From Massilia atriviolacea (GTDB lineage Bacteria; Pseudomonadota; Gammaproteobacteria; Burkholderiales; Burkholderiaceae_D): 64,000 nucleotides of DNA. Positions 1 to 64,000 of this stretch are shown here, piece by piece. The notes beneath the pieces were generated by a model. That model was not told where the DNA came from and ran no database searches. It saw only the letters and a list, made by a program, of their open reading frames with translations. The stretch covers positions 70,030 through 134,029 of the forward strand of contig NZ_RXLQ01000017.1 in assembly GCF_003953935.1 (NCBI RefSeq). The letters run 5' to 3'. The translations under genes and the position numbers were made by a program. Numbering within the stretch: position 1 is the first letter of the stretch; every line of letters starts with the position of its first letter.

Positions 1-471
1 ATCGTGGTGCTGCGCGCGGGGCGCGTGGAACAGGTGGGCGCGCCGCTGGACCTGTATCACCGGCCGGACAACCTGTTCGTGGCCGGCTTTCTGGGTGCGC
101 CGCCGATGAATTTTTTACGCGGCGAGATCCGCCAGTGGCACGCGGGCCAGGCGGTGGTGGCGCTGGCCGGCGGCGCCCAGTTGATGGTCTGCCTGAAAGA
201 GAGGATGGCGCCGGGCGCGCCGGTCACGCTGGGCATGCGGCCGGAGCACATCGCGGCGGATACGGCGGACGGCATTCCTGCCACCGTGTTCGCGGTCGAG
301 CGGCTGGGCGAAGGCAGCTACCTGTACGCCACCGTGGCCGGCAGCGGCGAGCAGGCGGTGGTGCGGGCCGATCCCGACGCCACCTGGGAGGTGGGCCAGC
401 ATCTGGCGCTGGGAGCGCCGCTGGCGCGCATCCACGTATTCGGCGAAAACGGCAGGCGCTGTGCGCCCTAG
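1..471 (+). CDS. ABC transporter ATP-binding protein, C-terminal part (UgpC/MalK type)
   Basis: This is the 3' end of a gene that begins before the window; the frame is open from base 1 and stops at 471. The visible 156 residues match the region after the nucleotide-binding domain of carbohydrate or glycerol-3-phosphate importers: the segment GRVEQVGAPLDLYHRP, then the FVAGFLGAPPMNF segment, then an OB-fold TOBE region with the typical LGMRPEHI motif near residue 78. Family knowledge says such subunits drive uptake of sugars or sn-glycerol-3-phosphate with a separate permease pair and binding protein, which would lie upstream. The substrate cannot be told from this tail. It converges on the histidine kinase gene, with only 15 bases between the two stops. 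Confidence 0.9.
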   Translation: MVVLRAGRVEQVGAPLDLYHRPDNLFVAGFLGAPPMNFLRGEIRQWHAGQAVVALAGGAQLMVCLKERMAPGAPVTLGMRPEHIAADTADGIPATVFAVERLGEGSYLYATVAGSGEQAVVRADPDATWEVGQHLALGAPLARIHVFGENGRRCAP

Positions 472-486
472 CGCGCCGCCCTGCGC

Positions 487-2985
487 TCACGCCTGCCCGC
501 TTGCGGCCAGGATGGCAGCGAGCGCCGTGGTATCGACCGGCTTGACGAGGTGATGGTCGAAACCGGCAGCCAGCGAGTCCTCGCGGTCTTTTCCCTGTCC
601 GTAACCGGTGACCGCGACCAGCACCGCCCCGGCGGTGCAAGGATCGGCGCGCAACTGCCGGGCCAGTGCGTTGCCATCGATATCCGGCAAGCCGATATCG
701 AGCAGGAGGACCTGCGGGACCTCGTCCCTGGCGCGCGCCAGCGCCCGGCGCGCATCATGTTCGACCGATACCTGGTGCCCTGACGCTTCCAGCAGCATCG
801 CCAGCATGGCCGCCGCATCGACGTTGTCGTCCACCACCATGATGCGCAGGCTGTGCGCCTGCTTCAGCAGGCCGCCAGCGGCGGCGGCGCCCGCTACCGG
901 GCGACGATCCTGCGTCAGGTCCAGGCGCGGCAGGCAGACCGTGAACCTGCTACCCTGGCCGGGGCCGGCGCTCTCGCAGGTAACGGTTCCGTGGTGCAGT
1001 TCCACAAGGCTGCGGACCAGCGCCAGGCCCAGTCCCAAACCGCCCGAGGAACGGTCGGACGAGCGCTCGGCCTGTGCAAACAGGTCGAATGCCCGCGCCA
1101 CCAGTTCCGGCGCCATGCCGATGCCGTCGTCCGCCACCTCGATCAGCACCTGTGCATCGCGCACATCGGTGCGCAGGCGGATGTTGCCGCCTTCCGGGGT
1201 GTATTTCGCGGCATTGTTGAGCACGTTGGCAAGCACCTGCACCAGGCGTTTCCGGTCGCCCTGCATCATCGCCCCCTCGGGCGTGAGGTGCAGTTCCAGG
1301 TGGTGCCGGCGCGCCCGGATCAGGGGCGTGGCCTGCTCCACGGCGTCGGCAACGATGTGGTGGGCATCGAGCGGCGTATTGTCCAGCTCCACCATGCCAC
1401 GGGTGACGCGCGAGACGTCCAGCAAGTCGTCCACCAGGCTGGTCATATGCCTGACCTGGCGCCCGATGACCTGGCTGGTCCGACGCACGCGCTCGTCATC
1501 GAGCCGCGCCATTTGCAACAGTTCGGCCGCCGCGCTGATGGGCGCCAGCGGATTGCGCAATTCATGGGCCAGCATCGCCAGGAACTCGTCTTTCCTGCGG
1601 TCGGCCTGGCGCAATCGTTCTTCGCTTTCGCGCAGCTTCTCTTCGTCTGCCTTGCGCCTGGTAATGTCGATGGCCGTCCCCATGATGCGGATGCATTCGC
1701 CGGACTCGTCGAACAGGCCCCGTCCCTTGGCGGCAACCCAGCGAATGACGCCGTCCTCCTTGCCGATGGTGCGGTATTCCGACTCGTACTGGATGCGCAG
1801 TCCCGGGTTGGCGGTGCTGGCGAAGGAAGCGAGCGTGCGTTCGCGGTCGTCCGGATGGACGCCCTCGTAGAAATCGGCCAGCGTCACCGGAGAATGCGCC
1901 GAGATGCCGAACATGGCTTTCACGCGCGGCGGCCAGAACATGGTTTCGCTGCGCATGTCGACATCCCATTCGCCCACGTCGGCGGCATCGAGCGCCAGCC
2001 GCAGCAGCTGCTCGCGCTCGCTCAATGCCGCCTCGGCCAGGGTCCGGTCGTGGACATCGGTGGAGGTACCGAACCACATCAGGATTTCCGCGGTGTGCGG
2101 GTCGCGATACGATTCCGCGCGCACCAGGAACCAGCGATATTCGCCCGAGGCCGAGCGGATCCGGTGCTCGACGCTGAAATTGTGCCCGTTTTTACGGGCA
2201 CGCTCCCACGCCTGCATGGTCGCAAGGTGGTCGTCGGGATGGACGAACTCGGCAGAAATGTCAGCAGGCGCGATGGTATCGATCGCCACACCGGTATAGA
2301 CCGACCATTGCTTGTTGAAAAACACGCCGCGCCCGCTGTCGTCGACAATCCACACGATCTGCGGGATGGAATCGGCAAGCAGGTGGAAGCGGATTTCGCT
2401 TGCCCGCAACTTTTCTTCCGCTTCAAGCTGGGCTTCGATCCGCGCCTCCACCCGCTGCTCAAGTGTATTGTTGGCTTCGCGCAAGCGCCTGTTTGCGACC
2501 TCGATCTCGAGCGCCTGGTCGCCGATGGTCGACTCCATGCGCGAGGCGCGCTCGCACGCCCTGACGAAGTCGTTGACGTCTTCCACACAATGAATGATGT
2601 GGGTCACTTCTCCGCCGGGTCCGAAGACAGGTGTGTTGATCGGGCTCCAATAGCGCTCCTCGAAATGCACACCGTCCGGACCGGGTACCGGTATGTCATA
2701 TTGTTGAATCGCCATCGTGTCGGGGCACTTGTTGCGCAGTACGCGCTCGAGCGATTCGCGCAGCTTTGCCACCCCGCTCGCGCTGGGATCTGCCGGGTTG
2801 TCCGGAAAGACCTCGAAAATATCGCGCCCGAGAATCTCCTCGCGCCGGGTCTTTGTTGCCTTCAGATATGCCTGATTGACTGACACAATGCGCAAGTCGT
2901 CCGCCAGCACCAGATAAGGCGACGGGGTCGCATCGAATAGCGCACGGAGATCGAGCTCGGTGCTTGCTTGAATGTTTGCTTCCAT
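487..2985 (-). CDS. Hybrid sensor histidine kinase with PAS domains and receiver
   Basis: Predicted cytoplasmic sensor kinase of 832 residues with no membrane segment. Order seen: a PAS domain (about 10-130), a charged coiled coil (about 165-200), a second PAS (about 200-315), a third PAS/PAC (about 325-450), a HisKA dimerisation helix with the phospho-acceptor in AHELRNPL (His474), a HATPase domain with N-box NNAAKY, G1 box DDGIGM and G2 box GLGLGLAL, and a C-terminal receiver with the acceptor Asp763 in LLLDIGLPD and the conserved Lys in the KPVD motif. The three PAS units suggest it reads redox, light or small-ligand signals, but no cofactor residue decides this. A weak AGG lies upstream of the ATG. 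No partner regulator gene sits beside it, so it may phosphorylate a remote partner. Confidence 0.9.
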   Translation of the reverse strand: MEANIQASTELDLRALFDATPSPYLVLADDLRIVSVNQAYLKATKTRREEILGRDIFEVFPDNPADPSASGVAKLRESLERVLRNKCPDTMAIQQYDIPVPGPDGVHFEERYWSPINTPVFGPGGEVTHIIHCVEDVNDFVRACERASRMESTIGDQALEIEVANRRLREANNTLEQRVEARIEAQLEAEEKLRASEIRFHLLADSIPQIVWIVDDSGRGVFFNKQWSVYTGVAIDTIAPADISAEFVHPDDHLATMQAWERARKNGHNFSVEHRIRSASGEYRWFLVRAESYRDPHTAEILMWFGTSTDVHDRTLAEAALSEREQLLRLALDAADVGEWDVDMRSETMFWPPRVKAMFGISAHSPVTLADFYEGVHPDDRERTLASFASTANPGLRIQYESEYRTIGKEDGVIRWVAAKGRGLFDESGECIRIMGTAIDITRRKADEEKLRESEERLRQADRRKDEFLAMLAHELRNPLAPISAAAELLQMARLDDERVRRTSQVIGRQVRHMTSLVDDLLDVSRVTRGMVELDNTPLDAHHIVADAVEQATPLIRARRHHLELHLTPEGAMMQGDRKRLVQVLANVLNNAAKYTPEGGNIRLRTDVRDAQVLIEVADDGIGMAPELVARAFDLFAQAERSSDRSSGGLGLGLALVRSLVELHHGTVTCESAGPGQGSRFTVCLPRLDLTQDRRPVAGAAAAGGLLKQAHSLRIMVVDDNVDAAAMLAMLLEASGHQVSVEHDARRALARARDEVPQVLLLDIGLPDIDGNALARQLRADPCTAGAVLVAVTGYGQGKDREDSLAAGFDHHLVKPVDTTALAAILAASGQA

Positions 2986-3176
2986 ATCGACGACACCTGC
3001 ATGATGACCGGATAAACGCCAATACTACAGGCAGTCAACACCAGTTCGATTGGAATTGCGGGTCGGCGTCGGGTCCGCCGGATCGACGCTGGCGCATGGG
3101 AGCAACCGCTGGCTGGCAGGCTCAGGTTTTTTTCAGCATGGACTAGCGGTCGAGAAGGTGAGCGCCGTGGCGCTGT

Positions 3177-3833
3177 TTACCGGATACCGAAGGCGCTGCG
3201 CAAGGCCGGCTGTTCAGGCTGATAGAAGAGGAACTGGGCGTTATTCAGCAGCGCTTTTTGTTGCGCATCCTGGATCATGCCGCCGAGCCCGGCGCCAAGT
3301 CCCGCAGCCACACCAAATTGCATTGGGGACACGCCAGGGTTGGCGCCGACGACATTCTCGGCAATGGCGACCGTGTTCACCTCGGGCGCCCGCGGGGCCT
3401 GGGTCGCCGACCCTGGCTGTCCCGGAAACTGCGCCGTCGAGCCAGCATTGTAGTAATAGACCTTGACCCCGTGATCGGCCGACCTGGGTACATAGACTCC
3501 GCAGCGCTGCGTCCATACGGTATCGAGCAGGAAAGCGTCGATATTGGTGTAGATGACTTTCTTGCTCAGGCAGTTGGCTTCGCCTTCGTAGAAAGTTCCA
3601 CCGCTGTCTTCCCGCGCGCCGGTGTAATTACCTGCAACCATGGTGTACTCGAAAGTCACCTTTCTCCCGAACGTCGAATGGGCTTCGGACCAGGTATACG
3701 GTGTCGCCAAGACCATCGTCGTGGGATTGGCCACTGCGACGGTGGCGCTGGCAGGCACGCCCGCGCAGCCGGACAGCGTCAGCATGGCGGAGCCGACGAT
3801 AGCGGCACGGCATAGGGAAGATGGTTGAAGCAT
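3177..3833 (-). CDS. Putative outer-membrane lipoprotein of unknown function
   Basis: The ATG at 3833 is preferred over an upstream in-frame start because it has a GGAG site 7 bases upstream and puts a clean lipoprotein signal at the N-terminus: a hydrophobic run followed by the lipobox LSGC, with the lipidated Cys at residue 23. The mature part (about 196 residues) begins with an Ala/Val-rich stretch. It has Cys residues in an EANCLSKK motif and a TQRCGVYVP motif that may form a disulfide, and ends with a glycine-rich stretch (AAGLGAGLGGM) that could pack into a membrane or an oligomer. I do not recognise the family. It stands alone between the kinase gene and the divergent phosphotransferase gene. 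Confidence 0.75.
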   Translation of the reverse strand: MLQPSSLCRAAIVGSAMLTLSGCAGVPASATVAVANPTTMVLATPYTWSEAHSTFGRKVTFEYTMVAGNYTGAREDSGGTFYEGEANCLSKKVIYTNIDAFLLDTVWTQRCGVYVPRSADHGVKVYYYNAGSTAQFPGQPGSATQAPRAPEVNTVAIAENVVGANPGVSPMQFGVAAGLGAGLGGMIQDAQQKALLNNAQFLFYQPEQPALRSAFGIR

Positions 3834-3922
3834 GTAGGATCTCCGAATCAGAAAGGCAGGCATGATACACGGATGGAATGACTGGCCCCCAGGCTGGCTG
3901 CATGCTTCACAGGGCGAGTGAC

Positions 3923-3951
3923 TTCATTTCGACCCTGCCGTGCGTTAAAAT
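3923..3951 (+). promoter_or_regulatory. Possible sigma-70 promoter for the APH gene
   Basis: A TAAAAT hexamer (3946-3951) lies 17 bases after TTCATT (3923-3928). The -10 is good and the -35 weak. It would start transcription near 3958, about 65 bases before the phosphotransferase ATG. Confidence 0.35.
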
Positions 3952-4021
3952 CCACGCCCGGAGGTGTCGTCGGCGTCGGCGGCATCGAGCCGATCAACCG
4001 CAAGGACAACAGCCCGATCGA

Positions 4022-4837
4022 ATGAGCCACTCCAGCCCGGAACAAACCTGTATGCAAGCGTCGCTCCCCACGGCGATCGGCGCCACCCTCGCAGCATATG
4101 CATGGGAGCGCAACAAGGTCGGCCAGTCCGGCGCTTCCCTCCATCGGCTTCATGGCAGGAGCGACGCGCCGGATCTGTTCCTGAAGCACGGAACCGGTGC
4201 CATTGCCGACCACATGACGGATGAAATGACACGGCTGCGCTGGCTGGGGCAATTCGTGCCCGTGCCGTCGGTCGTGCACTTTGTCCGCACGCCCGATCAG
4301 GCCTGGCTGCTGACGAGCGCGCTGAAAGGAAAAACGGCCGGCGAACTGCTGGCATCGCGCCCCGAGCTGGGCCCTGCCATTGTCGACGCACTGGCGGCCT
4401 TCCTGCGCCGGCTGCACGCGATTCCGGTGGAGGCGTGTCCATTCAACAGCGACCACACTGTCAAGCTGCGCCTTGCGCGCCAGCGCATCGATGCGGGCGC
4501 CGTCGACGTCGACGATTTCGATGACGAGCGCGCAGGCTGGACGGCCGAGCAGGTCTGGGCGTCATTGCAAGACCATCTGCCGCTGGCGCCGGACCTGGTG
4601 GTCACCCATGGCGACTATTCGCTCGATAACCTGCTGATGCATGACGGCGAGGTGGTCGGCTGCATCGATGTGGGAGGGGCGGGCCTTGCCGACCGCTACC
4701 AGGATCTCGCCATCGCCTGGAACAATCTTGGCGACTACGGTGAGGCGCTGCCGGATCGGCTGTTCCTGCAATATGGACTACCGTTTCCCGATCGACGCAA
4801 ACTGCGGTTCCACTTGCTGCTGGACGAACTTTTTTGA
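4022..4837 (+). CDS. APH(3')-family aminoglycoside phosphotransferase-like protein
   Basis: Predicted small-molecule kinase of 271 residues, the usual length of APH(3') enzymes, which phosphorylate the 3'-hydroxyl of kanamycin-like aminoglycosides with ATP. It carries the Brenner catalytic motif as THGDYSLDN (catalytic Asp), then the metal-binding IDVGGAG segment, the ADRYQDLA segment and a C-terminal LLDELF close to the family's typical end. The open frame reaches further upstream (3878), but the Arg-rich extension looks non-coding; the ATG at 4022 has an AAGGA about 15 bases upstream, a loose fit, and ATG 4052 is an alternative. Chromosomal homologues in environmental betaproteobacteria need not confer clinical resistance, so the substrate is open. 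A promoter-like TAAAAT lies upstream. Confidence 0.85.
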   Translation: MSHSSPEQTCMQASLPTAIGATLAAYAWERNKVGQSGASLHRLHGRSDAPDLFLKHGTGAIADHMTDEMTRLRWLGQFVPVPSVVHFVRTPDQAWLLTSALKGKTAGELLASRPELGPAIVDALAAFLRRLHAIPVEACPFNSDHTVKLRLARQRIDAGAVDVDDFDDERAGWTAEQVWASLQDHLPLAPDLVVTHGDYSLDNLLMHDGEVVGCIDVGGAGLADRYQDLAIAWNNLGDYGEALPDRLFLQYGLPFPDRRKLRFHLLLDELF

Positions 4838-5053
4838 ATTTGCAACGCCGCGCTCCTCCATCGCAAGGGTAGCCAGCACCCACCCGACCGTCCCAGTCGC
4901 GGCCACAGCACGCCATCCTCGCCGGCCGATCAGCCACAAGCGCAGTCTCCCCCATGCGTCACGACGGCCGACAGCCACAGCGCCCGGCAGCGGCCGCGAC
5001 TTCGTGCCACACTGTCAGACTTGGCAACTAAATGCATGACGGGAATTAAAACG

Positions 5054-6019
5054 ATGTGGAACGGCGTACTGTGCGGCCTGCTGGCCGGCGCGATGTGGGG
5101 CATGGTGTTCATCGTCCCGGAATTGTTACCCGCGTTCTCGCCGGTGGAACTGGCCGTGGGCCGCTACATCGCCTATGGCGCCATCGCCACCGGGTTGATG
5201 CTGCCGCGCCTGCGCGGCCTGTTGCAACGGCTCGACCGCAGCGATGGCGCGGCGCTGGTGCGCCATGCACTGGCGGGCAATATCGTCTACTACATGCTGC
5301 TGGCGCTGGGCGTCAAGCTGGCTGGCGTGGCGCCGACCTCGCTCATCATCGGCTTGCTGCCGATAACCGTCACCTTGCTCGGGCGCAAGGATCATGGCGC
5401 CATTCCCATGGCGCAGCTGGCGCTGCCGCTGCTGGTGGTGGGCGCCGGCATCGCCTGCATCAATCTCGATGTATTCCTGCACGCGCGCGCCAGCGGCGCG
5501 GCGCCCGGCGCCACCCTGCTCGGCGTGCTGTGCGCCTTCGGTGCCCTGCTGTGCTGGAGCTGGTACGCGCTCGACAATGCGCGCTTCCTCAAGCGCAATG
5601 CCCATTTCAGCAGCGCGGAATGGTCGGCCCTGTACGGCATGGCCAGCGGCCTGATCGCGCTGGCGATCGGCGTGCTTGCCTTTGCCGTCTGGCATGGCGA
5701 CGTCACCGGTGCGGCGGGCGCGGCAAGCGGGCGCAACTGGACGATGTTCTGGATCACCAACGCCCTGCTGGCGCTGGGCGCCTCGGTGATCGGCAACCAT
5801 CTGTGGAATATCGCCAGCCGGCGCGTGCCGGTGACCCTGTCGGGCCAGCTGATCCTGTTCGAAACGCTGTTCGCTTTACTGTACGGGTTCGTGTATCACC
5901 GCCAGTATCCACGGACGCTGGAAATGGCGGCGATCGTCCTGCTGGTGGCGGGGGTGGTGTGGGCGGTGCGCATGCACGCGCTGCAGCCGGTGGCCGAACA
6001 GACGGCGGCGCACGGGTAG
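5054..6019 (+). CDS. EamA/DMT-family permease
   Basis: Integral membrane protein of 321 residues with about ten hydrophobic segments in two repeated halves, the layout of drug/metabolite transporters of the EamA family (10 TM). Early features are GAMWGMVFIVPE and VGRYIAYG; the second half carries LSGQLILFETLFALLYGF, which matches the second EamA repeat. The frame is open from a TTG at 5021, but ATG 5054 has a GGGAA about 8 bases upstream and starts just before the first membrane helix, so I choose it; ATG 5036 is possible. The substrate is unknown; relatives export amino acids, nucleosides or dyes. The 216 bases before it hold nothing I recognise. Confidence 0.85.
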   Translation: MWNGVLCGLLAGAMWGMVFIVPELLPAFSPVELAVGRYIAYGAIATGLMLPRLRGLLQRLDRSDGAALVRHALAGNIVYYMLLALGVKLAGVAPTSLIIGLLPITVTLLGRKDHGAIPMAQLALPLLVVGAGIACINLDVFLHARASGAAPGATLLGVLCAFGALLCWSWYALDNARFLKRNAHFSSAEWSALYGMASGLIALAIGVLAFAVWHGDVTGAAGAASGRNWTMFWITNALLALGASVIGNHLWNIASRRVPVTLSGQLILFETLFALLYGFVYHRQYPRTLEMAAIVLLVAGVVWAVRMHALQPVAEQTAAHG

Positions 6020-6043
6020 CGCCGCCCTTCCTGCCGACGCCGT

Positions 6044-6781
6044 CTAACGGCGCTGCTGGGCTTGCTGCTGCAGCGACAGGCTGAGCTTGCCCAAATCTTC
6101 CTTGCCCAGTTGCGGCAACAGCGACACCAGATGCGCCAGGGTCGAGTTGTTGCTCAGTTCCAGTTCGGACGATTGCACCAGCACCGTGCCGGCGCCGGTA
6201 AAGTCGACCTGCTTTTCCTCGCCCGACAGGCTGAAACCCGTCAATGCCCCGACGGTCGAGATAAAGCCCCTGACGTGATCGTAGTCGTAGCGGTACGAGG
6301 GACTCGGGCAATCGGCCCAGCCCAGCACCGCCTGTTCGTCGACCCGGCACGGCAATTCCAGGAAGTGCACCGGCCCGTTCGACGAGGCGATGATCTTGCC
6401 GGTGCCGAGCAGGGTCAGGTAGCCCGGCAGGGTCGATTCCTGGCAGATCACATTCTTGGTGAAGCCGAGCAGGTTCTTGGCGCGGATCGTCATGTTGGCC
6501 GCATCCAGGTCGTAGCAGGCGATGTCGTTGCCGTTGTCGCCCAGGATCAGTTGTCCCTGCCCCTGCGCCACCACGAAGTTGTGGATGTACTTCGGCGCGT
6601 TGAAGGCGTGCCGCGCCAGCATGTCGACGATGCTGCTGCCCATCGCTTCGAAGCTCAGGTTGCCGTAAAAGGCGATCATCTTGCCCTTGCGGATGAAAAT
6701 CTGCTCGCTGACATCGACCACGAAGGCAAACCGGTTCAGGTTATCGTTCTTCGGCAAGTTCGCTGGATTGTAGACTGTCAT
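6044..6781 (-). CDS. AIM24-family protein, third gene of the AIM24 operon
   Basis: A 245-residue member of the AIM24 (DUF124) beta-sandwich family, named after a yeast mitochondrial protein; bacterial members have no settled biochemical role. It shows the family's beta-rich pattern: an early QIFIRKGKMIAFYGNLSF segment, GQGQLILGD, then the LLGFTKNV and PGYLTLLGTGKI segments. It differs from its two upstream paralogues in a longer N-terminus and a Gln-rich C-terminal tail (LSLQQQAQQRR) that follows a leucine-rich helical stretch. An AGAGG site lies 7 bases before its ATG, and the start is only 3 bases after the stop of the preceding paralogue, so the two are surely co-transcribed and probably coupled in translation. 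Confidence 0.9.
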   Translation of the reverse strand: MTVYNPANLPKNDNLNRFAFVVDVSEQIFIRKGKMIAFYGNLSFEAMGSSIVDMLARHAFNAPKYIHNFVVAQGQGQLILGDNGNDIACYDLDAANMTIRAKNLLGFTKNVICQESTLPGYLTLLGTGKIIASSNGPVHFLELPCRVDEQAVLGWADCPSPSYRYDYDHVRGFISTVGALTGFSLSGEEKQVDFTGAGTVLVQSSELELSNNSTLAHLVSLLPQLGKEDLGKLSLSLQQQAQQRR

Positions 6782-6784
6782 GAT

Positions 6785-7426
6785 TTACCTCTCGCTCGCT
6801 TGGATGTAGACCGTGCCCTGGCCGGTGAATTTGACTTGGTACGATTCGCCCGAGGCCTGGCCGACGAAGGTCTTCCAGTTCAGGTCGGTGACGATGGCGG
6901 AACTGAGCTGGCCCGTATGGCCGATGTAGGCTTGCGGATCGACGCATACCGGCACGTCCGGCGTGACCGGCAAGCCGATGGCGTTGCCGTCCGACAGGAT
7001 CGCCACCTCGCCATTGCCGCGAAAGGTGCTGGTGAACAAGCCCTGGCCCGACACGGCCCCGCGCACGATGCCCTGGACACCGCCCTGGTTGCCGAGGAAC
7101 ATGGTCCCGGCGGTCAGGCGGGCGTCGAACGCCAGCACGTTTTCGCTTTCGACATATAAAGTGTCGCCGCGCACCGGGATGATGGTGACGAACAGGCCGT
7201 CGTAAGCGTAGTAGACCGATCCGCGCCCCTTGGCCATCATCAGCGAATAACCCTCGTTGGTGGCGGCGCGCATCGCGATGCTCTCCACGCCCTGCCCCGC
7301 CAGGAAGGAACGGCTGAAGGCCACCTCGCCCTGGTAGGAAATCATCGCGCCCTTCTTGGCGAAGACTTCTTCGTTATTGAGTTTGACCTCAATCATTTTT
7401 TCATTGATCTGCTGGTACGCCGGCAT
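6785..7426 (-). CDS. AIM24-family protein, second gene of the AIM24 operon
   Basis: A 213-residue AIM24-family protein. Typical segments are VFAKKGAMISYQGEVAF near the N-terminus, GRGSVYYAYDGLFVTII, then VLAFDARLTAGT, GLFTSTFRGNGEVAILSDG and the end motif VKFTGQGTVYIQ. It is clearly paralogous to the gene upstream (7476-8093): both keep the order KxG-xMxxYxGxxxF, GxGxVxxA, a middle SGQGLFxxTxxGxG and a terminal KFxGQGxVxIQxxER. A GGGAG site lies 7 bases before the ATG. The middle position in a three-gene operon suggests the proteins form a mixed assembly, which is inference. Confidence 0.9.
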   Translation of the reverse strand: MPAYQQINEKMIEVKLNNEEVFAKKGAMISYQGEVAFSRSFLAGQGVESIAMRAATNEGYSLMMAKGRGSVYYAYDGLFVTIIPVRGDTLYVESENVLAFDARLTAGTMFLGNQGGVQGIVRGAVSGQGLFTSTFRGNGEVAILSDGNAIGLPVTPDVPVCVDPQAYIGHTGQLSSAIVTDLNWKTFVGQASGESYQVKFTGQGTVYIQASER

Positions 7427-7475
7427 GGCATTCTCCCACTAAATTCGATTGTTCAAGAGCGCTGCGCGCCACCTG

Positions 7476-8093
7476 TCAGCGTTCCGCGGGCTGGATGAAC
7501 ACCACGCCCTGGCCGCTGAACTTGTGCTGGTAGGATTCGCCGGAGGCTTCGCCTACCATGGTGCGCCAGTTGACGTCGAACACGAATTCCTGGGTGATAT
7601 TGCCCTTGTAGCCCACAAAGGCGTCGGGATCGACGCGCAGCGGGTTGGCGGGCGTGACTTCGAGCATGATCAGGTTGCCGCGCGAGATGACGGCGATGTT
7701 GCCCTGGCCCTCGACCGTCGTGCTGAACAGACCCTGGCCCGACACCGCGCCGCGCAGGCCGGCGAAACTGGTGCCGGTCTTGAGCGAGGAATCGTAGGCC
7801 AGCAGGCTGCTGCTTTCGATGATCATCTTTTCTCCGGACAGCGGGATGACGGTGATCTCGGCCGCGTCCTGGGCAAAAAAGACCGTGCCGTTGCCCGAGG
7901 CTTGCATCAGCTGCATGCCCTCGTTGGTCACCTTGCGCTTGAGCGCGCCGAAGATGCCCTCGCCGCCGAGAATGGATTTTTCGAACTTGATGGTGCCGGT
8001 GTAGGCGACCATGGAACCGGCGATGGCAAGCACCTTCTCGTTTTGAAGGCTCACTTCCAGCAGGCGGTCGGAATTATTACGGAAACGGGTCAC
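7476..8093 (-). CDS. AIM24-family protein, first gene of the AIM24 operon
   Basis: A 205-residue AIM24-family protein and the promoter-proximal member of three tandem paralogues. It starts with GTG, supported by AGGAG 7 bases upstream. Visible family pattern: KVLAIAGSMVAYTGTIKF, GNGTVFFA, a central VSGQGLFSTTVEGQGNIAVIS and terminal HKFSGQGVVFIQPAER. It is the most compact of the three and lacks any signal peptide or membrane segment, so it should be cytoplasmic. A sigma-70 promoter with a perfect TTGACA and an inverted repeat over its -10 lies 56-84 bases upstream. The exact function is unknown for the family. Confidence 0.9.
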   Translation of the reverse strand: MTRFRNNSDRLLEVSLQNEKVLAIAGSMVAYTGTIKFEKSILGGEGIFGALKRKVTNEGMQLMQASGNGTVFFAQDAAEITVIPLSGEKMIIESSSLLAYDSSLKTGTSFAGLRGAVSGQGLFSTTVEGQGNIAVISRGNLIMLEVTPANPLRVDPDAFVGYKGNITQEFVFDVNWRTMVGEASGESYQHKFSGQGVVFIQPAER

Positions 8094-8134
8094 GGCTTAC
8101 TCCTGACAAAGGCGGTCGCGGCGCGGCCGCCGGC

Positions 8135-8157
8135 AACCAGAACGTCTTATTCTGGTT
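8135..8157. repeat. Perfect inverted repeat over the AIM24 promoter -10
   Basis: Arms AACCAGAA (8135-8142) and TTCTGGTT (8150-8157) are exact reverse complements with a 7-base centre. The repeat covers the -10 and the predicted start site, a position typical of a repressor operator; it could also fold at the 5' end of the mRNA. Confidence 0.5.
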
Positions 8158-8177
8158 GTGTCAGGCTGGTGTGTCAA
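8149..8177 (-). promoter_or_regulatory. Sigma-70 promoter of the AIM24 operon
   Basis: On the minus strand a perfect TTGACA (complement of 8172-8177) stands 17 bases from CAGAAT (complement of 8149-8154). The predicted start is near 8142, leaving about 50 bases of leader before the GTG of the first AIM24 gene. A second TTGACA lies about 20 bases further upstream. Confidence 0.6.
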
Positions 8178-8219
8178 GACAGCAATTTGTCAAGCCTGGC
8201 GCGACCGCGCCGCGCCGGC

Positions 8220-8411
8220 TCAGTAGTAGCGCGAGCGCGAGCGGTGCAGGATGCCGGAATCGCTGCTTTCGCGCGCATCCTTGATGCGGAAATCGGACGC
8301 CGGGCTGGTGCCGGAGCGCTCATCGTCGTTCTTGTGGCGCTGGTCGCGCTCGCGCTCGATTTCGCGTTCGATGCGCGAGGCTGGCTGGGAGTCGGGTTTG
8401 ATGGTTTTCAT
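8220..8411 (-). CDS. Small hydrophilic protein of unknown function
   Basis: A 63-residue, very charged, Arg/Ser/Glu/Asp-rich protein without hydrophobic segments, likely disordered. The centre is an ERE-rich run (RIEREIERERDQRHKNDDER) and the end is RSRSRYY. A GGAG site 8 bases before the ATG supports translation. No known family is recognised. It lies between the SMP-30 like gene and the AIM24 operon, all on the minus strand. Low complexity means it could still be a chance frame, but the ribosome site and a frame without stops speak for a gene. Confidence 0.55.
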   Translation of the reverse strand: MKTIKPDSQPASRIEREIERERDQRHKNDDERSGTSPASDFRIKDARESSDSGILHRSRSRYY

Positions 8412-8606
8412 GTCAGGCGCTCCGGCGCGACGGCGGTGGCGATACGGTCAGGACGGCAAACGGGCGATACGCGGTATTCATGATTTCTTTCGGTGAGAAA
8501 AGTTACTGCATGAATCCAGTATGCGCACCCGCGCGCCCTGCGTATGTTCGACTCTTAACACAAGTCATCAAAACTTTGCACCCCGCGACCTGAGAGCCTA
8601 TTCTTG

Positions 8607-9584
8607 TCAGTAGGGATGACCGCTCAGGCCGAGAGGAAGTTGCCAGAGCGCGCCGGCGCCCGTCAGGTACAGGGTCTTGCCGTCGGCGCCGCCGAACGCG
8701 GCATTGGTGATGTTGGCGTCGACCCTGATCAGCGCGATTTCCTTGCCCGCCGGCGAAAACACGCGCACGCGCTGCGCCGTATGTTCCGTCACATAGATAT
8801 TGCCCAGGCAATCGACGGTCATGCCGTCCGGCGCCTCCAGGCCGGCGACGAGGTCGCGCCCCTTGCCCGGCACGCCGCCCTCGATCGGGTAGGCGCGCAG
8901 CACGCCGCCGCCGCCGCCGCCGTTCACATACAGCGTCTCCCCCGCCGGCGACAGGGCAATCCCGTTCGGATTGGCAAGCCCGTCCTCCACCACCGTCACC
9001 GTGCCGCCGGGCGTGACCCGGTACACGCGGGTGGCGTCCTGCCCACCCGGGGCGGCGGCGCGCTGGAAGGTCGGATCGGTGAAGTAGATCGTGCCGTCGG
9101 CGGCGATGGCGACGTCGTTGGGCGAATTGAAGACTTTGCCCTCATGGCGACCGGCGATCAGGATGCGCTTGGCGCCGGCCAGGTCGACGCGCGAGACGCC
9201 CTTGGCCTTGTGGTTGGCGGCCACGATATTGCCGCGCGCATCGACCGCGAGGCCGTTGCTGCCGCTGTCGGCCAGCGCCGTCGTGAGCGTGCCATCCGGC
9301 CCCAGGCGCTGGATGCGCGAGGGAAAACCGGGGCCGAACGTAAAATCGGAAAAGTACAGCGCGTCGCCGATCCAGACCGGGCCTTCGTACAGGCCCGGCT
9401 CGCTGCCGGACGGCGCCGTGCCGGGCACGCGCGTGGCCGTCAGTTCGCCGCTGGGGGCAGCGCCGCTGCACACGGCCGTCGAGGCCTGCGCCATCGGCGC
9501 GCACAGCAGCGCGGCAGCCAGCAGGCGGGGCGCCAGCGCGCTGGCGCTGGATCGGAAGAATCGGGCGGGCGTGGTCGGTGTCAT
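8607..9584 (-). CDS. Secreted SMP-30/gluconolactonase-like beta-propeller protein
   Basis: A 325-residue exported protein of the SMP-30/gluconolactonase/LRE superfamily, six-bladed propellers that bind a divalent metal and often open sugar lactones. The ATG at 9584 is chosen over an upstream in-frame start because AAGGAG lies 7 bases before it and the product then begins with a signal peptide (RFFRSSA, a hydrophobic stretch, cleavage near MAQAS). Family signatures are EGPVWIGDALYFSDF near the N-terminus (metal-binding Glu), SGSNGLAVDARGNIV, FNSPNDVAIAADGTIYFTDP (Asn and Asp of the metal site) and NPNGIALSP. A Gly-rich loop (NGGGGGGVL) and the late VTEHTAQRVRVF blade follow. It probably acts in the periplasm. 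A TACAAT-type -10 is visible at 9625-9630 on the minus strand. Confidence 0.85.
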   Translation of the reverse strand: MTPTTPARFFRSSASALAPRLLAAALLCAPMAQASTAVCSGAAPSGELTATRVPGTAPSGSEPGLYEGPVWIGDALYFSDFTFGPGFPSRIQRLGPDGTLTTALADSGSNGLAVDARGNIVAANHKAKGVSRVDLAGAKRILIAGRHEGKVFNSPNDVAIAADGTIYFTDPTFQRAAAPGGQDATRVYRVTPGGTVTVVEDGLANPNGIALSPAGETLYVNGGGGGGVLRAYPIEGGVPGKGRDLVAGLEAPDGMTVDCLGNIYVTEHTAQRVRVFSPAGKEIALIRVDANITNAAFGGADGKTLYLTGAGALWQLPLGLSGHPY

Positions 9585-9730
9585 CGTTCGGCTCCTTGGC
9601 AATGTTAGCGCTATCTGGACGGAAATTGTAGCAGTCCTCCGCGCGCGCATGCCGGTCTTGGCCGACTCGCCTATACTCCACGCATCGCCCTGTCGCAGCG
9701 TGCGCAGCGGCATTTGACCAGTGAGGAAAT

Positions 9731-10537
9731 ATGGAACGTTCATCCCCGGCCGGCGCCGGCTTGTCGCAGGAGCACCTGGCCGAACTGAAGCAGGCCAGGC
9801 AGTTGCTCGAGCATCCCGGCTACGTGGCGCGCATCACCGACGTGATCGGCATGCCGCTGGAAGCGGCAGTCAAGGCCCTGCCCGCTTCCTGGAGCGGCAA
9901 GATCGCCACCGTCACCAAGGCCTCGCTCACCAAATGCCTGAACGTGGCCAACGCCACCCTGCGCCCCACCGGCACCAGCTCCTTCCCCAAGCTGCACAGC
10001 GCGGCGGTGGCGCTGAGCGGCGCGGCCGGCGGCGCCTTCGGCATCGCCGGACTGGCGGTCGAATTGCCGGTCTCCACCGTCGTCATGCTGCGCTCGATTG
10101 CCGACATCGGCCGCGCCCAGGGCGAAGACCTGGCCTCGGGCGACGCGCAACTGGCGTGCCTGATGGTGTTTTCGCTGGGCGGCAAGACGGCCGCCGACGA
10201 TGCCTCGGAATCGGGCTATTACGCGGCGCGCTTTGCGCTGGCGCAGGCCATGTCGGAAGCGTCGGCTTACCTGGCCAAGCATGCCATGGCCAGCGAAGGA
10301 GCGCCGGCGCTGGTGCGCCTGATCGCCCAGATCGCCGCCCGCTTCAACGTGCACGTCTCGCAAAAGGCGGCGGCGATGATGGTGCCGGTGATCGGCGCGG
10401 CCGGCGGCGCGCTGGTCAACACCTTGTTCATCAACCATTTCCAGGACATGGCGCGCGGCCACTTCACGGTGCGCCGGCTGGAGCGTGTATACGGGCAGGA
10501 GGCGGTCGCCGCCGCCTATCTGCAACTGCGGGACTGA
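9731..10537 (+). CDS. EcsC-family protein
   Basis: A 268-residue protein of the EcsC family, named from a Bacillus gene next to the EcsAB ABC transporter; its biochemical role is not established. Recognisable features are the long helical N-terminus (LKQARQLLEHPGYVARITDVIG), the glycine-rich core SGAAGGAFGIAGLAVELPVSTVVMLRSIADI, the SLGGKTAADDASESGYYAAR segment, and a C-terminal membrane-like stretch MMVPVIGAAGGALVNTLFINHF. GAGGAAAT just before the ATG is a good ribosome site. It is divergent from the SMP-30 gene across 146 bases, and a TATACT hexamer at 9672-9677 is a plausible -10. An inverted repeat (10544-10562, GCGCACC and GGTGCGC) lies just after the stop. Confidence 0.85.
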   Translation: MERSSPAGAGLSQEHLAELKQARQLLEHPGYVARITDVIGMPLEAAVKALPASWSGKIATVTKASLTKCLNVANATLRPTGTSSFPKLHSAAVALSGAAGGAFGIAGLAVELPVSTVVMLRSIADIGRAQGEDLASGDAQLACLMVFSLGGKTAADDASESGYYAARFALAQAMSEASAYLAKHAMASEGAPALVRLIAQIAARFNVHVSQKAAAMMVPVIGAAGGALVNTLFINHFQDMARGHFTVRRLERVYGQEAVAAAYLQLRD

Positions 10538-10652
10538 TCGCAGGCGCACCGCCAAGGTGCGCGCACTGTTGACTGGCGCACAGACCGGCGCTGGGTGCGA
10601 CAGGCAAAGTAGCTCCACGACAGCCATTCATCAACCTGCCGCAGGAACCACC

Positions 10653-11711
10653 ATGCCTTACAACCGCACCGCCATGCCGAGTCGCATTTCCACCCACACC
10701 GAACCGGGCACGCCCGGCTGGGGCAGCGTTGCCCTGCTGGCCGCCGCGGCCGGCCTGGCCGCGTCGGCGCTGTACGTGCACGCCAAAAAGCGCGAGGCCG
10801 AACAAGCCAATCCCGCGCCGGGCCGGGTGGTCGAGATCGACGGCGTGCGCCTGCACTATGTGGAGCGCGGCACGGGTTCGCCCCTGGTGCTGCTGCACGG
10901 GAATGGCCTGCATTCGGATGACTTTGCGCTCAGCGGCCTGCTCGACGCCGCGGCCGAATCGCATCGCGTGATCGTGTTCGACCGGCCGGGATTCGGCCAC
11001 AGCGAGCGTCCCGCCGGCACCAGCTGGACCCCGGAAGCGCAGGCGCGCCTGATCTACAAGGCCTTGCGCGCGCTGGGCGTGGAGCGGCCGGTGATCGTGG
11101 GCCACTCCTGGGGCACCTTGGTGACCCTGGCGCTGGCGCTCGATTATCCGCGCTACGTGCGCGCCATCACCCTGGTATCGGGCTACTACTATCCGACCAT
11201 GCGGCTCGATGCGCCCCTGGCCGCCGCGCCCGCCATGCCGGTGCTCGGGCAACTGCTGAGAAATACCGTGGCGCCGCTGCTGGGACGGCTGATGTGGCCG
11301 GCGCTGGCGCGGCGCATGTTCGGCCCCGCGCCGGTTCCCGAGCGCTTCAATCGGTTTCCCGAATGGATGTCGCTGCGGCCCGCGCAGCTGGGCGCCAGTG
11401 CGGCCGAGAGCGGCATGCTGATGTCGGCGGCGGCGCGCCTGTCGCAGCGCTACGGCGAACTGCGCCTGCCGATTGCGGTGCTGGCCGGCTGTGGCGACCG
11501 GGTGGTCAGTCCCGAGGCGCATGCGCTGCGCTTTCACAAGGATGTTCCGCACAGCGACCTGCAGCTGGAACAGGGCTGCGGGCACATGCTGCATTACGCC
11601 AATCCCGACGCCATCATGGCGGCGGTCGCCCGGCTCGAAGTCGGGGCACGCGCCGGTTACGCGCATATTCCCGCCTGGGCCCAGCACGATACAGGCGCGA
11701 CGCTGCACTAG
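10653..11711 (+). CDS. Membrane-anchored alpha/beta hydrolase
   Basis: A 352-residue alpha/beta hydrolase. ATG 10653 has an AGGA site about 7 bases upstream; the longer frame that begins inside the EcsC gene is not needed. Residues about 20-45 form one hydrophobic helix (SVALLAAAAGLAASALYV), probably an inner-membrane anchor. Then come the oxyanion region LVLLHGNGL, the FDRPGFGHS strand, the nucleophile elbow GHSWG, the acid in AGCGDRVVSP and the catalytic His in GCGHMLHY. The closest general resemblance is to esterases and haloperoxidase-like hydrolases; the substrate is unknown. The gene is followed 47 bases on by a small hydrophilic gene. Confidence 0.85.
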   Translation: MPYNRTAMPSRISTHTEPGTPGWGSVALLAAAAGLAASALYVHAKKREAEQANPAPGRVVEIDGVRLHYVERGTGSPLVLLHGNGLHSDDFALSGLLDAAAESHRVIVFDRPGFGHSERPAGTSWTPEAQARLIYKALRALGVERPVIVGHSWGTLVTLALALDYPRYVRAITLVSGYYYPTMRLDAPLAAAPAMPVLGQLLRNTVAPLLGRLMWPALARRMFGPAPVPERFNRFPEWMSLRPAQLGASAAESGMLMSAAARLSQRYGELRLPIAVLAGCGDRVVSPEAHALRFHKDVPHSDLQLEQGCGHMLHYANPDAIMAAVARLEVGARAGYAHIPAWAQHDTGATLH

Positions 11712-11758
11712 GCAGCGGCGCACCGCACCGTTTTTTCACTGCCACGAGGAGATTTACC

Positions 11759-11941
11759 ATGACCGAATCGACATCGAGCGGCACGCAAAACAAGCAGTCT
11801 GGCAGCCCGGAAACCGAAGCCGACGTCAATTCGGCGGCCGGCAAGAAGGAGGACAAGAGCAGCCACGACGCCACAAGCCGCATCAAGGCAGGCAAGGACG
11901 AAGGCGCGGGCGGTGGGGCGAAGCAGAAGCAGAATCACTGA
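11759..11941 (+). CDS. Small hydrophilic, probably disordered protein
   Basis: A 60-residue protein rich in Ser, Gly, Lys, Glu and Gln with no hydrophobic segment (begins MTESTSSG, ends AKQKQNH). GAGGAG 7 bases before the ATG gives strong translational support. The composition resembles stress-related hydrophilins and KGG-like small proteins, but no family motif is certain. It lies downstream of the hydrolase gene in the same direction and is followed by a long stem-loop before the convergent cheV. Confidence 0.65.
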   Translation: MTESTSSGTQNKQSGSPETEADVNSAAGKKEDKSSHDATSRIKAGKDEGAGGGAKQKQNH

Positions 11942-11951
11942 CGACAGCGGG

Positions 11952-11985
11952 TCGTTCCGGCGCAGGCGTGCCTGCACCGGGACGA
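11952..11985. terminator. Stem-loop between convergent genes
   Basis: Symmetric hairpin: TCGT, CCGG and GCAGGC on the left pair with GCCTGC, CCGG and ACGA on the right, with single mismatches between blocks and a tight centre. It sits between the stop at 11941 (plus) and the cheV stop at 12001 (minus), so it could end or block transcripts from both sides. No T-run follows, so it is not a classic rho-independent terminator. Confidence 0.45.
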
Positions 11986-12000
11986 GCTTGGTGTGCTACC

Positions 12001-12981
12001 TCAGCCGCGCTTTTGCGGCGTCGTGTTCTTGGCCAGGGTCTTGCGCAGCAAGGCCGCCAGTTCGATCGGCACGAACTTGGCAATGTAGGCGTCCGCCCCC
12101 ACCCCGTTCACGTGATTTTCGTTGGCCGCGCCCGACAGCGACGAGTGAATGATCACGGGTATGGTCGAGAAGCGGCTGTCCTGCTTGATATTGCGGGTCA
12201 GGGTAAAGCCATCCATTTCCGGCATTTCCAGGTCGCTCAGCACCAGGGCCACCTTGTCGCGCGCGGTCTTGCCCTCTTTTTTGGCCGCGATATCGATCGC
12301 TTCCAGCTTGTCCCACGCTTGCTTGCCGGAATTAGTCATCACATACTTGGCGCCCATGGCCTGCAAGGCGTTTTCGATCAGCGCGCGCGCGATCACCGAG
12401 TCGTCCGCCGCCAGGATCACCTGCCCTTCCGGCAGATTGATCGGCGCGCCCATGGTGTCGACATCGACGTCCGGCTCTTCGCTGCTGTGCAGCTGTCGCA
12501 AGATCGATTCCACGTCGAGCACCTGCGCCAGGCGCGTGTTCGGCACGTCGCCGTCGACCTTGGCGATACTGGTCACCAGCGCGCCGCTGGCGGTTTTGTC
12601 GCCCGGCAGCACCGAGGTCCACTCCAGGCGCACGATCTCTTCCACCGCTTCCACGGCGAAGGCTTGCGTGGTGCGGGCGAATTCGGTGATCAACAGCAGC
12701 TTGAGGCCGGCCGCCGGAATGCATCCCACCACCGCAGGGAGATTGATGACCGGAATGATCTGCTCGCGCAAATTAACCACACCCAACATATGCGGGTGAG
12801 AATCGGCAATCGGCGTGACGTGCGGCATCGCGACGATTTCGCGGATCTTGAACACGTTGATCGCATACAGCTCGGAGTGGTTGCCCTCGGCATCGCCACC
12901 CAAACGGAACAGGAGCAATTCCAGCTTGTTGAGACTGGTGAGATTGCTTCTTTCGTCGATATCCTGTTGAACGTTATTCAT
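12001..12981 (-). CDS. cheV: Chemotaxis coupling protein CheV (CheW-receiver fusion)
   Basis: A 326-residue CheV: an N-terminal CheW-like domain (about 15-165; ELYAINVFKIREIV and MLGVVNLREQIIPVINL) that docks chemoreceptors to CheA, and a C-terminal receiver (about 185-320; ILAADDSVIARALIENAL, acceptor Asp in LVLSDLEMPEMDGF, Ser/Thr switch in IIHSSLSG, Lys in YIAKFVP). CheV couples receptors and CheA and can act as a phosphate sink. It has no chemotaxis neighbour in this window, so it serves a che system coded elsewhere. Directed away from the EAL gene across a long intergenic region with an AT-rich palindrome. Confidence 0.93.
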   Translation of the reverse strand: MNNVQQDIDERSNLTSLNKLELLLFRLGGDAEGNHSELYAINVFKIREIVAMPHVTPIADSHPHMLGVVNLREQIIPVINLPAVVGCIPAAGLKLLLITEFARTTQAFAVEAVEEIVRLEWTSVLPGDKTASGALVTSIAKVDGDVPNTRLAQVLDVESILRQLHSSEEPDVDVDTMGAPINLPEGQVILAADDSVIARALIENALQAMGAKYVMTNSGKQAWDKLEAIDIAAKKEGKTARDKVALVLSDLEMPEMDGFTLTRNIKQDSRFSTIPVIIHSSLSGAANENHVNGVGADAYIAKFVPIELAALLRKTLAKNTTPQKRG

Positions 12982-13454
12982 CTTTTCCTTTTCCCTGCGC
13001 CCGGCTGGACGGCGGCCGGCGGCAACTGTATGAGCGCGCCATGCTGCGCGGCGCGAACCTGGTTCTGATGCATCGGCGGGCTTGGGCCGACAGGCGGAGC
13101 TGGTCGATCCCGGGGGATGGGGGATCAGGGTGAGAAATCAAGCGTGCAAGGCGGGCAAACCCGCGTTCCAGTCGAATCGATTATACGTGTAAATATTCCT
13201 CCCGCATCATCGGCTTTCATCCGAAGCGCCCCGGTTTGTTGCGCCGTTCGTACGTTTAGTGCTGCAAAGCACTAATTTTCGTTCGGTGCTACAATTTGCC
13301 CATGAGCCTTGACCCGCTCGTCTCCGGCCCCTGCGGCCTGCCGCACGCTTTCCCGATGCCCATTTCCTGCATCTCTCCCTGTTAACAGTGATAACGAGCG
13401 CGTGCGACGCAATGGCGTTCAAGATCGTGGCCCAGCGCGCAGGCCGAAAAAGGC
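12982..13454. other. Long divergent intergenic region (cheV / EAL gene)
   Basis: 473 bases with no supported gene. It holds an AT-rich stretch near 13181-13200, an 8-bp perfect inverted repeat with a GCAA centre (13256-13275: TTAGTGCT and AGCACTAA) followed by TTTT, and a TACAAT hexamer (13290-13295) that may be a -10 for plus-strand transcription. No good -35 is seen. The palindrome may be an operator for one or both divergent genes or a hairpin at the start of a small RNA. Confidence 0.4.
13256..13275. promoter_or_regulatory. AT-rich 20-base palindrome upstream of the EAL gene
   Basis: Exact arms TTAGTGCT / AGCACTAA around GCAA, about 180 bases before the EAL start and about 275 bases before the cheV start. 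As RNA it would form a hairpin with a GNRA-type loop followed by UUUU, a terminator-like shape on the plus strand, yet no gene precedes it on that strand. Confidence 0.4.
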
Positions 13455-15320
13455 ATGAAGATGATGACCCATAATGAAACCGAGCGCCTGCTGGCCCTGC
13501 GCAAGCTCGACCTGCTCGACACCGCCCCCAGCGAAGCCTTCGACCGCATCACGCGCATGGCGGCGCGGGTGTTCGGCTTGCCGATCGCGGCCGTGTCGCT
13601 GACCGACAGCGACCGCCAGTGGTTCAAGTCGCGCGTGGGCGTGTCCCACACCTCGATTCCCCGGCTCAAGGCGCCCTGCGCCGGCGTCACCGATTGCGGC
13701 GACATGCTGGTCATTAACGACCTGCAGGAAGACGCCTTTTTCCGCGACAGCCCCCTGGCCAGGAGCGGTATCCGTTTCTACGCCGGCGCGCCGCTGATCA
13801 CCAGCGACGGCTACAGCCTCGGCGCCATGTGCGTGCTGGGCCCGGAGCCGCGCGCCATCAGCGGCACCGAACGCGACGCGCTGATCGACCTGGCGGCCAT
13901 GGTCATGTCCCAGATCGAGCTGCAGCACACCCTGGGCCGGGTCGACCCGCTCAGCGGCATGCCGAACCGCAAACAATTCATCGAAGATTTTGCCGACCTG
14001 CAGATGGACCGCCCGCAGGGCGAGCAGCGCGTGGCCGTGCTGGTCAACATGGCCAACCAGGAACAGCTGAACAATGCGGCGCGCGTGATGGGCGCCTCTT
14101 ACTTCGACGACCTGATGAACGAGGCGATCCGCTCCTACCGCGCCGTCATGGGCGAGGAACACAAGGTGTACCAGCTGGCGGCGACCCAGTTCATCACCAT
14201 CGCCCCGCCCGCCACCGACGAGGCCCGCTACAGCGCGCGCCTCGCGCACTGGCTCGACAGCCGCAGCGCCTGGGGCACGTCGCGCTTCGTGACCACGCCG
14301 GCGATCGGCATCGCGCCCTTCGTGCTGGGCCGCACCGATTGCCTCGACGTGCTGCGCATCGCCCAGAACGCCATGCAGGATGCGCACCGGACCGGCCTGC
14401 CGATCGGCAGCTATTCGTCCGAGCAAGACGCGGCCTACCGCCGCCGCTTCACCCTGCTCAACGCCTTCGACGCCGCGCTGCACGATACCCGCCAGCTGCG
14501 CCTGGTGTACCAGCCGCGCATCGACCTCGGCACGGGCGCCTGCATCGGCGCCGAAGCCCTGCTGCGCTGGCGCCATCCGGAGCTGGGCGACGTGCCGCCG
14601 GGCGAATTCATGCCGGTGGTGGAACAGACGTCGATGGTGCGCGCCGCCACCAGCTGGGTGATCCGCGAAGCCGTGCGCCAGCTGGCCGTCTGGCACGCCG
14701 CCGGCCTGCAACTGCAGATGTCGGTCAATGTGTCGTCCGCCAACCTGCTCGAAGCCGATTTCGTCAGCACCGTCACGGCGCTGCTGAACCAGCATCGCGT
14801 GGCCCCGGGCTGGCTGGAACTGGAAGTGACGGAAAGCGCGATCATGGAAAACCAGGGCACCGCGCTGGCCACCCTGGCCGCGCTCGACCAGGCCGGCGTG
14901 CGCCTGGCGATCGACGATTTCGGCACCGGCTACAGCAGCCTCGCCTACCTGCAAAGCATGCCGGCGCACGTGGTGAAGATCGACCAGAGTTTCGTGCGCA
15001 ACATGGCTGGCGGCGAACGCAACCGCACGCTGGTGAACACCATGATCTCGCTCTCGCACGAGCTGGGATTCCGCGTGGTGGCCGAAGGCATCGAAACCGA
15101 CGACGTGCGCCAGCTGCTGCACGAGCAGGGCTGCGACGAAGGCCAGGGCTATCTGTTCGCCCGCCCGCTCGCGCCCGAGGAACTGTTCGCCTGGTGCGCG
15201 CGCGCGCAGGCCGGCCAGCCGGCCGCGCGCACGCCGTGGGCGCCTATTTGCCCGCCGCTGCCGTTCCCGGCGCCGGAACCGGTACCGGAACCGGAACCGG
15301 AACCGCATACTGCAACCTGA
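13455..15320 (+). CDS. GAF-degenerate GGDEF-EAL cyclic-di-GMP phosphodiesterase
   Basis: A 621-residue signalling protein. Order: a GAF domain (about 5-155, with LDLLDTAPSEAFDRI and DRQWFKSRVG), a degenerate GGDEF domain (about 160-330; the active-site loop reads YQLAATQF instead of GGDEF, so no cyclase activity is expected), and an EAL domain (about 335-580). The EAL domain keeps its catalytic set: EAL at 367-369 in GAEALLRW, the SVNVSS segment, VTESAIM, DDFGTGYSSL (metal-binding Asp pair), KIDQSFV and the GIE motif. Linearisation of c-di-GMP to pGpG is therefore likely, with the dead GGDEF perhaps a GTP sensor. The C-terminus is a Pro-Glu tail coded by a GGAACC repeat that overlaps the convergent sugar dehydrogenase gene by 77 bases. 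Start may be one of three nearby Met codons. Confidence 0.9.
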   Translation: MKMMTHNETERLLALRKLDLLDTAPSEAFDRITRMAARVFGLPIAAVSLTDSDRQWFKSRVGVSHTSIPRLKAPCAGVTDCGDMLVINDLQEDAFFRDSPLARSGIRFYAGAPLITSDGYSLGAMCVLGPEPRAISGTERDALIDLAAMVMSQIELQHTLGRVDPLSGMPNRKQFIEDFADLQMDRPQGEQRVAVLVNMANQEQLNNAARVMGASYFDDLMNEAIRSYRAVMGEEHKVYQLAATQFITIAPPATDEARYSARLAHWLDSRSAWGTSRFVTTPAIGIAPFVLGRTDCLDVLRIAQNAMQDAHRTGLPIGSYSSEQDAAYRRRFTLLNAFDAALHDTRQLRLVYQPRIDLGTGACIGAEALLRWRHPELGDVPPGEFMPVVEQTSMVRAATSWVIREAVRQLAVWHAAGLQLQMSVNVSSANLLEADFVSTVTALLNQHRVAPGWLELEVTESAIMENQGTALATLAALDQAGVRLAIDDFGTGYSSLAYLQSMPAHVVKIDQSFVRNMAGGERNRTLVNTMISLSHELGFRVVAEGIETDDVRQLLHEQGCDEGQGYLFARPLAPEELFAWCARAQAGQPAARTPWAPICPPLPFPAPEPVPEPEPEPHTAT

Positions 15321-16527
15321 GCACCCGGCCGCTGCGGTCCTCGACCAGGTAGATGGCGCCGTCCGGCCCCTGCTTGACATCGACCGGCGCGCCGGCCGGC
15401 TGCTTCGGCTTGGCGGTCCAGCCGCCGATCAGTTCGATCGACCTGCCCAGCGGCGCACCCTGCGCATCCGGCAGGAAGGCCACCAGCCGGTGCCCGTGTG
15501 CACGATACCCGTGGTAGCCGACGATCAGGCTGTTCTTGTATTGCGCGGGAAACATGGCGCCCGTGTAAAACGTCATGCCGAGCGGGGCTGAATGGGCCGG
15601 CAGCAGGCGCACCGGCGCGCGATAGGCGGCGCACTTGGCGTTCGGATACTCGGGACTGGCCACATTGTTGTCGTAGCAGTAAGGCCAGCCGTAGTTGGCC
15701 TTCGCTTCGATCAGGTTCAACTCGTCATGCGGCAGGTCGTTATCGTTTTTTAAACCCTTCATGGCCGCCTGGATCGCGTCGCGCGAGTTTTCGCCCTGCC
15801 ACAAGGCATGCGTGACCGGGTGGACCGCCAGCGCCATCGAATTGCGCAAGCCCGTCGCATGCACTTCCCAGCGCTTGACGCTGCCGGCCGGCCATTGCAT
15901 CGTGTACTTGCGCAGCACGCCCAGCGCATTCGGCCCGCTCGCCTCGGCGCACGGCTTGTTCGCATCCGGCGCCTTGCCCTCCCTGTCTTCGCAATGGTCG
16001 CTGCCCGAGCCGACGTTCACGAACAGATCGCCCTTGGCGTCGAAGCGCATCGCGGTCAGCGGGTGGCGCCCGATGCCGGGCAGCGCCGGCGTGCCGGAAT
16101 TGCCGCCGATGACATCCTTGACCGTGCCGTCCGGATCGCGCGGATCGAAGCGGAAAATGCGCTTGATCGCCCCCACGTACACCATGCCGTCGGGACCGAG
16201 CACGATGCCGTTGGGACGGTCGATTTTCTTCATCAGCACGGTTTTCCGGTAGCCTGCCGCGCCCGGCGCGAGCCGCCACACGCTGCCCTGGTTCGGCTGC
16301 CAGCCGCCCAGGTCCACCACCAGCACGCTGCCGTCGGGCATCGGCTGCACGCCGCGCGCGAACTTGAATCCCTGGCCGATGATGGCTGCGCAAAAGCCCG
16401 GCGGCGTGCTCACGTCCAGGCGCGGCGCGCCGCCGCAGGTGTCGGCCGCGAAAACACTGCCTGCGGACAGGCAAAGGGCGGCGGCGAGTGTGGCGTGAAG
16501 GTGCGAACAGGCGTCGAAAAGCGTCAT
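15244..16527 (-). CDS. Secreted PQQ-dependent sugar dehydrogenase-like protein
   Basis: A 427-residue periplasmic protein of the sorbosone/glucose dehydrogenase (PQQ, soluble type) six-bladed propeller family. ATG 16527 is chosen over an upstream TTG; it yields a signal peptide ending near VFAADT. Family features: the opening blade PPGFCAAIIGQGFKFARGVQPMPDGSVLVVD, RPNGIVLGPDGMVYVG, ALPGIGRHPLTAMRFDAKGDLFVNVGS (His candidate for cofactor contact), HATGLRNSMALAVHP, the ELNLIEAKANYGWPYC motif, and a late GPDGAIYLVEDRSGRVLRL blade. Cys pairs suggest disulfides, fitting export. The substrate is not known. The C-terminal tail VPVPVPVPVPAPG comes from the hexamer repeat shared with the convergent EAL gene. 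Confidence 0.88.
   Translation of the reverse strand: MTLFDACSHLHATLAAALCLSAGSVFAADTCGGAPRLDVSTPPGFCAAIIGQGFKFARGVQPMPDGSVLVVDLGGWQPNQGSVWRLAPGAAGYRKTVLMKKIDRPNGIVLGPDGMVYVGAIKRIFRFDPRDPDGTVKDVIGGNSGTPALPGIGRHPLTAMRFDAKGDLFVNVGSGSDHCEDREGKAPDANKPCAEASGPNALGVLRKYTMQWPAGSVKRWEVHATGLRNSMALAVHPVTHALWQGENSRDAIQAAMKGLKNDNDLPHDELNLIEAKANYGWPYCYDNNVASPEYPNAKCAAYRAPVRLLPAHSAPLGMTFYTGAMFPAQYKNSLIVGYHGYRAHGHRLVAFLPDAQGAPLGRSIELIGGWTAKPKQPAGAPVDVKQGPDGAIYLVEDRSGRVLRLQYAVPVPVPVPVPAPGTAAAGK
15275..15304. repeat. Five tandem GGAACC hexamers, coding on both strands
   Basis: Units GGAACC, GGTACC, GGAACC, GGAACC, GGAACC. On the plus strand they encode the alternating Pro-Glu tail of the EAL protein and on the minus strand the alternating Val-Pro tail of the sugar dehydrogenase. 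Unit gain or loss keeps both frames open because six is a multiple of three. Confidence 0.9.
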
Positions 16528-16785
16528 GCGGCATCCAGTCAAAAAGAGGTGCCGGAATTATAGAGGATGGAAGGCACGCGCCTTGTCCAGCGAAAACGGC
16601 TGAACAAGTACTCTATTACCGTTTGTGCAATTTTGATGTGCGTCAATTTTTTTGCGCCCGCGCCATGCGATTCTGCAGGCATCCGGACGCATGCCGCGTC
16701 GCAAGCACATGCATGATGCAAATGTCGTCCGGAACTTGCCTGTCCGGATAGCACCGGACACCGATGCACTTTTTTGGACGACACC

Positions 16786-18357
16786 ATGAACAACAATGTA
16801 CAAGCCCACCTGCTCGGCGGTGGCATCGGCTCGCTCTCGGCGGCCGCCTTCATGATCCGCGACGGCAAGGTGCCCGGCGCCAATATCCGCATCTACGAAG
16901 CGGCGCCCCTGCTCGGCGGCAGCCTGGACGGCGCGGGAACGCCCGAGCATGGCTACTCGCTGCGCGGCGGCCGCATGCTCACCTTCGACAATTACGAGTG
17001 CACCTGGGACCTGTTCAAGTCGATCCCCTCGCTCGCCGATGCCAACAAGACCGTATTCGACGAAACCGTCGCCTTCAACGAACTGTACAAATCCCACTCG
17101 CAGGCGCGCCTGGTCGACAAGCGCCGCGCAAAAGTGCCTGTCGCGTCGATGGGCTTTTCGATGCACGACCGCGCCCAGCTGCTGAAACTGAGCCTGGCCG
17201 ACGAAACCGAGCTCGGTGCGGACACCATCAGCGACTGGCTCGACCCTTCCTTCTTCGAGACCGAATTCTGGTACATGTGGGCCACCACCTTCGCCTTCCA
17301 GCCATGGCACAGCGCGGTCGAATTCAAGCGCTACCTGCACCGCTTCATGCTGGAGTTTTCGCGCATCGAAACCCTGGCCGGCGTGCGCCGCACGGTCTAC
17401 AACCAGTACGATTCGCTGGTCCGTCCCTTGCAGGAATGGCTGCAAGGCCAGGGCGTGCAGTTCATCCTCGACTGCAAGGTGACCGACATCGCTCACACCA
17501 TTAGCGACGGCAAGTTCGTCGTGACCGGCTTCGACTGCCTGCGCGCGGGCAACAGCGAACATGTGGATGTGGCCGCGAGCGACCTGGTGTTCTTCCAGAA
17601 CGGCTCGATGACCGACGCGTCCAGCCTGGGCAGCATGAGCAGGGCCCCCGAAAAACGCGACAAGACCGACAGCGGCGGCTGGACCTTGTGGGAAAAGCTG
17701 GCCGCCGCGCAGCCGGGCTTCGGCAATCCGGCCGCGTTCAACAGCAGCATCGCGGAATCGTACTGGGCCTCGTTCACGGTGACCTTGCAGGATGCGGCCT
17801 TCTTCGACAAGATGCAGGCGTTCAGCGGCAACGAAGCCGGCACCGGCGGCCTGGTCACGTTCAAGGATTCGAACTGGTTCATGTCGGTCGTGCTGGCGCA
17901 CCAGCCGCATTTCGCCAACCAGCCGCCCGGGGTCAAGGTATTCTGGGGCTATGCGCTCTCGCCCGACCGGATCGGCAACTTTGTCGCCAAGCCGATGTCG
18001 GACTGCACCGGCGAAGAGATTTTGCGCGAGCTGTGCGGCCATCTGCGCTTCGACCTGGACGTGATGGAAACGGCCAATTGCATCCCTTGCCGCATGCCCT
18101 ACATCACCAGCATGTTCATGCCGCGCCTGCACAGCGACCGTCCGCTGCCGGTGCCGAAGGAATCGAAGAACCTGGCCTTCGTCAGCCAGTTCGTCGAGAT
18201 CCCCGACGATGTGGTGTTCACGGTGGAGTATTCGGTGCGCGCCGCCCAGATGGCGGTGTACGAACTGCTCGGCATCGAACGCGAAGTGCCCCCGATCAAG
18301 CAGCACGATCACGCACTGAGCACGCAGTTCGAGGCGCTGATCAAGGCCTTGAAGTAG
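16786..18357 (+). CDS. ohyA: Oleate hydratase
   Basis: A 523-residue FAD-dependent fatty-acid hydratase of the MCRA/oleate hydratase family, which adds water to cis-9 (or cis-12) double bonds to give 10-hydroxy fatty acids. Seen: the dinucleotide fold GGGIGSLSAAAFMIRDG at the N-terminus, EAAPLLGGSLDG, the conserved RGGRM and NYECTWDLF segments (the latter holding the acidic residue used in catalysis in characterised members), FQPWHSAVEFKRYLHRF and the QNGSMTD substrate region. It is at the short end of the family's usual length, lacking a long N-terminal extension. ATG 16786 is preferred to an upstream TTG at 16774. Likely role: detoxifying host or plant unsaturated fatty acids, or making hydroxylated fatty acids. 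No fatty-acid genes adjoin it. Confidence 0.92.
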   Translation: MNNNVQAHLLGGGIGSLSAAAFMIRDGKVPGANIRIYEAAPLLGGSLDGAGTPEHGYSLRGGRMLTFDNYECTWDLFKSIPSLADANKTVFDETVAFNELYKSHSQARLVDKRRAKVPVASMGFSMHDRAQLLKLSLADETELGADTISDWLDPSFFETEFWYMWATTFAFQPWHSAVEFKRYLHRFMLEFSRIETLAGVRRTVYNQYDSLVRPLQEWLQGQGVQFILDCKVTDIAHTISDGKFVVTGFDCLRAGNSEHVDVAASDLVFFQNGSMTDASSLGSMSRAPEKRDKTDSGGWTLWEKLAAAQPGFGNPAAFNSSIAESYWASFTVTLQDAAFFDKMQAFSGNEAGTGGLVTFKDSNWFMSVVLAHQPHFANQPPGVKVFWGYALSPDRIGNFVAKPMSDCTGEEILRELCGHLRFDLDVMETANCIPCRMPYITSMFMPRLHSDRPLPVPKESKNLAFVSQFVEIPDDVVFTVEYSVRAAQMAVYELLGIEREVPPIKQHDHALSTQFEALIKALK

Positions 18358-18943
18358 GCGTCGCGCCGGGAGCGCGCCGCACCGAGTCGATGCGAATCAT
18401 CAGCCGATGATAATAGCCGCGCACGATCATCGACTCGCCTTCGCGCAAGGGTGGCTGCACGTGGTCGACGCAGAGCGCGGTCCGCATCGACTCGAAGCGC
18501 AGTACGGCCGACGCCGTGGTCGTGCAAGCGGCGCATTTGGGGCCGCTGCATTGCCGCACCGCTTCAACCCGGAACGCACGCTCCGAGATGGCCGGTTCGA
18601 CCAGCATCGCGCACAGCCAGAGCGCGCTCATCATCCAGCCGAAACATACCAGGCCGATCAGGCAATGCAACACCAGCCGCTCGCCCCAAGGAAAACGCGA
18701 TCCGCTGCGCAGGCTGGCGTGCATTCCCCTGTCGATATCGCGCTGCGCGATGCCTGCCATCGACGGCGCCAGCAGCAGGTTGCCGGCCAGCGCCGCACCC
18801 AGGCCTGCCGCCAGCGACACCGGTGTGAAAAACCAGCGCCAGAAGCCGGACACGTACAGCAGACCCGGTGCGAGCGCGAGGATCAGGATGAGTCCATGGC
18901 GGGTGGCGTTCGGCGTAGCGTAGGTGCGTGTCGGCACGTGCAT
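18341..18943 (-). CDS. Membrane protein of unknown function
   Basis: A 200-residue protein with three or so hydrophobic segments: about residues 17-38 (LILILALAPGLLYVSGFW), 41-60 (AAGLGAALAGNLLL) and 90-112 (LVLHCLIGLVCFGWMMSALWL). The C-terminal third is soluble, with paired Cys residues in a CSGPKCAACTTT motif that may bind metal or form disulfides. No family is recognised. The 3' end overlaps the convergent oleate hydratase gene by 17 bases. No strong ribosome site precedes the ATG, so confidence is moderate. Confidence 0.6.
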   Translation of the reverse strand: MHVPTRTYATPNATRHGLILILALAPGLLYVSGFWRWFFTPVSLAAGLGAALAGNLLLAPSMAGIAQRDIDRGMHASLRSGSRFPWGERLVLHCLIGLVCFGWMMSALWLCAMLVEPAISERAFRVEAVRQCSGPKCAACTTTASAVLRFESMRTALCVDHVQPPLREGESMIVRGYYHRLMIRIDSVRRAPGATPTSRP

Positions 18944-18973
18944 GGGTGACTGACTTAAAAAGAAAGCAACATT

Positions 18974-19453
18974 CTACCCTGCGCCGCCCAGTTGGTTTTC
19001 CATTTCCACACAGTCCAGCGCAATACCGGATGAATGCGCATACACGGCGCTGCGCAGCACGGCGAATCCCGCCGCCCGGTAAAAAGCGACCGCATTGAGC
19101 GACGCCGATACATACAGGCGCAAAAATCCGCGTTCGCGCGCCATCCGCTCCAGCGCGGCCAGCATGGTCTTGCCGACGCCCCGGCCGCCGGCCTGCGGAT
19201 CGACGAACACCGCGTCGACTTCGCCGCTCGCCAGGTCGAGGATCGCGTAGCCCAGCATCGCGCCCCGCTCTTCCGCAATGACGGCGCCGCCGCCTTGCAC
19301 CAGCCCCGCATACGATCGCGGCACCGGCGCCGCCGACCACGGCCCGATCACCTCGGGCGCATAATGTCCGGGACAGCCGTGGGCAATGGCGCGCGTGCGC
19401 AGCGCCCACATGGCATCGATATCGGCAAGCGCGGCCGTGCGCAGTGTCTGCAT
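18974..19453 (-). CDS. GNAT-family N-acetyltransferase
   Basis: A 159-residue GCN5-related acetyltransferase. ATG 19453 has GAGG about 8 bases upstream, and starting further upstream would extend into the next gene. Motifs: the beta strand GYAILDLASGEVDAVFVDPQAGGRGVGKTML contains the acetyl-CoA pyrophosphate loop (Q-x-x-G-x-G/A form, here QAGGRGVG), followed by LYVSASLNAVAFYRAAGF, the classic motif B. The acceptor cannot be predicted. It overlaps the end of the DHCW cupin gene upstream (stop at 19464) only in spacing, 10 bases, so the two form a pair. Confidence 0.88.
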   Translation of the reverse strand: MQTLRTAALADIDAMWALRTRAIAHGCPGHYAPEVIGPWSAAPVPRSYAGLVQGGGAVIAEERGAMLGYAILDLASGEVDAVFVDPQAGGRGVGKTMLAALERMARERGFLRLYVSASLNAVAFYRAAGFAVLRSAVYAHSSGIALDCVEMENQLGGAG

Positions 19454-19463
19454 GGCGGCCACC

Positions 19464-19799
19464 TCAGTCGACGATGAACAGGCTGGCGCCGCCGCGCGTG
19501 CGGGAGCGGTGCGCTTCGGCGTCATCGCCAACCTGGTAACTGACGCCCGCCGTCAGACGGAATGTGCGGCCGTCGGCCAGCTCGCTTTCGAGCTCGCCCT
19601 CCAGGCATAACAGGATGTGTCCCTTGCTGCACCAGTGATCGGCCAGGTAGCCGGGGCTGTACTCGACCATGCGCACGCGGATGGCCCCGAACTGGCGCGT
19701 CTGCCACCAGGCGGTGCCGGTTTCGCCGCGATGTTCGGTGCGTTCCACGCCGGACCAGTCGGTCACGCCGAAGGGAATATCGGAAATGTTCATGCGCAT
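19464..19799 (-). CDS. DHCW-motif cupin-fold protein
   Basis: A 111-residue single-domain cupin with the signature segment ADHWCSKGHILLCLEGEL from which the family takes its name, preceded by VRMVEYSPGY and followed by GVSYQVGDDAEAHRS, which supplies the second cupin motif His. Small cupins of this type probably bind a metal through these His/Cys residues; the reaction is unknown. Two Met codons (19799 and 19793) are possible starts. It is the first gene of a pair with the downstream acetyltransferase and lies just after the terminator of the Crp/Fnr gene. Confidence 0.85.
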   Translation of the reverse strand: MRMNISDIPFGVTDWSGVERTEHRGETGTAWWQTRQFGAIRVRMVEYSPGYLADHWCSKGHILLCLEGELESELADGRTFRLTAGVSYQVGDDAEAHRSRTRGGASLFIVD

Positions 19800-19819
19800 G
19801 CCTTGTAAGTGCCGTGATG

Positions 19820-19848
19820 AAAAACGGACGCGCTTGTCTCGCGTCCGT
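19820..19848 (-). terminator. Rho-independent terminator after the Crp/Fnr regulator gene
   Basis: Perfect 9-bp arms ACGGACGCG (19824-19832) and CGCGTCCGT (19840-19848) with a 7-base loop; on the minus strand the stem is followed by TTTT (complement of 19820-19823). An outer GCCGTG/CACGGC pair extends the fold. It lies 120 bases after the regulator's stop and before the cupin gene. Confidence 0.7.
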
Positions 19849-19968
19849 CACGGCATAACATAACATGGCTGGGGGAATTGCGCCCGGGCGCGCCGGTGTC
19901 GGCGGGCCCCGGGAGTGACAGGTGGCAGCGCGGGCGGTGCAGTGCTGTCCGCGATGCCAGGGTAAGCG

Positions 19969-20790
19969 TTAAGCGTCGTTCCAGGCGGTGGCGTGCATCT
20001 GCTCGAAGCCGATCTTGCCGGCGCGGTAGCAGGTGCCGGCGCAGGCTTCCAGGCCGGCGCGGTCGACAATCACGACGGTGCCGCGACGGTACTGGATCAG
20101 GCCATCGGCTTGCAGCTTGCGCGCGGTCATGGTGACCGTTTCGCGGCGCACACCGAGCATGGTGGCCATGGTGTCCTGCGTGACCTTGATTTCGTCCGAC
20201 AGCGAACGGTCCAGGCGGTCCAGCAACCAGCGGCACAGCTTCTGTTCGATCGTGCAGTGACGGCCGCCGACGACGTTTTGCGCCAGCTGGGCGAACATGG
20301 CGAAGGTGTAGCGCATCAGCAGCTGGGCCATGGCGCCGCCGGAGGCGACCAGATCGCGCAGCACGCTGCTTTTCAGGCGGTACGCGTAACCGGCGGTCTG
20401 CACCACGGCGCTGCAGGTGGCGCGCTCGGCTTCGTACATCGCCACGCCCAGCACGCCTTCGCGGCCGACCACGCCGATTTCGGTGGTGGCGCCGTCTTCC
20501 ATGACGTACATCAGCGAGACGATGGCGTTGGTCGGGAAGTAGGCATAGTCGAACTTGCTGCCGAAGTCATACAGATGCTTGCCGGCTGCCATCGGCACCA
20601 GTTCCAGGTGCGGGAACAGGGCTTCCAGGTCGGTGCGGGACAAGGCACGCAGCAATTCGTTCTGCTGGGCGCCGGCAACGCTGATCATCGGCTTGACCAC
20701 GGCCGGCTTGACGGCGGCGGCGCCCAGGGCGATGGTGCGGATTGCGTTGGTGGCGTTGCTGTTCGAATCGATATTTTGCGTGCGGTACAT
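19969..20790 (-). CDS. Crp/Fnr-family transcriptional regulator
   Basis: A 273-residue regulator with an N-terminal cyclic-nucleotide-binding-like beta roll (about 60-170) and a C-terminal winged helix (about 195-265; TQDTMATMLGVRRETVTMTARKLQADGLI). The sensor lacks the N-terminal Cys cluster of FNR and the phosphate-binding set of CRP is not evident; HLYDFGSKFDYAYFPTNAIVSLM and GVVGREGVLGVAMY are typical of the subgroup of stress-linked Crp/Fnr proteins in rhizobia and burkholderia. ATG 20790 has GAGG 7 bases upstream, and a longer frame to 20880 is not needed. The adjacent hemerythrin and cupin genes may hint at oxygen or nitric-oxide response, which is inference. Confidence 0.9.
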   Translation of the reverse strand: MYRTQNIDSNSNATNAIRTIALGAAAVKPAVVKPMISVAGAQQNELLRALSRTDLEALFPHLELVPMAAGKHLYDFGSKFDYAYFPTNAIVSLMYVMEDGATTEIGVVGREGVLGVAMYEAERATCSAVVQTAGYAYRLKSSVLRDLVASGGAMAQLLMRYTFAMFAQLAQNVVGGRHCTIEQKLCRWLLDRLDRSLSDEIKVTQDTMATMLGVRRETVTMTARKLQADGLIQYRRGTVVIVDRAGLEACAGTCYRAGKIGFEQMHATAWNDA

Positions 20791-20928
20791 GGTATGCCTC
20801 TGTGTTGTTAGGTTCAACTCATCAATGGCTCTACTGTAAAGCTCGCTACCAAAAGCAACCATCGGACCAGTGGATGACACGCTGTAGGCATCAACAATGA
20901 CGCTTTGTCATCTAAATCCTACGCTGCG

Positions 20929-21399
20929 TCAGACAGGGACGCGCCCCGGGCCGGTCTCCAGCACCCGGCGGTAGGCCATCATGCGCGCCCCGATTGCCAC
21001 CAGGTCCAGCTTGCTCTTGCGCAGGCGCGGGAACATCTTTTCCTCTTCTTCGCGCGCGTGGCGGGCGACCTGGTCCCACAGTACCTTGACGGTGGCATCG
21101 AATAGTTCGTTCTCGGGCTCCATGCCGCGGATGCGTTCGATCAGTTCGGCGGCGCTGGTGTGCTCGACGGTGGCCTGGGCAATCAGGTCGCCATCCTTGA
21201 GCGCGCTGCGCACCGCCGGGTAGAACAGTTCGAGCTCGAGCTGGGCGTGGACCGTCAGGGCGTCGCAGATGTCGGTGGCAATGCGCTTCTTGCTGTCGGT
21301 CGAGCGCGCGCTCAGGCCGCGAAACTGTTCGAACAGCGCGGTGACTTCCTCGTGTTCGATGATTAAGATATCGATGGCGTCGTCGTGCATGAAATCCAT
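20929..21399 (-). CDS. Hemerythrin-domain protein
   Basis: A 156-residue four-helix hemerythrin HHE-domain protein. Candidate diiron ligands lie in IIEHEEVTALFEQF, HAQLELELFYPAV, VEHTSAAELIERI and RHAREEEEKMFPRL, the usual spacing of H-HxxxE-H-HxxxxE helices. Such proteins bind oxygen or act in iron handling and repair of iron centres under oxidative or nitrosative stress. ATG 21399 has GGAG 8 bases upstream. It lies after the nadR stop in the same direction and before the Crp/Fnr gene. Confidence 0.9.
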   Translation of the reverse strand: MDFMHDDAIDILIIEHEEVTALFEQFRGLSARSTDSKKRIATDICDALTVHAQLELELFYPAVRSALKDGDLIAQATVEHTSAAELIERIRGMEPENELFDATVKVLWDQVARHAREEEEKMFPRLRKSKLDLVAIGARMMAYRRVLETGPGRVPV

Positions 21400-21528
21400 G
21401 GGCGTGCTCCGAGTTGCGCTAAACAATTACAAAAGAATACCAAAAGTAAGAGTGTGAGCCGAGCGGAATCCGACAAAAGTGTGGCGTGAAATACAATATC
21501 GGTGATTTTTGTCCAGCCTGCCTGCTAT

Positions 21529-22545
21529 TCAGGCGGCCAGCACGGCGATCGCCTGTTGCAGGCGCTGTTCCAAGGTGCCCTGGACCAGGGTGTACGGCAG
21601 GCCGCGCCGCGCCAGTTCGGCCACATACCAGGCGTGCTGGCGCTGGCGCAAGCCGTCGTCGCGGCGCGTGCCATCCTGGACAAAGGCAAAGTCGGGGGCG
21701 CACAGCAAGGTGAGGTCGTACGGCTGCGCGGCCAGCGCGACCAGCGCCGGATCGGCCCGGCCGAACAGTTCCGTGCTGTAGAACACGGTGGTCAGCGCGC
21801 TGGTGTCGCACACCAGCCAGCGCTTGGCGCCCGGCAGCAGCGCCGCTTCGCGGGCCTGCTGGGCGTGGCCGATGGCCAGCATGTCGTCGAAGGCCAGCGC
21901 GCCATGCTTTTCGTTCCACAGTTCGCGCCCGTATTCCGGCGCCCAGGCGCTCTCCAGTTGCACGGCCAGCGCCTCGGCCAGGGTGGTCTTGCCGCTCGAT
22001 TCGCCGCCCAGCACGCACACCTTGCGCACGAAGCTGGCGTACACCAGCGGATGCAGGAAGGCGCGCAGCGCCGTGCCCGACACCGGCACCTGGGCCCGGG
22101 CGCGGTCCACGCACACATGCCGCACCGGCGGCGCGGGGCCGCGCCGCGCGTCGAAAAAGGCGCTCAGCGCCAGCGCGAAGCCGTCGCCATAGTCTTCGCT
22201 GGTAAAGACAGCGTCGACCGTCACGCCCAGCACATCCATGCACAGGGCCGCGCAAAAGTCGCGCTGCACCGCAGCGGGCGCGTCGTTGTCGGGAAACGGA
22301 GGCGTTCTCGACAGGCGGCGGGCGTGGTCGAGCACCAGCAGGCGCACCTGCGGGTACAAGGCGCGCAGCCAGGCCTCGCGCAGCGCCGCGCCGCAGCCGG
22401 GGAATTCGGGCCAGGTGTAGCTGATGACGACCACCTCGTCGCAGGCGGCCAGCGCGCTGTCGATCACCAGCATGTGGCCGCGGTGCAGCGGACAGAATTT
22501 GCCGACCACGAGGCCGCGCCGCCAGCGCCTGGCGGGCGCGTTCAC
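21529..22545 (-). CDS. nadR: NadR-like NMN adenylyltransferase / ribosylnicotinamide kinase
   Basis: A 338-residue bifunctional enzyme. The N-terminal nucleotidyltransferase has GKFCPLHRGHMLVID (phosphate-binding HxGH) and a SEDYGDGFALALSAFF region; the C-terminal kinase has a P-loop GGESSGKTTLAEAL and a late DTSALTT segment. The kinase makes NMN from nicotinamide riboside and the adenylyltransferase joins NMN to ATP to form NAD. The GTG start at 22545 overlaps the pnuC stop as GTGA, so translation is coupled to the riboside transporter, an apt pairing. It lacks the N-terminal DNA-binding helix of enterobacterial NadR, consistent with control by NrtR. It is the last gene of the NAD operon. 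Confidence 0.92.
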   Translation of the reverse strand: MNAPARRWRRGLVVGKFCPLHRGHMLVIDSALAACDEVVVISYTWPEFPGCGAALREAWLRALYPQVRLLVLDHARRLSRTPPFPDNDAPAAVQRDFCAALCMDVLGVTVDAVFTSEDYGDGFALALSAFFDARRGPAPPVRHVCVDRARAQVPVSGTALRAFLHPLVYASFVRKVCVLGGESSGKTTLAEALAVQLESAWAPEYGRELWNEKHGALAFDDMLAIGHAQQAREAALLPGAKRWLVCDTSALTTVFYSTELFGRADPALVALAAQPYDLTLLCAPDFAFVQDGTRRDDGLRQRQHAWYVAELARRGLPYTLVQGTLEQRLQQAIAVLAA

Positions 22546-23105
22546 GCGGCCTCGCGCGCCAGGCGGCGCCACCACAGCCACGACACGATCGCGTTGACCC
22601 AGTAACAGGCATACAGGAAGGCCGTCAGGTACAGGCCACGGCTGGCGTACAGCGGCACGGCCACGCTGTTTACCAGAATCCAGAAGGCCCAGTTCTCGAC
22701 CTTGCGCCGCATCAGCAGCAACTGCGCCACGATGCTGAACACCAGCACCGCCGAATCGATGAACGGCGCGTAGGCGTTGGTGAAGTAGTGCAGCAGCGCG
22801 CCGTAGGCGGCGCTGGCGGCCACGCCGGCCGGGACGATCCAGGCCAGCGTGGCGAGCCTGGCGTGCGTGATCGGCAGTGCGCTGCCATGATCGCCGCGCC
22901 GCCATTGGATCCAGCCGATCGCGCCCGAGACGATGAAGAAGCCCTGCAGCGCCACGTCGGCATACAGCTTCGACTGGTAAAACAGCACCGCGAACAGGGC
23001 GCAGCCGATGATGCCGGTCCACCAGGTGTGCACGCTGTTGCGCCCCGCCAGCAGGATGCAGGCGCTCGCTCCCACGTTGGCCGCGATTTCAAGGGGACCG
23101 ATCAC
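22542..23105 (-). CDS. pnuC: Nicotinamide riboside transporter PnuC
   Basis: A 187-residue membrane protein of the PnuC family with about seven hydrophobic segments. PnuC allows facilitated diffusion of nicotinamide riboside across the inner membrane, trapped by phosphorylation by NadR. Tell-tale parts are WWTGIIGCALFAVLFYQSKLYADVALQGFFIVSGAIGW (with the WxxW-like aromatic pattern), HYFTNAYAPFIDSAVLVFSIVAQLLLMRRKVENWAFWILVN and a late TAFLYACYWVNAIVSW. The GTG start overlaps the upstream stop (GTGA), and its own stop overlaps nadR. Confidence 0.93.
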   Translation of the reverse strand: MIGPLEIAANVGASACILLAGRNSVHTWWTGIIGCALFAVLFYQSKLYADVALQGFFIVSGAIGWIQWRRGDHGSALPITHARLATLAWIVPAGVAASAAYGALLHYFTNAYAPFIDSAVLVFSIVAQLLLMRRKVENWAFWILVNSVAVPLYASRGLYLTAFLYACYWVNAIVSWLWWRRLAREAA

Positions 23106-24028
23106 GCCACGCGCTCGCGGTTCGCATCATGAAAGCGGTCGAACAGGCGGCAGGCCATGTCGTCGATGTCGGCGCGCATGCTGATCCGCTCGAGCCAGCG
23201 TGCCGGAATGCCGTCCACGCCGTACCAGGCACCGGCGATCTGGCCGGCAATGGCGGCCGTGGTATCGGCGTCGTCGCCCAGGTTGGCGGCGCGCAGGACC
23301 GCCGCCTCGAAACTGTCGGTATGGAAGAAGCACCACAGGGCCGCTTCCAGCGCATCGACGGCGTAGCCGGTACCCTGGATATCGCGGTCGGCCTTGCCGA
23401 GAAAGGCGCCGCCGGCGATCGCCGCCAGTTTCGGCTCGCCCGGCACGAAGCCGGCGTTGGCCAGCAGCGCGCTCTTGGGCAGGCCGTCGAGCGCCGCGCC
23501 CAGGATGGCGGCGAACAGCTGGCAGGCCTGCACCGCTTCCGGCGCGCCGTGCGTGGTGCGCGAGCTGTCGGCGGCATGGCGCAGCATGGCGGCGCGGTCC
23601 GGGTAGGCGAACAGCACCGCCGGCGCGAGGCGCATCAGCGAGCCGTTGCCGGCGCTGCGCGGGTTGGTCGATCCGCTGTACGGCTCCCCCGTCACGGCGT
23701 AGCGCGACAAGGCATCCTGCACCGTCATGCCGATGTCGAAACAGCTGCCGGTGGAACTGAGGTAACCCCACTGCCACCAGTTGCGGTAGCGGTTGATCTG
23801 GTCTTGCGGATCGAAGGCGCCCTTGGTCAGCAAGCTCTCGGCCAGGCACAGCGCCATCGAGGTGTCGTCGGTCCACTGTCCCGCCTTGAGCCTGAACGGG
23901 CCGCCGCCGGTCATGTCGGTCACCTGGGCGAACGAGCCGCGCGGCGAAAACTCCACGGTGGTGCCGACGGCGTCGCCGCAGGCCAGTCCCAGCAGGCTGC
24001 CGCGATAACGGTCACGTGTGCCGCTCAT
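23102..24028 (-). CDS. ADP-ribosylglycohydrolase (DraG/ARH family)
   Basis: A 308-residue alpha-helical hydrolase of the ADP-ribosylglycohydrolase family, which removes ADP-ribose from proteins or small molecules using two Mg/Mn ions. Metal-binding signatures: LGLACGDAVGTTVEF at the N-terminus, WTDDTSMALCLAESL (TDD) and GDDADTTAAIAGQIAGAWYG near the C-terminus (DxDT). It is in the middle of the NAD salvage operon with ATGA and GTGA overlaps on both sides, implying a job in recycling ADP-ribose or ADP-ribosylated products. No DraT-like or toxin gene is nearby. The precise substrate is unknown. Confidence 0.92.
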   Translation of the reverse strand: MSGTRDRYRGSLLGLACGDAVGTTVEFSPRGSFAQVTDMTGGGPFRLKAGQWTDDTSMALCLAESLLTKGAFDPQDQINRYRNWWQWGYLSSTGSCFDIGMTVQDALSRYAVTGEPYSGSTNPRSAGNGSLMRLAPAVLFAYPDRAAMLRHAADSSRTTHGAPEAVQACQLFAAILGAALDGLPKSALLANAGFVPGEPKLAAIAGGAFLGKADRDIQGTGYAVDALEAALWCFFHTDSFEAAVLRAANLGDDADTTAAIAGQIAGAWYGVDGIPARWLERISMRADIDDMACRLFDRFHDANRERVA

Positions 24029-25083
24029 GACGTTTGCCCGCTCAAGGACAGGAAGGAATCGAGGATGTGGAAATGGTCCTCGAAGAACTGGTCTTCCATG
24101 CCGGCCAGTTCGGCGATGGGGATCCAGGCCGCGTGCGAGGCGTCGTCGGACGCTTCCACCGGCGGCAGGTTCTCGGTCTGCAGGTCGAAGAAGTGGGCAT
24201 GCGTGATGGTGCGGCCGCGCTGGCTGCGGTCGGGATGGTCGAACACCTTGACGTCGACCAGCATGCCTTCGAGCGTGGTGCCGAGCAGCGCCAGCTTGGT
24301 TTCTTCGGCCAGTTCGCGAATCGCCGCGTGCAGCAGGCGCTCGCGCTGGTCCACGAAGCCGCCGGGCACGGCCCACTGTCCTTTTCCGGGAAAGCCGCCG
24401 CGCCGGATCAGCAGCACATTGCCGCCGCTGACCACCACCGCGTCGGCGGTGGTAAAGATGGGTGGATACGGCGCGCTTTTCCACGCCGTCCTGTAGGCCA
24501 CGATGCGGCGGTGCTCTTCCACCAGTGCCGGATAGTGCGGCAGCAGCGCCCAGGCTTTCAGGTACTGGCGCACGGCGAGCGGCACCATGTCGTCCAGCAC
24601 GCTGAGCGACACCTCCAGGTCTTCGGCTTCGAAGAACACGCGCCGCACGCAGGTGGCGTCGATCGCGCGTTCCGATTCGACGACGATGTTTTCCCATTTG
24701 GGGAAGTGATTCAGGTAGTAGCTCGACGCATCCTTGAAGTGGCCCACCAGCGCCACGTGCGCCGCGTCCGGCGCGCTCTGCGCGACCGCCTTGCGCACGG
24801 CCGCCGCCCACAGGGTGTCGTCGTAATAGTCGCGCACGGCGACGAAACTGACGCGCGCGCGCTCTTCCGCGCTCAGGGTGGCGCCGATCATGGCGGCGCG
24901 TTCTTCCCAGGTGAAGGGGTTCTTCGCGTTGCGTGCCTGGAAGGAGGACCCGAGCACCAGCACCACTGTCGGTGCGCTCACCAGCGCGCGCTGGAGCAGG
25001 ACCACGTGACCGCGATGGAAAGGCTGGAAGCGGCCGATCAGGACCGCGACGTCGGTGGCATGTTGGTTGGCTTGTGTTTTCAT
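24025..25083 (-). CDS. nadM: Bifunctional NMN adenylyltransferase / Nudix hydrolase
   Basis: A 352-residue fusion. N-terminal NadM-type adenylyltransferase (about 10-180) with GRFQPFHRGHVVLL, a KNPFTWEERAAMI segment and a later SYYLNHFPKWENI region converts NMN and ATP to NAD. The C-terminal Nudix domain (about 205-345) keeps a complete Nudix box: GGFVDQRERLLHAAIRELAEE. In characterised fusions the Nudix part hydrolyses ADP-ribose, giving back AMP and ribose phosphate, thus clearing NAD-breakdown products. Neighbours: ATGA overlaps with nadE upstream and the ADP-ribosylglycohydrolase downstream; the latter fits an ADP-ribose disposal path. Confidence 0.93.
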   Translation of the reverse strand: MKTQANQHATDVAVLIGRFQPFHRGHVVLLQRALVSAPTVVLVLGSSFQARNAKNPFTWEERAAMIGATLSAEERARVSFVAVRDYYDDTLWAAAVRKAVAQSAPDAAHVALVGHFKDASSYYLNHFPKWENIVVESERAIDATCVRRVFFEAEDLEVSLSVLDDMVPLAVRQYLKAWALLPHYPALVEEHRRIVAYRTAWKSAPYPPIFTTADAVVVSGGNVLLIRRGGFPGKGQWAVPGGFVDQRERLLHAAIRELAEETKLALLGTTLEGMLVDVKVFDHPDRSQRGRTITHAHFFDLQTENLPPVEASDDASHAAWIPIAELAGMEDQFFEDHFHILDSFLSLSGQTS

Positions 25084-26786
25084 GGGCTACCATAGTGAGC
25101 GGCAATCGGCAATTGACGGCCGCTGCCAAAGGCGCGCGAACGCACCCGGATGATCGGAGGCGCCTGGCGCCGCTTGTATTCGTTACGCGCCACCATGCCG
25201 TGGATGCGCTTGACCAGCGCCGCGCCGCCGGCGTCGGCCGCCAGGCCGGCGACGAAGCGTTCGGCCAGCGCCGCTTCGGCCGGCGGCAGGCGGCGCCCTT
25301 CGATGTGCCACTTGAGGATCTCGTCGAGCACCGCGTATTCGGGCAGGCTGTCGGTGTCGCGCTGGCCCGGCGCCAGTTCGGCCGATGGCGGCTTGCTCAG
25401 CACCGCGTCGGGAATCAGCGCGCGCCCGGCGCGTTCGTTCATGTGGCGCGACAGGGCAAACACCTCGGTCTTGTACAGGTCGCCGATCAGGCCGAGGCCG
25501 CCGTTGGTGTCGCCGTACAAGGTGCAGTAGCCGACCGAGATTTCGCTCTTGTTGCCGGTGGTGAGCAGCAGGGCGCCGGAGGCGTTCGAATACGCCATCA
25601 GGATCGTGCCGCGCACGCGCGCCTGCAGGTTTTCGAGCGGGAGGCCCTGCAAGGACCGGTCGAAGGCGGTGTCGAAGCCGGCGCCGTACTGCCTGACCAG
25701 GTCCAGGATCGGGTGCGTGTACAGGGTGATGCCCAGGTTGCTGCACAGCGCGACCGAATCGCTGATCGAGCCTTCGCTCGAAAACGCCGACGGCATGGTC
25801 ACCGCGATGACGTTCTCCGGCCCCAGCGCGTCGACCGCCAGCGCCAGCGTCAGGGCCGAATCGATGCCGCCCGAGCAGCCGACCACCACTTTGCCGAAGC
25901 CGCAGCGGCGCGCATAGTCCTGCAGACCGAGCACGATCTGGCGCCGCGCGAATTCGGCCACCGGCAAGCCCGCGCCGTCCGGTGCGTCCAGCGCCGCCCC
26001 ATCGGCCGCGCTGAAGCGCCCCTGCGCGAAGCCGATCACCCGGAAGTCTTCGCCGAAGCGCCGCGCTTCGAACGCCAGGCCCTGCGAGGGCGACACCGCG
26101 AACGAGGCGCCGTCGTATACCAGCTGGTCCTGCCCGCCGACCTGGTTCACGTACAGGATCGGCAGCGCGTTGTGCTGCGAGGCGGCGCGAAACAGCGTGT
26201 GGCGCAGTTCGCGCTTGCCGATGTCGGACGGACTGGCGTTGATGCTGACCACCAGGTCGGGCCGCGCCTCGCGCAGGGCGGTGAAGGGATTGACCTTGTA
26301 GTCGCGCCCTTCGTGGTTCCAGCCATCCTCGCAGATCAGGAATCCGATGCGGTGCGCGCCGACCTGCAGCACGCAGGCGCCTTCCGGACCCGGCTCGAAG
26401 TGGCGGCGGTCGTCGAACACGCCGTAGGTCGGCAGCAGCTGCTTGTAGTATTCGGCGACGATCGCGCCGTCGCGGATCGCCAGCAGGGCATTGAACAGCG
26501 GTTTGCCGGGACCGTCGTTGGCGCGCACGGCGCCGACCACCGAGACCAGTCCGGGCAGGCCGCGCGAGGCCTCCAGCACGCGTTCCAGGCCTGCCGCCAT
26601 GCGGCCGAGGAAGGCCGGCTCCTCCAGCAGGTCGCCCGGATAGTAGCCGCACAGGGCCAGTTCGGCGAACACGGCCAGGCCGGCGCCCTGCCGCGCGGCG
26701 TCTTGCATGGCCGCGATGATGGCGCCGCTGTTGCCGTCGATATCCCCGACGGTCGGGTTCAATTGGGCGATGGCGATTTTCAGCAT
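25080..26786 (-). CDS. nadE: Glutamine-dependent NAD synthetase
   Basis: A 568-residue two-domain enzyme that amidates deamido-NAD to NAD with ATP and glutamine. The N-terminal nitrilase-type glutaminase shows the catalytic triad in FAELALCGYYPGD (Glu), YYKQLLPTYGVFDD (Lys) and FLICEDGW (Cys). The C-terminal synthetase has the ATP-pyrophosphatase loop GCSGGIDSALT, then NLGITLYTHPI and the TGNKSEISVGYCTLYGDTNGG segment typical of NadE. Length fits the bacterial glutamine-dependent class. The pncB stop is 16 bases upstream and the stop overlaps nadM, so it is central to the operon. Confidence 0.95.
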   Translation of the reverse strand: MLKIAIAQLNPTVGDIDGNSGAIIAAMQDAARQGAGLAVFAELALCGYYPGDLLEEPAFLGRMAAGLERVLEASRGLPGLVSVVGAVRANDGPGKPLFNALLAIRDGAIVAEYYKQLLPTYGVFDDRRHFEPGPEGACVLQVGAHRIGFLICEDGWNHEGRDYKVNPFTALREARPDLVVSINASPSDIGKRELRHTLFRAASQHNALPILYVNQVGGQDQLVYDGASFAVSPSQGLAFEARRFGEDFRVIGFAQGRFSAADGAALDAPDGAGLPVAEFARRQIVLGLQDYARRCGFGKVVVGCSGGIDSALTLALAVDALGPENVIAVTMPSAFSSEGSISDSVALCSNLGITLYTHPILDLVRQYGAGFDTAFDRSLQGLPLENLQARVRGTILMAYSNASGALLLTTGNKSEISVGYCTLYGDTNGGLGLIGDLYKTEVFALSRHMNERAGRALIPDAVLSKPPSAELAPGQRDTDSLPEYAVLDEILKWHIEGRRLPPAEAALAERFVAGLAADAGGAALVKRIHGMVARNEYKRRQAPPIIRVRSRAFGSGRQLPIAAHYGSP

Positions 26787-26802
26787 CGGATGCTCTCGGT
26801 TC

Positions 26803-27993
26803 TCAGGCAGAAGGGTGATTGAAGACCTGGCGCAGGTAGGCCAGGAAGGTCTCGTCCTTGCACAGCGTCTTGCCCTGGGAGTCGGACAGCTTGGCCACCG
26901 GCTGGCCGTTGCAGCTCATCAGCTTCATCACGATATTGAGCGGCGTGATGCCGACATCGTTCGACAGGTTGGTGCCGATGCCGAAGCCGGTCATGGTGCG
27001 GTCGGCAAAATGGCGGTACAGCGAAAAGGCGGTCGGCAGATCGAGGCCGTCCGAAAACACCAGGCGCCGCGTATGCGCATCGAGGCGCAGTCTGGCGTAG
27101 TGCGCGAGCGCCTTTTCGCCCCACACCACCGGATCGCCCGAATCGTGGCGCAGGCCGTCGAACAGCTTGGCGAAATACAGGTCGAAGTCGCCCAAAAACG
27201 CATCCATGCCCACCACGTCGGTCAGCGCGGTACCGAGGTCGCCGCGATACTCCTGCACCCAGTCTTCCAGCGCCGCCTTCTGGAAGTCGCGCAGGCGCAC
27301 GCCGAACGACTGGAAGCTTTGCAGGTATTCGTGGGCCATGGTCCCGATCGGCACCAGCTTGTACTTCATGGCGAAGTACACATTCGAGGTGCCCTTGAAG
27401 TAGGTGGGCACTTCGCGCGCCAGGGTGGCGACGACTTCCTCGTGCCAGGCGCCGGAAAAGCGGCGCCGCACGCCGAAGTCGAAGAATTCGAACGGGTGGC
27501 GCCTGGCCGGCTCGCTGGCCAGCTCGCGCAGCAGGGCGATCTTCGCCTGCAGGCGCTTGCGGCCTTCGGCCAGCGCGGCGTCCTGGTCGAAGCGGCGGAA
27601 ATACAGCTCGTTGACGATGTACAGGACGTAGATTTCGAAGCCCATCACGTGCACCTGCGGCCCGCTGGCGCGGATCTGCAGTTCCTCGCCGTCGGTTTCC
27701 ACGCTCAAAAAGTGGCGCTGGAAGCGGAACACGGTCAGGAAATCGGCAAAGTCGCTCTTGATGAAGCGCAGGCCGCGCAGGTAGGCGATTTCTTCGGGCT
27801 TGAACGAGAGCGCGCACAGATGATCGAGCTCGCGCTCGACGTCGGCCTTCAGTTCGGCCAGCGGATAGGCCGGCACATTGCGGCAGGTGAAGGCGTATTC
27901 GGCCTGGGCGGCCGGGTGACGGTGCAACAGTGCCTGCCACATCGTGAATTTATACAGGTCGGTTTCGAGCAGGCTATGAACAATCGGTGTCAT
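26803..27993 (-). CDS. pncB: Nicotinate phosphoribosyltransferase
   Basis: A 396-residue PncB that converts nicotinate and PRPP to nicotinate mononucleotide, usually with ATP hydrolysis. Signature segments: [15 protein letters not shown] at the start, [65 protein letters not shown] and [15 protein letters not shown] (the His of the phosphorylated loop), [16 protein letters not shown] and [18 protein letters not shown] 27993 is preferred to a TTG further up. No strong ribosome site is visible, so translation may depend on coupling to pncA, whose stop is 38 bases upstream. Confidence 0.95.
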
Positions 27994-28031
27994 ATGGTTC
28001 GCGTCGGCGCGCGTCAAAAGAGGAATAAAGG

Positions 28032-28901
28032 TTAGCGGCGCGCGTTGGCAAGCAGCTCCGGCACGATATCGGCCGCCTGCGCAATCTGCAGGCCGCGCGC
28101 GCGCATGTCGCGCACAAAATCGTCGTACTGGGCGCCGAAACCGCTCACGGGGCTCATGCAGTCGGTCAGCAGCACCAGCTGCGACAACTGCCGCGGATCC
28201 CAGTTGGCGACGATATGCTCGGTGGTGGCGCGCACGCAGTGGCTGCCCGCTTCACCGCTGATATACACCTGGTCGGCGCCGCGCAGCAGCGCCAGGAAGG
28301 CCTGGTTGACCTGGGTGCTGTCGTCGCCGGCGTCCGGCACCTCGGCCTGCACCGCCGAATAGTGCTCGGTCCACGGATTGCTGCCCTTGCTGATTTTATT
28401 GACCATCCCCAGGGCGCTGTCTTCCCACGCGTTGTAGGCGGCGCGCAGGTCGGCGTGCACGTTGTGGCCCCAGGAGCCGATCTCGCAATGCACCGGCCAG
28501 GCCATCAGGGTGTAGCGGCCGGCCGCCTCCAGCGCATCGAGGTAGGCCAGCACGCGCGGCAGCGCACTGGCCTTGCGCGGCAGGTATGTACCCTGGCGCA
28601 CGTCAAGCGACGTGATCTGGGTGAACGGCGCGATCGGGCCCTGCCCCGCATCCATCCAGAACGCGCTGTGCGCCACGTCGAAGCGGTGGTGCGAATCGAG
28701 CGTGATGCTGATCGCCGACAGCCCATCCTGGCCGCGCCGGACCAGCTCGGCCAGGCGCAGCATGTCGGCGTGGGCCCCGGGGACCGGCAGCGCCGGCGCC
28801 TGGGCGGCGTTGTCGCCCACCGGCGGCGGCAGATAGGCGGCCGGCAGATCGCAGAAATCGTTTTGCGGATCGATCACGAGCAGGTGCAGATTGCGTTTCA
28901 T
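28032..28901 (-). CDS. pncA: Nicotinamidase-type cysteine hydrolase
   Basis: A 289-residue isochorismatase-fold hydrolase, first gene of the NAD salvage operon. [12 protein letters not shown] gives the catalytic Asp near residue 11, [12 protein letters not shown] the catalytic Cys, and [12 protein letters not shown] part of the metal site (D/H). In the operon with pncB the likely reaction is nicotinamide to nicotinate. It is longer than typical PncA (about 210), with extra loops around [16 protein letters not shown] and [19 protein letters not shown] 8 bases upstream of the ATG. The promoter is TTGCAA-17-TATGCT, overlapping the palindrome that probably binds NrtR. Confidence 0.88.
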
Positions 28902-28930
28902 TTGCGTGTCCTTGTGAGTACAGTACGACA

Positions 28931-28975
28931 AGCATAAGCTACTTAATTTACTTTTGCAACTAACTATGCAATAAT
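28931..28975. promoter_or_regulatory. Divergent pncA/nrtR promoters with palindromic operator candidate
   Basis: Minus strand: TTGCAA (complement of 28954-28959), 17 bases, TATGCT (complement of 28931-28936) for pncA. Plus strand: TTTACT (28947-28952), 17 bases, AATAAT (28970-28975) for nrtR. A dyad TTGCA-N8-TGCAA (28954-28971) covers the pncA -35 and the nrtR spacer, and a second imperfect dyad TTAnTTnnnnAAnTAA (28948-28963) overlaps it. NrtR proteins are known to bind palindromes in NAD gene promoters and are released by ADP-ribose; which dyad is bound here is inference. A separate CTTGT...ACAAG dyad lies closer to pncA. Confidence 0.6.
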
Positions 28976-29018
28976 TTGTTCCGCCGCAGGCTTGCCTGAC
29001 CAGATGAAGGAGAATCCG

Positions 29019-29729
29019 ATGTCCGCAAACGTAGTTGAACCAACCCCGGCTGGTGTACAGCGCATGAGCGCGGTGATCTGCACGGTCGACGTCGTGCTGC
29101 TCACCCTGCTGGGCGAGGAGCTGGCGGCGGTTTTGCTGCGGCGCGAACATGCGCCCTTCGCGGGCGAGCTGGCGATTCCGGGTGGCTATGTGCACCCGGA
29201 AGACGACCTCAGCGCATACGACGCGGCCATGCGCGTCATCAAGGACAAGACCGGCATCGTCGCGCCCTACCTGGAGCAACTGGCCACGTTCTCGGGGGCC
29301 GGACGCGATCCGCGCGGCTGGTCGGTGTCGGTCGCGCATTACGCGCTGGTGCCGCACGACCTGCTGGCCTCCCGTAAAGACGAGGCCGTCCATATCGTGC
29401 CGCTATCGCAACTGGGCCCGCTGCCGTTCGACCATCAGGCGATCATCGCCACCGCACTCGAACGCCTGCGCAACAAGAGCCAGTATTCCTCCCTGCCCTG
29501 CTTCCTGGCCGGCGACACCTTTACCCTGCCGCAACTGCAGCGCATGTATGAACTGCTGCTGGGCGAGCCCCTGAACAAGGTGAGTTTTCGCCGTAAGATG
29601 AGCGAGATGGCGATGCTCGACCCGGTCGACGGCCAGTTCGAGGCGGGCGGCGCCCATCGCCCGGCCCAGCTGTACCGCCTGAAGGCCGCCGTCAAAAAAA
29701 CGCTCACCGTGCTGGAACGTGGCCTGTGA
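29019..29729 (+). CDS. nrtR: NrtR, Nudix-type transcriptional regulator of NAD metabolism
   Basis: A 236-residue regulator: an N-terminal Nudix-fold domain (about 15-145; CTVDVVLLTLLGEELAAVLLRRE, IPGGYVHPEDD) and a C-terminal winged helix (about 155-235; LQRMYELLLGEPLNKVSFRRKMSEM, then a late RPAQLYRL). The Nudix box is degraded (AMRVIKDKTGIV instead of REUxEE), so it senses ADP-ribose rather than hydrolysing it, as in known NrtR. AAGGAG 7 bases before ATG 29019 fixes the start. It is divergent from the NAD salvage operon, which it most probably represses together with itself. Confidence 0.93.
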   Translation: MSANVVEPTPAGVQRMSAVICTVDVVLLTLLGEELAAVLLRREHAPFAGELAIPGGYVHPEDDLSAYDAAMRVIKDKTGIVAPYLEQLATFSGAGRDPRGWSVSVAHYALVPHDLLASRKDEAVHIVPLSQLGPLPFDHQAIIATALERLRNKSQYSSLPCFLAGDTFTLPQLQRMYELLLGEPLNKVSFRRKMSEMAMLDPVDGQFEAGGAHRPAQLYRLKAAVKKTLTVLERGL

Positions 29730-29783
29730 ACCGTTTCCACCCGCCCTGTTTGCGTTTTATGCAACAGGCATTGCCAACTTATC

Positions 29784-29814
29784 TTGCCATCCTTGCATTG
29801 CGCTCACGTATAAT
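29784..29814 (+). promoter_or_regulatory. Possible promoter of kptA
   Basis: A perfect TATAAT (29809-29814) about 50 bases before the kptA start. The best -35 is TTGCCA (29784-29789) at 19 bases, longer than ideal. An imperfect hairpin (CCTGTTTGC and GCAACAGG) lies just upstream, after the nrtR stop. Confidence 0.45.
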
Positions 29815-29862
29815 AACGCCGCTTAAACAACCATAAAAATAGAAAAGACCATCGATAAATTG

Positions 29863-30414
29863 ATGAAAGACTCCAAACACATCGTCACCGTCAGTAAATT
29901 CCTGTCCCTGATCCTCCGCCACAGCCCCGCCACCATCAAGCTCAAGCTCGACGACAACGGCTGGGCCGACATCGACGAACTGCTCGCCGGCGCAGCCAGC
30001 CATGGCAAGCCATTCAACCGCAAACTGCTGGAACAAGTGGTTGCCGACAACGATAAAAAACGCTTCACCATCAGCGACGACGGCAAGCGCATCCGCGCCA
30101 ACCAGGGCCATTCGGTCAAAGGCGTCGATCTCGAACTGCCCCCGGTAACGCCGCCCGAGGTGCTGTACCACGGCACCGCCTCGCGCTTTGCCGCCTCGAT
30201 CCGCGACAAGGGCCTGATTCCGGGCAGCCGCCACCATGTCCACCTGTCGGCCGATAGCGCCACCGCCGTCAACGTCGGCCAGCGCCACGGCGTGCCGGTG
30301 GTGCTGGCCGTCCAGGCGCGCGCCCTGCATGAGCAAGGCCAGCCGTTTTATCTTTCCGCCAACGGTGTGTGGCTGACCGGGCCGGTCGACAAGCGGTTTA
30401 TCGCCTTCCCTTGA
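29863..30414 (+). CDS. kptA: RNA 2'-phosphotransferase KptA/Tpt1
   Basis: A 183-residue Tpt1/KptA enzyme that removes an internal 2'-phosphate from RNA by transferring it to NAD, releasing nicotinamide and ADP-ribose 1'',2''-cyclic phosphate. Conserved parts: the N-terminal [31 protein letters not shown], then [33 protein letters not shown] and VDKRFIAFP. Most bacteria lack yeast-type tRNA splicing, so its physiological role is open. Being next to nrtR and the NAD operon suits an enzyme that consumes NAD and makes ADP-ribose-type products. The ATG lies directly after a TTG; no good ribosome site is visible. Confidence 0.93.
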
Positions 30415-30733
30415 TTTTTCTCTGCGGCAACTGATCGCCCGCATCCGAGAATGGGCAGGGCGTGCTTGAATGTGCTGTGTGAAACAACAGACAAGCATTC
30501 TTTGGATAAATATTTGATTCCAGTTCGCATGGGCTAAGGTAGAATGGCCGCTCTATTATTGAATGACCGCGCGCATCCAGCCAGCCCTGGCCACGTCGCC
30601 TTGCGCAGCCGCGACGAGGTGAATGCAGGCGCCAGAGTGCGATTCAATCCACCCGTCATGCCGACGTGCGGACCCCTGCATTGCCCCGGGCCCGCGCGCC
30701 CCAGGATTCTTTTCGAACGCGACCTCCTCCGCC
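30415..30733. other. Intergenic region before the diguanylate cyclase gene
   Basis: 319 bases with no supported gene. A TAGAAT (30540-30545) follows TTGATT (30514-30519) at a long 20-base spacing and could be the promoter of the cyclase gene. Open frames here lack ribosome sites and have no coding character. Confidence 0.4.
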
Positions 30734-32326
30734 ATGAAAGCTGAAAAGCAGTTATCGCCAGTTACGGAACTCGACGGCAAAAAGCGCCCGCTGATCGCCA
30801 TTGCCGCCTCGTTCCTGTTTGTCGTCTGCATTTCGCTGGTGGCGGTGCAGGGCTGGAGCATCTATAGCGCGCGCGAAACCCAGCTGGCGCAGAGCGCCGC
30901 CTCGACCGCCAACATGGCGCGTGCCCTGGCCGACCATGCGGACAGCACCATCGAACTGGTCGACACCATCCTGGCCGGCGTGGTCGAAAGCGTCGAGCAT
31001 GACGGCATTACCCACTACGGCGAGCGCCTGCACCTGCACCTGATCGACCATGTCAGCCGCACGCCTTCGCTGCAGGGCATGTATATCTACGATGCCAAGG
31101 GTAACTGGGCGTTGCACTCCCTGCGCGACCCGGTGCCGGTGTTCAATAACGCCGACCGCGAATATTTTATTTATCACAAGACGCACAAGGACAAGCTGGC
31201 GCACGTCGGCGCGCCGGTGCGCAGCCGCTCCACCGATACCTGGGTGCTGCCGGTGTCGCGCCGCCTGGAAAACAAGGATGGCAGTTTTGCCGGCGTGGCG
31301 CTGGCCACGATACAACTGAGCTTTTTCCGCACCTTCTACGACAGTTTCGACATCGGTAATTACGGCACCATCACGCTTTCCACCGATACGGGCGCGCTGG
31401 TGATGCGCCGCCCTTTCCAGCAAGAGCAGATGGGCCGCTCGATCGCCACCGAACCGCTGTTCAAGCAATGGCGCGAGCGCGGCACGCTCGGCTCGGCCGC
31501 CGTCCCGGTCGACATGGACGCGGCCGAGCGCATGTACACCTACCGCAACTTGCGGCGCTATCCGCTGTTCGTGGCGGTGGGGCTGTCGACCGACGAGACG
31601 CTGGCCAACTGGTGGGCCAACGCCTACCTGTCGACGGCGTGGGTGGTGATCCTGCTGCTGATCCTGTGCTGGATGGGCTTGCGCCTGTTCCGCCAGGTGA
31701 CCTTGCGCGACGAGCTCGAAGAGCAGTTGCGCAATGCGCAATTGGCGCTGGTGACCAAGAACCGCTCGCTCAAGCTGCTGGCGCGTAACGACGGCTTGAC
31801 CGGGATCGCCAACCGGCGCCTGTTCGACGCCCGCCTCGACGCCGAATTCAACCGCGCCACGCGCGACGGCACCTCGCTGGCGCTGGTGCTGCTCGACGTC
31901 GACTTCTTCAAGAAGTACAACGATCACTACGGCCACCCGGCCGGCGACGCCTGCCTGCAATTCATCGGCCAGTGCATCCGCACCGGACGGCGCCGCGCCG
32001 GCAACCTGGCGGCGCGCGTGGGCGGCGAAGAATTCGCGATCCTGCTGCCGAATACCGACCTGTACGGCGCGATCGTGGTGGCCGAGGCGGTGCGCCGTTC
32101 GATCGTCACGGCCGGGCGCGAGCATGCGGCCAATCCGGCCGGCATCGTCACCATCAGCTGCGGCGTGCACGCGCTGGTGCCGTCCAGGGACATGGACAGC
32201 AAGCAGCTGGTCGAAGCGGCCGACAAGGCCCTGTACCTGGCCAAGTCGACCGGGCGCAACCGGGTCTGTCCGGATGCGCCGGCGGCATCGTCGCGGCGCG
32301 AACGGGCCTCGGTGCTGGGCGACTGA
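30734..32326 (+). CDS. Membrane diguanylate cyclase with Cache-type sensor
   Basis: A 530-residue cyclic-di-GMP synthase. An N-terminal membrane helix (about 15-40), a periplasmic double-Cache-like domain (about 45-285; SLQGMYIYDAKGNWALHS, FIYHKTHKDKLAHVGAPVRSRSTDTWVLPVSRRL), a second helix (about 290-315; TAWVVILLLILCWMGL), a short coiled coil and a GGDEF domain with intact GGEEF at 430-434 in ARVGGEEFAILLP. The inhibitory I-site (RxxD five residues before) is missing: RAGN is found, so product feedback is not expected. The Cache pocket should read a small extracellular ligand. Start ATG 30734 lies after CCTCCTCC without a clear ribosome site. Confidence 0.92.
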   Translation: MKAEKQLSPVTELDGKKRPLIAIAASFLFVVCISLVAVQGWSIYSARETQLAQSAASTANMARALADHADSTIELVDTILAGVVESVEHDGITHYGERLHLHLIDHVSRTPSLQGMYIYDAKGNWALHSLRDPVPVFNNADREYFIYHKTHKDKLAHVGAPVRSRSTDTWVLPVSRRLENKDGSFAGVALATIQLSFFRTFYDSFDIGNYGTITLSTDTGALVMRRPFQQEQMGRSIATEPLFKQWRERGTLGSAAVPVDMDAAERMYTYRNLRRYPLFVAVGLSTDETLANWWANAYLSTAWVVILLLILCWMGLRLFRQVTLRDELEEQLRNAQLALVTKNRSLKLLARNDGLTGIANRRLFDARLDAEFNRATRDGTSLALVLLDVDFFKKYNDHYGHPAGDACLQFIGQCIRTGRRRAGNLAARVGGEEFAILLPNTDLYGAIVVAEAVRRSIVTAGREHAANPAGIVTISCGVHALVPSRDMDSKQLVEAADKALYLAKSTGRNRVCPDAPAASSRRERASVLGD

Positions 32327-32419
32327 GCACCGGCCGCATGCAGGCAGCAATTGTCGATGCGATCGCTGTCTTGACGCGCACCTTCCCGGCCACTGCTGCA
32401 AGCGGCCGGCGTGGATAAC

Positions 32420-32935
32420 ATGGCGACGCTCCCACTCCCCACCGTACTGCCGACCCTTCACGGCCGACGCGTGCTCCTGAGGGCGATGGCCGATGACGAT
32501 GCCGCAGGCCTGCATGCCATCTACAGCGATCCGCGCGTGATGCAATTTACGGACGAACTACCGTTTCCGGACCGCCAGAGCGTCGATATCATGCTCGCCA
32601 GCGTGCGGCGACTTCTTGCCGAAGGCACATCCCTGGAGTGGGCGATTGCGTTGGCCGATACCGACGCGATCATCGGCACCTGCGGCCTCCATCACTTCGA
32701 TGCGCGTCAGGCGGAAGCGGGTGGCCTGTTACGGCATTCGGCCTGGGGCCAGGGCTACATGAGGGACGCCATGGCGCTGTTGATGAAGTATGCTGGCGAC
32801 GTGCTGTGCCTGGACCGTTTGATCGCAGACGTGGCTCTGGAGAATGAACGGGCGCAACGGATGTTCAAGAAGCTCGGGTACCGCAAAGATTCGTCCGGAA
32901 TGCTGGCAATCGCCCTGCGCCCGCGCGTCACTTGA
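32420..32935 (+). CDS. GNAT acetyltransferase, RimJ/RimL type
   Basis: A 171-residue acetyltransferase of the RimJ/RimL-like branch. It opens with LHGRRVLLRAMADDDAAGLHAIYSDPRVMQF (RRVLLR typical), has EWAIALADTDAIIGTCGLHHF, the acetyl-CoA loop HSAWGQGYMRDAM (GQGYM) and ends with DVALENERAQRMFKKLGYR, the ENxxxxxxxxxxGF/Y motif. Members acetylate N-terminal residues, antibiotics or polyamines; the target is unknown. ATG 32420 is favoured over a GTG nine bases upstream. It follows the diguanylate cyclase gene by 93 bases. Confidence 0.88.
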   Translation: MATLPLPTVLPTLHGRRVLLRAMADDDAAGLHAIYSDPRVMQFTDELPFPDRQSVDIMLASVRRLLAEGTSLEWAIALADTDAIIGTCGLHHFDARQAEAGGLLRHSAWGQGYMRDAMALLMKYAGDVLCLDRLIADVALENERAQRMFKKLGYRKDSSGMLAIALRPRVT

Positions 32936-33221
32936 CGCGGGCGGGCATACATTCCAACATGGAATAGCGGTCCGCAGCGCAGGCGAACGCGCATCCGACA
33001 GTGAGGCGGCGCATATCGCATTCCGCAGGGTGCCGTTGCTTCCAAATGTCGACCCCAACGCCCGGTAAACGGCGGCTAAAGAAGTCGCCGTTGTTTGTTA
33101 CATGTGCTGCCGACCAGGCGAGAGTCGACAATGATCGAATGCCGACGATGCCCCAAAACGGTACATCGAACTGAACGCGGATACCCACCTGGCTGAAGGC
33201 GCAATTTGTTCGGAGCATGAA
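32936..33221. other. Intergenic region before the AT-rich orphan gene
   Basis: 286 bases with no supported gene. A 101-codon minus-strand frame spans it but has no ribosome site or recognisable product. The base composition falls from GC-rich at the left to AT-rich near 33210, marking the edge of the unusual segment. Confidence 0.4.
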
Positions 33222-33743
33222 ATGAACAGCCAAAATATCTTAATTAAAATTATTCAAAATTCTCAGCGCCGACACTTCTCCAGCTTTCTTGCTCATGAAC
33301 GCAATGAACCTTTGCGCAAATTAGTTCTCCAACCGATCTTCTTTCCAGCGTCAGGTGACATTCTTCAGAGAACGATTTCGATAATGAAAGACGCGAGACT
33401 AAAAAAAGAAACGTTTTTCGCGGCAGACTATCCTTCAGTCGATGCGAGCGCCTTGTCAGCGATCAGGCGCCTGCCTGACCTGCCTTCCCTCCTGTGCTTC
33501 TTCCCCACTTATCACGCAAATGGCGAGTATATTAGTTCAGACTTACCTGTCATGGAAATACAACGAGCAGGCGCCGAACAGTGGTATCGGTCGAATCCAC
33601 TCGCAATGGATGCGCTATCGCTTTTTTTCTGCATCTCACCGAATTTTTCGTGTGGCATGATCATGGACGTCTGTGCGGGTGATCCCCTGACCTCCGGCTC
33701 AGACGATCCCATTTATGACATTTACAGTTGGAATTTTGAGTAA
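33222..33743 (+). CDS. AT-rich orphan protein of unknown function
   Basis: A 173-residue protein with a composition unlike its neighbours: many A/T-ending codons and stretches such as the first 40 codons rich in Ile, Asn and Lys. GGAG lies 6 bases before the ATG, a good site. Seen features: basic N-terminus (IIQNSQRRHFSSF), LVLQPIFFPASGDI, a Cys-containing LLCFFPTYHANG, the aromatic EQWYRSN segment, and an acidic C-terminus (SGSDDPIYDIYSWNFE). No signal peptide or membrane helix. I do not recognise the family; size and acidity would suit an immunity or antitoxin-like protein, but no toxin is adjacent. Probable lateral gain. Confidence 0.6.
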   Translation: MNSQNILIKIIQNSQRRHFSSFLAHERNEPLRKLVLQPIFFPASGDILQRTISIMKDARLKKETFFAADYPSVDASALSAIRRLPDLPSLLCFFPTYHANGEYISSDLPVMEIQRAGAEQWYRSNPLAMDALSLFFCISPNFSCGMIMDVCAGDPLTSGSDDPIYDIYSWNFE

Positions 33744-33777
33744 GGTCGACGCTCCGCACTCGTCTCTGAATACGTCA

Positions 33778-33804
33778 CTCGACCGGCGCTTGGGAACGGT
33801 CGAG
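33778..33804. terminator. Stem-loop after the orphan gene
   Basis: Perfect 8-bp arms CTCGACCG and CGGTCGAG with an 11-base loop, 34 bases after the orphan stop and before the convergent ribB stop. No T-run follows, so it is only a terminator-like structure. Confidence 0.4.
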
Positions 33805-33927
33805 AGACAGCTTTCTTGAAGTGGAGAATAGCAGGTGTCGGGCGTTGCTTGGCGGTGGCGATATACGAGCTCTTCCGTCACGACACTGTGAGCGTGTACG
33901 AACTTACCTCAACCGCAACGGCCCGAT

Positions 33928-34572
33928 TCACTCCAGCCCGTTACGCCATTCCACAATATCCGCCACCGACAACACCGGCATCGCCCGGTCCGCCGCAAAG
34001 CGTTCGATCTGCGCCCCGCGCATCATGGTCCCATCGGCATTCATCAATTCGCACAGCACCGCGGCCGGACGCAGGCCCGCCAGCAGCGCCAGGTCGACCG
34101 AGCCCTCGGTATGGCCGCGCCGTGCCAGCACCCCGCCCGCGCGGGCCGCCAGCGGGAACACATGGCCCGGACTGACGATATCGCCCGCCCGCGCACCCGG
34201 CGCCGTCGCCGCGCGGATGGTCGCCACCCGGTCGGCTGCCGAGACCCCGGTCGTGACGCCCTCCTTCGCTTCGATCGACACGGTAAACGCGGTCCCGTGG
34301 CGGCTGCCGTTACGCTCGCTCATGGGCGCCAGCGCCAGCGCGCCCACCGTCTCCGGCGGCAGGCACAGGCAGACGATGCCGCTGCACTCGCGGATCATCA
34401 GCGCCATGGTCGCAACCGTCAGGCGCTCGGCCGCCACGATCAGGTCGGCCTCGTTTTCGCGGTCGTGATCATCCATCAGGATCACGGGCACGCCGGCGCG
34501 CATGGCGTCCAGGGCGGCATGGATGCGGTTGGCCAGTGCGCTGGCGGGCTGCTTATCGATATGGTCCAACAT
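33928..34572 (-). CDS. ribB: 3,4-dihydroxy-2-butanone-4-phosphate synthase
   Basis: A 214-residue RibB, which turns ribulose 5-phosphate into formate and the four-carbon unit of riboflavin. Signatures: [20 protein letters not shown] (the acidic metal-binding loop), [36 protein letters not shown], and [34 protein letters not shown] (catalytic His and Glu). It is the stand-alone form, without a fused GTP cyclohydrolase II. No FMN riboswitch fits in the 36 bases between it and the MFS gene upstream on the same strand, which suggests it may be read together with that gene. It may be a second copy, since riboflavin genes are absent here. Confidence 0.93.
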
Positions 34573-34608
34573 AAGTCACGACTCCGTTACAGTAAAAAAG
34601 ACAAAAAA

Positions 34609-35796
34609 TCAGGCAGGCCGCGTCGTCAGCAGGCGCAGCGCCACCAGGGCCGACGACGCCACCAGCAGCGCGCCGGCCAGGTACACGCTGCCGACATCCC
34701 AGCGCATGGCGAGCAGGCCGGCCAGCGGGCCGCACACGGCCAGCGCGATATCGAGAAAGGCGACGTACGCGCCCATGGCGGCCGCGCGGCTTTGCGGCGG
34801 CGCGCGCCGCACCGCTTCCACGCCAAAGCCGGGAAACGCCAGCGAATAGCCGAAACCGGTAATGGCCGCCCCCACGCAGGCCAGCAAGGCCGTCGGCGCG
34901 CTCCACATCAGCAGTTGGCCGCCCGCTTCGATCAGCACGCACACCAGCGCCACCCTGGCGCCGTCCAGCCTATCGGGAAGATGGCCGAACAGCAGCCGCG
35001 CGCCGATAAAGGCGACGCCAAACGAGGTGAACGCCAGCGCCGCATCGCCCCATCCCCTGCCTGCGAACAGCAGCGCCACGAAGGCGGTGAGCGCGCAAAA
35101 GCCCATGCTCGACAGCGCCAGTCCCAGGCCCGGCAGCCACACCGCGCGCAGCACTTTGTAGAACGGCACCCGCACCTTGTGCGACGGCGCCAGCGCCGGC
35201 ACGCGTGCCACGATGGCCAGCGCCAGCAGGGGAATCAGGACGGCGGCCAGCGCAATCCCGCCAAAACCGGCACGCCCGTACACCAACACGCCCAGCGGCG
35301 CCCCGGCGGCGTAGGCGCCGTAGATGGCGATGCCGACCCAGGCCATGACCTTGCCCGCATTCTGCGGCCCGGCCAGGCCCACGCCCCAGCCCAGCGCCCC
35401 GGTGACCACCAGGCTTTCGGCGCAGCCGAGCAGCAGGCGCGCACCGACCAGCACCCCGACAGCGCCGTATCCGCCCGGCGCGCCCAGCGATGCCAGATAG
35501 GCCAGGCCCGAGCAGGCGCCCAGGCCGAGGCCGATGACCACGGCGCGTTTGGCGCCGCGCAGGTCGACCATGCTGCCGGCCCAGGCGCGTGTGGCGAGCG
35601 CGGCGGCGAACTGGCTGGCGATGACGCTCCCGATCACCAGCGGACTCATCGACAAAGCCGACTGCAGATGCAGCGGCAATACCGGCAGCGCCAGCCCCAG
35701 CGTCAGGAAGCCGACGAACACGCTCAGGGTAATCGGAAGTAATTCAAGAAACAGGCTGCGCGGCGCGCCGGCAGCGGAGGTCGAAGGTGACTGCAT
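34609..35796 (-). CDS. MFS transporter (YhhS/YfcJ-like)
   Basis: A 395-residue 12-TM major-facilitator permease. ATG 35796, preceded by GAGAG, is chosen; 35811 is the alternative. The first helix region is LELLPITLSVFVGFLTLGLALPVLPLHL, the loop 2-3 reads GSMVDLRGAKRAV (variant of the MFS DRxGRR signature), and helices alternate to the end. Similar carriers export small drugs or sugars; the substrate is unknown. It is divergent from a TetR gene, with two similar 12-base boxes between them, the classic layout of a TetR-repressed efflux pump. Confidence 0.88.
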   Translation of the reverse strand: MQSPSTSAAGAPRSLFLELLPITLSVFVGFLTLGLALPVLPLHLQSALSMSPLVIGSVIASQFAAALATRAWAGSMVDLRGAKRAVVIGLGLGACSGLAYLASLGAPGGYGAVGVLVGARLLLGCAESLVVTGALGWGVGLAGPQNAGKVMAWVGIAIYGAYAAGAPLGVLVYGRAGFGGIALAAVLIPLLALAIVARVPALAPSHKVRVPFYKVLRAVWLPGLGLALSSMGFCALTAFVALLFAGRGWGDAALAFTSFGVAFIGARLLFGHLPDRLDGARVALVCVLIEAGGQLLMWSAPTALLACVGAAITGFGYSLAFPGFGVEAVRRAPPQSRAAAMGAYVAFLDIALAVCGPLAGLLAMRWDVGSVYLAGALLVASSALVALRLLTTRPA

Positions 35797-35817
35797 CGGG
35801 GTCTCTCGCATAAAGAC

Positions 35818-35858
35818 GAGCAAATGCTCGCGATATGAGAGAATACGAGCAATCACTC
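35818..35858. promoter_or_regulatory. Two operator-like boxes between the MFS and TetR genes
   Basis: GAGCAAATGCTC (35818-35829) is a perfect 5+5 dyad with an AA centre. GAGCAATCACTC (35847-35858) shares its left half and matches the right CTC. They are 29 bases apart, nearly three helix turns, within the 92-base gap, a natural place for TetR-type autoregulation and repression of the transporter. Confidence 0.5.
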
Positions 35859-35888
35859 ATGTTGAAAACTCGCATTCCAAGGACCCGC

Positions 35889-36509
35889 ATGCGCCCCGTT
35901 CCCACGCCCCGCAAGGCGCCGCGCCAGGCGCGTTCCCAGCACATGGTCGAGCAGATTCTGCAGGCCACGGCTCGCATTCTGGAAGAACGCGGCTACGCCG
36001 GCATGAATACCAATGCCGTGGCCGCGCGCGCCGGCGTGAGCGTGGGCTCGGTCTACCAGTATTTTCCGAACAAGGATTCGCTGATCGCGGCGCTGCACGA
36101 GCGCCACGGCGCCCAGATGTACGCCGCCGTCGACGCCGTGCTGGCCGACCCCCGCCCGCGCAGCCTGCGCGAGCAGCTGGCGGCCATGGTGCATGCCTGG
36201 CTGGTGGCGCACCAGGTCGAGCCGGAACTGCACAAGGTGCTGGAAAAGGAATTTCCGTTTTTCGACGCGCCGTCCCAGGACAGCCCGGCCGGCGACAATT
36301 CCTTCCGGCGCATCCTGAGCATGCTGGAAGCGCACCGCGACGAGATCGGCCAGAGCGACCTCGACCTGGCCACCTGGGTCTTGCTGCGCATGATGGAGTC
36401 GCTGGTGCACGCCGCCGTGATGGACGCGCCGGCGCGCTTTGCGGCGGCCGACATCGAACGCTGCATCGTCGATGCGCTCGACGGCTATCTGCGCGCCGGC
36501 GCCGCGTAG
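35889..36509 (+). CDS. TetR-family transcriptional regulator
   Basis: A 206-residue TetR repressor. The N-terminal helix-turn-helix (about 20-65) is typical: MVEQILQATARILEERGYAGMNTNAVAARAGVSVGSVYQYFPNKDSLIAALHERH. The ligand domain (to 206) is helical and unassigned. ATG 35889 with AAGGA about 6 bases upstream is chosen; upstream Met codons at 35835 and 35859 are less likely and would place the start inside the operator boxes. It very likely represses the divergent MFS gene. Its 3' end overlaps the convergent DUF2268 gene by 25 bases. Confidence 0.92.
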   Translation: MRPVPTPRKAPRQARSQHMVEQILQATARILEERGYAGMNTNAVAARAGVSVGSVYQYFPNKDSLIAALHERHGAQMYAAVDAVLADPRPRSLREQLAAMVHAWLVAHQVEPELHKVLEKEFPFFDAPSQDSPAGDNSFRRILSMLEAHRDEIGQSDLDLATWVLLRMMESLVHAAVMDAPARFAAADIERCIVDALDGYLRAGAA

Positions 36510-37750
36510 CCGCTCTCGGCCAGGAAGCGCTTGAAATCGCTGATGTGCAGGATCTCGGCGATGGCCTGGCGCTTGTCCCTGGCCTGCTTGTAATAGGCCT
36601 CGGTAATCCGGAAGCCCATGAAGTAGCCGAGGTCGGCCGGCCGATCGCCTTCCGGCGCGCCGCTGTAGAGCCAGCGCTTGAAATCGGTCCCATCCATCGC
36701 CGCCAGGAATTCCGTTTTCAGCTGCGCCTCGTTGGCATAGCCGTAGCGGTAGACCGGCTCGTTGAACTGGCCCGTGCTCACCAGCGAAGCGAGGAAGTCG
36801 CACGATCCTTCCTTGATCGCATGCTCGAGCAGGGTCTGCGGATCGAGCCGCTGCTGGAAATGCATCAGCTCGTGCGCGACGATGGCCGGGAGCTTGTCGA
36901 CATCGGCCGTGCCCGCCTGCAGCCAGGCGCTGAGTTCTTCCGTCGGCACGCCCGGGCCGCGTCCGAACATCTCCGCGCCGATCAACAGCCCCTCGGGCGA
37001 CGCGGTACCGCCGGCACTGAGGCGTCCGATCACGAAATAAATGTCCGGGAACATCGCCGCCGGGTACAGCGCCTTGAAGCGCCGCATGTCGGCGCGGATG
37101 GCCGGCTCGAGCGCGGCCACGCGCAGGGTGTGGGGACGGATCGCCCGGTAATAGGCCGGGTGCTTGCCGATGCGGCGGGCCAGGCTGTCGCCGCTCACGA
37201 TGCGCATGTGCACGAAGCCATGCAGGCCGGCGCTGCCGGCGTCCAGGTAGTCGCGTTCGAGCAGGGCGCCCGGCTCGGCTGCGCTGTCGAGCTTGTCGTA
37301 CACGGTCCAGAAGCGCGCGATGTCGCTGGTGATGAAGCGGAAGTCTTCCGGACTGGCATGGGCAGCGCGGTAGGCGCGCTCGTTCGCCCCGGCCGCCGCG
37401 ACAATGCCGGCCCAGCGCGCATCGCCGCGCAGCGGGGCAAAATCGTCCTCTTGCGCCAGGTCGTCGAGCAGGCGGAACGCCCGTTTGGCGCCCGCCTGTT
37501 CCAGGATCCCGAGCGCCTCGTCCCTGTGCCCCAGCTTCGCTGCCGTGGCCGCGTATTTCAGGTCCATCAGCATGCTGGCGTAACCGCTCGCGGCCGCCTT
37601 GCGGTAGGCCTCGAGCGCGGCCTGCGGCTTGTGCCCGTCGCGCGCCACATCGGCCGCACTGGCCCAGGCGCGTCCGGACGTCTGGGCCAGGGCCGGCCCG
37701 CACAGCGCCGCCGCCAGCGCGATGGCATGGAAAAACACGATTTGTTTCAT
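36485..37750 (-). CDS. Secreted DUF2268-like zinc metalloprotease
   Basis: A 421-residue exported protein with a signal peptide (MKQIVFFHAIALAAALCGPALAQ) and a zinc-peptidase motif VAHELMHFQQ (HExxH) near residue 282, followed by HAIKEGSCDFLA, where the downstream Glu may be the third ligand. The N-terminal part (about 25-110) has TPR/Sel1-like helices (AALEAYRKAAASGYASMLMDLKYAATAA). DUF2268 proteases are related to the gluzincins, with no known substrate. AAGG about 9 bases before ATG 37750 supports the start. Confidence 0.8.
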   Translation of the reverse strand: MKQIVFFHAIALAAALCGPALAQTSGRAWASAADVARDGHKPQAALEAYRKAAASGYASMLMDLKYAATAAKLGHRDEALGILEQAGAKRAFRLLDDLAQEDDFAPLRGDARWAGIVAAAGANERAYRAAHASPEDFRFITSDIARFWTVYDKLDSAAEPGALLERDYLDAGSAGLHGFVHMRIVSGDSLARRIGKHPAYYRAIRPHTLRVAALEPAIRADMRRFKALYPAAMFPDIYFVIGRLSAGGTASPEGLLIGAEMFGRGPGVPTEELSAWLQAGTADVDKLPAIVAHELMHFQQRLDPQTLLEHAIKEGSCDFLASLVSTGQFNEPVYRYGYANEAQLKTEFLAAMDGTDFKRWLYSGAPEGDRPADLGYFMGFRITEAYYKQARDKRQAIAEILHISDFKRFLAESGYAAPARR

Positions 37751-37848
37751 GAAGTTGGCCTTGATGGAGAAAAGCACGCATTGTCGCGGCAAGCGCCGCG
37801 CGCGTGAGCCGCCATGCGACAGCTTGCCGGATCGCGGGTGCAGGATGC

Positions 37849-38418
37849 CTATCTGACGCGCTTGTCCTGGTCCGGGGCGTTATTGTTGAGGCGGATGATG
37901 CTCGCCAGCCCCCGGCTCAGGTCGGCCAGGGTATCGGCGTCGTCGAGGTCGAAATGGATGCCGGGATCGTCGTGGCTCATCACCCAGATAGTGCCGTAGA
38001 AAGCCCCGAACTGGCCGATCAGGGGCGCCACCAGGGCTTCCTCGATGACCACCCGGTTTTCCGCCATCCAGCGAAAATACTGGTGCGGCCGCTGGAACAG
38101 CTGGGTGCTGCGGTAGGAAAAGCACAGGCCGCACGGGCTGTCGGAACGCGGAAAGCGGCGCCCCTCGTACGGCGCCAGCACGCCGGCGGTGGCGACCCAG
38201 GTCAGCTGGTCGAGGTCGTCCGTATCGAAAATGCTGATCCCGGCCGACTGGGCCGAGCTGCGCAACAGGGCTTCCTCGCAGCGTGCGCGCAAGGCTTCGC
38301 GCAGGGTCACGCCCTCCTGCGGCACCGGACGCGGCATGGCGCCGATGTCCGGATTGCCGGTGCGCGTGCGCGGACGCGACTGAAGTTGATCTGTTGCAAT
38401 GATTTCGGACAGTGACAT
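37849..38418 (-). CDS. GAF-domain protein
   Basis: A 189-residue protein that is essentially one GAF domain after an N-terminal linker. Visible parts: LREALRARCEEALLRSSAQSAGISIFDTDDL, RRFPRSDSPCGLCFSYRSTQLFQRPHQYF, the central VIEEALVAPLIGQFGAFYGTIWVMSHDD and FDLDDADTLADLSRGLASIIRL. The Cys pair in SPCGLC and the Cys-rich pocket could bind a ligand or metal. It has no output domain, so it would act by protein contact. GGAG 7 bases before ATG. A hairpin (38436-38450, GGCCGC-AAA-GCGGCC) lies just upstream in the leader. Confidence 0.88.
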   Translation of the reverse strand: MSLSEIIATDQLQSRPRTRTGNPDIGAMPRPVPQEGVTLREALRARCEEALLRSSAQSAGISIFDTDDLDQLTWVATAGVLAPYEGRRFPRSDSPCGLCFSYRSTQLFQRPHQYFRWMAENRVVIEEALVAPLIGQFGAFYGTIWVMSHDDPGIHFDLDDADTLADLSRGLASIIRLNNNAPDQDKRVR

Positions 38419-38620
38419 CGACCGCTCCGGTGGGAGGCCGCAAAGCGGCCATGCGACAGAGTCTACGCCGAGTCGGTGACATTGTCAGTTGGCAAAACGG
38501 TACCAGTCGCCGCTTTTTCGATAAACTAGCAGTTCACGCGCGTACGGTTAGGCAACTCACAGAGGCCGCACGCCCCGCGTCCGATCATGTCGGCCCTGCC
38601 ACCACCTTTGCGGAGAAACC

Positions 38621-39499
38621 ATGCCTGCACCCACGGCCATCGTCGTCCACGGCGGCGCCGGCAACACGCGCGACAATGAAGATGGCTGCGTCCTGGCCGC
38701 CGGCCTCGCCCTGGCCGCCCTGCAGCGCGGCGGCGACGCGCTCGACGCCGCCATTGCGGCGGTGGTCTCGATGGAAGACGACGGCCGCTTCAACGCCGGC
38801 ACCGGTTCGGTGCTGTGCCTGGACGGCCAGACCATCGAAATGGACGCCTCCGTGATGGATACGCACGGACGCCTGGGCTGCGTGGCCTGCATCACGCAGG
38901 TCAGGAACCCGGTGCTGGTGGCGCGCGCGGTGGCCGACGGCCCGCACTGGCTGCTGGCAGGCGACGGCGCGACCCGCTTTGCGCACAACAGCGGCCACGC
39001 GCCGTTTTGCCAGCCGACCGGGCAAGCGCGCCAGGCCCATGCCCGGCTGGTCGCGCAACTCGGCGACAAGCCCCAGTTCGCGCGCCTGTGGAACTACGAA
39101 CGCGCGCTCGAAGACAGCGGCGCGCGCGCCTGCGACACCGTCGGCGCGGTGGTGCGCGGGGCCGACGGCCACTTTGCCGTGGCCAGTTCGACCGGTGGCT
39201 CCGCCCCTTCGCTGCTGGGACGTGTGGGCGACACGCCCATCATCGGCAGCGGCTTTTACGCCGGCACCGGCGGCGCGGTGGCCGCCACCGGCATCGGCGA
39301 GCAGATCGTGCGCCACCTGCTGGCCTACACGGTCTACCAGTGGATCGCCGCCGGCACGCCGCTGGAACTGGCGCTGCAGCGCGGCGTCGACCTGTTCGAC
39401 CCGGCGGTGGCGGTCGGCCTGATCGCGGTCGGCAAAACCGGCCACGCGGCGGTCAGCAACCGCCCCATGCCGCGCGCCGTCGTCTGCCAGGCGGCGTAA
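38621..39499 (+). CDS. iaaA: Isoaspartyl peptidase / plant-type L-asparaginase
   Basis: A 292-residue N-terminal-nucleophile hydrolase of the plant-type asparaginase family. The precursor is predicted to self-cleave before Thr173 in ACDTVGAVV, making alpha and beta subunits; STGGSAPSLLGRVGDTPIIGSGFYA is the typical beta-subunit segment (the usual STGG-LxNK is altered). Such enzymes split isoaspartyl (beta-Asp) dipeptides, and in cyanophycin users they cleave the beta-Asp-Arg dipeptide released by cyanophycinase. The gene heads the cyanophycin cluster, so that role is likely here. GGAG 6 bases upstream of ATG. The next gene is 96 bases on. Confidence 0.9.
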   Translation: MPAPTAIVVHGGAGNTRDNEDGCVLAAGLALAALQRGGDALDAAIAAVVSMEDDGRFNAGTGSVLCLDGQTIEMDASVMDTHGRLGCVACITQVRNPVLVARAVADGPHWLLAGDGATRFAHNSGHAPFCQPTGQARQAHARLVAQLGDKPQFARLWNYERALEDSGARACDTVGAVVRGADGHFAVASSTGGSAPSLLGRVGDTPIIGSGFYAGTGGAVAATGIGEQIVRHLLAYTVYQWIAAGTPLELALQRGVDLFDPAVAVGLIAVGKTGHAAVSNRPMPRAVVCQAA

Positions 39500-39595
39500 T
39501 CGTTGTCTTACACAAGCACAGCTTGGTCACCGATACGAGGCGCGCGGGCCGGCCGCCATAATGAGGCCTCTTTCGAACCCTGATCGCCCGTACCC

Positions 39596-41074
39596 ATGAC
39601 TACCCTGCAAAGCACCGCGTTCGCCGCGCCGCTCCTCACCGCCCCGCGCCACAGCGCGCCCGAGACGGGCAGCTGCCGCGCGCTGTACGACACCCTGTCG
39701 CAAGCCGACCTGGCCGACGGCGCCGAAGCCGACGCCCAGGCTTACCTGGTGGGCCAGCTGGCGCGCGCCGCGTCCCATCCGTGCGACCTGCCCGACAACC
39801 CGGCCGGCCTGGATGGCTGGATCGCGCCGCGCGGCGCCGCCATCGGCGCCGCGTATCAGCAGTACCTGGCCGCGCGACGCGACGGCGCCGCGCGACGCTA
39901 TTTCACAAGCAAGGCGCATGCGCTGTACTTCCTGCGCTGCGTGGCCCCGACCAAGCTGGTGGACGGCGCCTGGCTGTACAGCACCCTGCGGCGCTGGCAG
40001 GAAAACGACTTCCGTCCGCTGCTCAAGACCTATGTCGAAGAACTGGGCGACGGCCTGCCCGACAAGAACCACGTCACGCTGTACCAGCGCCTGCTCGACA
40101 ACCATGGCTGCGCCGACTGGGACGAGCTCGGTGGCGCGCACTTTACCCAGGGCGCGCTGCAACTGGCGCTGGCCTACGCGGGCGAGCGCTTCCTGCCCGA
40201 GATGATCGGCTATAACCTGGGCTACGAACAGCTGCCGCTGCACCTGCTCATCACCGCCTACGAATTGAACGAACTGGGCATCGACCCCTATTACTTCACC
40301 CTGCACATCACGGTCGACAACGGCTCGACCGGGCATGCGCGAGATGCCGTCGATGCGCTGCAACGGGTGATGGCGCGCGCCGCCGACCCGGCCGAATTCT
40401 ACCGGCGCGTGCGCGAAGGCTACAAGCTCAACGAACTGGGCGAAAACACCGCCTCCGTGATCGCCTCCTTCGACCTGGAACAGGAACTGGTGCGCATCCT
40501 CGCCGCCAAGGCCGTGGTCGGACAGAACATGCACAGCGATTACTGCCGCGTGGCCGGCAAGACCATCAACGCCTGGCTGGCCGACCCGGAGCAGATTCCG
40601 ACCCTGCTGCGCGCCTTTGAAACCACCGGCTGGATCAAGCGCGGCGCCGCCCCGCACGAAAGCCGCTTCTGGGGCCTGCTGCAAGGCGACCACGCCGAGA
40701 TGTTCGGCGTCTTCTCCAGCTACGAACAGCAGGTGCTGGCCGACTGGATCGCGTCCCCCGCGCAGGATGGCGAGGCCGCAAGCGCGAGCCCGCGCGTGGC
40801 GTCGTTCCGCGCGCGCCAGCGCGCGCTGGCCCCGGCCCGCAACGCCGCGCCTGCCGAGCACCGCGCGCGCGCCCTGATCCGCTACCCTTACGCCGGCCGG
40901 GCCGGCGAGCACGAAGCCGAAAACGACCAGCTGCGCCGCCTCGAACAGGCGGTGGCGCTGGCGCCGTCGACCAGCGCCGCCATGGAGCTGCTGATCGCGC
41001 ACATGTCGCCGGCGCGCCACCACACGCCCGCCGGCCTGATGGCCACGCGCATGTTCGTGCGCCTGCTCGGCTGA
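39596..41074 (+). CDS. Haem-oxygenase-like diiron oxidase (iron-containing redox enzyme family)
   Basis: A 492-residue protein of the haem-oxygenase-like diiron oxidase (HDO) superfamily, alpha-helical enzymes that activate oxygen on a non-haem diiron centre and catalyse N-oxygenation, C-C or C-N cleavage and desaturation. Likely iron ligands visible: Glu149 and His159 in EELGDGLPDKNH, Glu211 in GYEQLPLH, and His237, Asp241, His247 in LHITVDNGSTGHA, the H-x3-D pattern typical of the superfamily. The N-terminal 130 residues and the C-terminal third (QQVLADWIA to the end) have no assigned domain. It is followed by a methyltransferase gene after 5 bases, cyanophycinase and cyanophycin synthetase. 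Its substrate is unknown; arginine- or aspartate-derived compounds are the obvious guess from neighbours. Confidence 0.85.
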   Translation: MTTLQSTAFAAPLLTAPRHSAPETGSCRALYDTLSQADLADGAEADAQAYLVGQLARAASHPCDLPDNPAGLDGWIAPRGAAIGAAYQQYLAARRDGAARRYFTSKAHALYFLRCVAPTKLVDGAWLYSTLRRWQENDFRPLLKTYVEELGDGLPDKNHVTLYQRLLDNHGCADWDELGGAHFTQGALQLALAYAGERFLPEMIGYNLGYEQLPLHLLITAYELNELGIDPYYFTLHITVDNGSTGHARDAVDALQRVMARAADPAEFYRRVREGYKLNELGENTASVIASFDLEQELVRILAAKAVVGQNMHSDYCRVAGKTINAWLADPEQIPTLLRAFETTGWIKRGAAPHESRFWGLLQGDHAEMFGVFSSYEQQVLADWIASPAQDGEAASASPRVASFRARQRALAPARNAAPAEHRARALIRYPYAGRAGEHEAENDQLRRLEQAVALAPSTSAAMELLIAHMSPARHHTPAGLMATRMFVRLLG

Positions 41075-41079
41075 CCCGC

Positions 41080-42090
41080 ATGAGCGCCTCCATCATCTCC
41101 ATCGACGGCCACCGGCTCGACCAGGCGCCGCCGCTGGGCCAGGCCAGCGACCAGCGGCGCGCCGCGCTGTACGCGCTCGGCTGCGGCCTGAAGCAGCACG
41201 GCTACGCCTTCACCACCGTCACCCCGCTCACCCACAGCCGCGTCAACGCGCGCCTGGCGAGCGGCTGGGCGCACGACCTGGCCGGCATCTTCGGCTGGAG
41301 CCGCGCCTTCAAGCCGGCGGTGATCAACGCCACCCTGCTCGACCTGCTGCACCAGGCCGACATCGTCAACCACGACAACGGCATGCTGCGCAGCGTGCTG
41401 CGCGCCTCGACCCTCGACGGCCAGCTGTACCTGCATTCGGCCTACCCGACCAACGCGGCCGATGCCGTGTTCTTCGGGCCGGACACCTACCGCTTCGTGC
41501 GCGCCCTGCGCGCGTCTCTCGCCGCGCGCACCCTGCCCGTGCGGCGCGCGGCCGACATCGGCTGCGGCGCCGGTCCCGGCGCGATCACCATCGCCCTGGC
41601 CCATCCCGACGCCAGCGTCGTCGCGGTCGACATCAACCCGGCCGCGCTGGTGCTCACCGAGGTCAATGCGCGCATCGCCGGCGTGGGCAATCTCGCCACC
41701 GCCGACAGCAACCTGCTGGCCGCGGTCGACGGCCAGTTCGACCTGATCGTCGCCAATCCGCCCTACCTGATCGACCGCGAGCAGCGCGCCTACCGCCACG
41801 GCGGCGGCGACCTGGGCGCCGGGCTGTCGGTGGCCATCGTGGACGAGGCCATCAAGCGCCTCGCCCCCGGCGGCACGCTGATGCTGTACACCGGCGCAGC
41901 CATCGTCGCCAGCGCCGATCCGTTCCGCCAGGCGGTCGAACCGCGCCTGCGCGCGGCCGGCTTTCACTGGACCTACGACGAAATCGACCCCGACGTCTTC
42001 GGCGAAGAACTCGACGAAGCCCCGTATGCGCACGCGGACCGGATCGCGGCGGTGTGGCTGTGCGCCACCCGCCCGGACGGCGCCGCATGA
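41080..42090 (+). CDS. PrmC-like SAM-dependent methyltransferase
   Basis: A 336-residue class I methyltransferase. The C-terminal half (about 145-325) holds motif I ADIGCGAGPGAITIALA, the acidic VAVDINPAA segment and motif IV DLIVANPPYLI (NPPY), the tetrapeptide of enzymes that methylate planar nitrogens (glutamine amide, adenine, guanine or guanidine-like). The N-terminal 140 residues (ALYALGCGLKQHGY..., FGPDTYRFVRAL) resemble the N-terminal accessory domain of PrmC/RsmC-type enzymes. It starts 5 bases after the diiron oxidase stop and its stop overlaps the cyanophycinase start by ATGA, so all are translated together. The target is unknown. Confidence 0.85.
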   Translation: MSASIISIDGHRLDQAPPLGQASDQRRAALYALGCGLKQHGYAFTTVTPLTHSRVNARLASGWAHDLAGIFGWSRAFKPAVINATLLDLLHQADIVNHDNGMLRSVLRASTLDGQLYLHSAYPTNAADAVFFGPDTYRFVRALRASLAARTLPVRRAADIGCGAGPGAITIALAHPDASVVAVDINPAALVLTEVNARIAGVGNLATADSNLLAAVDGQFDLIVANPPYLIDREQRAYRHGGGDLGAGLSVAIVDEAIKRLAPGGTLMLYTGAAIVASADPFRQAVEPRLRAAGFHWTYDEIDPDVFGEELDEAPYAHADRIAAVWLCATRPDGAA

Positions 42091-42929
42091 GCGCGCCGGC
42101 GCGCGGCAGCCTGCTGGTCATCGGCGGCAGCGAGGACCGCGAGGACGACATGCAGATCCTGGAGCGCTTCGTCCAACTGTGCGGCGGCGCGGACAGGCGC
42201 ATCGTGGTGCTGACCACCGCCAGCCGCGTGCCGGAAAAAATGTGGGCCATCTACGACGCCGCGTTCGGCGGCATGGGCGTGGCGCGGCGCAGCGAAGTCC
42301 GGGTTACCAGCCGCCTCGAAGCGAACGACGCCTCGCTGGCGGACGACGTGGCGCAGGCGGACGGCATCTTCATCACCGGCGGCGACCAGAAACGCCTGCT
42401 GGCGCTGATCGGCGGCACGCTGCTGGACCAGGCCCTGCACGCGGCGCTGGCGCGCGGCGCCTGCATCGCCGGCACCAGCGCGGGCGCGTCGGCCATGTCG
42501 GCCCACATGCTGGCCGACGGCAAAGCCGAACTGCATCCCGAAAAAGGCGCGGTCAGCCTGGGCGCCGGCCTCGGTTTCATGCAGCGGGTGGCGATCGACC
42601 AGCACTTCTCGCAGCGCCAGCGCCTCGCGCGCCTGCTGACGGTCGTCGCGCAGAACCCCTACCTGCTGGGCGTGGGCATCGACGAGGATACGGCGCTGCT
42701 GATCGAAGCCGGCGGCGGCATCGAAATCCTCGGCGCGGGCGCCGTGACAATGATCGACGGCCGCCACATGGTCTCGAACGTGGCCGACATCCGCCAGCGC
42801 GCCGTGCCCGAGATGGTGGACGTGCGATTGCACCTGCTGCCGGCCGGGTCGCGCTACGGCGCGCAAGGCGACCCCGCCACGCCGGCCGCCCTGGCCGATT
42901 TTTTGAACATCGTTACCGACATCGCCTAG
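42087..42929 (+). CDS. cphB: Cyanophycinase
   Basis: A 280-residue serine exopeptidase of family S51 that cuts cyanophycin to beta-Asp-Arg dipeptides. Motifs: LLVIGGSEDREDDMQIL, VVLTTASRVPEKMWAIYD, FITGGDQKRLL and the nucleophile elbow IAGTSAGASAMS (Ser131), VAIDQHFSQRQRLARLL and IDEDTALLIE. Length and motif spacing match CphB. The ATG lies in an ATGA overlap with the methyltransferase stop; the cyanophycin synthetase starts 5 bases after its stop. With the isoaspartyl peptidase of the cluster it gives a full route from polymer to Asp and Arg. Confidence 0.94.
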   Translation: MSAPARGSLLVIGGSEDREDDMQILERFVQLCGGADRRIVVLTTASRVPEKMWAIYDAAFGGMGVARRSEVRVTSRLEANDASLADDVAQADGIFITGGDQKRLLALIGGTLLDQALHAALARGACIAGTSAGASAMSAHMLADGKAELHPEKGAVSLGAGLGFMQRVAIDQHFSQRQRLARLLTVVAQNPYLLGVGIDEDTALLIEAGGGIEILGAGAVTMIDGRHMVSNVADIRQRAVPEMVDVRLHLLPAGSRYGAQGDPATPAALADFLNIVTDIA

Positions 42930-42934
42930 AGACT

Positions 42935-45559
42935 ATGCATATCATCGAACAGCGGGTCCTGCGCGGCCCCAATCGCTGGTCGCGCCTGACCTGCCTGCAA
43001 ACCGTCATCGACATTGGCGACATGCCGGCCATCGGCCCCGCCTTCGCCAGCGCGCTGCTGGCGCAATTGCCCGGCATGGCCCAACGGCGCAGCTACACGA
43101 CCATCGCCCACGCCGTGGAGCTGGCGGCGCTGGAGCTGCAGGCCGTGGCGGGCACGCCGGTCAGCTTCGCCGCCACCGCCAGCATCGGCAACGTCGGCAA
43201 TGTCGGGAACGTCGGCAACATGCGCTGGCGCATCGTCGTCGCCTACCAGCGCGAAGCCGTCGCCATCGAGGCCATGGCGCTGGCGCTGGACATGGTGCGG
43301 GCAGCGGCGCGCGCCGACACGCCCGATTGGAGCGAGCGCGTCGATGCGCTGCGCGAGGTGGCAGAGCGCGGCGCCGTCGGCACCAGCACGGCGGCCGTGC
43401 TCGATGCGGCCCGGGCGCGCGGGATTCCCGTGCTGCGCCTGACCGATGAAGCCAATCTGTTCCAGCTGGGCTGGGGCAGCCGCCAGAAACGCCTGCAGGC
43501 GACCGTGACCGGCGCCACCTCCACCATCGCGGTCGGCATCGCCAGCAACAAGCAATTGACCAAGACCCTGCTGGAACAAGGCGGCATCCCGGTGCCCAAG
43601 GGCGACGTGGCGACGACGGCCGACGAGGCGGTGGCGCTGGCGGCGCGCCTGCGCTACCCGGTCACCGTCAAGCCGCTCGACGCCAACCAGGGCAAGGGCG
43701 TCACCACCGAGTGCCACGACCAGGAAGCCGTGCGCAGCGCCTTCGACTTCGCGCGCCAGTTCGGGCGGCGCGTCATCGTCGAACGCTTCATCGCCGGGCG
43801 CGACTACCGGCTGCTGGTCACCGGCGGCAGGCTGGCCGCCGCCTCGCTGCGCCGCCCGCCCGCCATTACCGGCGACGGCGCATCCACCGTGCGGGCGCTG
43901 GTCGAACTGGAAAACCGCAACCCGGCGCGCGGCGACGGCCATGCCAACATCCTCACGCGCCTGCGCCTGGACGAGCTGGCCCTGGCGCTGCTGGCGGAAC
44001 AGGGCTACACGCCCGATTCGGTGCTCCCTGCCGGGTTGGAAGTGCGGCTGCGCGGGAACGCCAACCTGTCCACCGGCGGCACCGCCGAAGACGTGACCGA
44101 CCTGGTCCACCCGTCCACGCGCGAGATGTGCATCCGCGCCGCGCGCATCATCGGCCTGGACGTGGCCGGGATCGACGTCATCTGCGGCGACATCGGGCTG
44201 TGCCTGCGCGCCCAGCGCGGCGCCGTGATCGAAGTCAATGCCGCACCGGGCATCCGCATGCACGAATACCCGAGCCAGGGCCAGGCCCGCCAAGCCGGCG
44301 ACGCCATCGCCCTGGCCATGTTCGGCCAGGGCGACGGCCGCATTCCGGTCATCGCAGTGACCGGCACCAACGGCAAGACCACCACCTCGCTGATGATCGC
44401 CCACGCCGCGCGCCTGGCCGGCCTGTGCACGGGAGTGACCACCACCGAAGGCGTGTTCATCGACGGCCACCGCATCATCGAGGGCGACTGCGCCGGCTAC
44501 CATTCGGCGCGCACCGTGCTCGCCACGCCGACGGTCGATATCGCGGTGCTGGAAACGGCGCGCGGCGGTATCCTCAAACGCGGCCTGGCCTTCGACCGCT
44601 GCGCGGTGGCGGTGGTGCTGAACGTCTCGGCCGACCATCTGGGCCTGGACGGCGTGGAAACCGTGGCCGAACTGGCGGGCGTGAAAGCGGTGGTGGCCAG
44701 CGCCGCCTCGCGCGCGGTGGTGCTCAACGCCGACGACCGCCTGTGCGTGGCGATGAGCGCCCAGGTCTCGGCCGAGGTGGAGCGGATCTTCTTTTCGATG
44801 GAGCCGGACAACCCGGTGCTGCTGCGCCACCTGGATAACGGCGGTCGCGCCGCCTACTACCAGGACGATGCGCTGATCCTGGCCGACGGCTCGCGCAGGC
44901 TGGAACTGCTGCGCGCCGGACGCATGCCGTCCAGCCTGGACGGCCACGCGCGCTATAACATCGCCAACGCGCTGGCGGCATCGGCCGCGCTGATGGGGGC
45001 CGATTTTACCCATGCGCAGATCGCCACGGCGCTGTCGACCTTCGTCTCGGACGCCGGCAACAATCCGCTGCGCTCGAACATCTACAGCGCGCAGGGCGTG
45101 ACCATCGTGGTCGACTACGCGCACAATCCGGCGGCCTACGCGGCCATGGCATCGATGGCCCAGTCCTTGTCGGGCGCACGGCGCATCGCGGTGCTCACCT
45201 GCCCGGGCGACCGGCGCGAAGCCGACCTGCTCGACATCGGCCACACCTGCGCCGACGGTTTCGACGAACTGTTCGTGTACGAAGCCGACCCGCGCGGGCG
45301 CGCCAGCGGCGAGACAGCCGAAAAAATCCTCGATGGCGCGCGCCGCGCCGGCAAAGAAGAGCGCCTGCTGCACGCCATCGTGCCGGTCAGCGAGGCCTTC
45401 GCGGCGGCGATGGCATGCTGCAGGCCGGGCGACGTGCTGGTATTTGCCTGCGGGTCGGCCGCCACCGCCCTGCGCGAAACGGCGCGCTACGTGGATCAGC
45501 GGGTTGGCGCGCCGGCCGCCGCGCCGTCAGTACATCAGGCTACCATCGCGCTTGAATAA
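42935..45559 (+). CDS. cphA: Cyanophycin synthetase
   Basis: An 874-residue enzyme of the CphA1 kind. It makes a poly-Asp chain with Arg joined to each beta-carboxyl by isopeptide bonds, using two ATP. Parts seen: an N-terminal domain (about 1-160) including an IGNVGNVGNVGN repeat, an ATP-grasp domain (about 190-460; KGVTTECHDQEAV, IVERFIAGRDYRLLVTGG, EVNAAPGIRMH), and a Mur-ligase-like domain (about 470-720; P-loop VTGTNGKTTT with Lys481, LETARGGILKRGLAFD), then a Mur C-terminal domain (VVDYAHNPAAYAAMASM). Length equals typical CphA. It ends the cluster and overlaps the convergent binding-protein gene by 33 bases. Confidence 0.94.
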   Translation: MHIIEQRVLRGPNRWSRLTCLQTVIDIGDMPAIGPAFASALLAQLPGMAQRRSYTTIAHAVELAALELQAVAGTPVSFAATASIGNVGNVGNVGNMRWRIVVAYQREAVAIEAMALALDMVRAAARADTPDWSERVDALREVAERGAVGTSTAAVLDAARARGIPVLRLTDEANLFQLGWGSRQKRLQATVTGATSTIAVGIASNKQLTKTLLEQGGIPVPKGDVATTADEAVALAARLRYPVTVKPLDANQGKGVTTECHDQEAVRSAFDFARQFGRRVIVERFIAGRDYRLLVTGGRLAAASLRRPPAITGDGASTVRALVELENRNPARGDGHANILTRLRLDELALALLAEQGYTPDSVLPAGLEVRLRGNANLSTGGTAEDVTDLVHPSTREMCIRAARIIGLDVAGIDVICGDIGLCLRAQRGAVIEVNAAPGIRMHEYPSQGQARQAGDAIALAMFGQGDGRIPVIAVTGTNGKTTTSLMIAHAARLAGLCTGVTTTEGVFIDGHRIIEGDCAGYHSARTVLATPTVDIAVLETARGGILKRGLAFDRCAVAVVLNVSADHLGLDGVETVAELAGVKAVVASAASRAVVLNADDRLCVAMSAQVSAEVERIFFSMEPDNPVLLRHLDNGGRAAYYQDDALILADGSRRLELLRAGRMPSSLDGHARYNIANALAASAALMGADFTHAQIATALSTFVSDAGNNPLRSNIYSAQGVTIVVDYAHNPAAYAAMASMAQSLSGARRIAVLTCPGDRREADLLDIGHTCADGFDELFVYEADPRGRASGETAEKILDGARRAGKEERLLHAIVPVSEAFAAAMACCRPGDVLVFACGSAATALRETARYVDQRVGAPAAAPSVHQATIALE
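43184..43219 (+). repeat. Four 9-base tandem repeats inside cphA
   Basis: Four units of the pattern (A/G)TC-GG(C/G)-AA(C/T) encode Ile/Val-Gly-Asn repeated four times in the N-terminal domain of cyanophycin synthetase, probably a variable surface loop. Confidence 0.85.
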
Positions 45560-46639
45560 GGCGATGTCCACGAACTCGGACATGGTGCTCTTGCGGTCGG
45601 ACGGCTGGATCGTCATGCCGCCGATATCGATCGGCGTGCGACTGGCGGCGATGGTCTGCAAGCCGCCCTTGCCGGCCGCTTCCATCTGAATCACCTTCAC
45701 CAGCGTCTTGGCGACCGCAAAGCCTTCGAGCGTGATGGCCGATACCGGCTCGTCGCGGAACTTCTTCATCATGTCGATGTGCTCGGACTGCAGCACCGAT
45801 GCGGTGCTGCCCGGGTTCGGCACCACCTGCGAGAACACGGTCCACTCGGTGGCGCGCGCGCCGGCGATTTCGCTCAGGGTGGCCAGGTTGATCAGCGAGG
45901 TCCCGGCCACGAAGGTGCTGGCGTCATGCTTGCGGAAGGCCTTGAGGAACTGCGAAGCGCCGATGGTATCGGCAATCATCAGCACCACCTTGGCGCCGGA
46001 CCCGCTTAACTGCCTGGCGTCGGCATCGATATTGGCCGACACCCGCACCGTGCCGGCCAGGGTCATGCCGCGCTTGCGCAGTTCTTCGGACACCATCTCG
46101 TAGGTTTTCCGGTTCTGCGGGGTGTCCTGCAGGACGATCCCGACTTTTTTCAGTCCCAGCTTGTCGAAGTAAGCCAGGATGAACTGGCACTCGCGCTCCA
46201 TGCTCGGGCGCCAGAAAATCACGCGTCCGCGCGGTGCGGCGAACGAATCGGTCAGCGGCGCAAACAGCACATGGCGCGAGTCGGCAAAGGCCGGCGCGGC
46301 CAGGATGGCCTGGGTCGACTCGGGGCCGATGGCGCCGAGCAGGTAGCTGACCCGGTCGTGCTGGATCAGGCCGCTCGCCAGCCTGGCCGATTCGGCCGCC
46401 ACGCCGCGGTCGTCGCGCACGGTATAGACGATCTTCTTGCCGTTGATGCCGCCCTTGACGTTAACGCTGTCGAAATAAGTGGTGATGCCGGCCACGTAAT
46501 CGCGGCCGATGGCGCCGTTGGGGCCGGACAGGTCGATGGCGTGGCCGACCACGATTTGCGCGCTGGCGCCGGCGGCCAGAGCCAGCAGGGTTACACAAAC
46601 GCTCATGGCCAGCCACAGGGCACGGATACAGGACTTCAC
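45527..46639 (-). CDS. Leu/Ile/Val-type ABC transporter substrate-binding protein
   Basis: A 370-residue periplasmic binding protein of the branched-chain amino acid type (type I fold, Peripla_BP_6). Signal peptide to about residue 27 (ending ASAQ), then IVVGHAIDLSGPNGAIGRDYVAGITTYFDSVNVKGGINGKKI, the usual opening, a LLGAIGPESTQAILAAPAFA segment and KKVGIVLQDTPQNRKTYEMV. No permease or ATPase gene is adjacent, so it works with remote components or as a sensor partner. The gene converges on cphA, overlapping 33 bases. The link to cyanophycin is not proven, yet an amino-acid binder beside an Asp/Arg store is suggestive. Confidence 0.88.
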   Translation of the reverse strand: MKSCIRALWLAMSVCVTLLALAAGASAQIVVGHAIDLSGPNGAIGRDYVAGITTYFDSVNVKGGINGKKIVYTVRDDRGVAAESARLASGLIQHDRVSYLLGAIGPESTQAILAAPAFADSRHVLFAPLTDSFAAPRGRVIFWRPSMERECQFILAYFDKLGLKKVGIVLQDTPQNRKTYEMVSEELRKRGMTLAGTVRVSANIDADARQLSGSGAKVVLMIADTIGASQFLKAFRKHDASTFVAGTSLINLATLSEIAGARATEWTVFSQVVPNPGSTASVLQSEHIDMMKKFRDEPVSAITLEGFAVAKTLVKVIQMEAAGKGGLQTIAASRTPIDIGGMTIQPSDRKSTMSEFVDIALFKRDGSLMY

Positions 46640-46765
46640 GGTTGACTCTCGGGGATGAAAACCGCATGGTAACCACGAGGTATGACAGGGTGATGACGCG
46701 GTGCAACAATCATTCCATTTTCATCTCAAGCATATCTAAAACACCACGCCCTGGCGTTTTGCTGC

Positions 46766-46771
46766 TACACT
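46766..46771 (+). promoter_or_regulatory. Likely -10 element of rtcB
   Basis: TACACT would start transcription near 46778, some 80 bases before the rtcB ATG, just before the first strand of the folded leader. No convincing -35 is seen, so it may depend on an activator or another sigma factor. Confidence 0.35.
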
Positions 46772-46788
46772 GCGCGTTCTTCGTTGTA

Positions 46789-46857
46789 TTGGCTGCTGCC
46801 TCTGAAGAAACCGCCTTTTCGAAGGTGCGTTTTTCTTCGTCTACAGAAAGCAGCCAA
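46789..46857 (+). promoter_or_regulatory. Folded 5' leader of rtcB
   Basis: Nested hairpin. Outer helix: 9 perfect pairs, 46789-46797 with 46849-46857. Inner helix: 46804-46817 pairs with 46822-46838 around a TTCG loop (14 pairs including one G-U, with a 1-base and a 2-base bulge). A short TCT/AGA pairing links the two. The outer helix ends one base before the ATG and there is no Shine-Dalgarno site, so the start region itself is in the helix. The inner stem has a T-run on its 3' side (46830-46834), like an attenuator. Confidence 0.6.
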
Positions 46858-46858
46858 C

Positions 46859-48286
46859 ATGAGCACTACCGTATCGGCCAAACGACTGGCCAAAGCCCTC
46901 GCCTCCCACCATATCTTCGCCGAACGCGAAGGCAATATCCTGCGCGTGCAATCGACCTTGAGGTCCGACGTGCGCGCCGAAATCCTGCTGCCCGAGAGCC
47001 TGCCGCTCGAAGCGAAGGCCGTCAGCCAGCTGCTGGCCTTCGCCGGCATGGTCCATCCGCACGGCGGGCATGTGTGCCGCGCCTGCGCCACGCCCGATTT
47101 CCATCCGGGCGCGCCGGTCCCGGTCGGCAGCATCCTGGTCACCAACCACGACTTCGTGGTGCCCGAATCGATCGGGCGCGACATCAACTGCGGCATGCGC
47201 CTGCACGTGATCGACGTGCCGCTGGAGCGCTTCCTGGCGCACAAGGAGCGCCTGGTGGCGCTGCTCAAGGGCGACCTGCTGCAAGCGGCCCGCAATGTCC
47301 CGACCACGCCGGCGGCCATGACGGCGCTGTTCGCCGACGGCCTGGGCGCCTTCTGGCGCGCCATGCGCGACACGCGCGAAGGTGTGTTCGCGCAGGTCGA
47401 CTTCGACCAGGTACAGGCGGAGACGGCGCGCCTGTTCCCCGCCTCGCAGGTCCGGGGCAATCCCGCGTATGCGCCAGAAGCGCTGCAGGATACCCGGCGC
47501 GGCCTGCTGCGCGACCCGGGCCTGGCCACGCTCGGCGCGGGCAACCATTTCTGCGAGTTTCAATATGTGGCGCAGGTGCTGGACCGCCACCGCGCTTTCG
47601 AACTGGGCGTACGTCCGGGCCAGCTGGCGCTGATGGTGCATAGCGGTTCGCGCGACGTCGGTTCCTACATCGGCACGCGCTGGATGGACCGCGCCAGGGC
47701 CGAATGGCCGGCCGGCGTCAAGCATCCGGAGTCCGGCCTGTACGGCTTGTGCGGTCCGCTCGCCGCCGAATACCTGACGGCGATGCACGCCGCCGCCCAT
47801 TACGCCGACGCCAACCGCGCGCTGATCGTGGAACTGGTGCGCCAGCGCGTCCGCCAGGTGTTCGGCGACCAGTCGATGCCGCTGGTGTGCGACGTGCCGC
47901 ACAATATCGTCCTCAGCGAAGCGGGCGGCAATGTGCACCGCAAGGGCGCCACGCCCGCGCATGCCGGCCAGCCGCTGCTCATTCCGGGCTCGATGGGCGA
48001 CGACTCCTACCTGCTCGATGGACTCGGACACGAACGCTGGGCCAGTTCGGCCAGCCATGGCGCGGGCCGGGCGGTGTCGCGCATGGAGATGGCCTGGAAG
48101 GCTAAGCACGACGACAAGGCTGGTGGGCAGCGGCCCTTCGAATGCATCACGCTGCGCGAGGAGCGCCGCATCGAAGAAGCACCCGGCGCATACAAGCCGA
48201 TCGGCCCGGTCATCACCTCCCAGGTCGAAGAAGGCCTGGCGCGGCCGATTGCGCGCTTTTCTCCACTGCTGACGTTCAAGGCATGA
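46859..48286 (+). CDS. rtcB: RtcB-family RNA ligase
   Basis: A 475-residue RtcB, a GTP- and Mn-dependent ligase that joins RNA 2',3'-cyclic phosphate or 3'-phosphate ends to 5'-OH ends. Metal and guanylylation motifs: SIGRDINCGMRLH (Asp, Cys), LGAGNHFCEF (His), MVHSGSRDVGSYIG (His), DVPHNIV, HRKGATPAHAGQPLLIPGSMGDDSYL, and SSASHGAGRAVSR with the His that carries GMP. All are intact, so activity is expected. No RtcA or archease gene adjoins. The same window carries KptA, another RNA-repair/tRNA-splicing type enzyme. The gene follows a strongly folded leader and lacks a Shine-Dalgarno site. Confidence 0.94.
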   Translation: MSTTVSAKRLAKALASHHIFAEREGNILRVQSTLRSDVRAEILLPESLPLEAKAVSQLLAFAGMVHPHGGHVCRACATPDFHPGAPVPVGSILVTNHDFVVPESIGRDINCGMRLHVIDVPLERFLAHKERLVALLKGDLLQAARNVPTTPAAMTALFADGLGAFWRAMRDTREGVFAQVDFDQVQAETARLFPASQVRGNPAYAPEALQDTRRGLLRDPGLATLGAGNHFCEFQYVAQVLDRHRAFELGVRPGQLALMVHSGSRDVGSYIGTRWMDRARAEWPAGVKHPESGLYGLCGPLAAEYLTAMHAAAHYADANRALIVELVRQRVRQVFGDQSMPLVCDVPHNIVLSEAGGNVHRKGATPAHAGQPLLIPGSMGDDSYLLDGLGHERWASSASHGAGRAVSRMEMAWKAKHDDKAGGQRPFECITLREERRIEEAPGAYKPIGPVITSQVEEGLARPIARFSPLLTFKA

Positions 48287-48384
48287 TTTGTTACACTGCG
48301 ACTTCCCGCGCCCGCACCTCACCCACGCCGGCGCCACATCCCCGCAAGAGAGAACGACACTGGCCTGCGCCCAGTGCATAAAAA

Positions 48385-48714
48385 ATGACATTGACCGTGA
48401 AACTAGTCCTCGCCTTGATCATCGTTGCCATCATCGTCTGCGGCGTGCTGTTCGCGAGGGTGTACCAGGAAAACCGCCGCAGCATCGATTGCGGCATGAA
48501 GGCCGGCAGCGTCGCCGGCATTGCCCTCCACCGCGACAAAGGCGCCACGCGCGAGGAAGCGCGCGCGCTGCTCAGCCGCCCCGGCTTCGGCGACTATTCC
48601 GCCGCAGAGATCGAATCCATGCTCGATGCCGTGTTCGTGCACGGCATCGGCAAATCCTTCGAGGAGATCCGCGAGACCGCCTACACGCAATGCGACGAAA
48701 ACAAGGAGCGTTGA
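48385..48714 (+). CDS. Small single-pass membrane protein
   Basis: A 109-residue protein with one N-terminal transmembrane helix (about 4-24, VKLVLALIIVAIIVCGVLFA) and a soluble domain with NRRSIDCGMKAGSVAGIALHRDKGATREEARALLSRPG, FGDYSAAEIESMLDAVFVHGIGKSFEEIRETAYTQCDE. Two Cys (about 36 and 103) could be disulfide-linked outside the membrane. No recognised family. It lies 98 bases after rtcB in the same direction. Confidence 0.7.
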   Translation: MTLTVKLVLALIIVAIIVCGVLFARVYQENRRSIDCGMKAGSVAGIALHRDKGATREEARALLSRPGFGDYSAAEIESMLDAVFVHGIGKSFEEIRETAYTQCDENKER

Positions 48715-48779
48715 CCTCCCCCGGCGAGACCGGAGCGCGCCTGTGCAGCCCCGGTCCTTGAAGAACAACCGGCGTTGAC

Positions 48780-48801
48780 GGCGGCAGCGCCGGCTGCCGC
48801 C
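48780..48801. terminator. GC-rich stem-loop between convergent genes
   Basis: Perfect 9-bp arms GGCGGCAGC and GCTGCCGCC with a GCCG loop between the small membrane protein gene and hsp20. No T-run on either side. Confidence 0.45.
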
Positions 48802-48808
48802 CCCTGGT

Positions 48809-49252
48809 TTACTGCACGGTCAGGCGCCTGGCTCCGCCGCCCGGCTTCTTGGGCAAGGTCAGTTCGAGCACGCCGTCGCGGCAGGTGGCGGTGGCATTGT
48901 CCTCGTCCACATTCTGCGGCAGCGTGAAGCTGCGGTACTGCTGGCCATGGAAGCGTTCGCGCCACATGCTGCTGCCCTCCGTGCGCTCCTGCTCGCCGCT
49001 GACATCGGCGCTGATGGTGACTTCGTTGCCGTCGACGGAGACCTTGACGTCTTCCTTCTTCACGCCCGGCATGTCGGCGCGCACCACGAAAGCCTGGTCG
49101 GTCTCGCTGACGTCCATGCGGATCCGTTCGCTGTCGAAGGCGCGCAAAGGACGCATCAGGTCGAAGGCGTCGAACAGGCTGTCGAAACTGCGAAATGGAT
49201 CCATGCGGGCGCCCGGGCCCACGGGGTCGAAACGGGTAAGATTGCTGGCCAT
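48809..49252 (-). CDS. Hsp20/alpha-crystallin small heat-shock protein
   Basis: A 147-residue small heat-shock protein, an ATP-independent holdase that forms oligomers. The alpha-crystallin domain (about 40-140) runs from RMDVSETDQAFVVRADMPGVKKEDVKVSVDGNEVTISADV to LPQNVDEDNATATCRDGVLELTLPKKPG. The first 35 residues (RMDPFRSFDSLFDAFDLM) are the usual variable N-terminus. A strong AAGGAG lies 9 bases before the ATG. No heat-shock promoter or ROSE element was recognised upstream. Confidence 0.94.
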   Translation of the reverse strand: MASNLTRFDPVGPGARMDPFRSFDSLFDAFDLMRPLRAFDSERIRMDVSETDQAFVVRADMPGVKKEDVKVSVDGNEVTISADVSGEQERTEGSSMWRERFHGQQYRSFTLPQNVDEDNATATCRDGVLELTLPKKPGGGARRLTVQ

Positions 49253-49446
49253 CGCTTTCTCCTTCAGTTGGTTGACGGGATTGCGGCGTGGCGGCCGCGG
49301 TTGGATGGCTGCCAGGCCACGTCAGGTTGTCGATCATAGGCGATCGATCGACGGACTTTCTGCGCCAGATCAAATCCCTGCCGCTTTATCGCGCATTGCA
49401 TGCATGCCGGCGCAAGACGCGCGTCCGGCGCGCCATCAGGCCGCCA

Positions 49447-50295
49447 TCAGGCCGCCATCAGGACCGGCAGCGTCATCGACCTGAGGACCGTGCGGGTGGC
49501 GCCGCCGAGCAGCAGTTCGCGCAGGCGCGAGTGGCCGTAGCAGCCCATCACCAGCAAGTCGGCCCCGCGTTCGGCGGCCAGCGCCAGCAAGGCCGCGCCG
49601 GCGTCGCCGCCGTCATCGTCGCGCAGCACCAGGTCGGCGCGCACGCCGTGGCGCGCCAGTGCCTGGCCGACGGCCGTGACCGGGCGCAGTTCGGGGCCGC
49701 CGCCGGACTGCAGCGCATCGACGTCGAAGATCGCCACATCGACCGCGCCGGCGCGGCGCAGGAGCGGCAGGGCGAAGCGCATGGCGCGCGCCGCTTCGCG
49801 GCTGCCGTTCCAGCCGAGCAGGATGCGCCGCAGCGGCCAGGCCGGCGCCTGCGCGCACGGCACCAGCAGCACCGGAACGCCGCTGTTCTTCGCCACCTCG
49901 GCCGCCAGTCCCGGCGACGGCAGGGAAGCGCCCTCGGTGGCGTCGGCCTGGCTCAGCACGCACAGGTCGCCGTAGCGCGCCAGCATGCCGAGGCTGAAGC
50001 GCGCTTCCTCGTCGACGGCGCGCCGCTCGTAACCGGGCAGGGTAAAGCCGGCCGCGACGCGCTCGAACGCGTCGAGCGCCTGCGCGCTGCGCTGGCGCAA
50101 GGTGTCGAGAAAGGGCGCAATCGATGGGGCCAGGCTGTTGGTGGCGACCGTCTCGCGCAGGAATCGCGCCACGTCGCTGCTGGCCAGCCCGATCAGATGG
50201 GCGCCTTCGCTCTGCGCCAGTTCGCCCGCAAACGCGTAGCGCGCCCCGGCATTGGCGTCGCCGGCGACGTGCACGACGATGGTCTTGTAGTTCAT
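49447..50295 (-). CDS. Tandem universal stress protein
   Basis: A 282-residue protein with two UspA-like domains. The first (about 1-140) opens NYKTIVVHVAGDANA and has lost most ATP-binding residues. The second (about 145-280) keeps ILLGWNGSREAARA and the ATP motif MGCYGHSRLRELLLGGATRTVL (G-2x-G-9x-G-G/S/T). Tandem Usp proteins respond to starvation, oxygen or respiratory stress. ATG 50295 follows GGGAGG; the longer frame to 50334 is not needed. Next to hsp20 on the same strand, it may share stress control. Confidence 0.9.
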   Translation of the reverse strand: MNYKTIVVHVAGDANAGARYAFAGELAQSEGAHLIGLASSDVARFLRETVATNSLAPSIAPFLDTLRQRSAQALDAFERVAAGFTLPGYERRAVDEEARFSLGMLARYGDLCVLSQADATEGASLPSPGLAAEVAKNSGVPVLLVPCAQAPAWPLRRILLGWNGSREAARAMRFALPLLRRAGAVDVAIFDVDALQSGGGPELRPVTAVGQALARHGVRADLVLRDDDGGDAGAALLALAAERGADLLVMGCYGHSRLRELLLGGATRTVLRSMTLPVLMAA

Positions 50296-50392
50296 GATGC
50301 TCACCTCCCCTGCTTGTCCTTCACTGTATGACACAGGACAAGCAGGGGTTTGAGCGGGATCAAGGTGCGCATCCGAACTAATCGGCGCGGCC

Positions 50393-52675
50393 CTACGGAG
50401 CCATCACCTTATCGGGCGTCATCGGCGTGCTGCGCACACGGCGCCCGGTGGCGTGGTGGATCGCGTTGCAGACCGCCGCCGCCACGCCCACCTGGCCGAT
50501 TTCGCCCACGCCCTTGGCGCCGAGGCGGCTGACGATGCGGTCGTCCTCTTCCACGAACAGCACGTCGATGTCGTGGATGTCGGCGTTGACCGACACGTGG
50601 TATTCGCCCAGGTTGTGGTTCATGAAGCGCCCGAGGCGGTCGTCGGACAGGGTTTCTTCGTGCAGCGCCTGGCCGATGCCCCACACCACGCCGCCCACGA
50701 TCTGGCTGCGCGCCGCCTTGGCGTTGATGATGCGCCCGGCCGCAATGGCGCTGACCACGCGCGTCACGCGCACCGTGCCGAAGGCTTCGTCGACGCGCAC
50801 CTCGACGAATACGGCCGAATGGGTGGCGCGCAGGTACTTCTGCTGCTTGAGCACATTCGGCAGCATCATGTATTTTTCTTCCAGCCGCTCGGCGCCGTCG
50901 AAGGCCAGGATCGCCTGCAGGGACACGGCCTGCGCCGGCTGCGCGCGCAGGCGCAGGGCGCCCCCGGCAAATTCGGCAGCGTCGAATCGGGCGTCGGCGA
51001 AGGGAGAACCCGGCATCTTGCGGGCCAGCTTGAACAGGCGCTTCTGCAGCTTCTCGCACACGCCCTGCACGGCCGAACCGACCGTGGCCACGTGCGAGGA
51101 GCCGCCTTCGACGGGCGCCACCGGCAGGGTCGAGTCGCCCAGCTGGAAGCGCACCCTTTCCAGCGGCAGGCCCATGGCGTCGGCGGCGATGATGCACATG
51201 GCCGTGTAGGTGCCGGTGCCGATGTCGGTGGCCGCGCTGCTGACCACCAGGCTGCCGTCGGCGTGCAGCACGGCGCTGGCGCGCGCGAACATCTGCATCG
51301 CGTCCCACATGCCGGTCGCCATGCCCCAGCCGATCAATTCGTGGCCGTCGCGCATGGCGCGCGCCGCAAGCGGACGCCGCTCCCAGCCGAAGCGCGCCGC
51401 GCCCTGCTCGTAGCAGGCGCGCAGCTCCTTGGTCGAATACGGCAGGCCGTCGGTCGGATCGAGGTCGGCGTAGTTCTTCAGGCGCAGCGCCAGCGGGTCC
51501 ATCTTCAGTTCGTACGACAGTTCGTCCATCGCCACTTCGAGCGCGTGCACGCCGTGCGCCGCGCCGGGGGCGCGCATGTCGATCGGGCTGAAGCGGTCCA
51601 GCGCCACCAGCTTGTAACCGAGGCGGATATGCTCGCAGGCGTACAGCTGGCCCGACCAGTTGACCACCGCTTCCACGTAGTCTTCGTTGCGCGAGGTTTC
51701 GGCCAGCGCTTCGTGGATGATGGCGCTCAGGGTGCCGTCCGGACGCGCGGCCAGGCGCACGCGCTGGATCGTCTCGGGCCGGTGCCCGAAGGTGAACATC
51801 TGCTGGCGCGTCAGCACCACCCGCACCGAGCGTTCCAGCTTGAGCGCGGCCATCACCGCCAGCGCCAGCTGGTACTGCGGGCGCAGGCCGGAGCCGAACG
51901 CCCCGCCCACGTAGGGATTGCGCACCGTGACCTTGTCCTTGGACAGGCCGAACACGTGCGAGACGTACCAGCGGCTGTTCTGCGAACTCTGGGTCTTGTC
52001 GTAGATGGTCAGGTGGCCGTCCGCGCCGCGCACCACGGTGGAGGCGAACATTTCGAGCGGGTTGTGGTGCTCGACGCCGCTGTAATACTCGGCTTGCATG
52101 CGCACCACGGCCTTGTCCCACATGTCGTCGGCGTAGCCTTTCGGTTCCGGCGGCGGCGTGTAGCCGGCTTTCAGGCGGCTCGGCTTGTGGCTGCGTTCCA
52201 TGTTCTCCAGCAGGCTGGTCTGGTGCTGGTCGACCTCGTAGGCGACCCGCAGCAGCGAGGCGCCATGGCGCGCCGCTTCGAACGTCTCGGCCACCACCAG
52301 CGCGACCGGCTGGCCGCTGCTGTGGATCTTGTCGTCGTAGAGCGGGCGGAAAGGCGAGCCGCCGGGCGCCGTCATGTCCTTGTAGAACAGGTCGAAGGAG
52401 CGCAGGCGCGGCCGGTTCTCGTGCGTGATCACTTCGACCACGCCGGGCAAGGCCAGCGCGTCGGCGGCATCGATCGCGGCGATCCGCCCTTTGGTGACGC
52501 TGCCGCTGACCACCACGCCGTACAGCAGGCCCTCGGCCGGGTGTTCGGCGGCGTAGCGCGCCTGGCCGGTGACCTTGTCGCGGCCGTCGACGCGCGAGAC
52601 GGCCATGCCGATGGTGACAGGGCCGGCGCCTTGGTCGGCGACCGGGGTGCGTAATTCGGCTATGAGATCGGTCAC
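50393..52675 (-). CDS. paoC: Aldehyde oxidoreductase molybdenum-binding subunit (PaoC type)
   Basis: A 760-residue large subunit of the xanthine oxidase family. Domain order: aldehyde oxidase a/b hammerhead (about 25-140; [17 protein letters not shown]), then the molybdopterin cytosine dinucleotide binding part ([15 protein letters not shown], the GGAFG loop), [19 protein letters not shown], and the C-terminal catalytic Glu in [16 protein letters not shown]. Oxidises aldehydes to acids in PaoABC. The GTG start overlaps the paoB stop (GTGA). No PaoD-type maturation gene is present downstream; the next gene is a universal stress protein. Confidence 0.9.
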
Positions 52676-53700
52676 AGTGTCTCCCTGGCGTCCGGTGCGT
52701 GCATATTGTCGATGGTGCCGGCGGCGGCCTGTTCGAGCGCGCGCACGAGCGCGCGGCGCGCCATCGGAATCTTGAAGTCGTTCTGTCCCTGGCCGCGCGC
52801 GCCGGCCAGCAGCAGGTCGGCGCAGGCCTCGAAGGCGGCGCCGGCGGCGCTGCGGCCGACCAGCAGCGCCTCGGCGGCCGGCACGCGCCACGGCTTGTGG
52901 GCCACGCCGCCGAGCGCAACGCGGGCGGCGCGTACGATGCCGTCCGGCCCGATGTCGAGCGCGGCGGCGACCGATACCAGCGCAAACGCGTACGAGGCGC
53001 GGTCGCGCAGCTTGAGGTAGGCCGAGTGGGCGGCAAACGGCGCGCCCGGCGGCAGTTCGATGGCCGTGATCAGCTCACCGGGCAGCAAGGTGTTGTCGCG
53101 TTCGGGATGCTCGCCCGGCAGGCGGTGGAAGTCGGCGAAGCCGATCCGGCGTTCGCCGTCCCGCGCGCTGACGTGCACCACCGCGTCCAGCGCCGCCAGC
53201 GCCACGCACATGTCGGACGGATGGGTCGCGATGCAATGTTCGCTGGCGCCGAGGATGGCGTGCTGGCGCGTCAGGCCGCCGATGGCGGAACAGCCGCTGC
53301 CCGGCAAGCGCTTGTTGCAGGGCACGGCGGTATCGTAAAAATAGTGGCAGCGCGTGCGTTGCAGCAGGTTGCCGCCGTCGGTCGCCATATTGCGGATCTG
53401 GGGCGAGGCGCCGGCCAGGATCGCCGCCGACAGCAGCGGATAAGCGCTGCGCACCAGCGGGTGGTAGGCGGTATCGGCATTGCGCGCGGTGGCGCCGAGC
53501 AGCAGGCCGCCCTGCGCCGTGAGCCCGATGGCGTCCAGCGGCAGACTGTTGATGTCGACCAGCGTACGCGGGCGCATGACGCCCTCTTTCATCAGGTCGA
53601 GCAGGTTGGTGCCGCCCGCGATGAAGGCGGCGCCGGCGCCGGCCCCCTGGCGCAGCGCGTCGCCGCTTGCCTGCGGCGCGTGGTAGGCGACCGGGTTCAT
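52672..53700 (-). CDS. paoB: Aldehyde oxidoreductase FAD-binding subunit (PaoB type)
   Basis: A 342-residue FAD subunit. The N-terminal FAD part has [22 protein letters not shown] (FAD pyrophosphate loop) and [24 protein letters not shown]. Between them and the C-terminal domain is [28 protein letters not shown], the Cys-containing insert of the PaoB kind that binds an extra [4Fe-4S] cluster, which separates it from plain xanthine dehydrogenases. ATGA overlap with paoA upstream and GTGA overlap with paoC downstream. Confidence 0.92.
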
Positions 53701-54251
53701 GCGGGCACCGTGCCGGGAAGGTAGGGGCGGCCGGGATCGTCCTTGCGCTCGGCCAGGCCCATCACCTCGGTGACGGCGGCCACGATCTGCGGATAGGCGC
53801 CGCAGCGGCAGACGTTTCCGCTCATCAGCTCGCGCACCTCGGCCACGCTGCGGGCTTCGCCTTCGCGCATCAGGCCGATGGCCGAACAGAGTTGCCCGGG
53901 CGTGCAGTAACCGCACTGGAAGGCGTCGTGGTCGATGAAGGCCTGTTGCAGCGGGTGCAGCGTGGCGCCGTCGGCCAGGCCTTCGACGGTGACGATCTCC
54001 TTGCCGTTCTGCATTACCGCCAGGGTCAGGCAGGCATTGATGCGCTTGCCGCCGGCCAGCACCGTGCAGGCGCCGCACTGGCCGTGGTCGCAGCCCTTCT
54101 TGGTGCCGGTCAGGCCGCTGCGCTCGCGCAGCAGGTCGAGCAGGGTGACCCAGGCTTCGACCTCGAGCAGGTGTTGCTCGCCATTGATGCGCAGGCTGAT
54201 CGGATAGGTGGTGGCGGCCGGCGCGTGCGCGGCGTGTGTGTGGGGGTCCAT
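53697..54251 (-). CDS. paoA: Aldehyde oxidoreductase iron-sulfur subunit (PaoA type)
   Basis: A 184-residue subunit with two [2Fe-2S] clusters: the plant-ferredoxin type motif [18 protein letters not shown] with a later ACLT, and the helical CGYCTPGQ plus GNVCRCGAY pair. These carry electrons from molybdenum to FAD. The N-terminus is short ([12 protein letters not shown]) and has no Tat signal, unlike E. coli PaoA, so the complex is expected in the cytoplasm. No strong ribosome site precedes the ATG. It is the first gene of the three. Confidence 0.92.
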
Positions 54252-54383
54252 GGATGGTCGACTCGGCTTGTGTGGGAGTTAACTTTATCCAAACAGCACG
54301 TTCTTCTCTGTTAGGGAACGAACCCTTCCCCACCATCGGTCACAGGATTGTGTGTCGCCCAGGTCACAAACCCGCACGCAGGC

Positions 54384-54614
54384 TCAAGCGCAGGCGCCCT
54401 TGCCGCTGTTGTTGAGATGGAACTGCTCCCAATCGGTCAGGCGCCGCGTCGCCGCGCCCTGCAAGACCCGCTCGACCACGGCCGGCGGAATGTCGGACGC
54501 GCGGAAATAGGCCAGCGCCACCTGGCGGCTCAGGGTACGGTCGTAGGTGACGCCCAGATCGACCAGCAGCGACAAAGCGCTGTTGTCGCATTGGCGACGT
54601 TCGGGAACATTCAA
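54384..54614 (-). CDS. Small protein of unknown function
   Basis: A 76-residue protein read from a TTG start with AAAGG about 8 bases upstream. Helical, with RQCDNSALSLLVDLGVTYDRTLSRQVALAYFRASDIPPAVVERVL and ending HLNNSGKGACA. The pattern of amphipathic helices and two Cys gives no family. It is divergent from the 121-residue gene across an AT-rich 222-base region and precedes paoA on the same strand. Real coding seems likely, but the start codon is uncertain. Confidence 0.55.
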   Translation of the reverse strand: MNVPERRQCDNSALSLLVDLGVTYDRTLSRQVALAYFRASDIPPAVVERVLQGAATRRLTDWEQFHLNNSGKGACA

Positions 54615-54836
54615 GGGGTGCGCCTTTCAGGTCGGGGTAACTACCCTTTTTTACAATAGCCGAGATTTATCGCCTTCACAAATAGCGCTTCGCTATGAGC
54701 GATTTTCCAATCAGAAATTTACACCAAAAATCAATTTATCATTCGCACTGATGATTACTCGACTGTGTCTGAAGTGTGTGGGCGCGTTACATGCATCGGT
54801 GATAAATTCACGACTTTTGGTCAGCGGGGAGACAGG

Positions 54837-55202
54837 ATGGAACGCTATGAACGCCACTTCGTGTCGCAGCGAATCGGCAGGGCGATTGGTGCGGTGGAAT
54901 TTGGCGGAGCCGGGCTGGGGGTGGTGGAAATCACGGCCGAGTGCGGGCCGGCGCGGATGCTGTTTTCGTTCACCCTCAGCGGCGGGCCGGACGCGCATCC
55001 GCCCTCGCCCGCGCTGGCCGAAGTGCTGCTGCGCACGGCGATCGCGCAGGTGCACAAGGAAATGCTCAAGCCGCCCGCGGCAGGCACCGGCGAACAGCGC
55101 TGCCTGTCGAATGCCTGTCCGCCCTGGATCGGCGACCTGGAAGAGGCGCCGTATGGCGGCGCCACCTCGGGCTACGCGTCGCAGCCCGGGCGCAACGGCT
55201 AG
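54837..55202 (+). CDS. Protein of unknown function
   Basis: A 121-residue protein with GGGGAG about 7 bases before its ATG. The sequence alternates short beta segments (FGGAGLGVVEITAEC, RMLFSFTLSGG) and a helix (ALAEVLLRTAIAQVHKEML), then a Gly/Pro-rich tail. No signal peptide and no known family. It converges on the amidohydrolase gene with 7 bases between the stops. AT-rich upstream DNA with a TACAAT and a small hairpin (54682-54696) suggests its own promoter. Confidence 0.6.
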   Translation: MERYERHFVSQRIGRAIGAVEFGGAGLGVVEITAECGPARMLFSFTLSGGPDAHPPSPALAEVLLRTAIAQVHKEMLKPPAAGTGEQRCLSNACPPWIGDLEEAPYGGATSGYASQPGRNG

Positions 55203-55209
55203 ACCGCCG

Positions 55210-58518
<3,309 letters not shown>

Positions 58519-58852
58519 GGGGCTCTTATGGTGTAGGAGTTGTCGAGGTCGGCGGCACTGTTGGCGCTGCCGGTGGGCAACCGATTCTACGCTGCGGCGG
58601 GGCTGCGGGCAAACGCTGGCCGGGGCAAGCCGCATCGTAAAGACGCAGGGATGCGACAGGCAGCGAATACGATGCAGGTTCGGGTCGGGAATCGGCACAG
58701 CGCGCTGTCCGGCTGCCGCGTCGAACCGCTTGGCGCCACACCTGACGCAAGCGACAGGGCGCCGACAATCCCTGTCCGGCAGAAAAAAGCCCGCCATCGG
58801 GCGGGCTTTCGGATCGGGCACGCCTGTCGCCAGGCGCGCCATCGGCATCGGC
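58519..58852. other. Intergenic region with terminator (amidohydrolase / TonB receptor)
   Basis: 334 bases between the TonB receptor stop and the amidohydrolase start on the same strand. It holds the receptor's terminator (58783-58809) and otherwise no gene or clear promoter. Confidence 0.5.
58783..58809 (-). terminator. Rho-independent terminator of the siderophore operon
   Basis: Perfect 10-bp arms AAAGCCCGCC (58786-58795) and GGCGGGCTTT (58800-58809) with a 4-base loop; on the minus strand the stem is followed by six T (complement of 58783-58788). It ends transcription 44 bases after the TonB receptor stop. Confidence 0.9.
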
Positions 58853-60991
58853 TTAGAAATCGAACGCCGCCGACAGCCTGACCGCGCGCGGCGCGCCCAG
58901 GTTCAGACGTCCCGCTCCCCAGGCGCTCTCGAAATACTCCTTGTCGGCCACATTGGTCACGTAGGCGCGCAGCACCACCGGCATGGCGCCGAAGCGGGTC
59001 GCGTATTTCGCGCCCAGGTCGAGCGTGGTCCACGAACCCAGCTTCAGGCTGTTGTCGCCTGCCAGCCACTGCGAGCCGGTGTAGTTGATGCGCGAGCTCA
59101 GCTCCATCCCCGGCAGCGCCGCCAGCGCGTAGTCGAGGCCGATATTGGCCGTCAGGCGCGGCACGCCCAGCTGCGCCTTGCCCTGGTTGAGGCCCTTGGC
59201 GGTCTTGGTCTGCTCGGCCTTGGTGTAGGCCACGCCGCCCAGCAAGGTGATATCCTTGCCGGCCTTGCCGAACACATTCCACTCGACGCCGCGGTTGCGC
59301 TGCTCGCCGTCGGTGCTCATGCGGTTATTCGTTTCGATCAGCGCCGGTTTGCTGATCTGGAACACGCTCAGGGTCTGCGTCAGCGTGTTCATGTTCCACT
59401 TGACGCCGGCCTCGATCTGCTTCGACTTGTACGGCTTGAAGGTCTCGCCTTCGTTGGCATACGGCGCCTTGACCGTGGTGCCGGCGCTCAGGCCTTCCAC
59501 GTAGTTGGCGTACAGCGACACGTTCTCGCCCCACGGCTTGGCGACCACGCCGGCCAGCGGCGTGACTGCCGTTTCTTCGTACTTGCTCAGCTTCTGGTTG
59601 ACCTTCTGGGCGCGCACGCCGACGGTCAGTTGCAGCTTGCCGTCGGCGAACCAGACCGAATCGACCGCGCTCAGCGCCGTCATCACGTCGTCGTTGAGCG
59701 GGTTGTAGGTCGAGCCATCTTTCGCGGCCGGCATGACGATCGGGCTCGGGTTGTAGATGTTGCTGTTGATTGCCGCCGTGCCGTTGGCGCGCCCGCCGCC
59801 TTCGTAATTCATGACGTTGGCCGCCACGGTGACCTTGTGCGCGATGTTGCCGGTGTTGAACTGGCCGCGCACGCCCGCCTCGAAGGTCGTTGTCTCGTAC
59901 TCGCCCCACGAGTTGTAAGCCGTGCCGGTGGCCTTTCCGCTCGTGCCGCCCGACACGGGCAACACCGGACGCGTGCCGAAGATGAAGCCGTCATACGAGT
60001 GGGTGGCCGTGCCGGCCGAGGCGAAGGCGCTCCAGCCGGCGCCCAGCTCCACCTGGCCGCGCACGATCAGGCCCTCGGTTTCGGTATTGCTGTAGACATC
60101 GTCGCCGTAGAAGAAGTTGGTCGAGCCGTGCGGCGCTTTCGGCACCGACGTCCAGCCGGTGATGATCGGCTGCATCGGGGCGCCCTTGCGCACCTTGTTG
60201 GTCAGCGAGTAGGCGTCCATCTCGACGTTCCAGCCCTTGCCCTGGTAGTCCACGGCCACATGGCCGATTTCGCGGCGCTTGGTCTGGTGGTCCAGCCAGG
60301 TTTTGCCACCGGACAGCACGCCGTTGACGCGCACGCCCAGCGCTTGGTCCTCGCCGAAGCGACGCGCCACGTCGGCGTGCACGCCCACGTTCGATTTGCT
60401 CGATACCGAGGTCGTCACGCGCGTCAGCGGGGTGGCGCCGGCGCGTTTCGGCACCAGGTTGATCGCGCCGCCCACGTCGCCCGCCGGCGGCAGGCCCATC
60501 ATCATTGCGCCGGGGCCTTTCAGCACTTCGACGCGCTCGAACATCTCGGTCGGGGTGTTTTGCTCGGGAGCCAGGCCGTAGGCGCCGTTGATCGCCAGCG
60601 AGCCGGAGCTCACGCCGAAACCGCGGATATTGAAGTTTTCGACCACGTGGCCTTCGTTGGTGGTGGTGCGCACCGAGGGGTCGTTCTTGAGCACGGCGCC
60701 GATGGTCTGGGCTTGCTGGTCGGCGATGGTTTGCGCGGTATAGGCGGTGATGTTAAACGGCGTATCCATCACGCTCACATTGCCCAGCACGCCCAGGCGG
60801 GCGCCCTTGGCCACTTTGCCGCCGGCGGCGGCCGCCGGCAGGCTGTCGGCCGTTTCGGCGGCGGCCTTGACGGTGATTTCTTTCATGGTTTCGACCGGGG
60901 TCTGCGCCACGGCCGGCAGGGCCAGGGTGGCGATCATGGTCATGCAGGCCATGGGAATGGCACGGAAAGCACACACGGGGACAACTCGCAT
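58853..60991 (-). CDS. TonB-dependent siderophore receptor
   Basis: A 712-residue outer-membrane receptor. Signal peptide (CAFRAIPMACMTMIATLALPAVAQ), a short linker with a TonB-box-like ITVKAAAET, a plug domain (about 70-190; NIRGFGVSSGSLAINGAYG, ERVEVLKGPGAMMMGLPPAGDVGGAINLVPKRA) and a 22-strand barrel ending AVRLSAAFDF with a terminal Phe. The plug pattern is that of ferric-siderophore receptors. Last gene of the operon after the PepSY gene (TAATG overlap), followed by a strong terminator. Control by Fur is expected from the box upstream of the operon. Confidence 0.94.
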   Translation of the reverse strand: MRVVPVCAFRAIPMACMTMIATLALPAVAQTPVETMKEITVKAAAETADSLPAAAAGGKVAKGARLGVLGNVSVMDTPFNITAYTAQTIADQQAQTIGAVLKNDPSVRTTTNEGHVVENFNIRGFGVSSGSLAINGAYGLAPEQNTPTEMFERVEVLKGPGAMMMGLPPAGDVGGAINLVPKRAGATPLTRVTTSVSSKSNVGVHADVARRFGEDQALGVRVNGVLSGGKTWLDHQTKRREIGHVAVDYQGKGWNVEMDAYSLTNKVRKGAPMQPIITGWTSVPKAPHGSTNFFYGDDVYSNTETEGLIVRGQVELGAGWSAFASAGTATHSYDGFIFGTRPVLPVSGGTSGKATGTAYNSWGEYETTTFEAGVRGQFNTGNIAHKVTVAANVMNYEGGGRANGTAAINSNIYNPSPIVMPAAKDGSTYNPLNDDVMTALSAVDSVWFADGKLQLTVGVRAQKVNQKLSKYEETAVTPLAGVVAKPWGENVSLYANYVEGLSAGTTVKAPYANEGETFKPYKSKQIEAGVKWNMNTLTQTLSVFQISKPALIETNNRMSTDGEQRNRGVEWNVFGKAGKDITLLGGVAYTKAEQTKTAKGLNQGKAQLGVPRLTANIGLDYALAALPGMELSSRINYTGSQWLAGDNSLKLGSWTTLDLGAKYATRFGAMPVVLRAYVTNVADKEYFESAWGAGRLNLGAPRAVRLSAAFDF

Positions 60992-62652
60992 TACATTTGC
61001 TCCATTTGGTTAGATGCTGTTTGGTGAGAAGAGATTCGACTGGAATGTGTTTGCGCCGATGGCAGCGGCGCCATGGCCGCGTCCAGCTCGCGCCAGACGC
61101 TGTGCAGCTCGCCCGACCGGGCGCGCCGGCGCACCCGCAGCGCCATCCACAGCAGCACCGCGGCGCCGAGCAGCGACAGGGCGTCGATCCACAGGACGTC
61201 GAGGCTATACGGTTTGCCGACCGGCAGGCCGGGGAACAGGCCCGCCAGCGCGCTGGTGAGCGGGACCAGCAGCGTCGCCACGGCGGCGCAGAAGGTCAGC
61301 CGGTAGCCGGCCCAGGCCGCGCCTTTGAGCACGGCGGCCAGCAGGCCCAGGCCGAGCGCGGTGTTGAAGACCGCCAGGCCGATGCCGGGCAGGTCCAGCC
61401 CCAGGCCGGCCTGCCAGCGCAGCGCCACCAGGCCCAGCGGCAGGCCGCTGACGGCGCCCAGGCACAGGCCGACCGTCAGCGCGGCCACCCAGCGCACGTG
61501 GCGCGGCTGCGGCAGCGGCGTGGACAGCTGGCGGTTCTTGCGCAGGCGGGTTTCGATCCACAGCAGGTTGCCGGTGTAGAACAGGATCGCGCCCAGCAGC
61601 CCCATCGCCACGTAGGCCAGGCGCACCGGGGTGCCGCCGAAGCTGCCGAAGTGCAGCGCGAAAATGGCCGACAGGCTCGCTTCCCAGTTGTTCTGCCGGT
61701 GCGGCAGCAGGCTGATTCCCTTGTTGAGCTGGCCGTTGACCGGGTTGAAATTCATGAAGCCGGCGCGCGGGGCGCGCATGTGGCCGCTCCAGTCTTCGCC
61801 GCCCATGTTCACCTGCGCTTTGGGTCCGTTCAGGCCGCGATACGTCAGTTCGGTCGGCGTGAAGCTGGCCGAGATCGCGCGCGCGCTGGCCAGCAGGCTC
61901 GACGGCGCCACCCAGTCCGCGCTGGCGTCCGGCGCGGCCTTGCCCCTGGCCCGCTCCGGCGCGCCGGCCGGCTTGCCGATCGCATGGATGGTGGCGTCCT
62001 GGGTCTCGTAGACCCAGTCGTGCAGGCAAAAACCGGCCGTGGTCAGGGCGATCGCCAGGTGGAACGGCAGGCTGGTGATGCCGATCAGGTTATGGGCGTC
62101 GAGCCAGAAGCGCTTGACGTTGGCGCCGATGCGCAGCACCAGCAAATCCTTGACCAGCGAGGGCAGCAGGATCACCACGCCCGAGATGAGCGCCAGCGCA
62201 TACAGCAGCGCCACCATGCCGATGATCGGCTCGGCCACGGCGCCGTCCAGCGGCAAGCCGCCGTTGCGGTGCACTTCGTCGACAAAATGGCCGGCCGGGC
62301 CGGTCTGGGCGGCCACCGTCCGCAGGCGGCCCCCGGCGTCCAGCGTCACCTGCCAGCTCGCGCCCTGCCTGTCGGTGTAGCGCATGCGGCCGTGGTCCGG
62401 CCGTTGGCGCTCGAGCACCAGCACGGCGCTGCCGATAGCCTTGTCGCGCGTGGCGAAAAAGGCCTTGGCCAGCGGATCGACGGGCGAGCTGGCGCCCTGC
62501 AGCGCGCTGGGCGCGGCCTCGGCCCAACGGCCGATTTCGGGCTTGAACATGGTAAAGGCGCCAGCGTAGAAGGCGATGAACAGCATCACGCCGGACAGGA
62601 TGCCGACCCAGGTATGGACGACTTTATAGGTGCGCACGATCTCGGCCTTCAT
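60991..62652 (-). CDS. PepSY-associated membrane protein (ferric-siderophore reductase-like)
   Basis: A 553-residue inner-membrane protein of the PepSY-TM family, found with siderophore receptors and thought to take part in iron release or reduction in the periplasm. Seen: an early helix (VVHTWVGILSGVMLFIAFYAGAFTMF), a periplasmic PepSY part (RYTDRQGASWQVTLDAGG, FVDEVHRNGG), helices around 155-185 and 205-240 with WLDAHNLIGITSLPFHLAI (conserved His), a periplasmic loop, and a cluster of five or so helices at the C-terminal end. ATGA overlap with the DUF3649-like gene and a TAATG join with the receptor gene. Confidence 0.9.
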   Translation of the reverse strand: MKAEIVRTYKVVHTWVGILSGVMLFIAFYAGAFTMFKPEIGRWAEAAPSALQGASSPVDPLAKAFFATRDKAIGSAVLVLERQRPDHGRMRYTDRQGASWQVTLDAGGRLRTVAAQTGPAGHFVDEVHRNGGLPLDGAVAEPIIGMVALLYALALISGVVILLPSLVKDLLVLRIGANVKRFWLDAHNLIGITSLPFHLAIALTTAGFCLHDWVYETQDATIHAIGKPAGAPERARGKAAPDASADWVAPSSLLASARAISASFTPTELTYRGLNGPKAQVNMGGEDWSGHMRAPRAGFMNFNPVNGQLNKGISLLPHRQNNWEASLSAIFALHFGSFGGTPVRLAYVAMGLLGAILFYTGNLLWIETRLRKNRQLSTPLPQPRHVRWVAALTVGLCLGAVSGLPLGLVALRWQAGLGLDLPGIGLAVFNTALGLGLLAAVLKGAAWAGYRLTFCAAVATLLVPLTSALAGLFPGLPVGKPYSLDVLWIDALSLLGAAVLLWMALRVRRRARSGELHSVWRELDAAMAPLPSAQTHSSRISSHQTASNQMEQM

Positions 62653-62951
62653 GCGGCGCTCCCTGCCCGCAGGATGCACCAGCAGGCGCCGGCGGCCAGC
62701 GCGTTGGCCAGCGCCAGCCAGCGCCAGCAGGCGCGCTTGCTCGGCAGCAGGAACACCAGCGCGATCGTGCAGGCCCAGAGCGGGTACACCACCCACATCG
62801 TCAATTGCCCGGCCACCGGGCCGGCGCCGGCAAGGCGCATCAGCGCGTTCAGCACGCCGCTCAGGGCAATCGACAGCGGATAGCCGAGCACCAGGGCCAG
62901 CAGGCCGTTGTGCAGCAGGACCAGGTCGCGCCGCGCGCTGTCCTTAGCCAT
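62649..62951 (-). CDS. DUF3649-like small membrane protein
   Basis: A 100-residue protein with three hydrophobic segments (GLLALVLGYPLSIALSGVLNAL, TMWVVYPLWACTIALVFLL, WLALANALAAGACWCIL). Size, pattern and position (between DUF3325-like and PepSY genes beside a TonB receptor) fit the DUF3649 iron-uptake accessory family. It overlaps the upstream gene by 8 bases and the PepSY gene by 4. Its exact role is unknown. Confidence 0.7.
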   Translation of the reverse strand: MAKDSARRDLVLLHNGLLALVLGYPLSIALSGVLNALMRLAGAGPVAGQLTMWVVYPLWACTIALVFLLPSKRACWRWLALANALAAGACWCILRAGSAA

Positions 62952-63210
62952 GCGCCCTCCGCGCACGCGCACGGCGCACGGCGCGCAGCACGCCGATGGC
63001 CGGCAAGGCGATCATCCACACGGCCAGCACGGTCAGGATGGCCGTGAACGTGCTCATGCTTGCGCCCAGTGCCAGCACCGCCAGCAACAACGGCGCCGCG
63101 CCGAGCACCCATCCCAGCGCCGCCGCCAGGCGTGGCTCGGCCCTTGGCGTGCTGGCATTGCAGGCCGCTGCGGAGAGCAGCGTGAATATCAGGGCAAGGG
63201 CAAACGACAT
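62944..63210 (-). CDS. DUF3325-like small membrane protein
   Basis: An 88-residue protein with an N-terminal hydrophobic segment (SFALALIFTLLSAAACNAS) and two further helices (LGWVLGAAPLLLAVLALGASMSTFTAILTVLAVWMIALPAIG), ending in an Arg-rich tail. Position at the head of the siderophore operon suggests DUF3325; the family's central His segment is not clear, so the call is tentative. ATG 63210 is preferred to a TTG four codons upstream. Confidence 0.6.
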   Translation of the reverse strand: MSFALALIFTLLSAAACNASTPRAEPRLAAALGWVLGAAPLLLAVLALGASMSTFTAILTVLAVWMIALPAIGVLRAVRRARARRAHG

Positions 63211-63251
63211 ACCGGCTTTCAACTCGCCCGTGGGACTGGGGAGACGGCCGC

Positions 63252-63280
63252 ATCTTACTCCAAATGTAAATGATTCTCAA
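63252..63280 (-). promoter_or_regulatory. Promoter and Fur box of the siderophore operon
   Basis: On the minus strand TTGAGA (complement of 63275-63280), 17 bases, TAAGAT (complement of 63252-63257). A 19-base Fur-box match, TTGAGAATCATTTACATTT (complement of 63262-63280), covers the -35 and spacer, so iron-loaded Fur should block RNA polymerase. The start codon lies about 45 bases downstream of the -10. Confidence 0.8.
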
Positions 63281-63321
63281 TACGACGGTTGAGCAAAATA
63301 TATCTTTTTGAAGATAATGGA

Positions 63322-63333
63322 TTCCGTACGGAA
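63322..63333. promoter_or_regulatory. 12-base palindrome upstream of the last GAF gene
   Basis: TTCCGTACGGAA is a perfect palindrome, followed 7 bases later by a TATAGT (63341-63346) that could be a -10 for the plus-strand GAF gene. An operator role is plausible but the regulator is unknown. Confidence 0.35.
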
Positions 63334-63500
63334 ATTTTGGTATAGTCGTTTCCAGCCCTTGTTGCGGCTGGTGACGGCCCCGAACGCGCCGCTCGCCGAC
63401 ATCGATACCCACATCGACACCGAATTTTCCCGGCCATGCTCCCGCCGATCCTTTGCACTGTTGCAAAATACTGACGCCTGGCGTCAGGACGGGACGCCTC

Positions 63501-64000
63501 ATGGACATGGCACTTTCTCTCTTCGACGACCTCAAGCGTGTGCGCGCCCTGTGCGCCCTGAGCGTGCTCGACACGCCGCAGGAAGAACGCTTCGACCGCC
63601 TCACCCGCCTGGCCGCCGCCGTGCTGTCGGTGCCGATCGCGCTGGTCTCGCTGGTCGACGCGCAGCGCCAGTGGTTCAAGTCGCGGGTCGGCCTGGACGC
63701 GACCGAGACGCCGCGCTCGATCTCGTTCTGCACGCACGCGGTGGCGCAGCGCGAGATGCTGGTGGTCGAAGACGCGCTGCGCGATGCCCGCTTTGCGGGC
63801 AATCCGCTGGTTACCGGCGCGCCCGACATCCGCTTCTATGCCGGGCAGCCGGTGTTCTCGCACGACGGCGAGGCGGTCGGCACCCTGTGCGTGATCGATA
63901 CCGTGCCGCGCCGCTTCGACGAGGCGGCGCGCCAGAGCCTGCGCGACTTCGCCGCCCTGGTCGAGGATGAACTGAACAAGGGCGCGCTGATCGCCGCCCG
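63501..64000 (+). CDS. GAF-domain signalling protein, N-terminal part
   Basis: The gene runs off the window; 166 codons are visible with no stop. Residues about 5-160 form a GAF domain: RVRALCALSVLDTPQEERFDRLTRLAA, VSLVDAQRQWFKSRVGLDATETPRSISFCTHAV, DIRFYAGQPVFSHDGEAVGTLCVID. It is clearly homologous to the N-terminus of the EAL protein at 13455 (shared LDTxxxExFDR and QWFKSRVG). Such GAF domains usually lead into GGDEF, EAL or histidine kinase outputs; which follows here cannot be seen. Confidence 0.88.
   Translation, partial: MDMALSLFDDLKRVRALCALSVLDTPQEERFDRLTRLAAAVLSVPIALVSLVDAQRQWFKSRVGLDATETPRSISFCTHAVAQREMLVVEDALRDARFAGNPLVTGAPDIRFYAGQPVFSHDGEAVGTLCVIDTVPRRFDEAARQSLRDFAALVEDELNKGALIAA

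Follow-up and report, generated by a model that had tools for sequence, protein, structure and literature searches.

A DtpC-type diiron oxidase and a PrmC-like methyltransferase in a cyanophycin gene cluster of Massilia atriviolacea

A cyanophycin gene cluster of Massilia atriviolacea includes genes for a haem-oxygenase-like diiron oxidase (HDO) and a SAM-dependent methyltransferase (MT), and genes of these three kinds recur together, in a way that does not reflect chance. By its sequence, the HDO is a homologue of the Acinetobacter desiccation and oxidative-stress factor DtpC, a relationship that is new here. We tentatively propose, at somewhat below even confidence, that the five genes of the cluster form a functional unit, in which the cyanophycin cycle would be coupled to an oxidative-methylating module that yields an N-methylated or N-oxygenated protective small molecule. 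This brings together cyanophycin metabolism, HDO chemistry and the DtpC desiccation factor, which stand apart in the literature examined, part of it in excerpt. No literature linking cyanophycin to the term "iron-containing redox enzyme" was found, and broader searches with cyanophycin and HDO terms gave zero cyanophycin mentions among the matches listed.

Results

The window (the whole stretch of DNA that was analysed, 64,000 nucleotides) carries iaaA, HDO, MT, cphB and cphA in that order, all on the plus strand. The first gene, iaaA (38621..39499), encodes an isoaspartyl aminopeptidase/beta-aspartyl peptidase of 292 amino acids (Asparaginase_2, PF01112, 213.7 bits). It is followed by the DtpC-type HDO (39596..41074; 492 amino acids; Haem_oxygenas_2, PF14518, 99.3 bits over residues 111 to 278) and by MT (41080..42090; 336 amino acids), which has an NPPY motif and matches MTS/PrmC-like profiles. 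The cyanophycinase gene cphB (42087..42929; 280 amino acids; TIGR02069, 254.6 bits against a cut-off of 126.6) and the cyanophycin synthetase gene cphA (42935..45559; 874 amino acids; TIGR02068, 919.7 bits against a cut-off of 850) complete the cluster, their starts being placed from homologues. The open reading frame coordinates and family profiles confirm the five-gene order of the original prediction and its spacing of the last four genes: the intergenic gaps are 96, 5, −4 and 5 bases, with iaaA slightly set apart and the cphB start overlapping the MT stop by 4 bases. The four tightly packed genes appear to be co-translated.

The original prediction had also proposed a search for the same gene order in other Burkholderiales, and HDO-MT-cphB-cphA is kept in six close Massilia genomes (L032 to L035, L177 and L178), two of which (L033 and L035) have no iaaA match beside the cluster. 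The dN/dS values of the cluster genes against three Massilia relatives (two for iaaA) are 0.12 to 0.26. Among 82 HDO loci in 81 family genomes (G091 contributes two), cphA lies within 8 kb of 49, in several arrangements, and MT within 8 kb of 29, in differing orders and strands. The neighborhood is therefore not an accident of one genome. Left out of the locus count are nine genomes whose HDO matches are weak, partial or distant (G067, G129, G144, G155, G177, G201, G228, G282 and G288), as well as second matches of low score in G181 and G192 and a duplicate, identical copy in G207.

The other 33 loci have no cphA within 8 kb, some of them lying on short contigs (L096, 3,608 bases; L098, 8,277; L070, 8,681; L069, 8,778) or on stretches that end early, where such absence is to be read as a lower bound. 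With these 33 loci, a role restricted to cyanophycin can be rejected as a general rule for HDO and MT. MT, in turn, lies beside cphA in 20 of the 50 MT-bearing genomes whose flanks were read (50 of 67; the other 17, all of genus code g18, were left out). The situation named at the outset as speaking against a joint role, with the two genes mostly apart from cphA and cphB, is thus half borne out.

At the genome level, HDO is carried by 65 of 67 MT-bearing genomes, compared with 25 of 227 without MT; no MT match was found in these 25 HDO genomes. In three genomes without any MT match (G040, G113 and G188), the HDO is cph-linked. Likewise, HDO is present in 51 of the 55 genomes whose cyanophycinase match is strong, compared with 39 of 239 others; very few genomes that lack HDO have a cyanophycinase of such a score. 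Strong here means at least 205 bits (E up to 1.5e-60), which holds for 55 of the 88 genomes with a match at E ≤ 1e-40, the next match being at 1.2e-45. Four genomes with both HDO and MT (G031, G046, G066 and G071; three of them less than 90% complete) lack a cphA match at E ≤ 1e-100. As at most three cphA candidates per genome were scored, among the matches listed, cphA copy numbers are lower bounds. These counts ignore shared ancestry, and the link between HDO and the cyanophycin genes may go back to one or a few recruitments: it changes only 5 times on the HDO tree, a quick tree with a long-branch warning.

To characterize the oxidase, we considered its ligands and fold. Members of the HDO class have the PF14518 fold with three histidine and three carboxylate ligands. 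The HDO of the window belongs to this class, with E149, H159, E211, H237, D241 and H247 as predicted metal ligands, assigned from spacing and from the DtpC alignment rather than from a metal-bound structure. Each of the six is conserved in 98 to 101 of 103 aligned rows, and those of the deviating rows that were inspected are divergent paralogues. N-oxygenase HDOs of the SznF type (3H/4C) have a seventh ligand, also a carboxylate. A possible candidate for it is D123, 26 residues before E149 (aspartate in 97 and glutamate in 4 of the 103 rows), whose SznF counterpart would be E189. D123 aligns with a glutamate of the RohS entry 9pfw ("iron-containing redox enzyme"), which is the best PDB profile match of the HDO but a weak and nonsignificant one (E = 0.55). 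At L075 (G094), the HDO is encoded in two separate frames.

The AF2 model of the HDO has a pLDDT of 77.8, with residues 238 to 245 below 50 (the other four models have 46.8 to 61.8). It resembles N-oxygenases, although with weak E-values throughout: the top PDB matches in Foldseek are the azomycin N-oxygenase RohS (9pfx; probability 1.00, E = 0.013), SznF (E = 0.014) and HrmI (E = 0.078). Unlike the solved RohS chains of 289 and 306 residues, the HDO has a helical C-terminal extension of about 190 residues. No cupin was found in it, either as a Pfam match or in the predicted structure, which is helical without a beta barrel after residue 294 (residues 391 to 438 are poorly predicted). As in SznF (E215/H225 and H311/D315, in the excerpted text of PMC11705231), the E-H spacing is 10 and the H-D spacing 4, whereas E211 and H237 are 26 residues apart rather than 30 and the last histidine follows 10 rather than 7 residues after the first.

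The HDO is 36% identical to A. baumannii DtpC over 450 amino acids (E = 1e-98), which is nearly the full length. The two share the C-terminal extension, and DtpC E143, H153 and H232, which have been mutated (PMC13232832, in excerpt), align with HDO E149, H159 and H237. According to the same excerpt, the DtpC ligand residues are required for its protective effect, DtpC keeps H2O2 low in dried cells, dtpC mutants benefit from iron chelation, and its authors consider iron sequestration, scavenging and small-molecule synthesis all possible. In A. baumannii, dtpC shares an operon with katE (PMC13232832, in excerpt), whereas the HDO of the window has MT and cyanophycin genes as neighbors. No cph gene was found within 6 kb of dtpC, and no MT orthologue in the A. 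baumannii record that carries it (best E = 1.5e-8, for two short stretches matching the SAM domain).

The NPPY motif of MT is one that marks N-methyltransferases. The closest curated models are PrmC and HemK, but MT scores 71.7 bits on the PrmC equivalog TIGR03534 (cut-off, 199.1), far too low for it to be PrmC itself. Its predicted model (pLDDT 70.8) resembles methyltransferases, N-methyltransferases among them; the top Foldseek matches are a gentamicin-pathway methyltransferase, AerE, PrmC and the carbamoyl N-methyltransferase Asc-Orf2. MT is thus PrmC-like without being PrmC, and the atom that it methylates is likely a nitrogen.

CphB exceeds the TIGR02069 cut-off twofold. CphA, made up of N, G (ATP-grasp) and M (Mur ligase) domains, is identified as a CphA1 by its TIGR02068 score and by the intact active sites of its G and M domains. 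The G and M residues K220, R309, R323, N394, S396, R458, the P-loop and D585/H586 are kept (numbering transferred by hand from the alignment; residue roles from excerpts of PMC9427784 and PMC9262961). H267 is replaced by Q and E215 by I, and the N-domain motif HxxEH reads HAVEL. The Q at H267 does not make this CphA odd, as the other copy of the genome (L137) has the same residue, as well as the I. Clusters of cphB and cphA, with or without iaaA, contain the same adjacent enzymes in the excerpted text of PMC10206079, which counts a recognizable cyanophycinase in 2.8% of beta-proteobacterial CphA1 genomes. That excerpt differs in having no mention of "heme oxygenase" and in naming a methyltransferase only as isoaspartyl O-methyltransferase.

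Discussion

In the unit that we propose, CphA would join Asp and Arg, CphB would cut the polymer to beta-Asp-Arg and IaaA would split the dipeptide, the three thereby supplying, storing or joining amino acids for HDO and MT. The O2-activating diiron HDO and MT would act on a nitrogen of an arginine-derived compound, of free Arg or of beta-Asp-Arg, and their product, an N-methylated and/or N-oxygenated small molecule, may protect the cell in drying or oxidative stress. We infer the type of reaction from fold and family; the substrate and product are a guess, and so is the protective role, which draws on the homology to DtpC and on the neighbors at other loci. The Massilia operon places a DtpC-type HDO in a metabolic context that lends itself to tests (arginine, Asp-Arg and SAM), and it hints that stored arginine feeds a possibly stress-protective compound.

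Streptozotocin biosynthesis likewise pairs a methyltransferase, SznE, which methylates the arginine guanidine, with an HDO, SznF. The original prediction drew on this pair, and "methylate plus N-oxygenate" is still a fair reading because the HDO model is like N-oxygenases and the MT model like N-methyltransferases. The parallel does not extend to N-N bond formation: this is the work of the C-terminal cupin of SznF and is not expected of an HDO that has no such domain. Neither the DtpC homology nor the CphA variants described below were part of that prediction.

HDO and MT are also paired without cyanophycin genes. Trehalose genes adjoin HDO-MT pairs in L066, L112 and L114, and catalase and trehalose genes lie near two Acinetobacter plasmid homologues of the HDO; none of the catalase and trehalose proteins used as queries has a match in the window. 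On a Comamonadaceae plasmid (L124), HDO stands without cph or MT beside stress-type genes (YsnF/AvaK and ferritin-like). The survey of HDO loci without cph took in sets of 53 and 42 chosen neighbor genes, of whose families the 25 most frequent were considered, with no background rate for stress genes. The neighbors on plasmid L124, together with the H2O2 and iron phenotypes of DtpC and the breadth of mechanisms left possible by its authors, would fit a stress-and-store regulon without shared chemistry, in which HDO itself is protective, by binding iron or using up O2 or peroxide, the cyanophycin genes serve the same state of drying and starvation and MT modifies something unrelated. We regard this as rather unlikely, though a serious alternative. 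Against it stand the tight HDO-MT-cphB-cphA spacing, the near confinement of MT to HDO-bearing genomes (65 of 67) and the persistence of HDO-MT pairs in head-to-tail, divergent and convergent layouts.

Some HDO loci carry CphA relatives that lack the Asp-adding ATP-grasp (G) domain and keep the Arg-adding ligase domain. They fall in four places on a tree that, like the HDO tree, is quick and carries a long-branch warning. These G-less CphAs are ligases of the Mur type and may form beta-aspartyl amides without making a polymer. This allows an improbable extension, in which HDO and MT make an N-methylated or N-oxygenated Arg or other amine and a dedicated CphA, foremost the recurrent G-less form with only its Mur-type amine-adding domain, attaches it to Asp side chains. 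The result would be a drying-protective, O2-derived store, releasable by CphB and IaaA: a cyanophycin-like store with a chemically tailored side chain.

In L053 to L056 and in Variovorax (L126), MT leads a run with an ATP-grasp-like relative of the CphA G domain (hhalign, 97.5%), a PF13444 acyltransferase, presumably of the OlsB type (FeeM matched weakly), and an MFS transporter. In Nevskia (L036), an HDO-MT pair is convergent with an acyltransferase and a transporter. Both arrangements are consistent with a natural-product pathway for another substrate. The product of HDO and MT would then be a non-arginine amino acid or an acyl-amino-acid, with CphA-type or ATP-grasp ligases as exchangeable partners that form the amide. 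We give this little credence for the window, as the partners at cph-linked loci of its family are the genes of cyanophycin metabolism, those for degradation among them, an indication of Asp-Arg. More doubtful still is a PrmC-like MT that methylates a protein such as CphA or HDO rather than a metabolite: its closest curated models, a PrmC fold match and the HDO carried elsewhere by nearly all genomes with a lone MT locus (65 of 67 MT genomes) are set against scores far below the PrmC cut-offs and top fold matches from natural-product pathways, although AerE acts on a peptide. One gene beside MT, encoding 969 amino acids in L080, was considered as a trehalose enzyme and rejected; its product is a histidine-kinase-type protein.

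The cyanophycin cluster

The gene order of the original prediction is confirmed: iaaA (beta-aspartyl peptidase, 38621-39499), HDO (haem-oxygenase-like diiron oxidase, 39596-41074), MT (PrmC-like methyltransferase, 41080-42090), cphB (cyanophycinase, 42087-42929) and cphA (cyanophycin synthetase, 42935-45559) follow one another on the plus strand, with gaps of 96, 5, -4 and 5 bases. Family searches upheld each of the five names, and the cluster proved more general than a single sequence could show. The dN/dS values against three relatives (two for iaaA) were 0.12 to 0.26, and the cluster genes are therefore under purifying selection. Massilia aquatica is a close relative (92% HDO identity). The 7.36-Mb host genome has three cphA matches: the window copy and an adjacent pair elsewhere, one member of which scores under the family cut-off. 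The last 33 bases of cphA (45527-45559) are shared with the end of a periplasmic-binding-protein gene that converges on it from the minus strand (45527-46639); in M. aquatica (locus L032), the two genes are ∼700 bases apart.

Identities of the oxidase and the methyltransferase

A PF14518 match covers HDO residues 111 to 278. Acinetobacter homologues were found by tblastn against plasmids, and that of A. baumannii is DtpC: once its start codon is placed correctly, the protein has E143, H153 and H232, and the next gene, a catalase, follows after 54 bases. Residues and spacing agree with the dtpC-katE arrangement printed for A. baumannii in PMC13232832. Aligned over 450 aa (E = 1e-98), DtpC and the window HDO share 36% identity, and the alignment takes in the C-terminal part. 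Of 103 aligned HDO rows, 98 to 101 keep each of the six predicted ligand positions, and 101 have D or E at the D123 position. The best AF2 model (10 sequences) had a pLDDT of 77.8 (46.8 to 61.8 for the other four), with residues 238 to 245, within the metal site, under 50. Its best solved structural matches were the N-oxygenases RohS, SznF and HrmI, with match probabilities of 0.97 to 1.00 for most chains and E-values of at least 0.013, none being <0.001; BesC and CADD, other HDOs, ranked lower. Unlike SznF, the window HDO has no cupin.

MT, which carries an NPPY motif, belongs to the class I SAM enzymes. It is PrmC-like yet scores below the PrmC cut-offs, on which ground we rejected it as PrmC proper. 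The MT model (7 sequences; pLDDT, 70.8) best matched a gentamicin-biosynthesis methyltransferase, which we take to be the N-methyltransferase GenN, the peptide N-methyltransferase AerE, and PrmC, with a carbamoyl N-methyltransferase slightly lower. From these matches, the likeliest reaction is N-methylation, with an amine, an amide or a guanidine as possible acceptor; the fold itself is common to many methyltransferases.

Co-occurrence and linkage

Across 294 Burkholderiaceae_D genomes, we found HDO in 90 (E ≤ 1e-3), MT in 67 (E ≤ 1e-30), cphA in 248 (E ≤ 1e-100) and cyanophycinase in 88 (E ≤ 1e-40), 55 of the last reaching at least 205 bits. Both MT and this strong cyanophycinase track HDO, which is present in 65 of the 67 MT genomes versus 25 of 227 others and in 51 of the 55 strong-cyanophycinase genomes versus 39 of 239 others (here and below, raw genome or locus counts, not corrected for ancestry). 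A second, weaker cyanophycinase-like class (∼143 to 157 bits; open frames of >400 aa among the rows listed) occurs in genomes both with and without HDO; the host genome of the window has one such match (C5:37450-38163).

The predicted association of both enzymes with cyanophycin genes in related genomes held for HDO, with cphA within 8 kb at 49 of 82 HDO loci (81 genomes), but less so for MT, which adjoins cphA in only 20 of the 50 MT genomes (67 in all) whose MT flanks were examined. At the 82 loci, MT lay within 8 kb of HDO at 29, both MT and cphA at 19 and neither at 23. By genus code, the cph link was seen at 10 of 11 loci in g1, 24 of 24 in g18, 14 of 14 in g40 and 1 of 3 in g6, and in none of the eleven remaining codes. 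Gene orders were HDO-MT-cphB-cphA, HDO-cphB-cphA, HDO-cphA, HDO-MT-iaaA-cphB-cphA, and, facing MT-CphA in convergent orientation, HDO-cphB-cphA. A quickly built tree of 97 HDOs implies 5 changes of state for the cph link and 12 for the MT link; with as few as 5, cph linkage may trace to one or few recruitments, afterwards kept despite rearrangement. A tight three-way link is countered by the g18 genomes examined, where MT occupies a locus of its own among different neighbors, and by three genomes with cph-linked HDO but no MT match (G040, G113 and G188).

HDO and MT paired away from cyanophycin genes

HDO and MT form an independent module. The pair occurs without cphA within 8 kb at 10 of the 82 family loci, as well as in another family of the same taxonomic order (L111, L112 and L114), in other families of the class (L130 and L131) and in Nevskia (L036, a 5-kb contig). 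That the pair occurs in divergent (L111, L112 and L114) as well as convergent (L080) orientation argues for a functional link that has been kept. In Komagataeibacter, MT adjoins a different, shorter PF14518 protein. At four loci (L053 to L056) and in Variovorax (L126), MT heads a run whose next members are an ATP-grasp-like protein, an acyltransferase (PF13444) and an MFS transporter; no Pfam family matches the first of these, and hhalign relates it to the G domain of CphA (97.5%). These runs look like small-molecule gene sets. On the Komagataeibacter plasmid (L125:5911-8843), MT and the short PF14518 protein are accompanied by a divergent member of this ATP-grasp-like family. The runs headed by MT favor a small-molecule pathway using different amide ligases. 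On two Sphingobium plasmids (L127 and L128), a dicarboxylate/amino-acid symporter gene overlaps an MT relative by 4 bases.

CphA and its relatives without a G domain

The window CphA keeps the checked Asp-binding and ATP-binding residues of the G domain (ATP-grasp, adding Asp) and the motifs of the M domain (Mur ligase, adding Arg), with numbering transferred by hand from the alignment and roles as described in PMC9427784 and PMC9262961. The N-domain primer-cutting motif HxxEH reads HAVEL.

Among loci picked for HDO or MT only, 15 (14 distinct, L040 and L077 being one organism) encode CphA relatives in which no G domain is recognizable but the M domain is intact, its TGTNGKTT, LNVSxDHLG and D(Y/F)AHN motifs included (L099:10857-12758, L040:5939-7777, L165:6237-7979, L146:3303-5468 and others). 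At L086 and L087, the G region is partly left and its catalytic residues are gone. An M-domain tree (80 rows, 14 G-less) shows four or more changes of state, which we read as losses: one is shared by a clade of 11 G-less rows from g1 and g40, and three are each carried by a single, rather long branch. At L099, an orthologous cluster from the window's genus code, the G-less form is the sole CphA. In g40, MT lies directly upstream of a G-less CphA at seven loci (L081, L095, L146, L151, L157, L162 and L169). A ligase joining an amine to the aspartyl side chain without backbone Asp addition would be consistent either with a product that is a small beta-aspartyl amide or with a role in assisting full CphA.

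Putative pathway and stress context

Four new findings are the strongest: homology to DtpC, independence of the HDO-MT module, the tie between HDO genomes and strong cyanophycinase, and the presence at linked loci of G-less CphAs. CphA, CphB and IaaA would make and break the Asp-Arg store, an established chemistry assigned here by family matches and checked motifs. MT, judging by its fold, would N-methylate, and HDO, by family and fold, would carry out an O2-dependent oxidation, perhaps of nitrogen. Arginine modification by the two is possible; arginine, beta-Asp-Arg or a derivative as substrate is a guess from gene company. By homology to DtpC, the product might protect in drying or oxidative stress.

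DtpC aids survival of drying, redundantly with KatE, according to PMC13232832. The catalase and trehalose proteins used as queries gave no match in the window. Stress-gene neighbors elsewhere, individual cases rather than a measured enrichment, are no more than suggestive of a stress role for HDO loci: two Acinetobacter plasmid homologues lie among catalase and trehalose genes, a Comamonadaceae plasmid homologue lies among YsnF/AvaK and ferritin-like genes, and HDO-MT pairs neighbor a TreY match and MalQ (L066), TreY/TreZ (L112) or TreS (L114).
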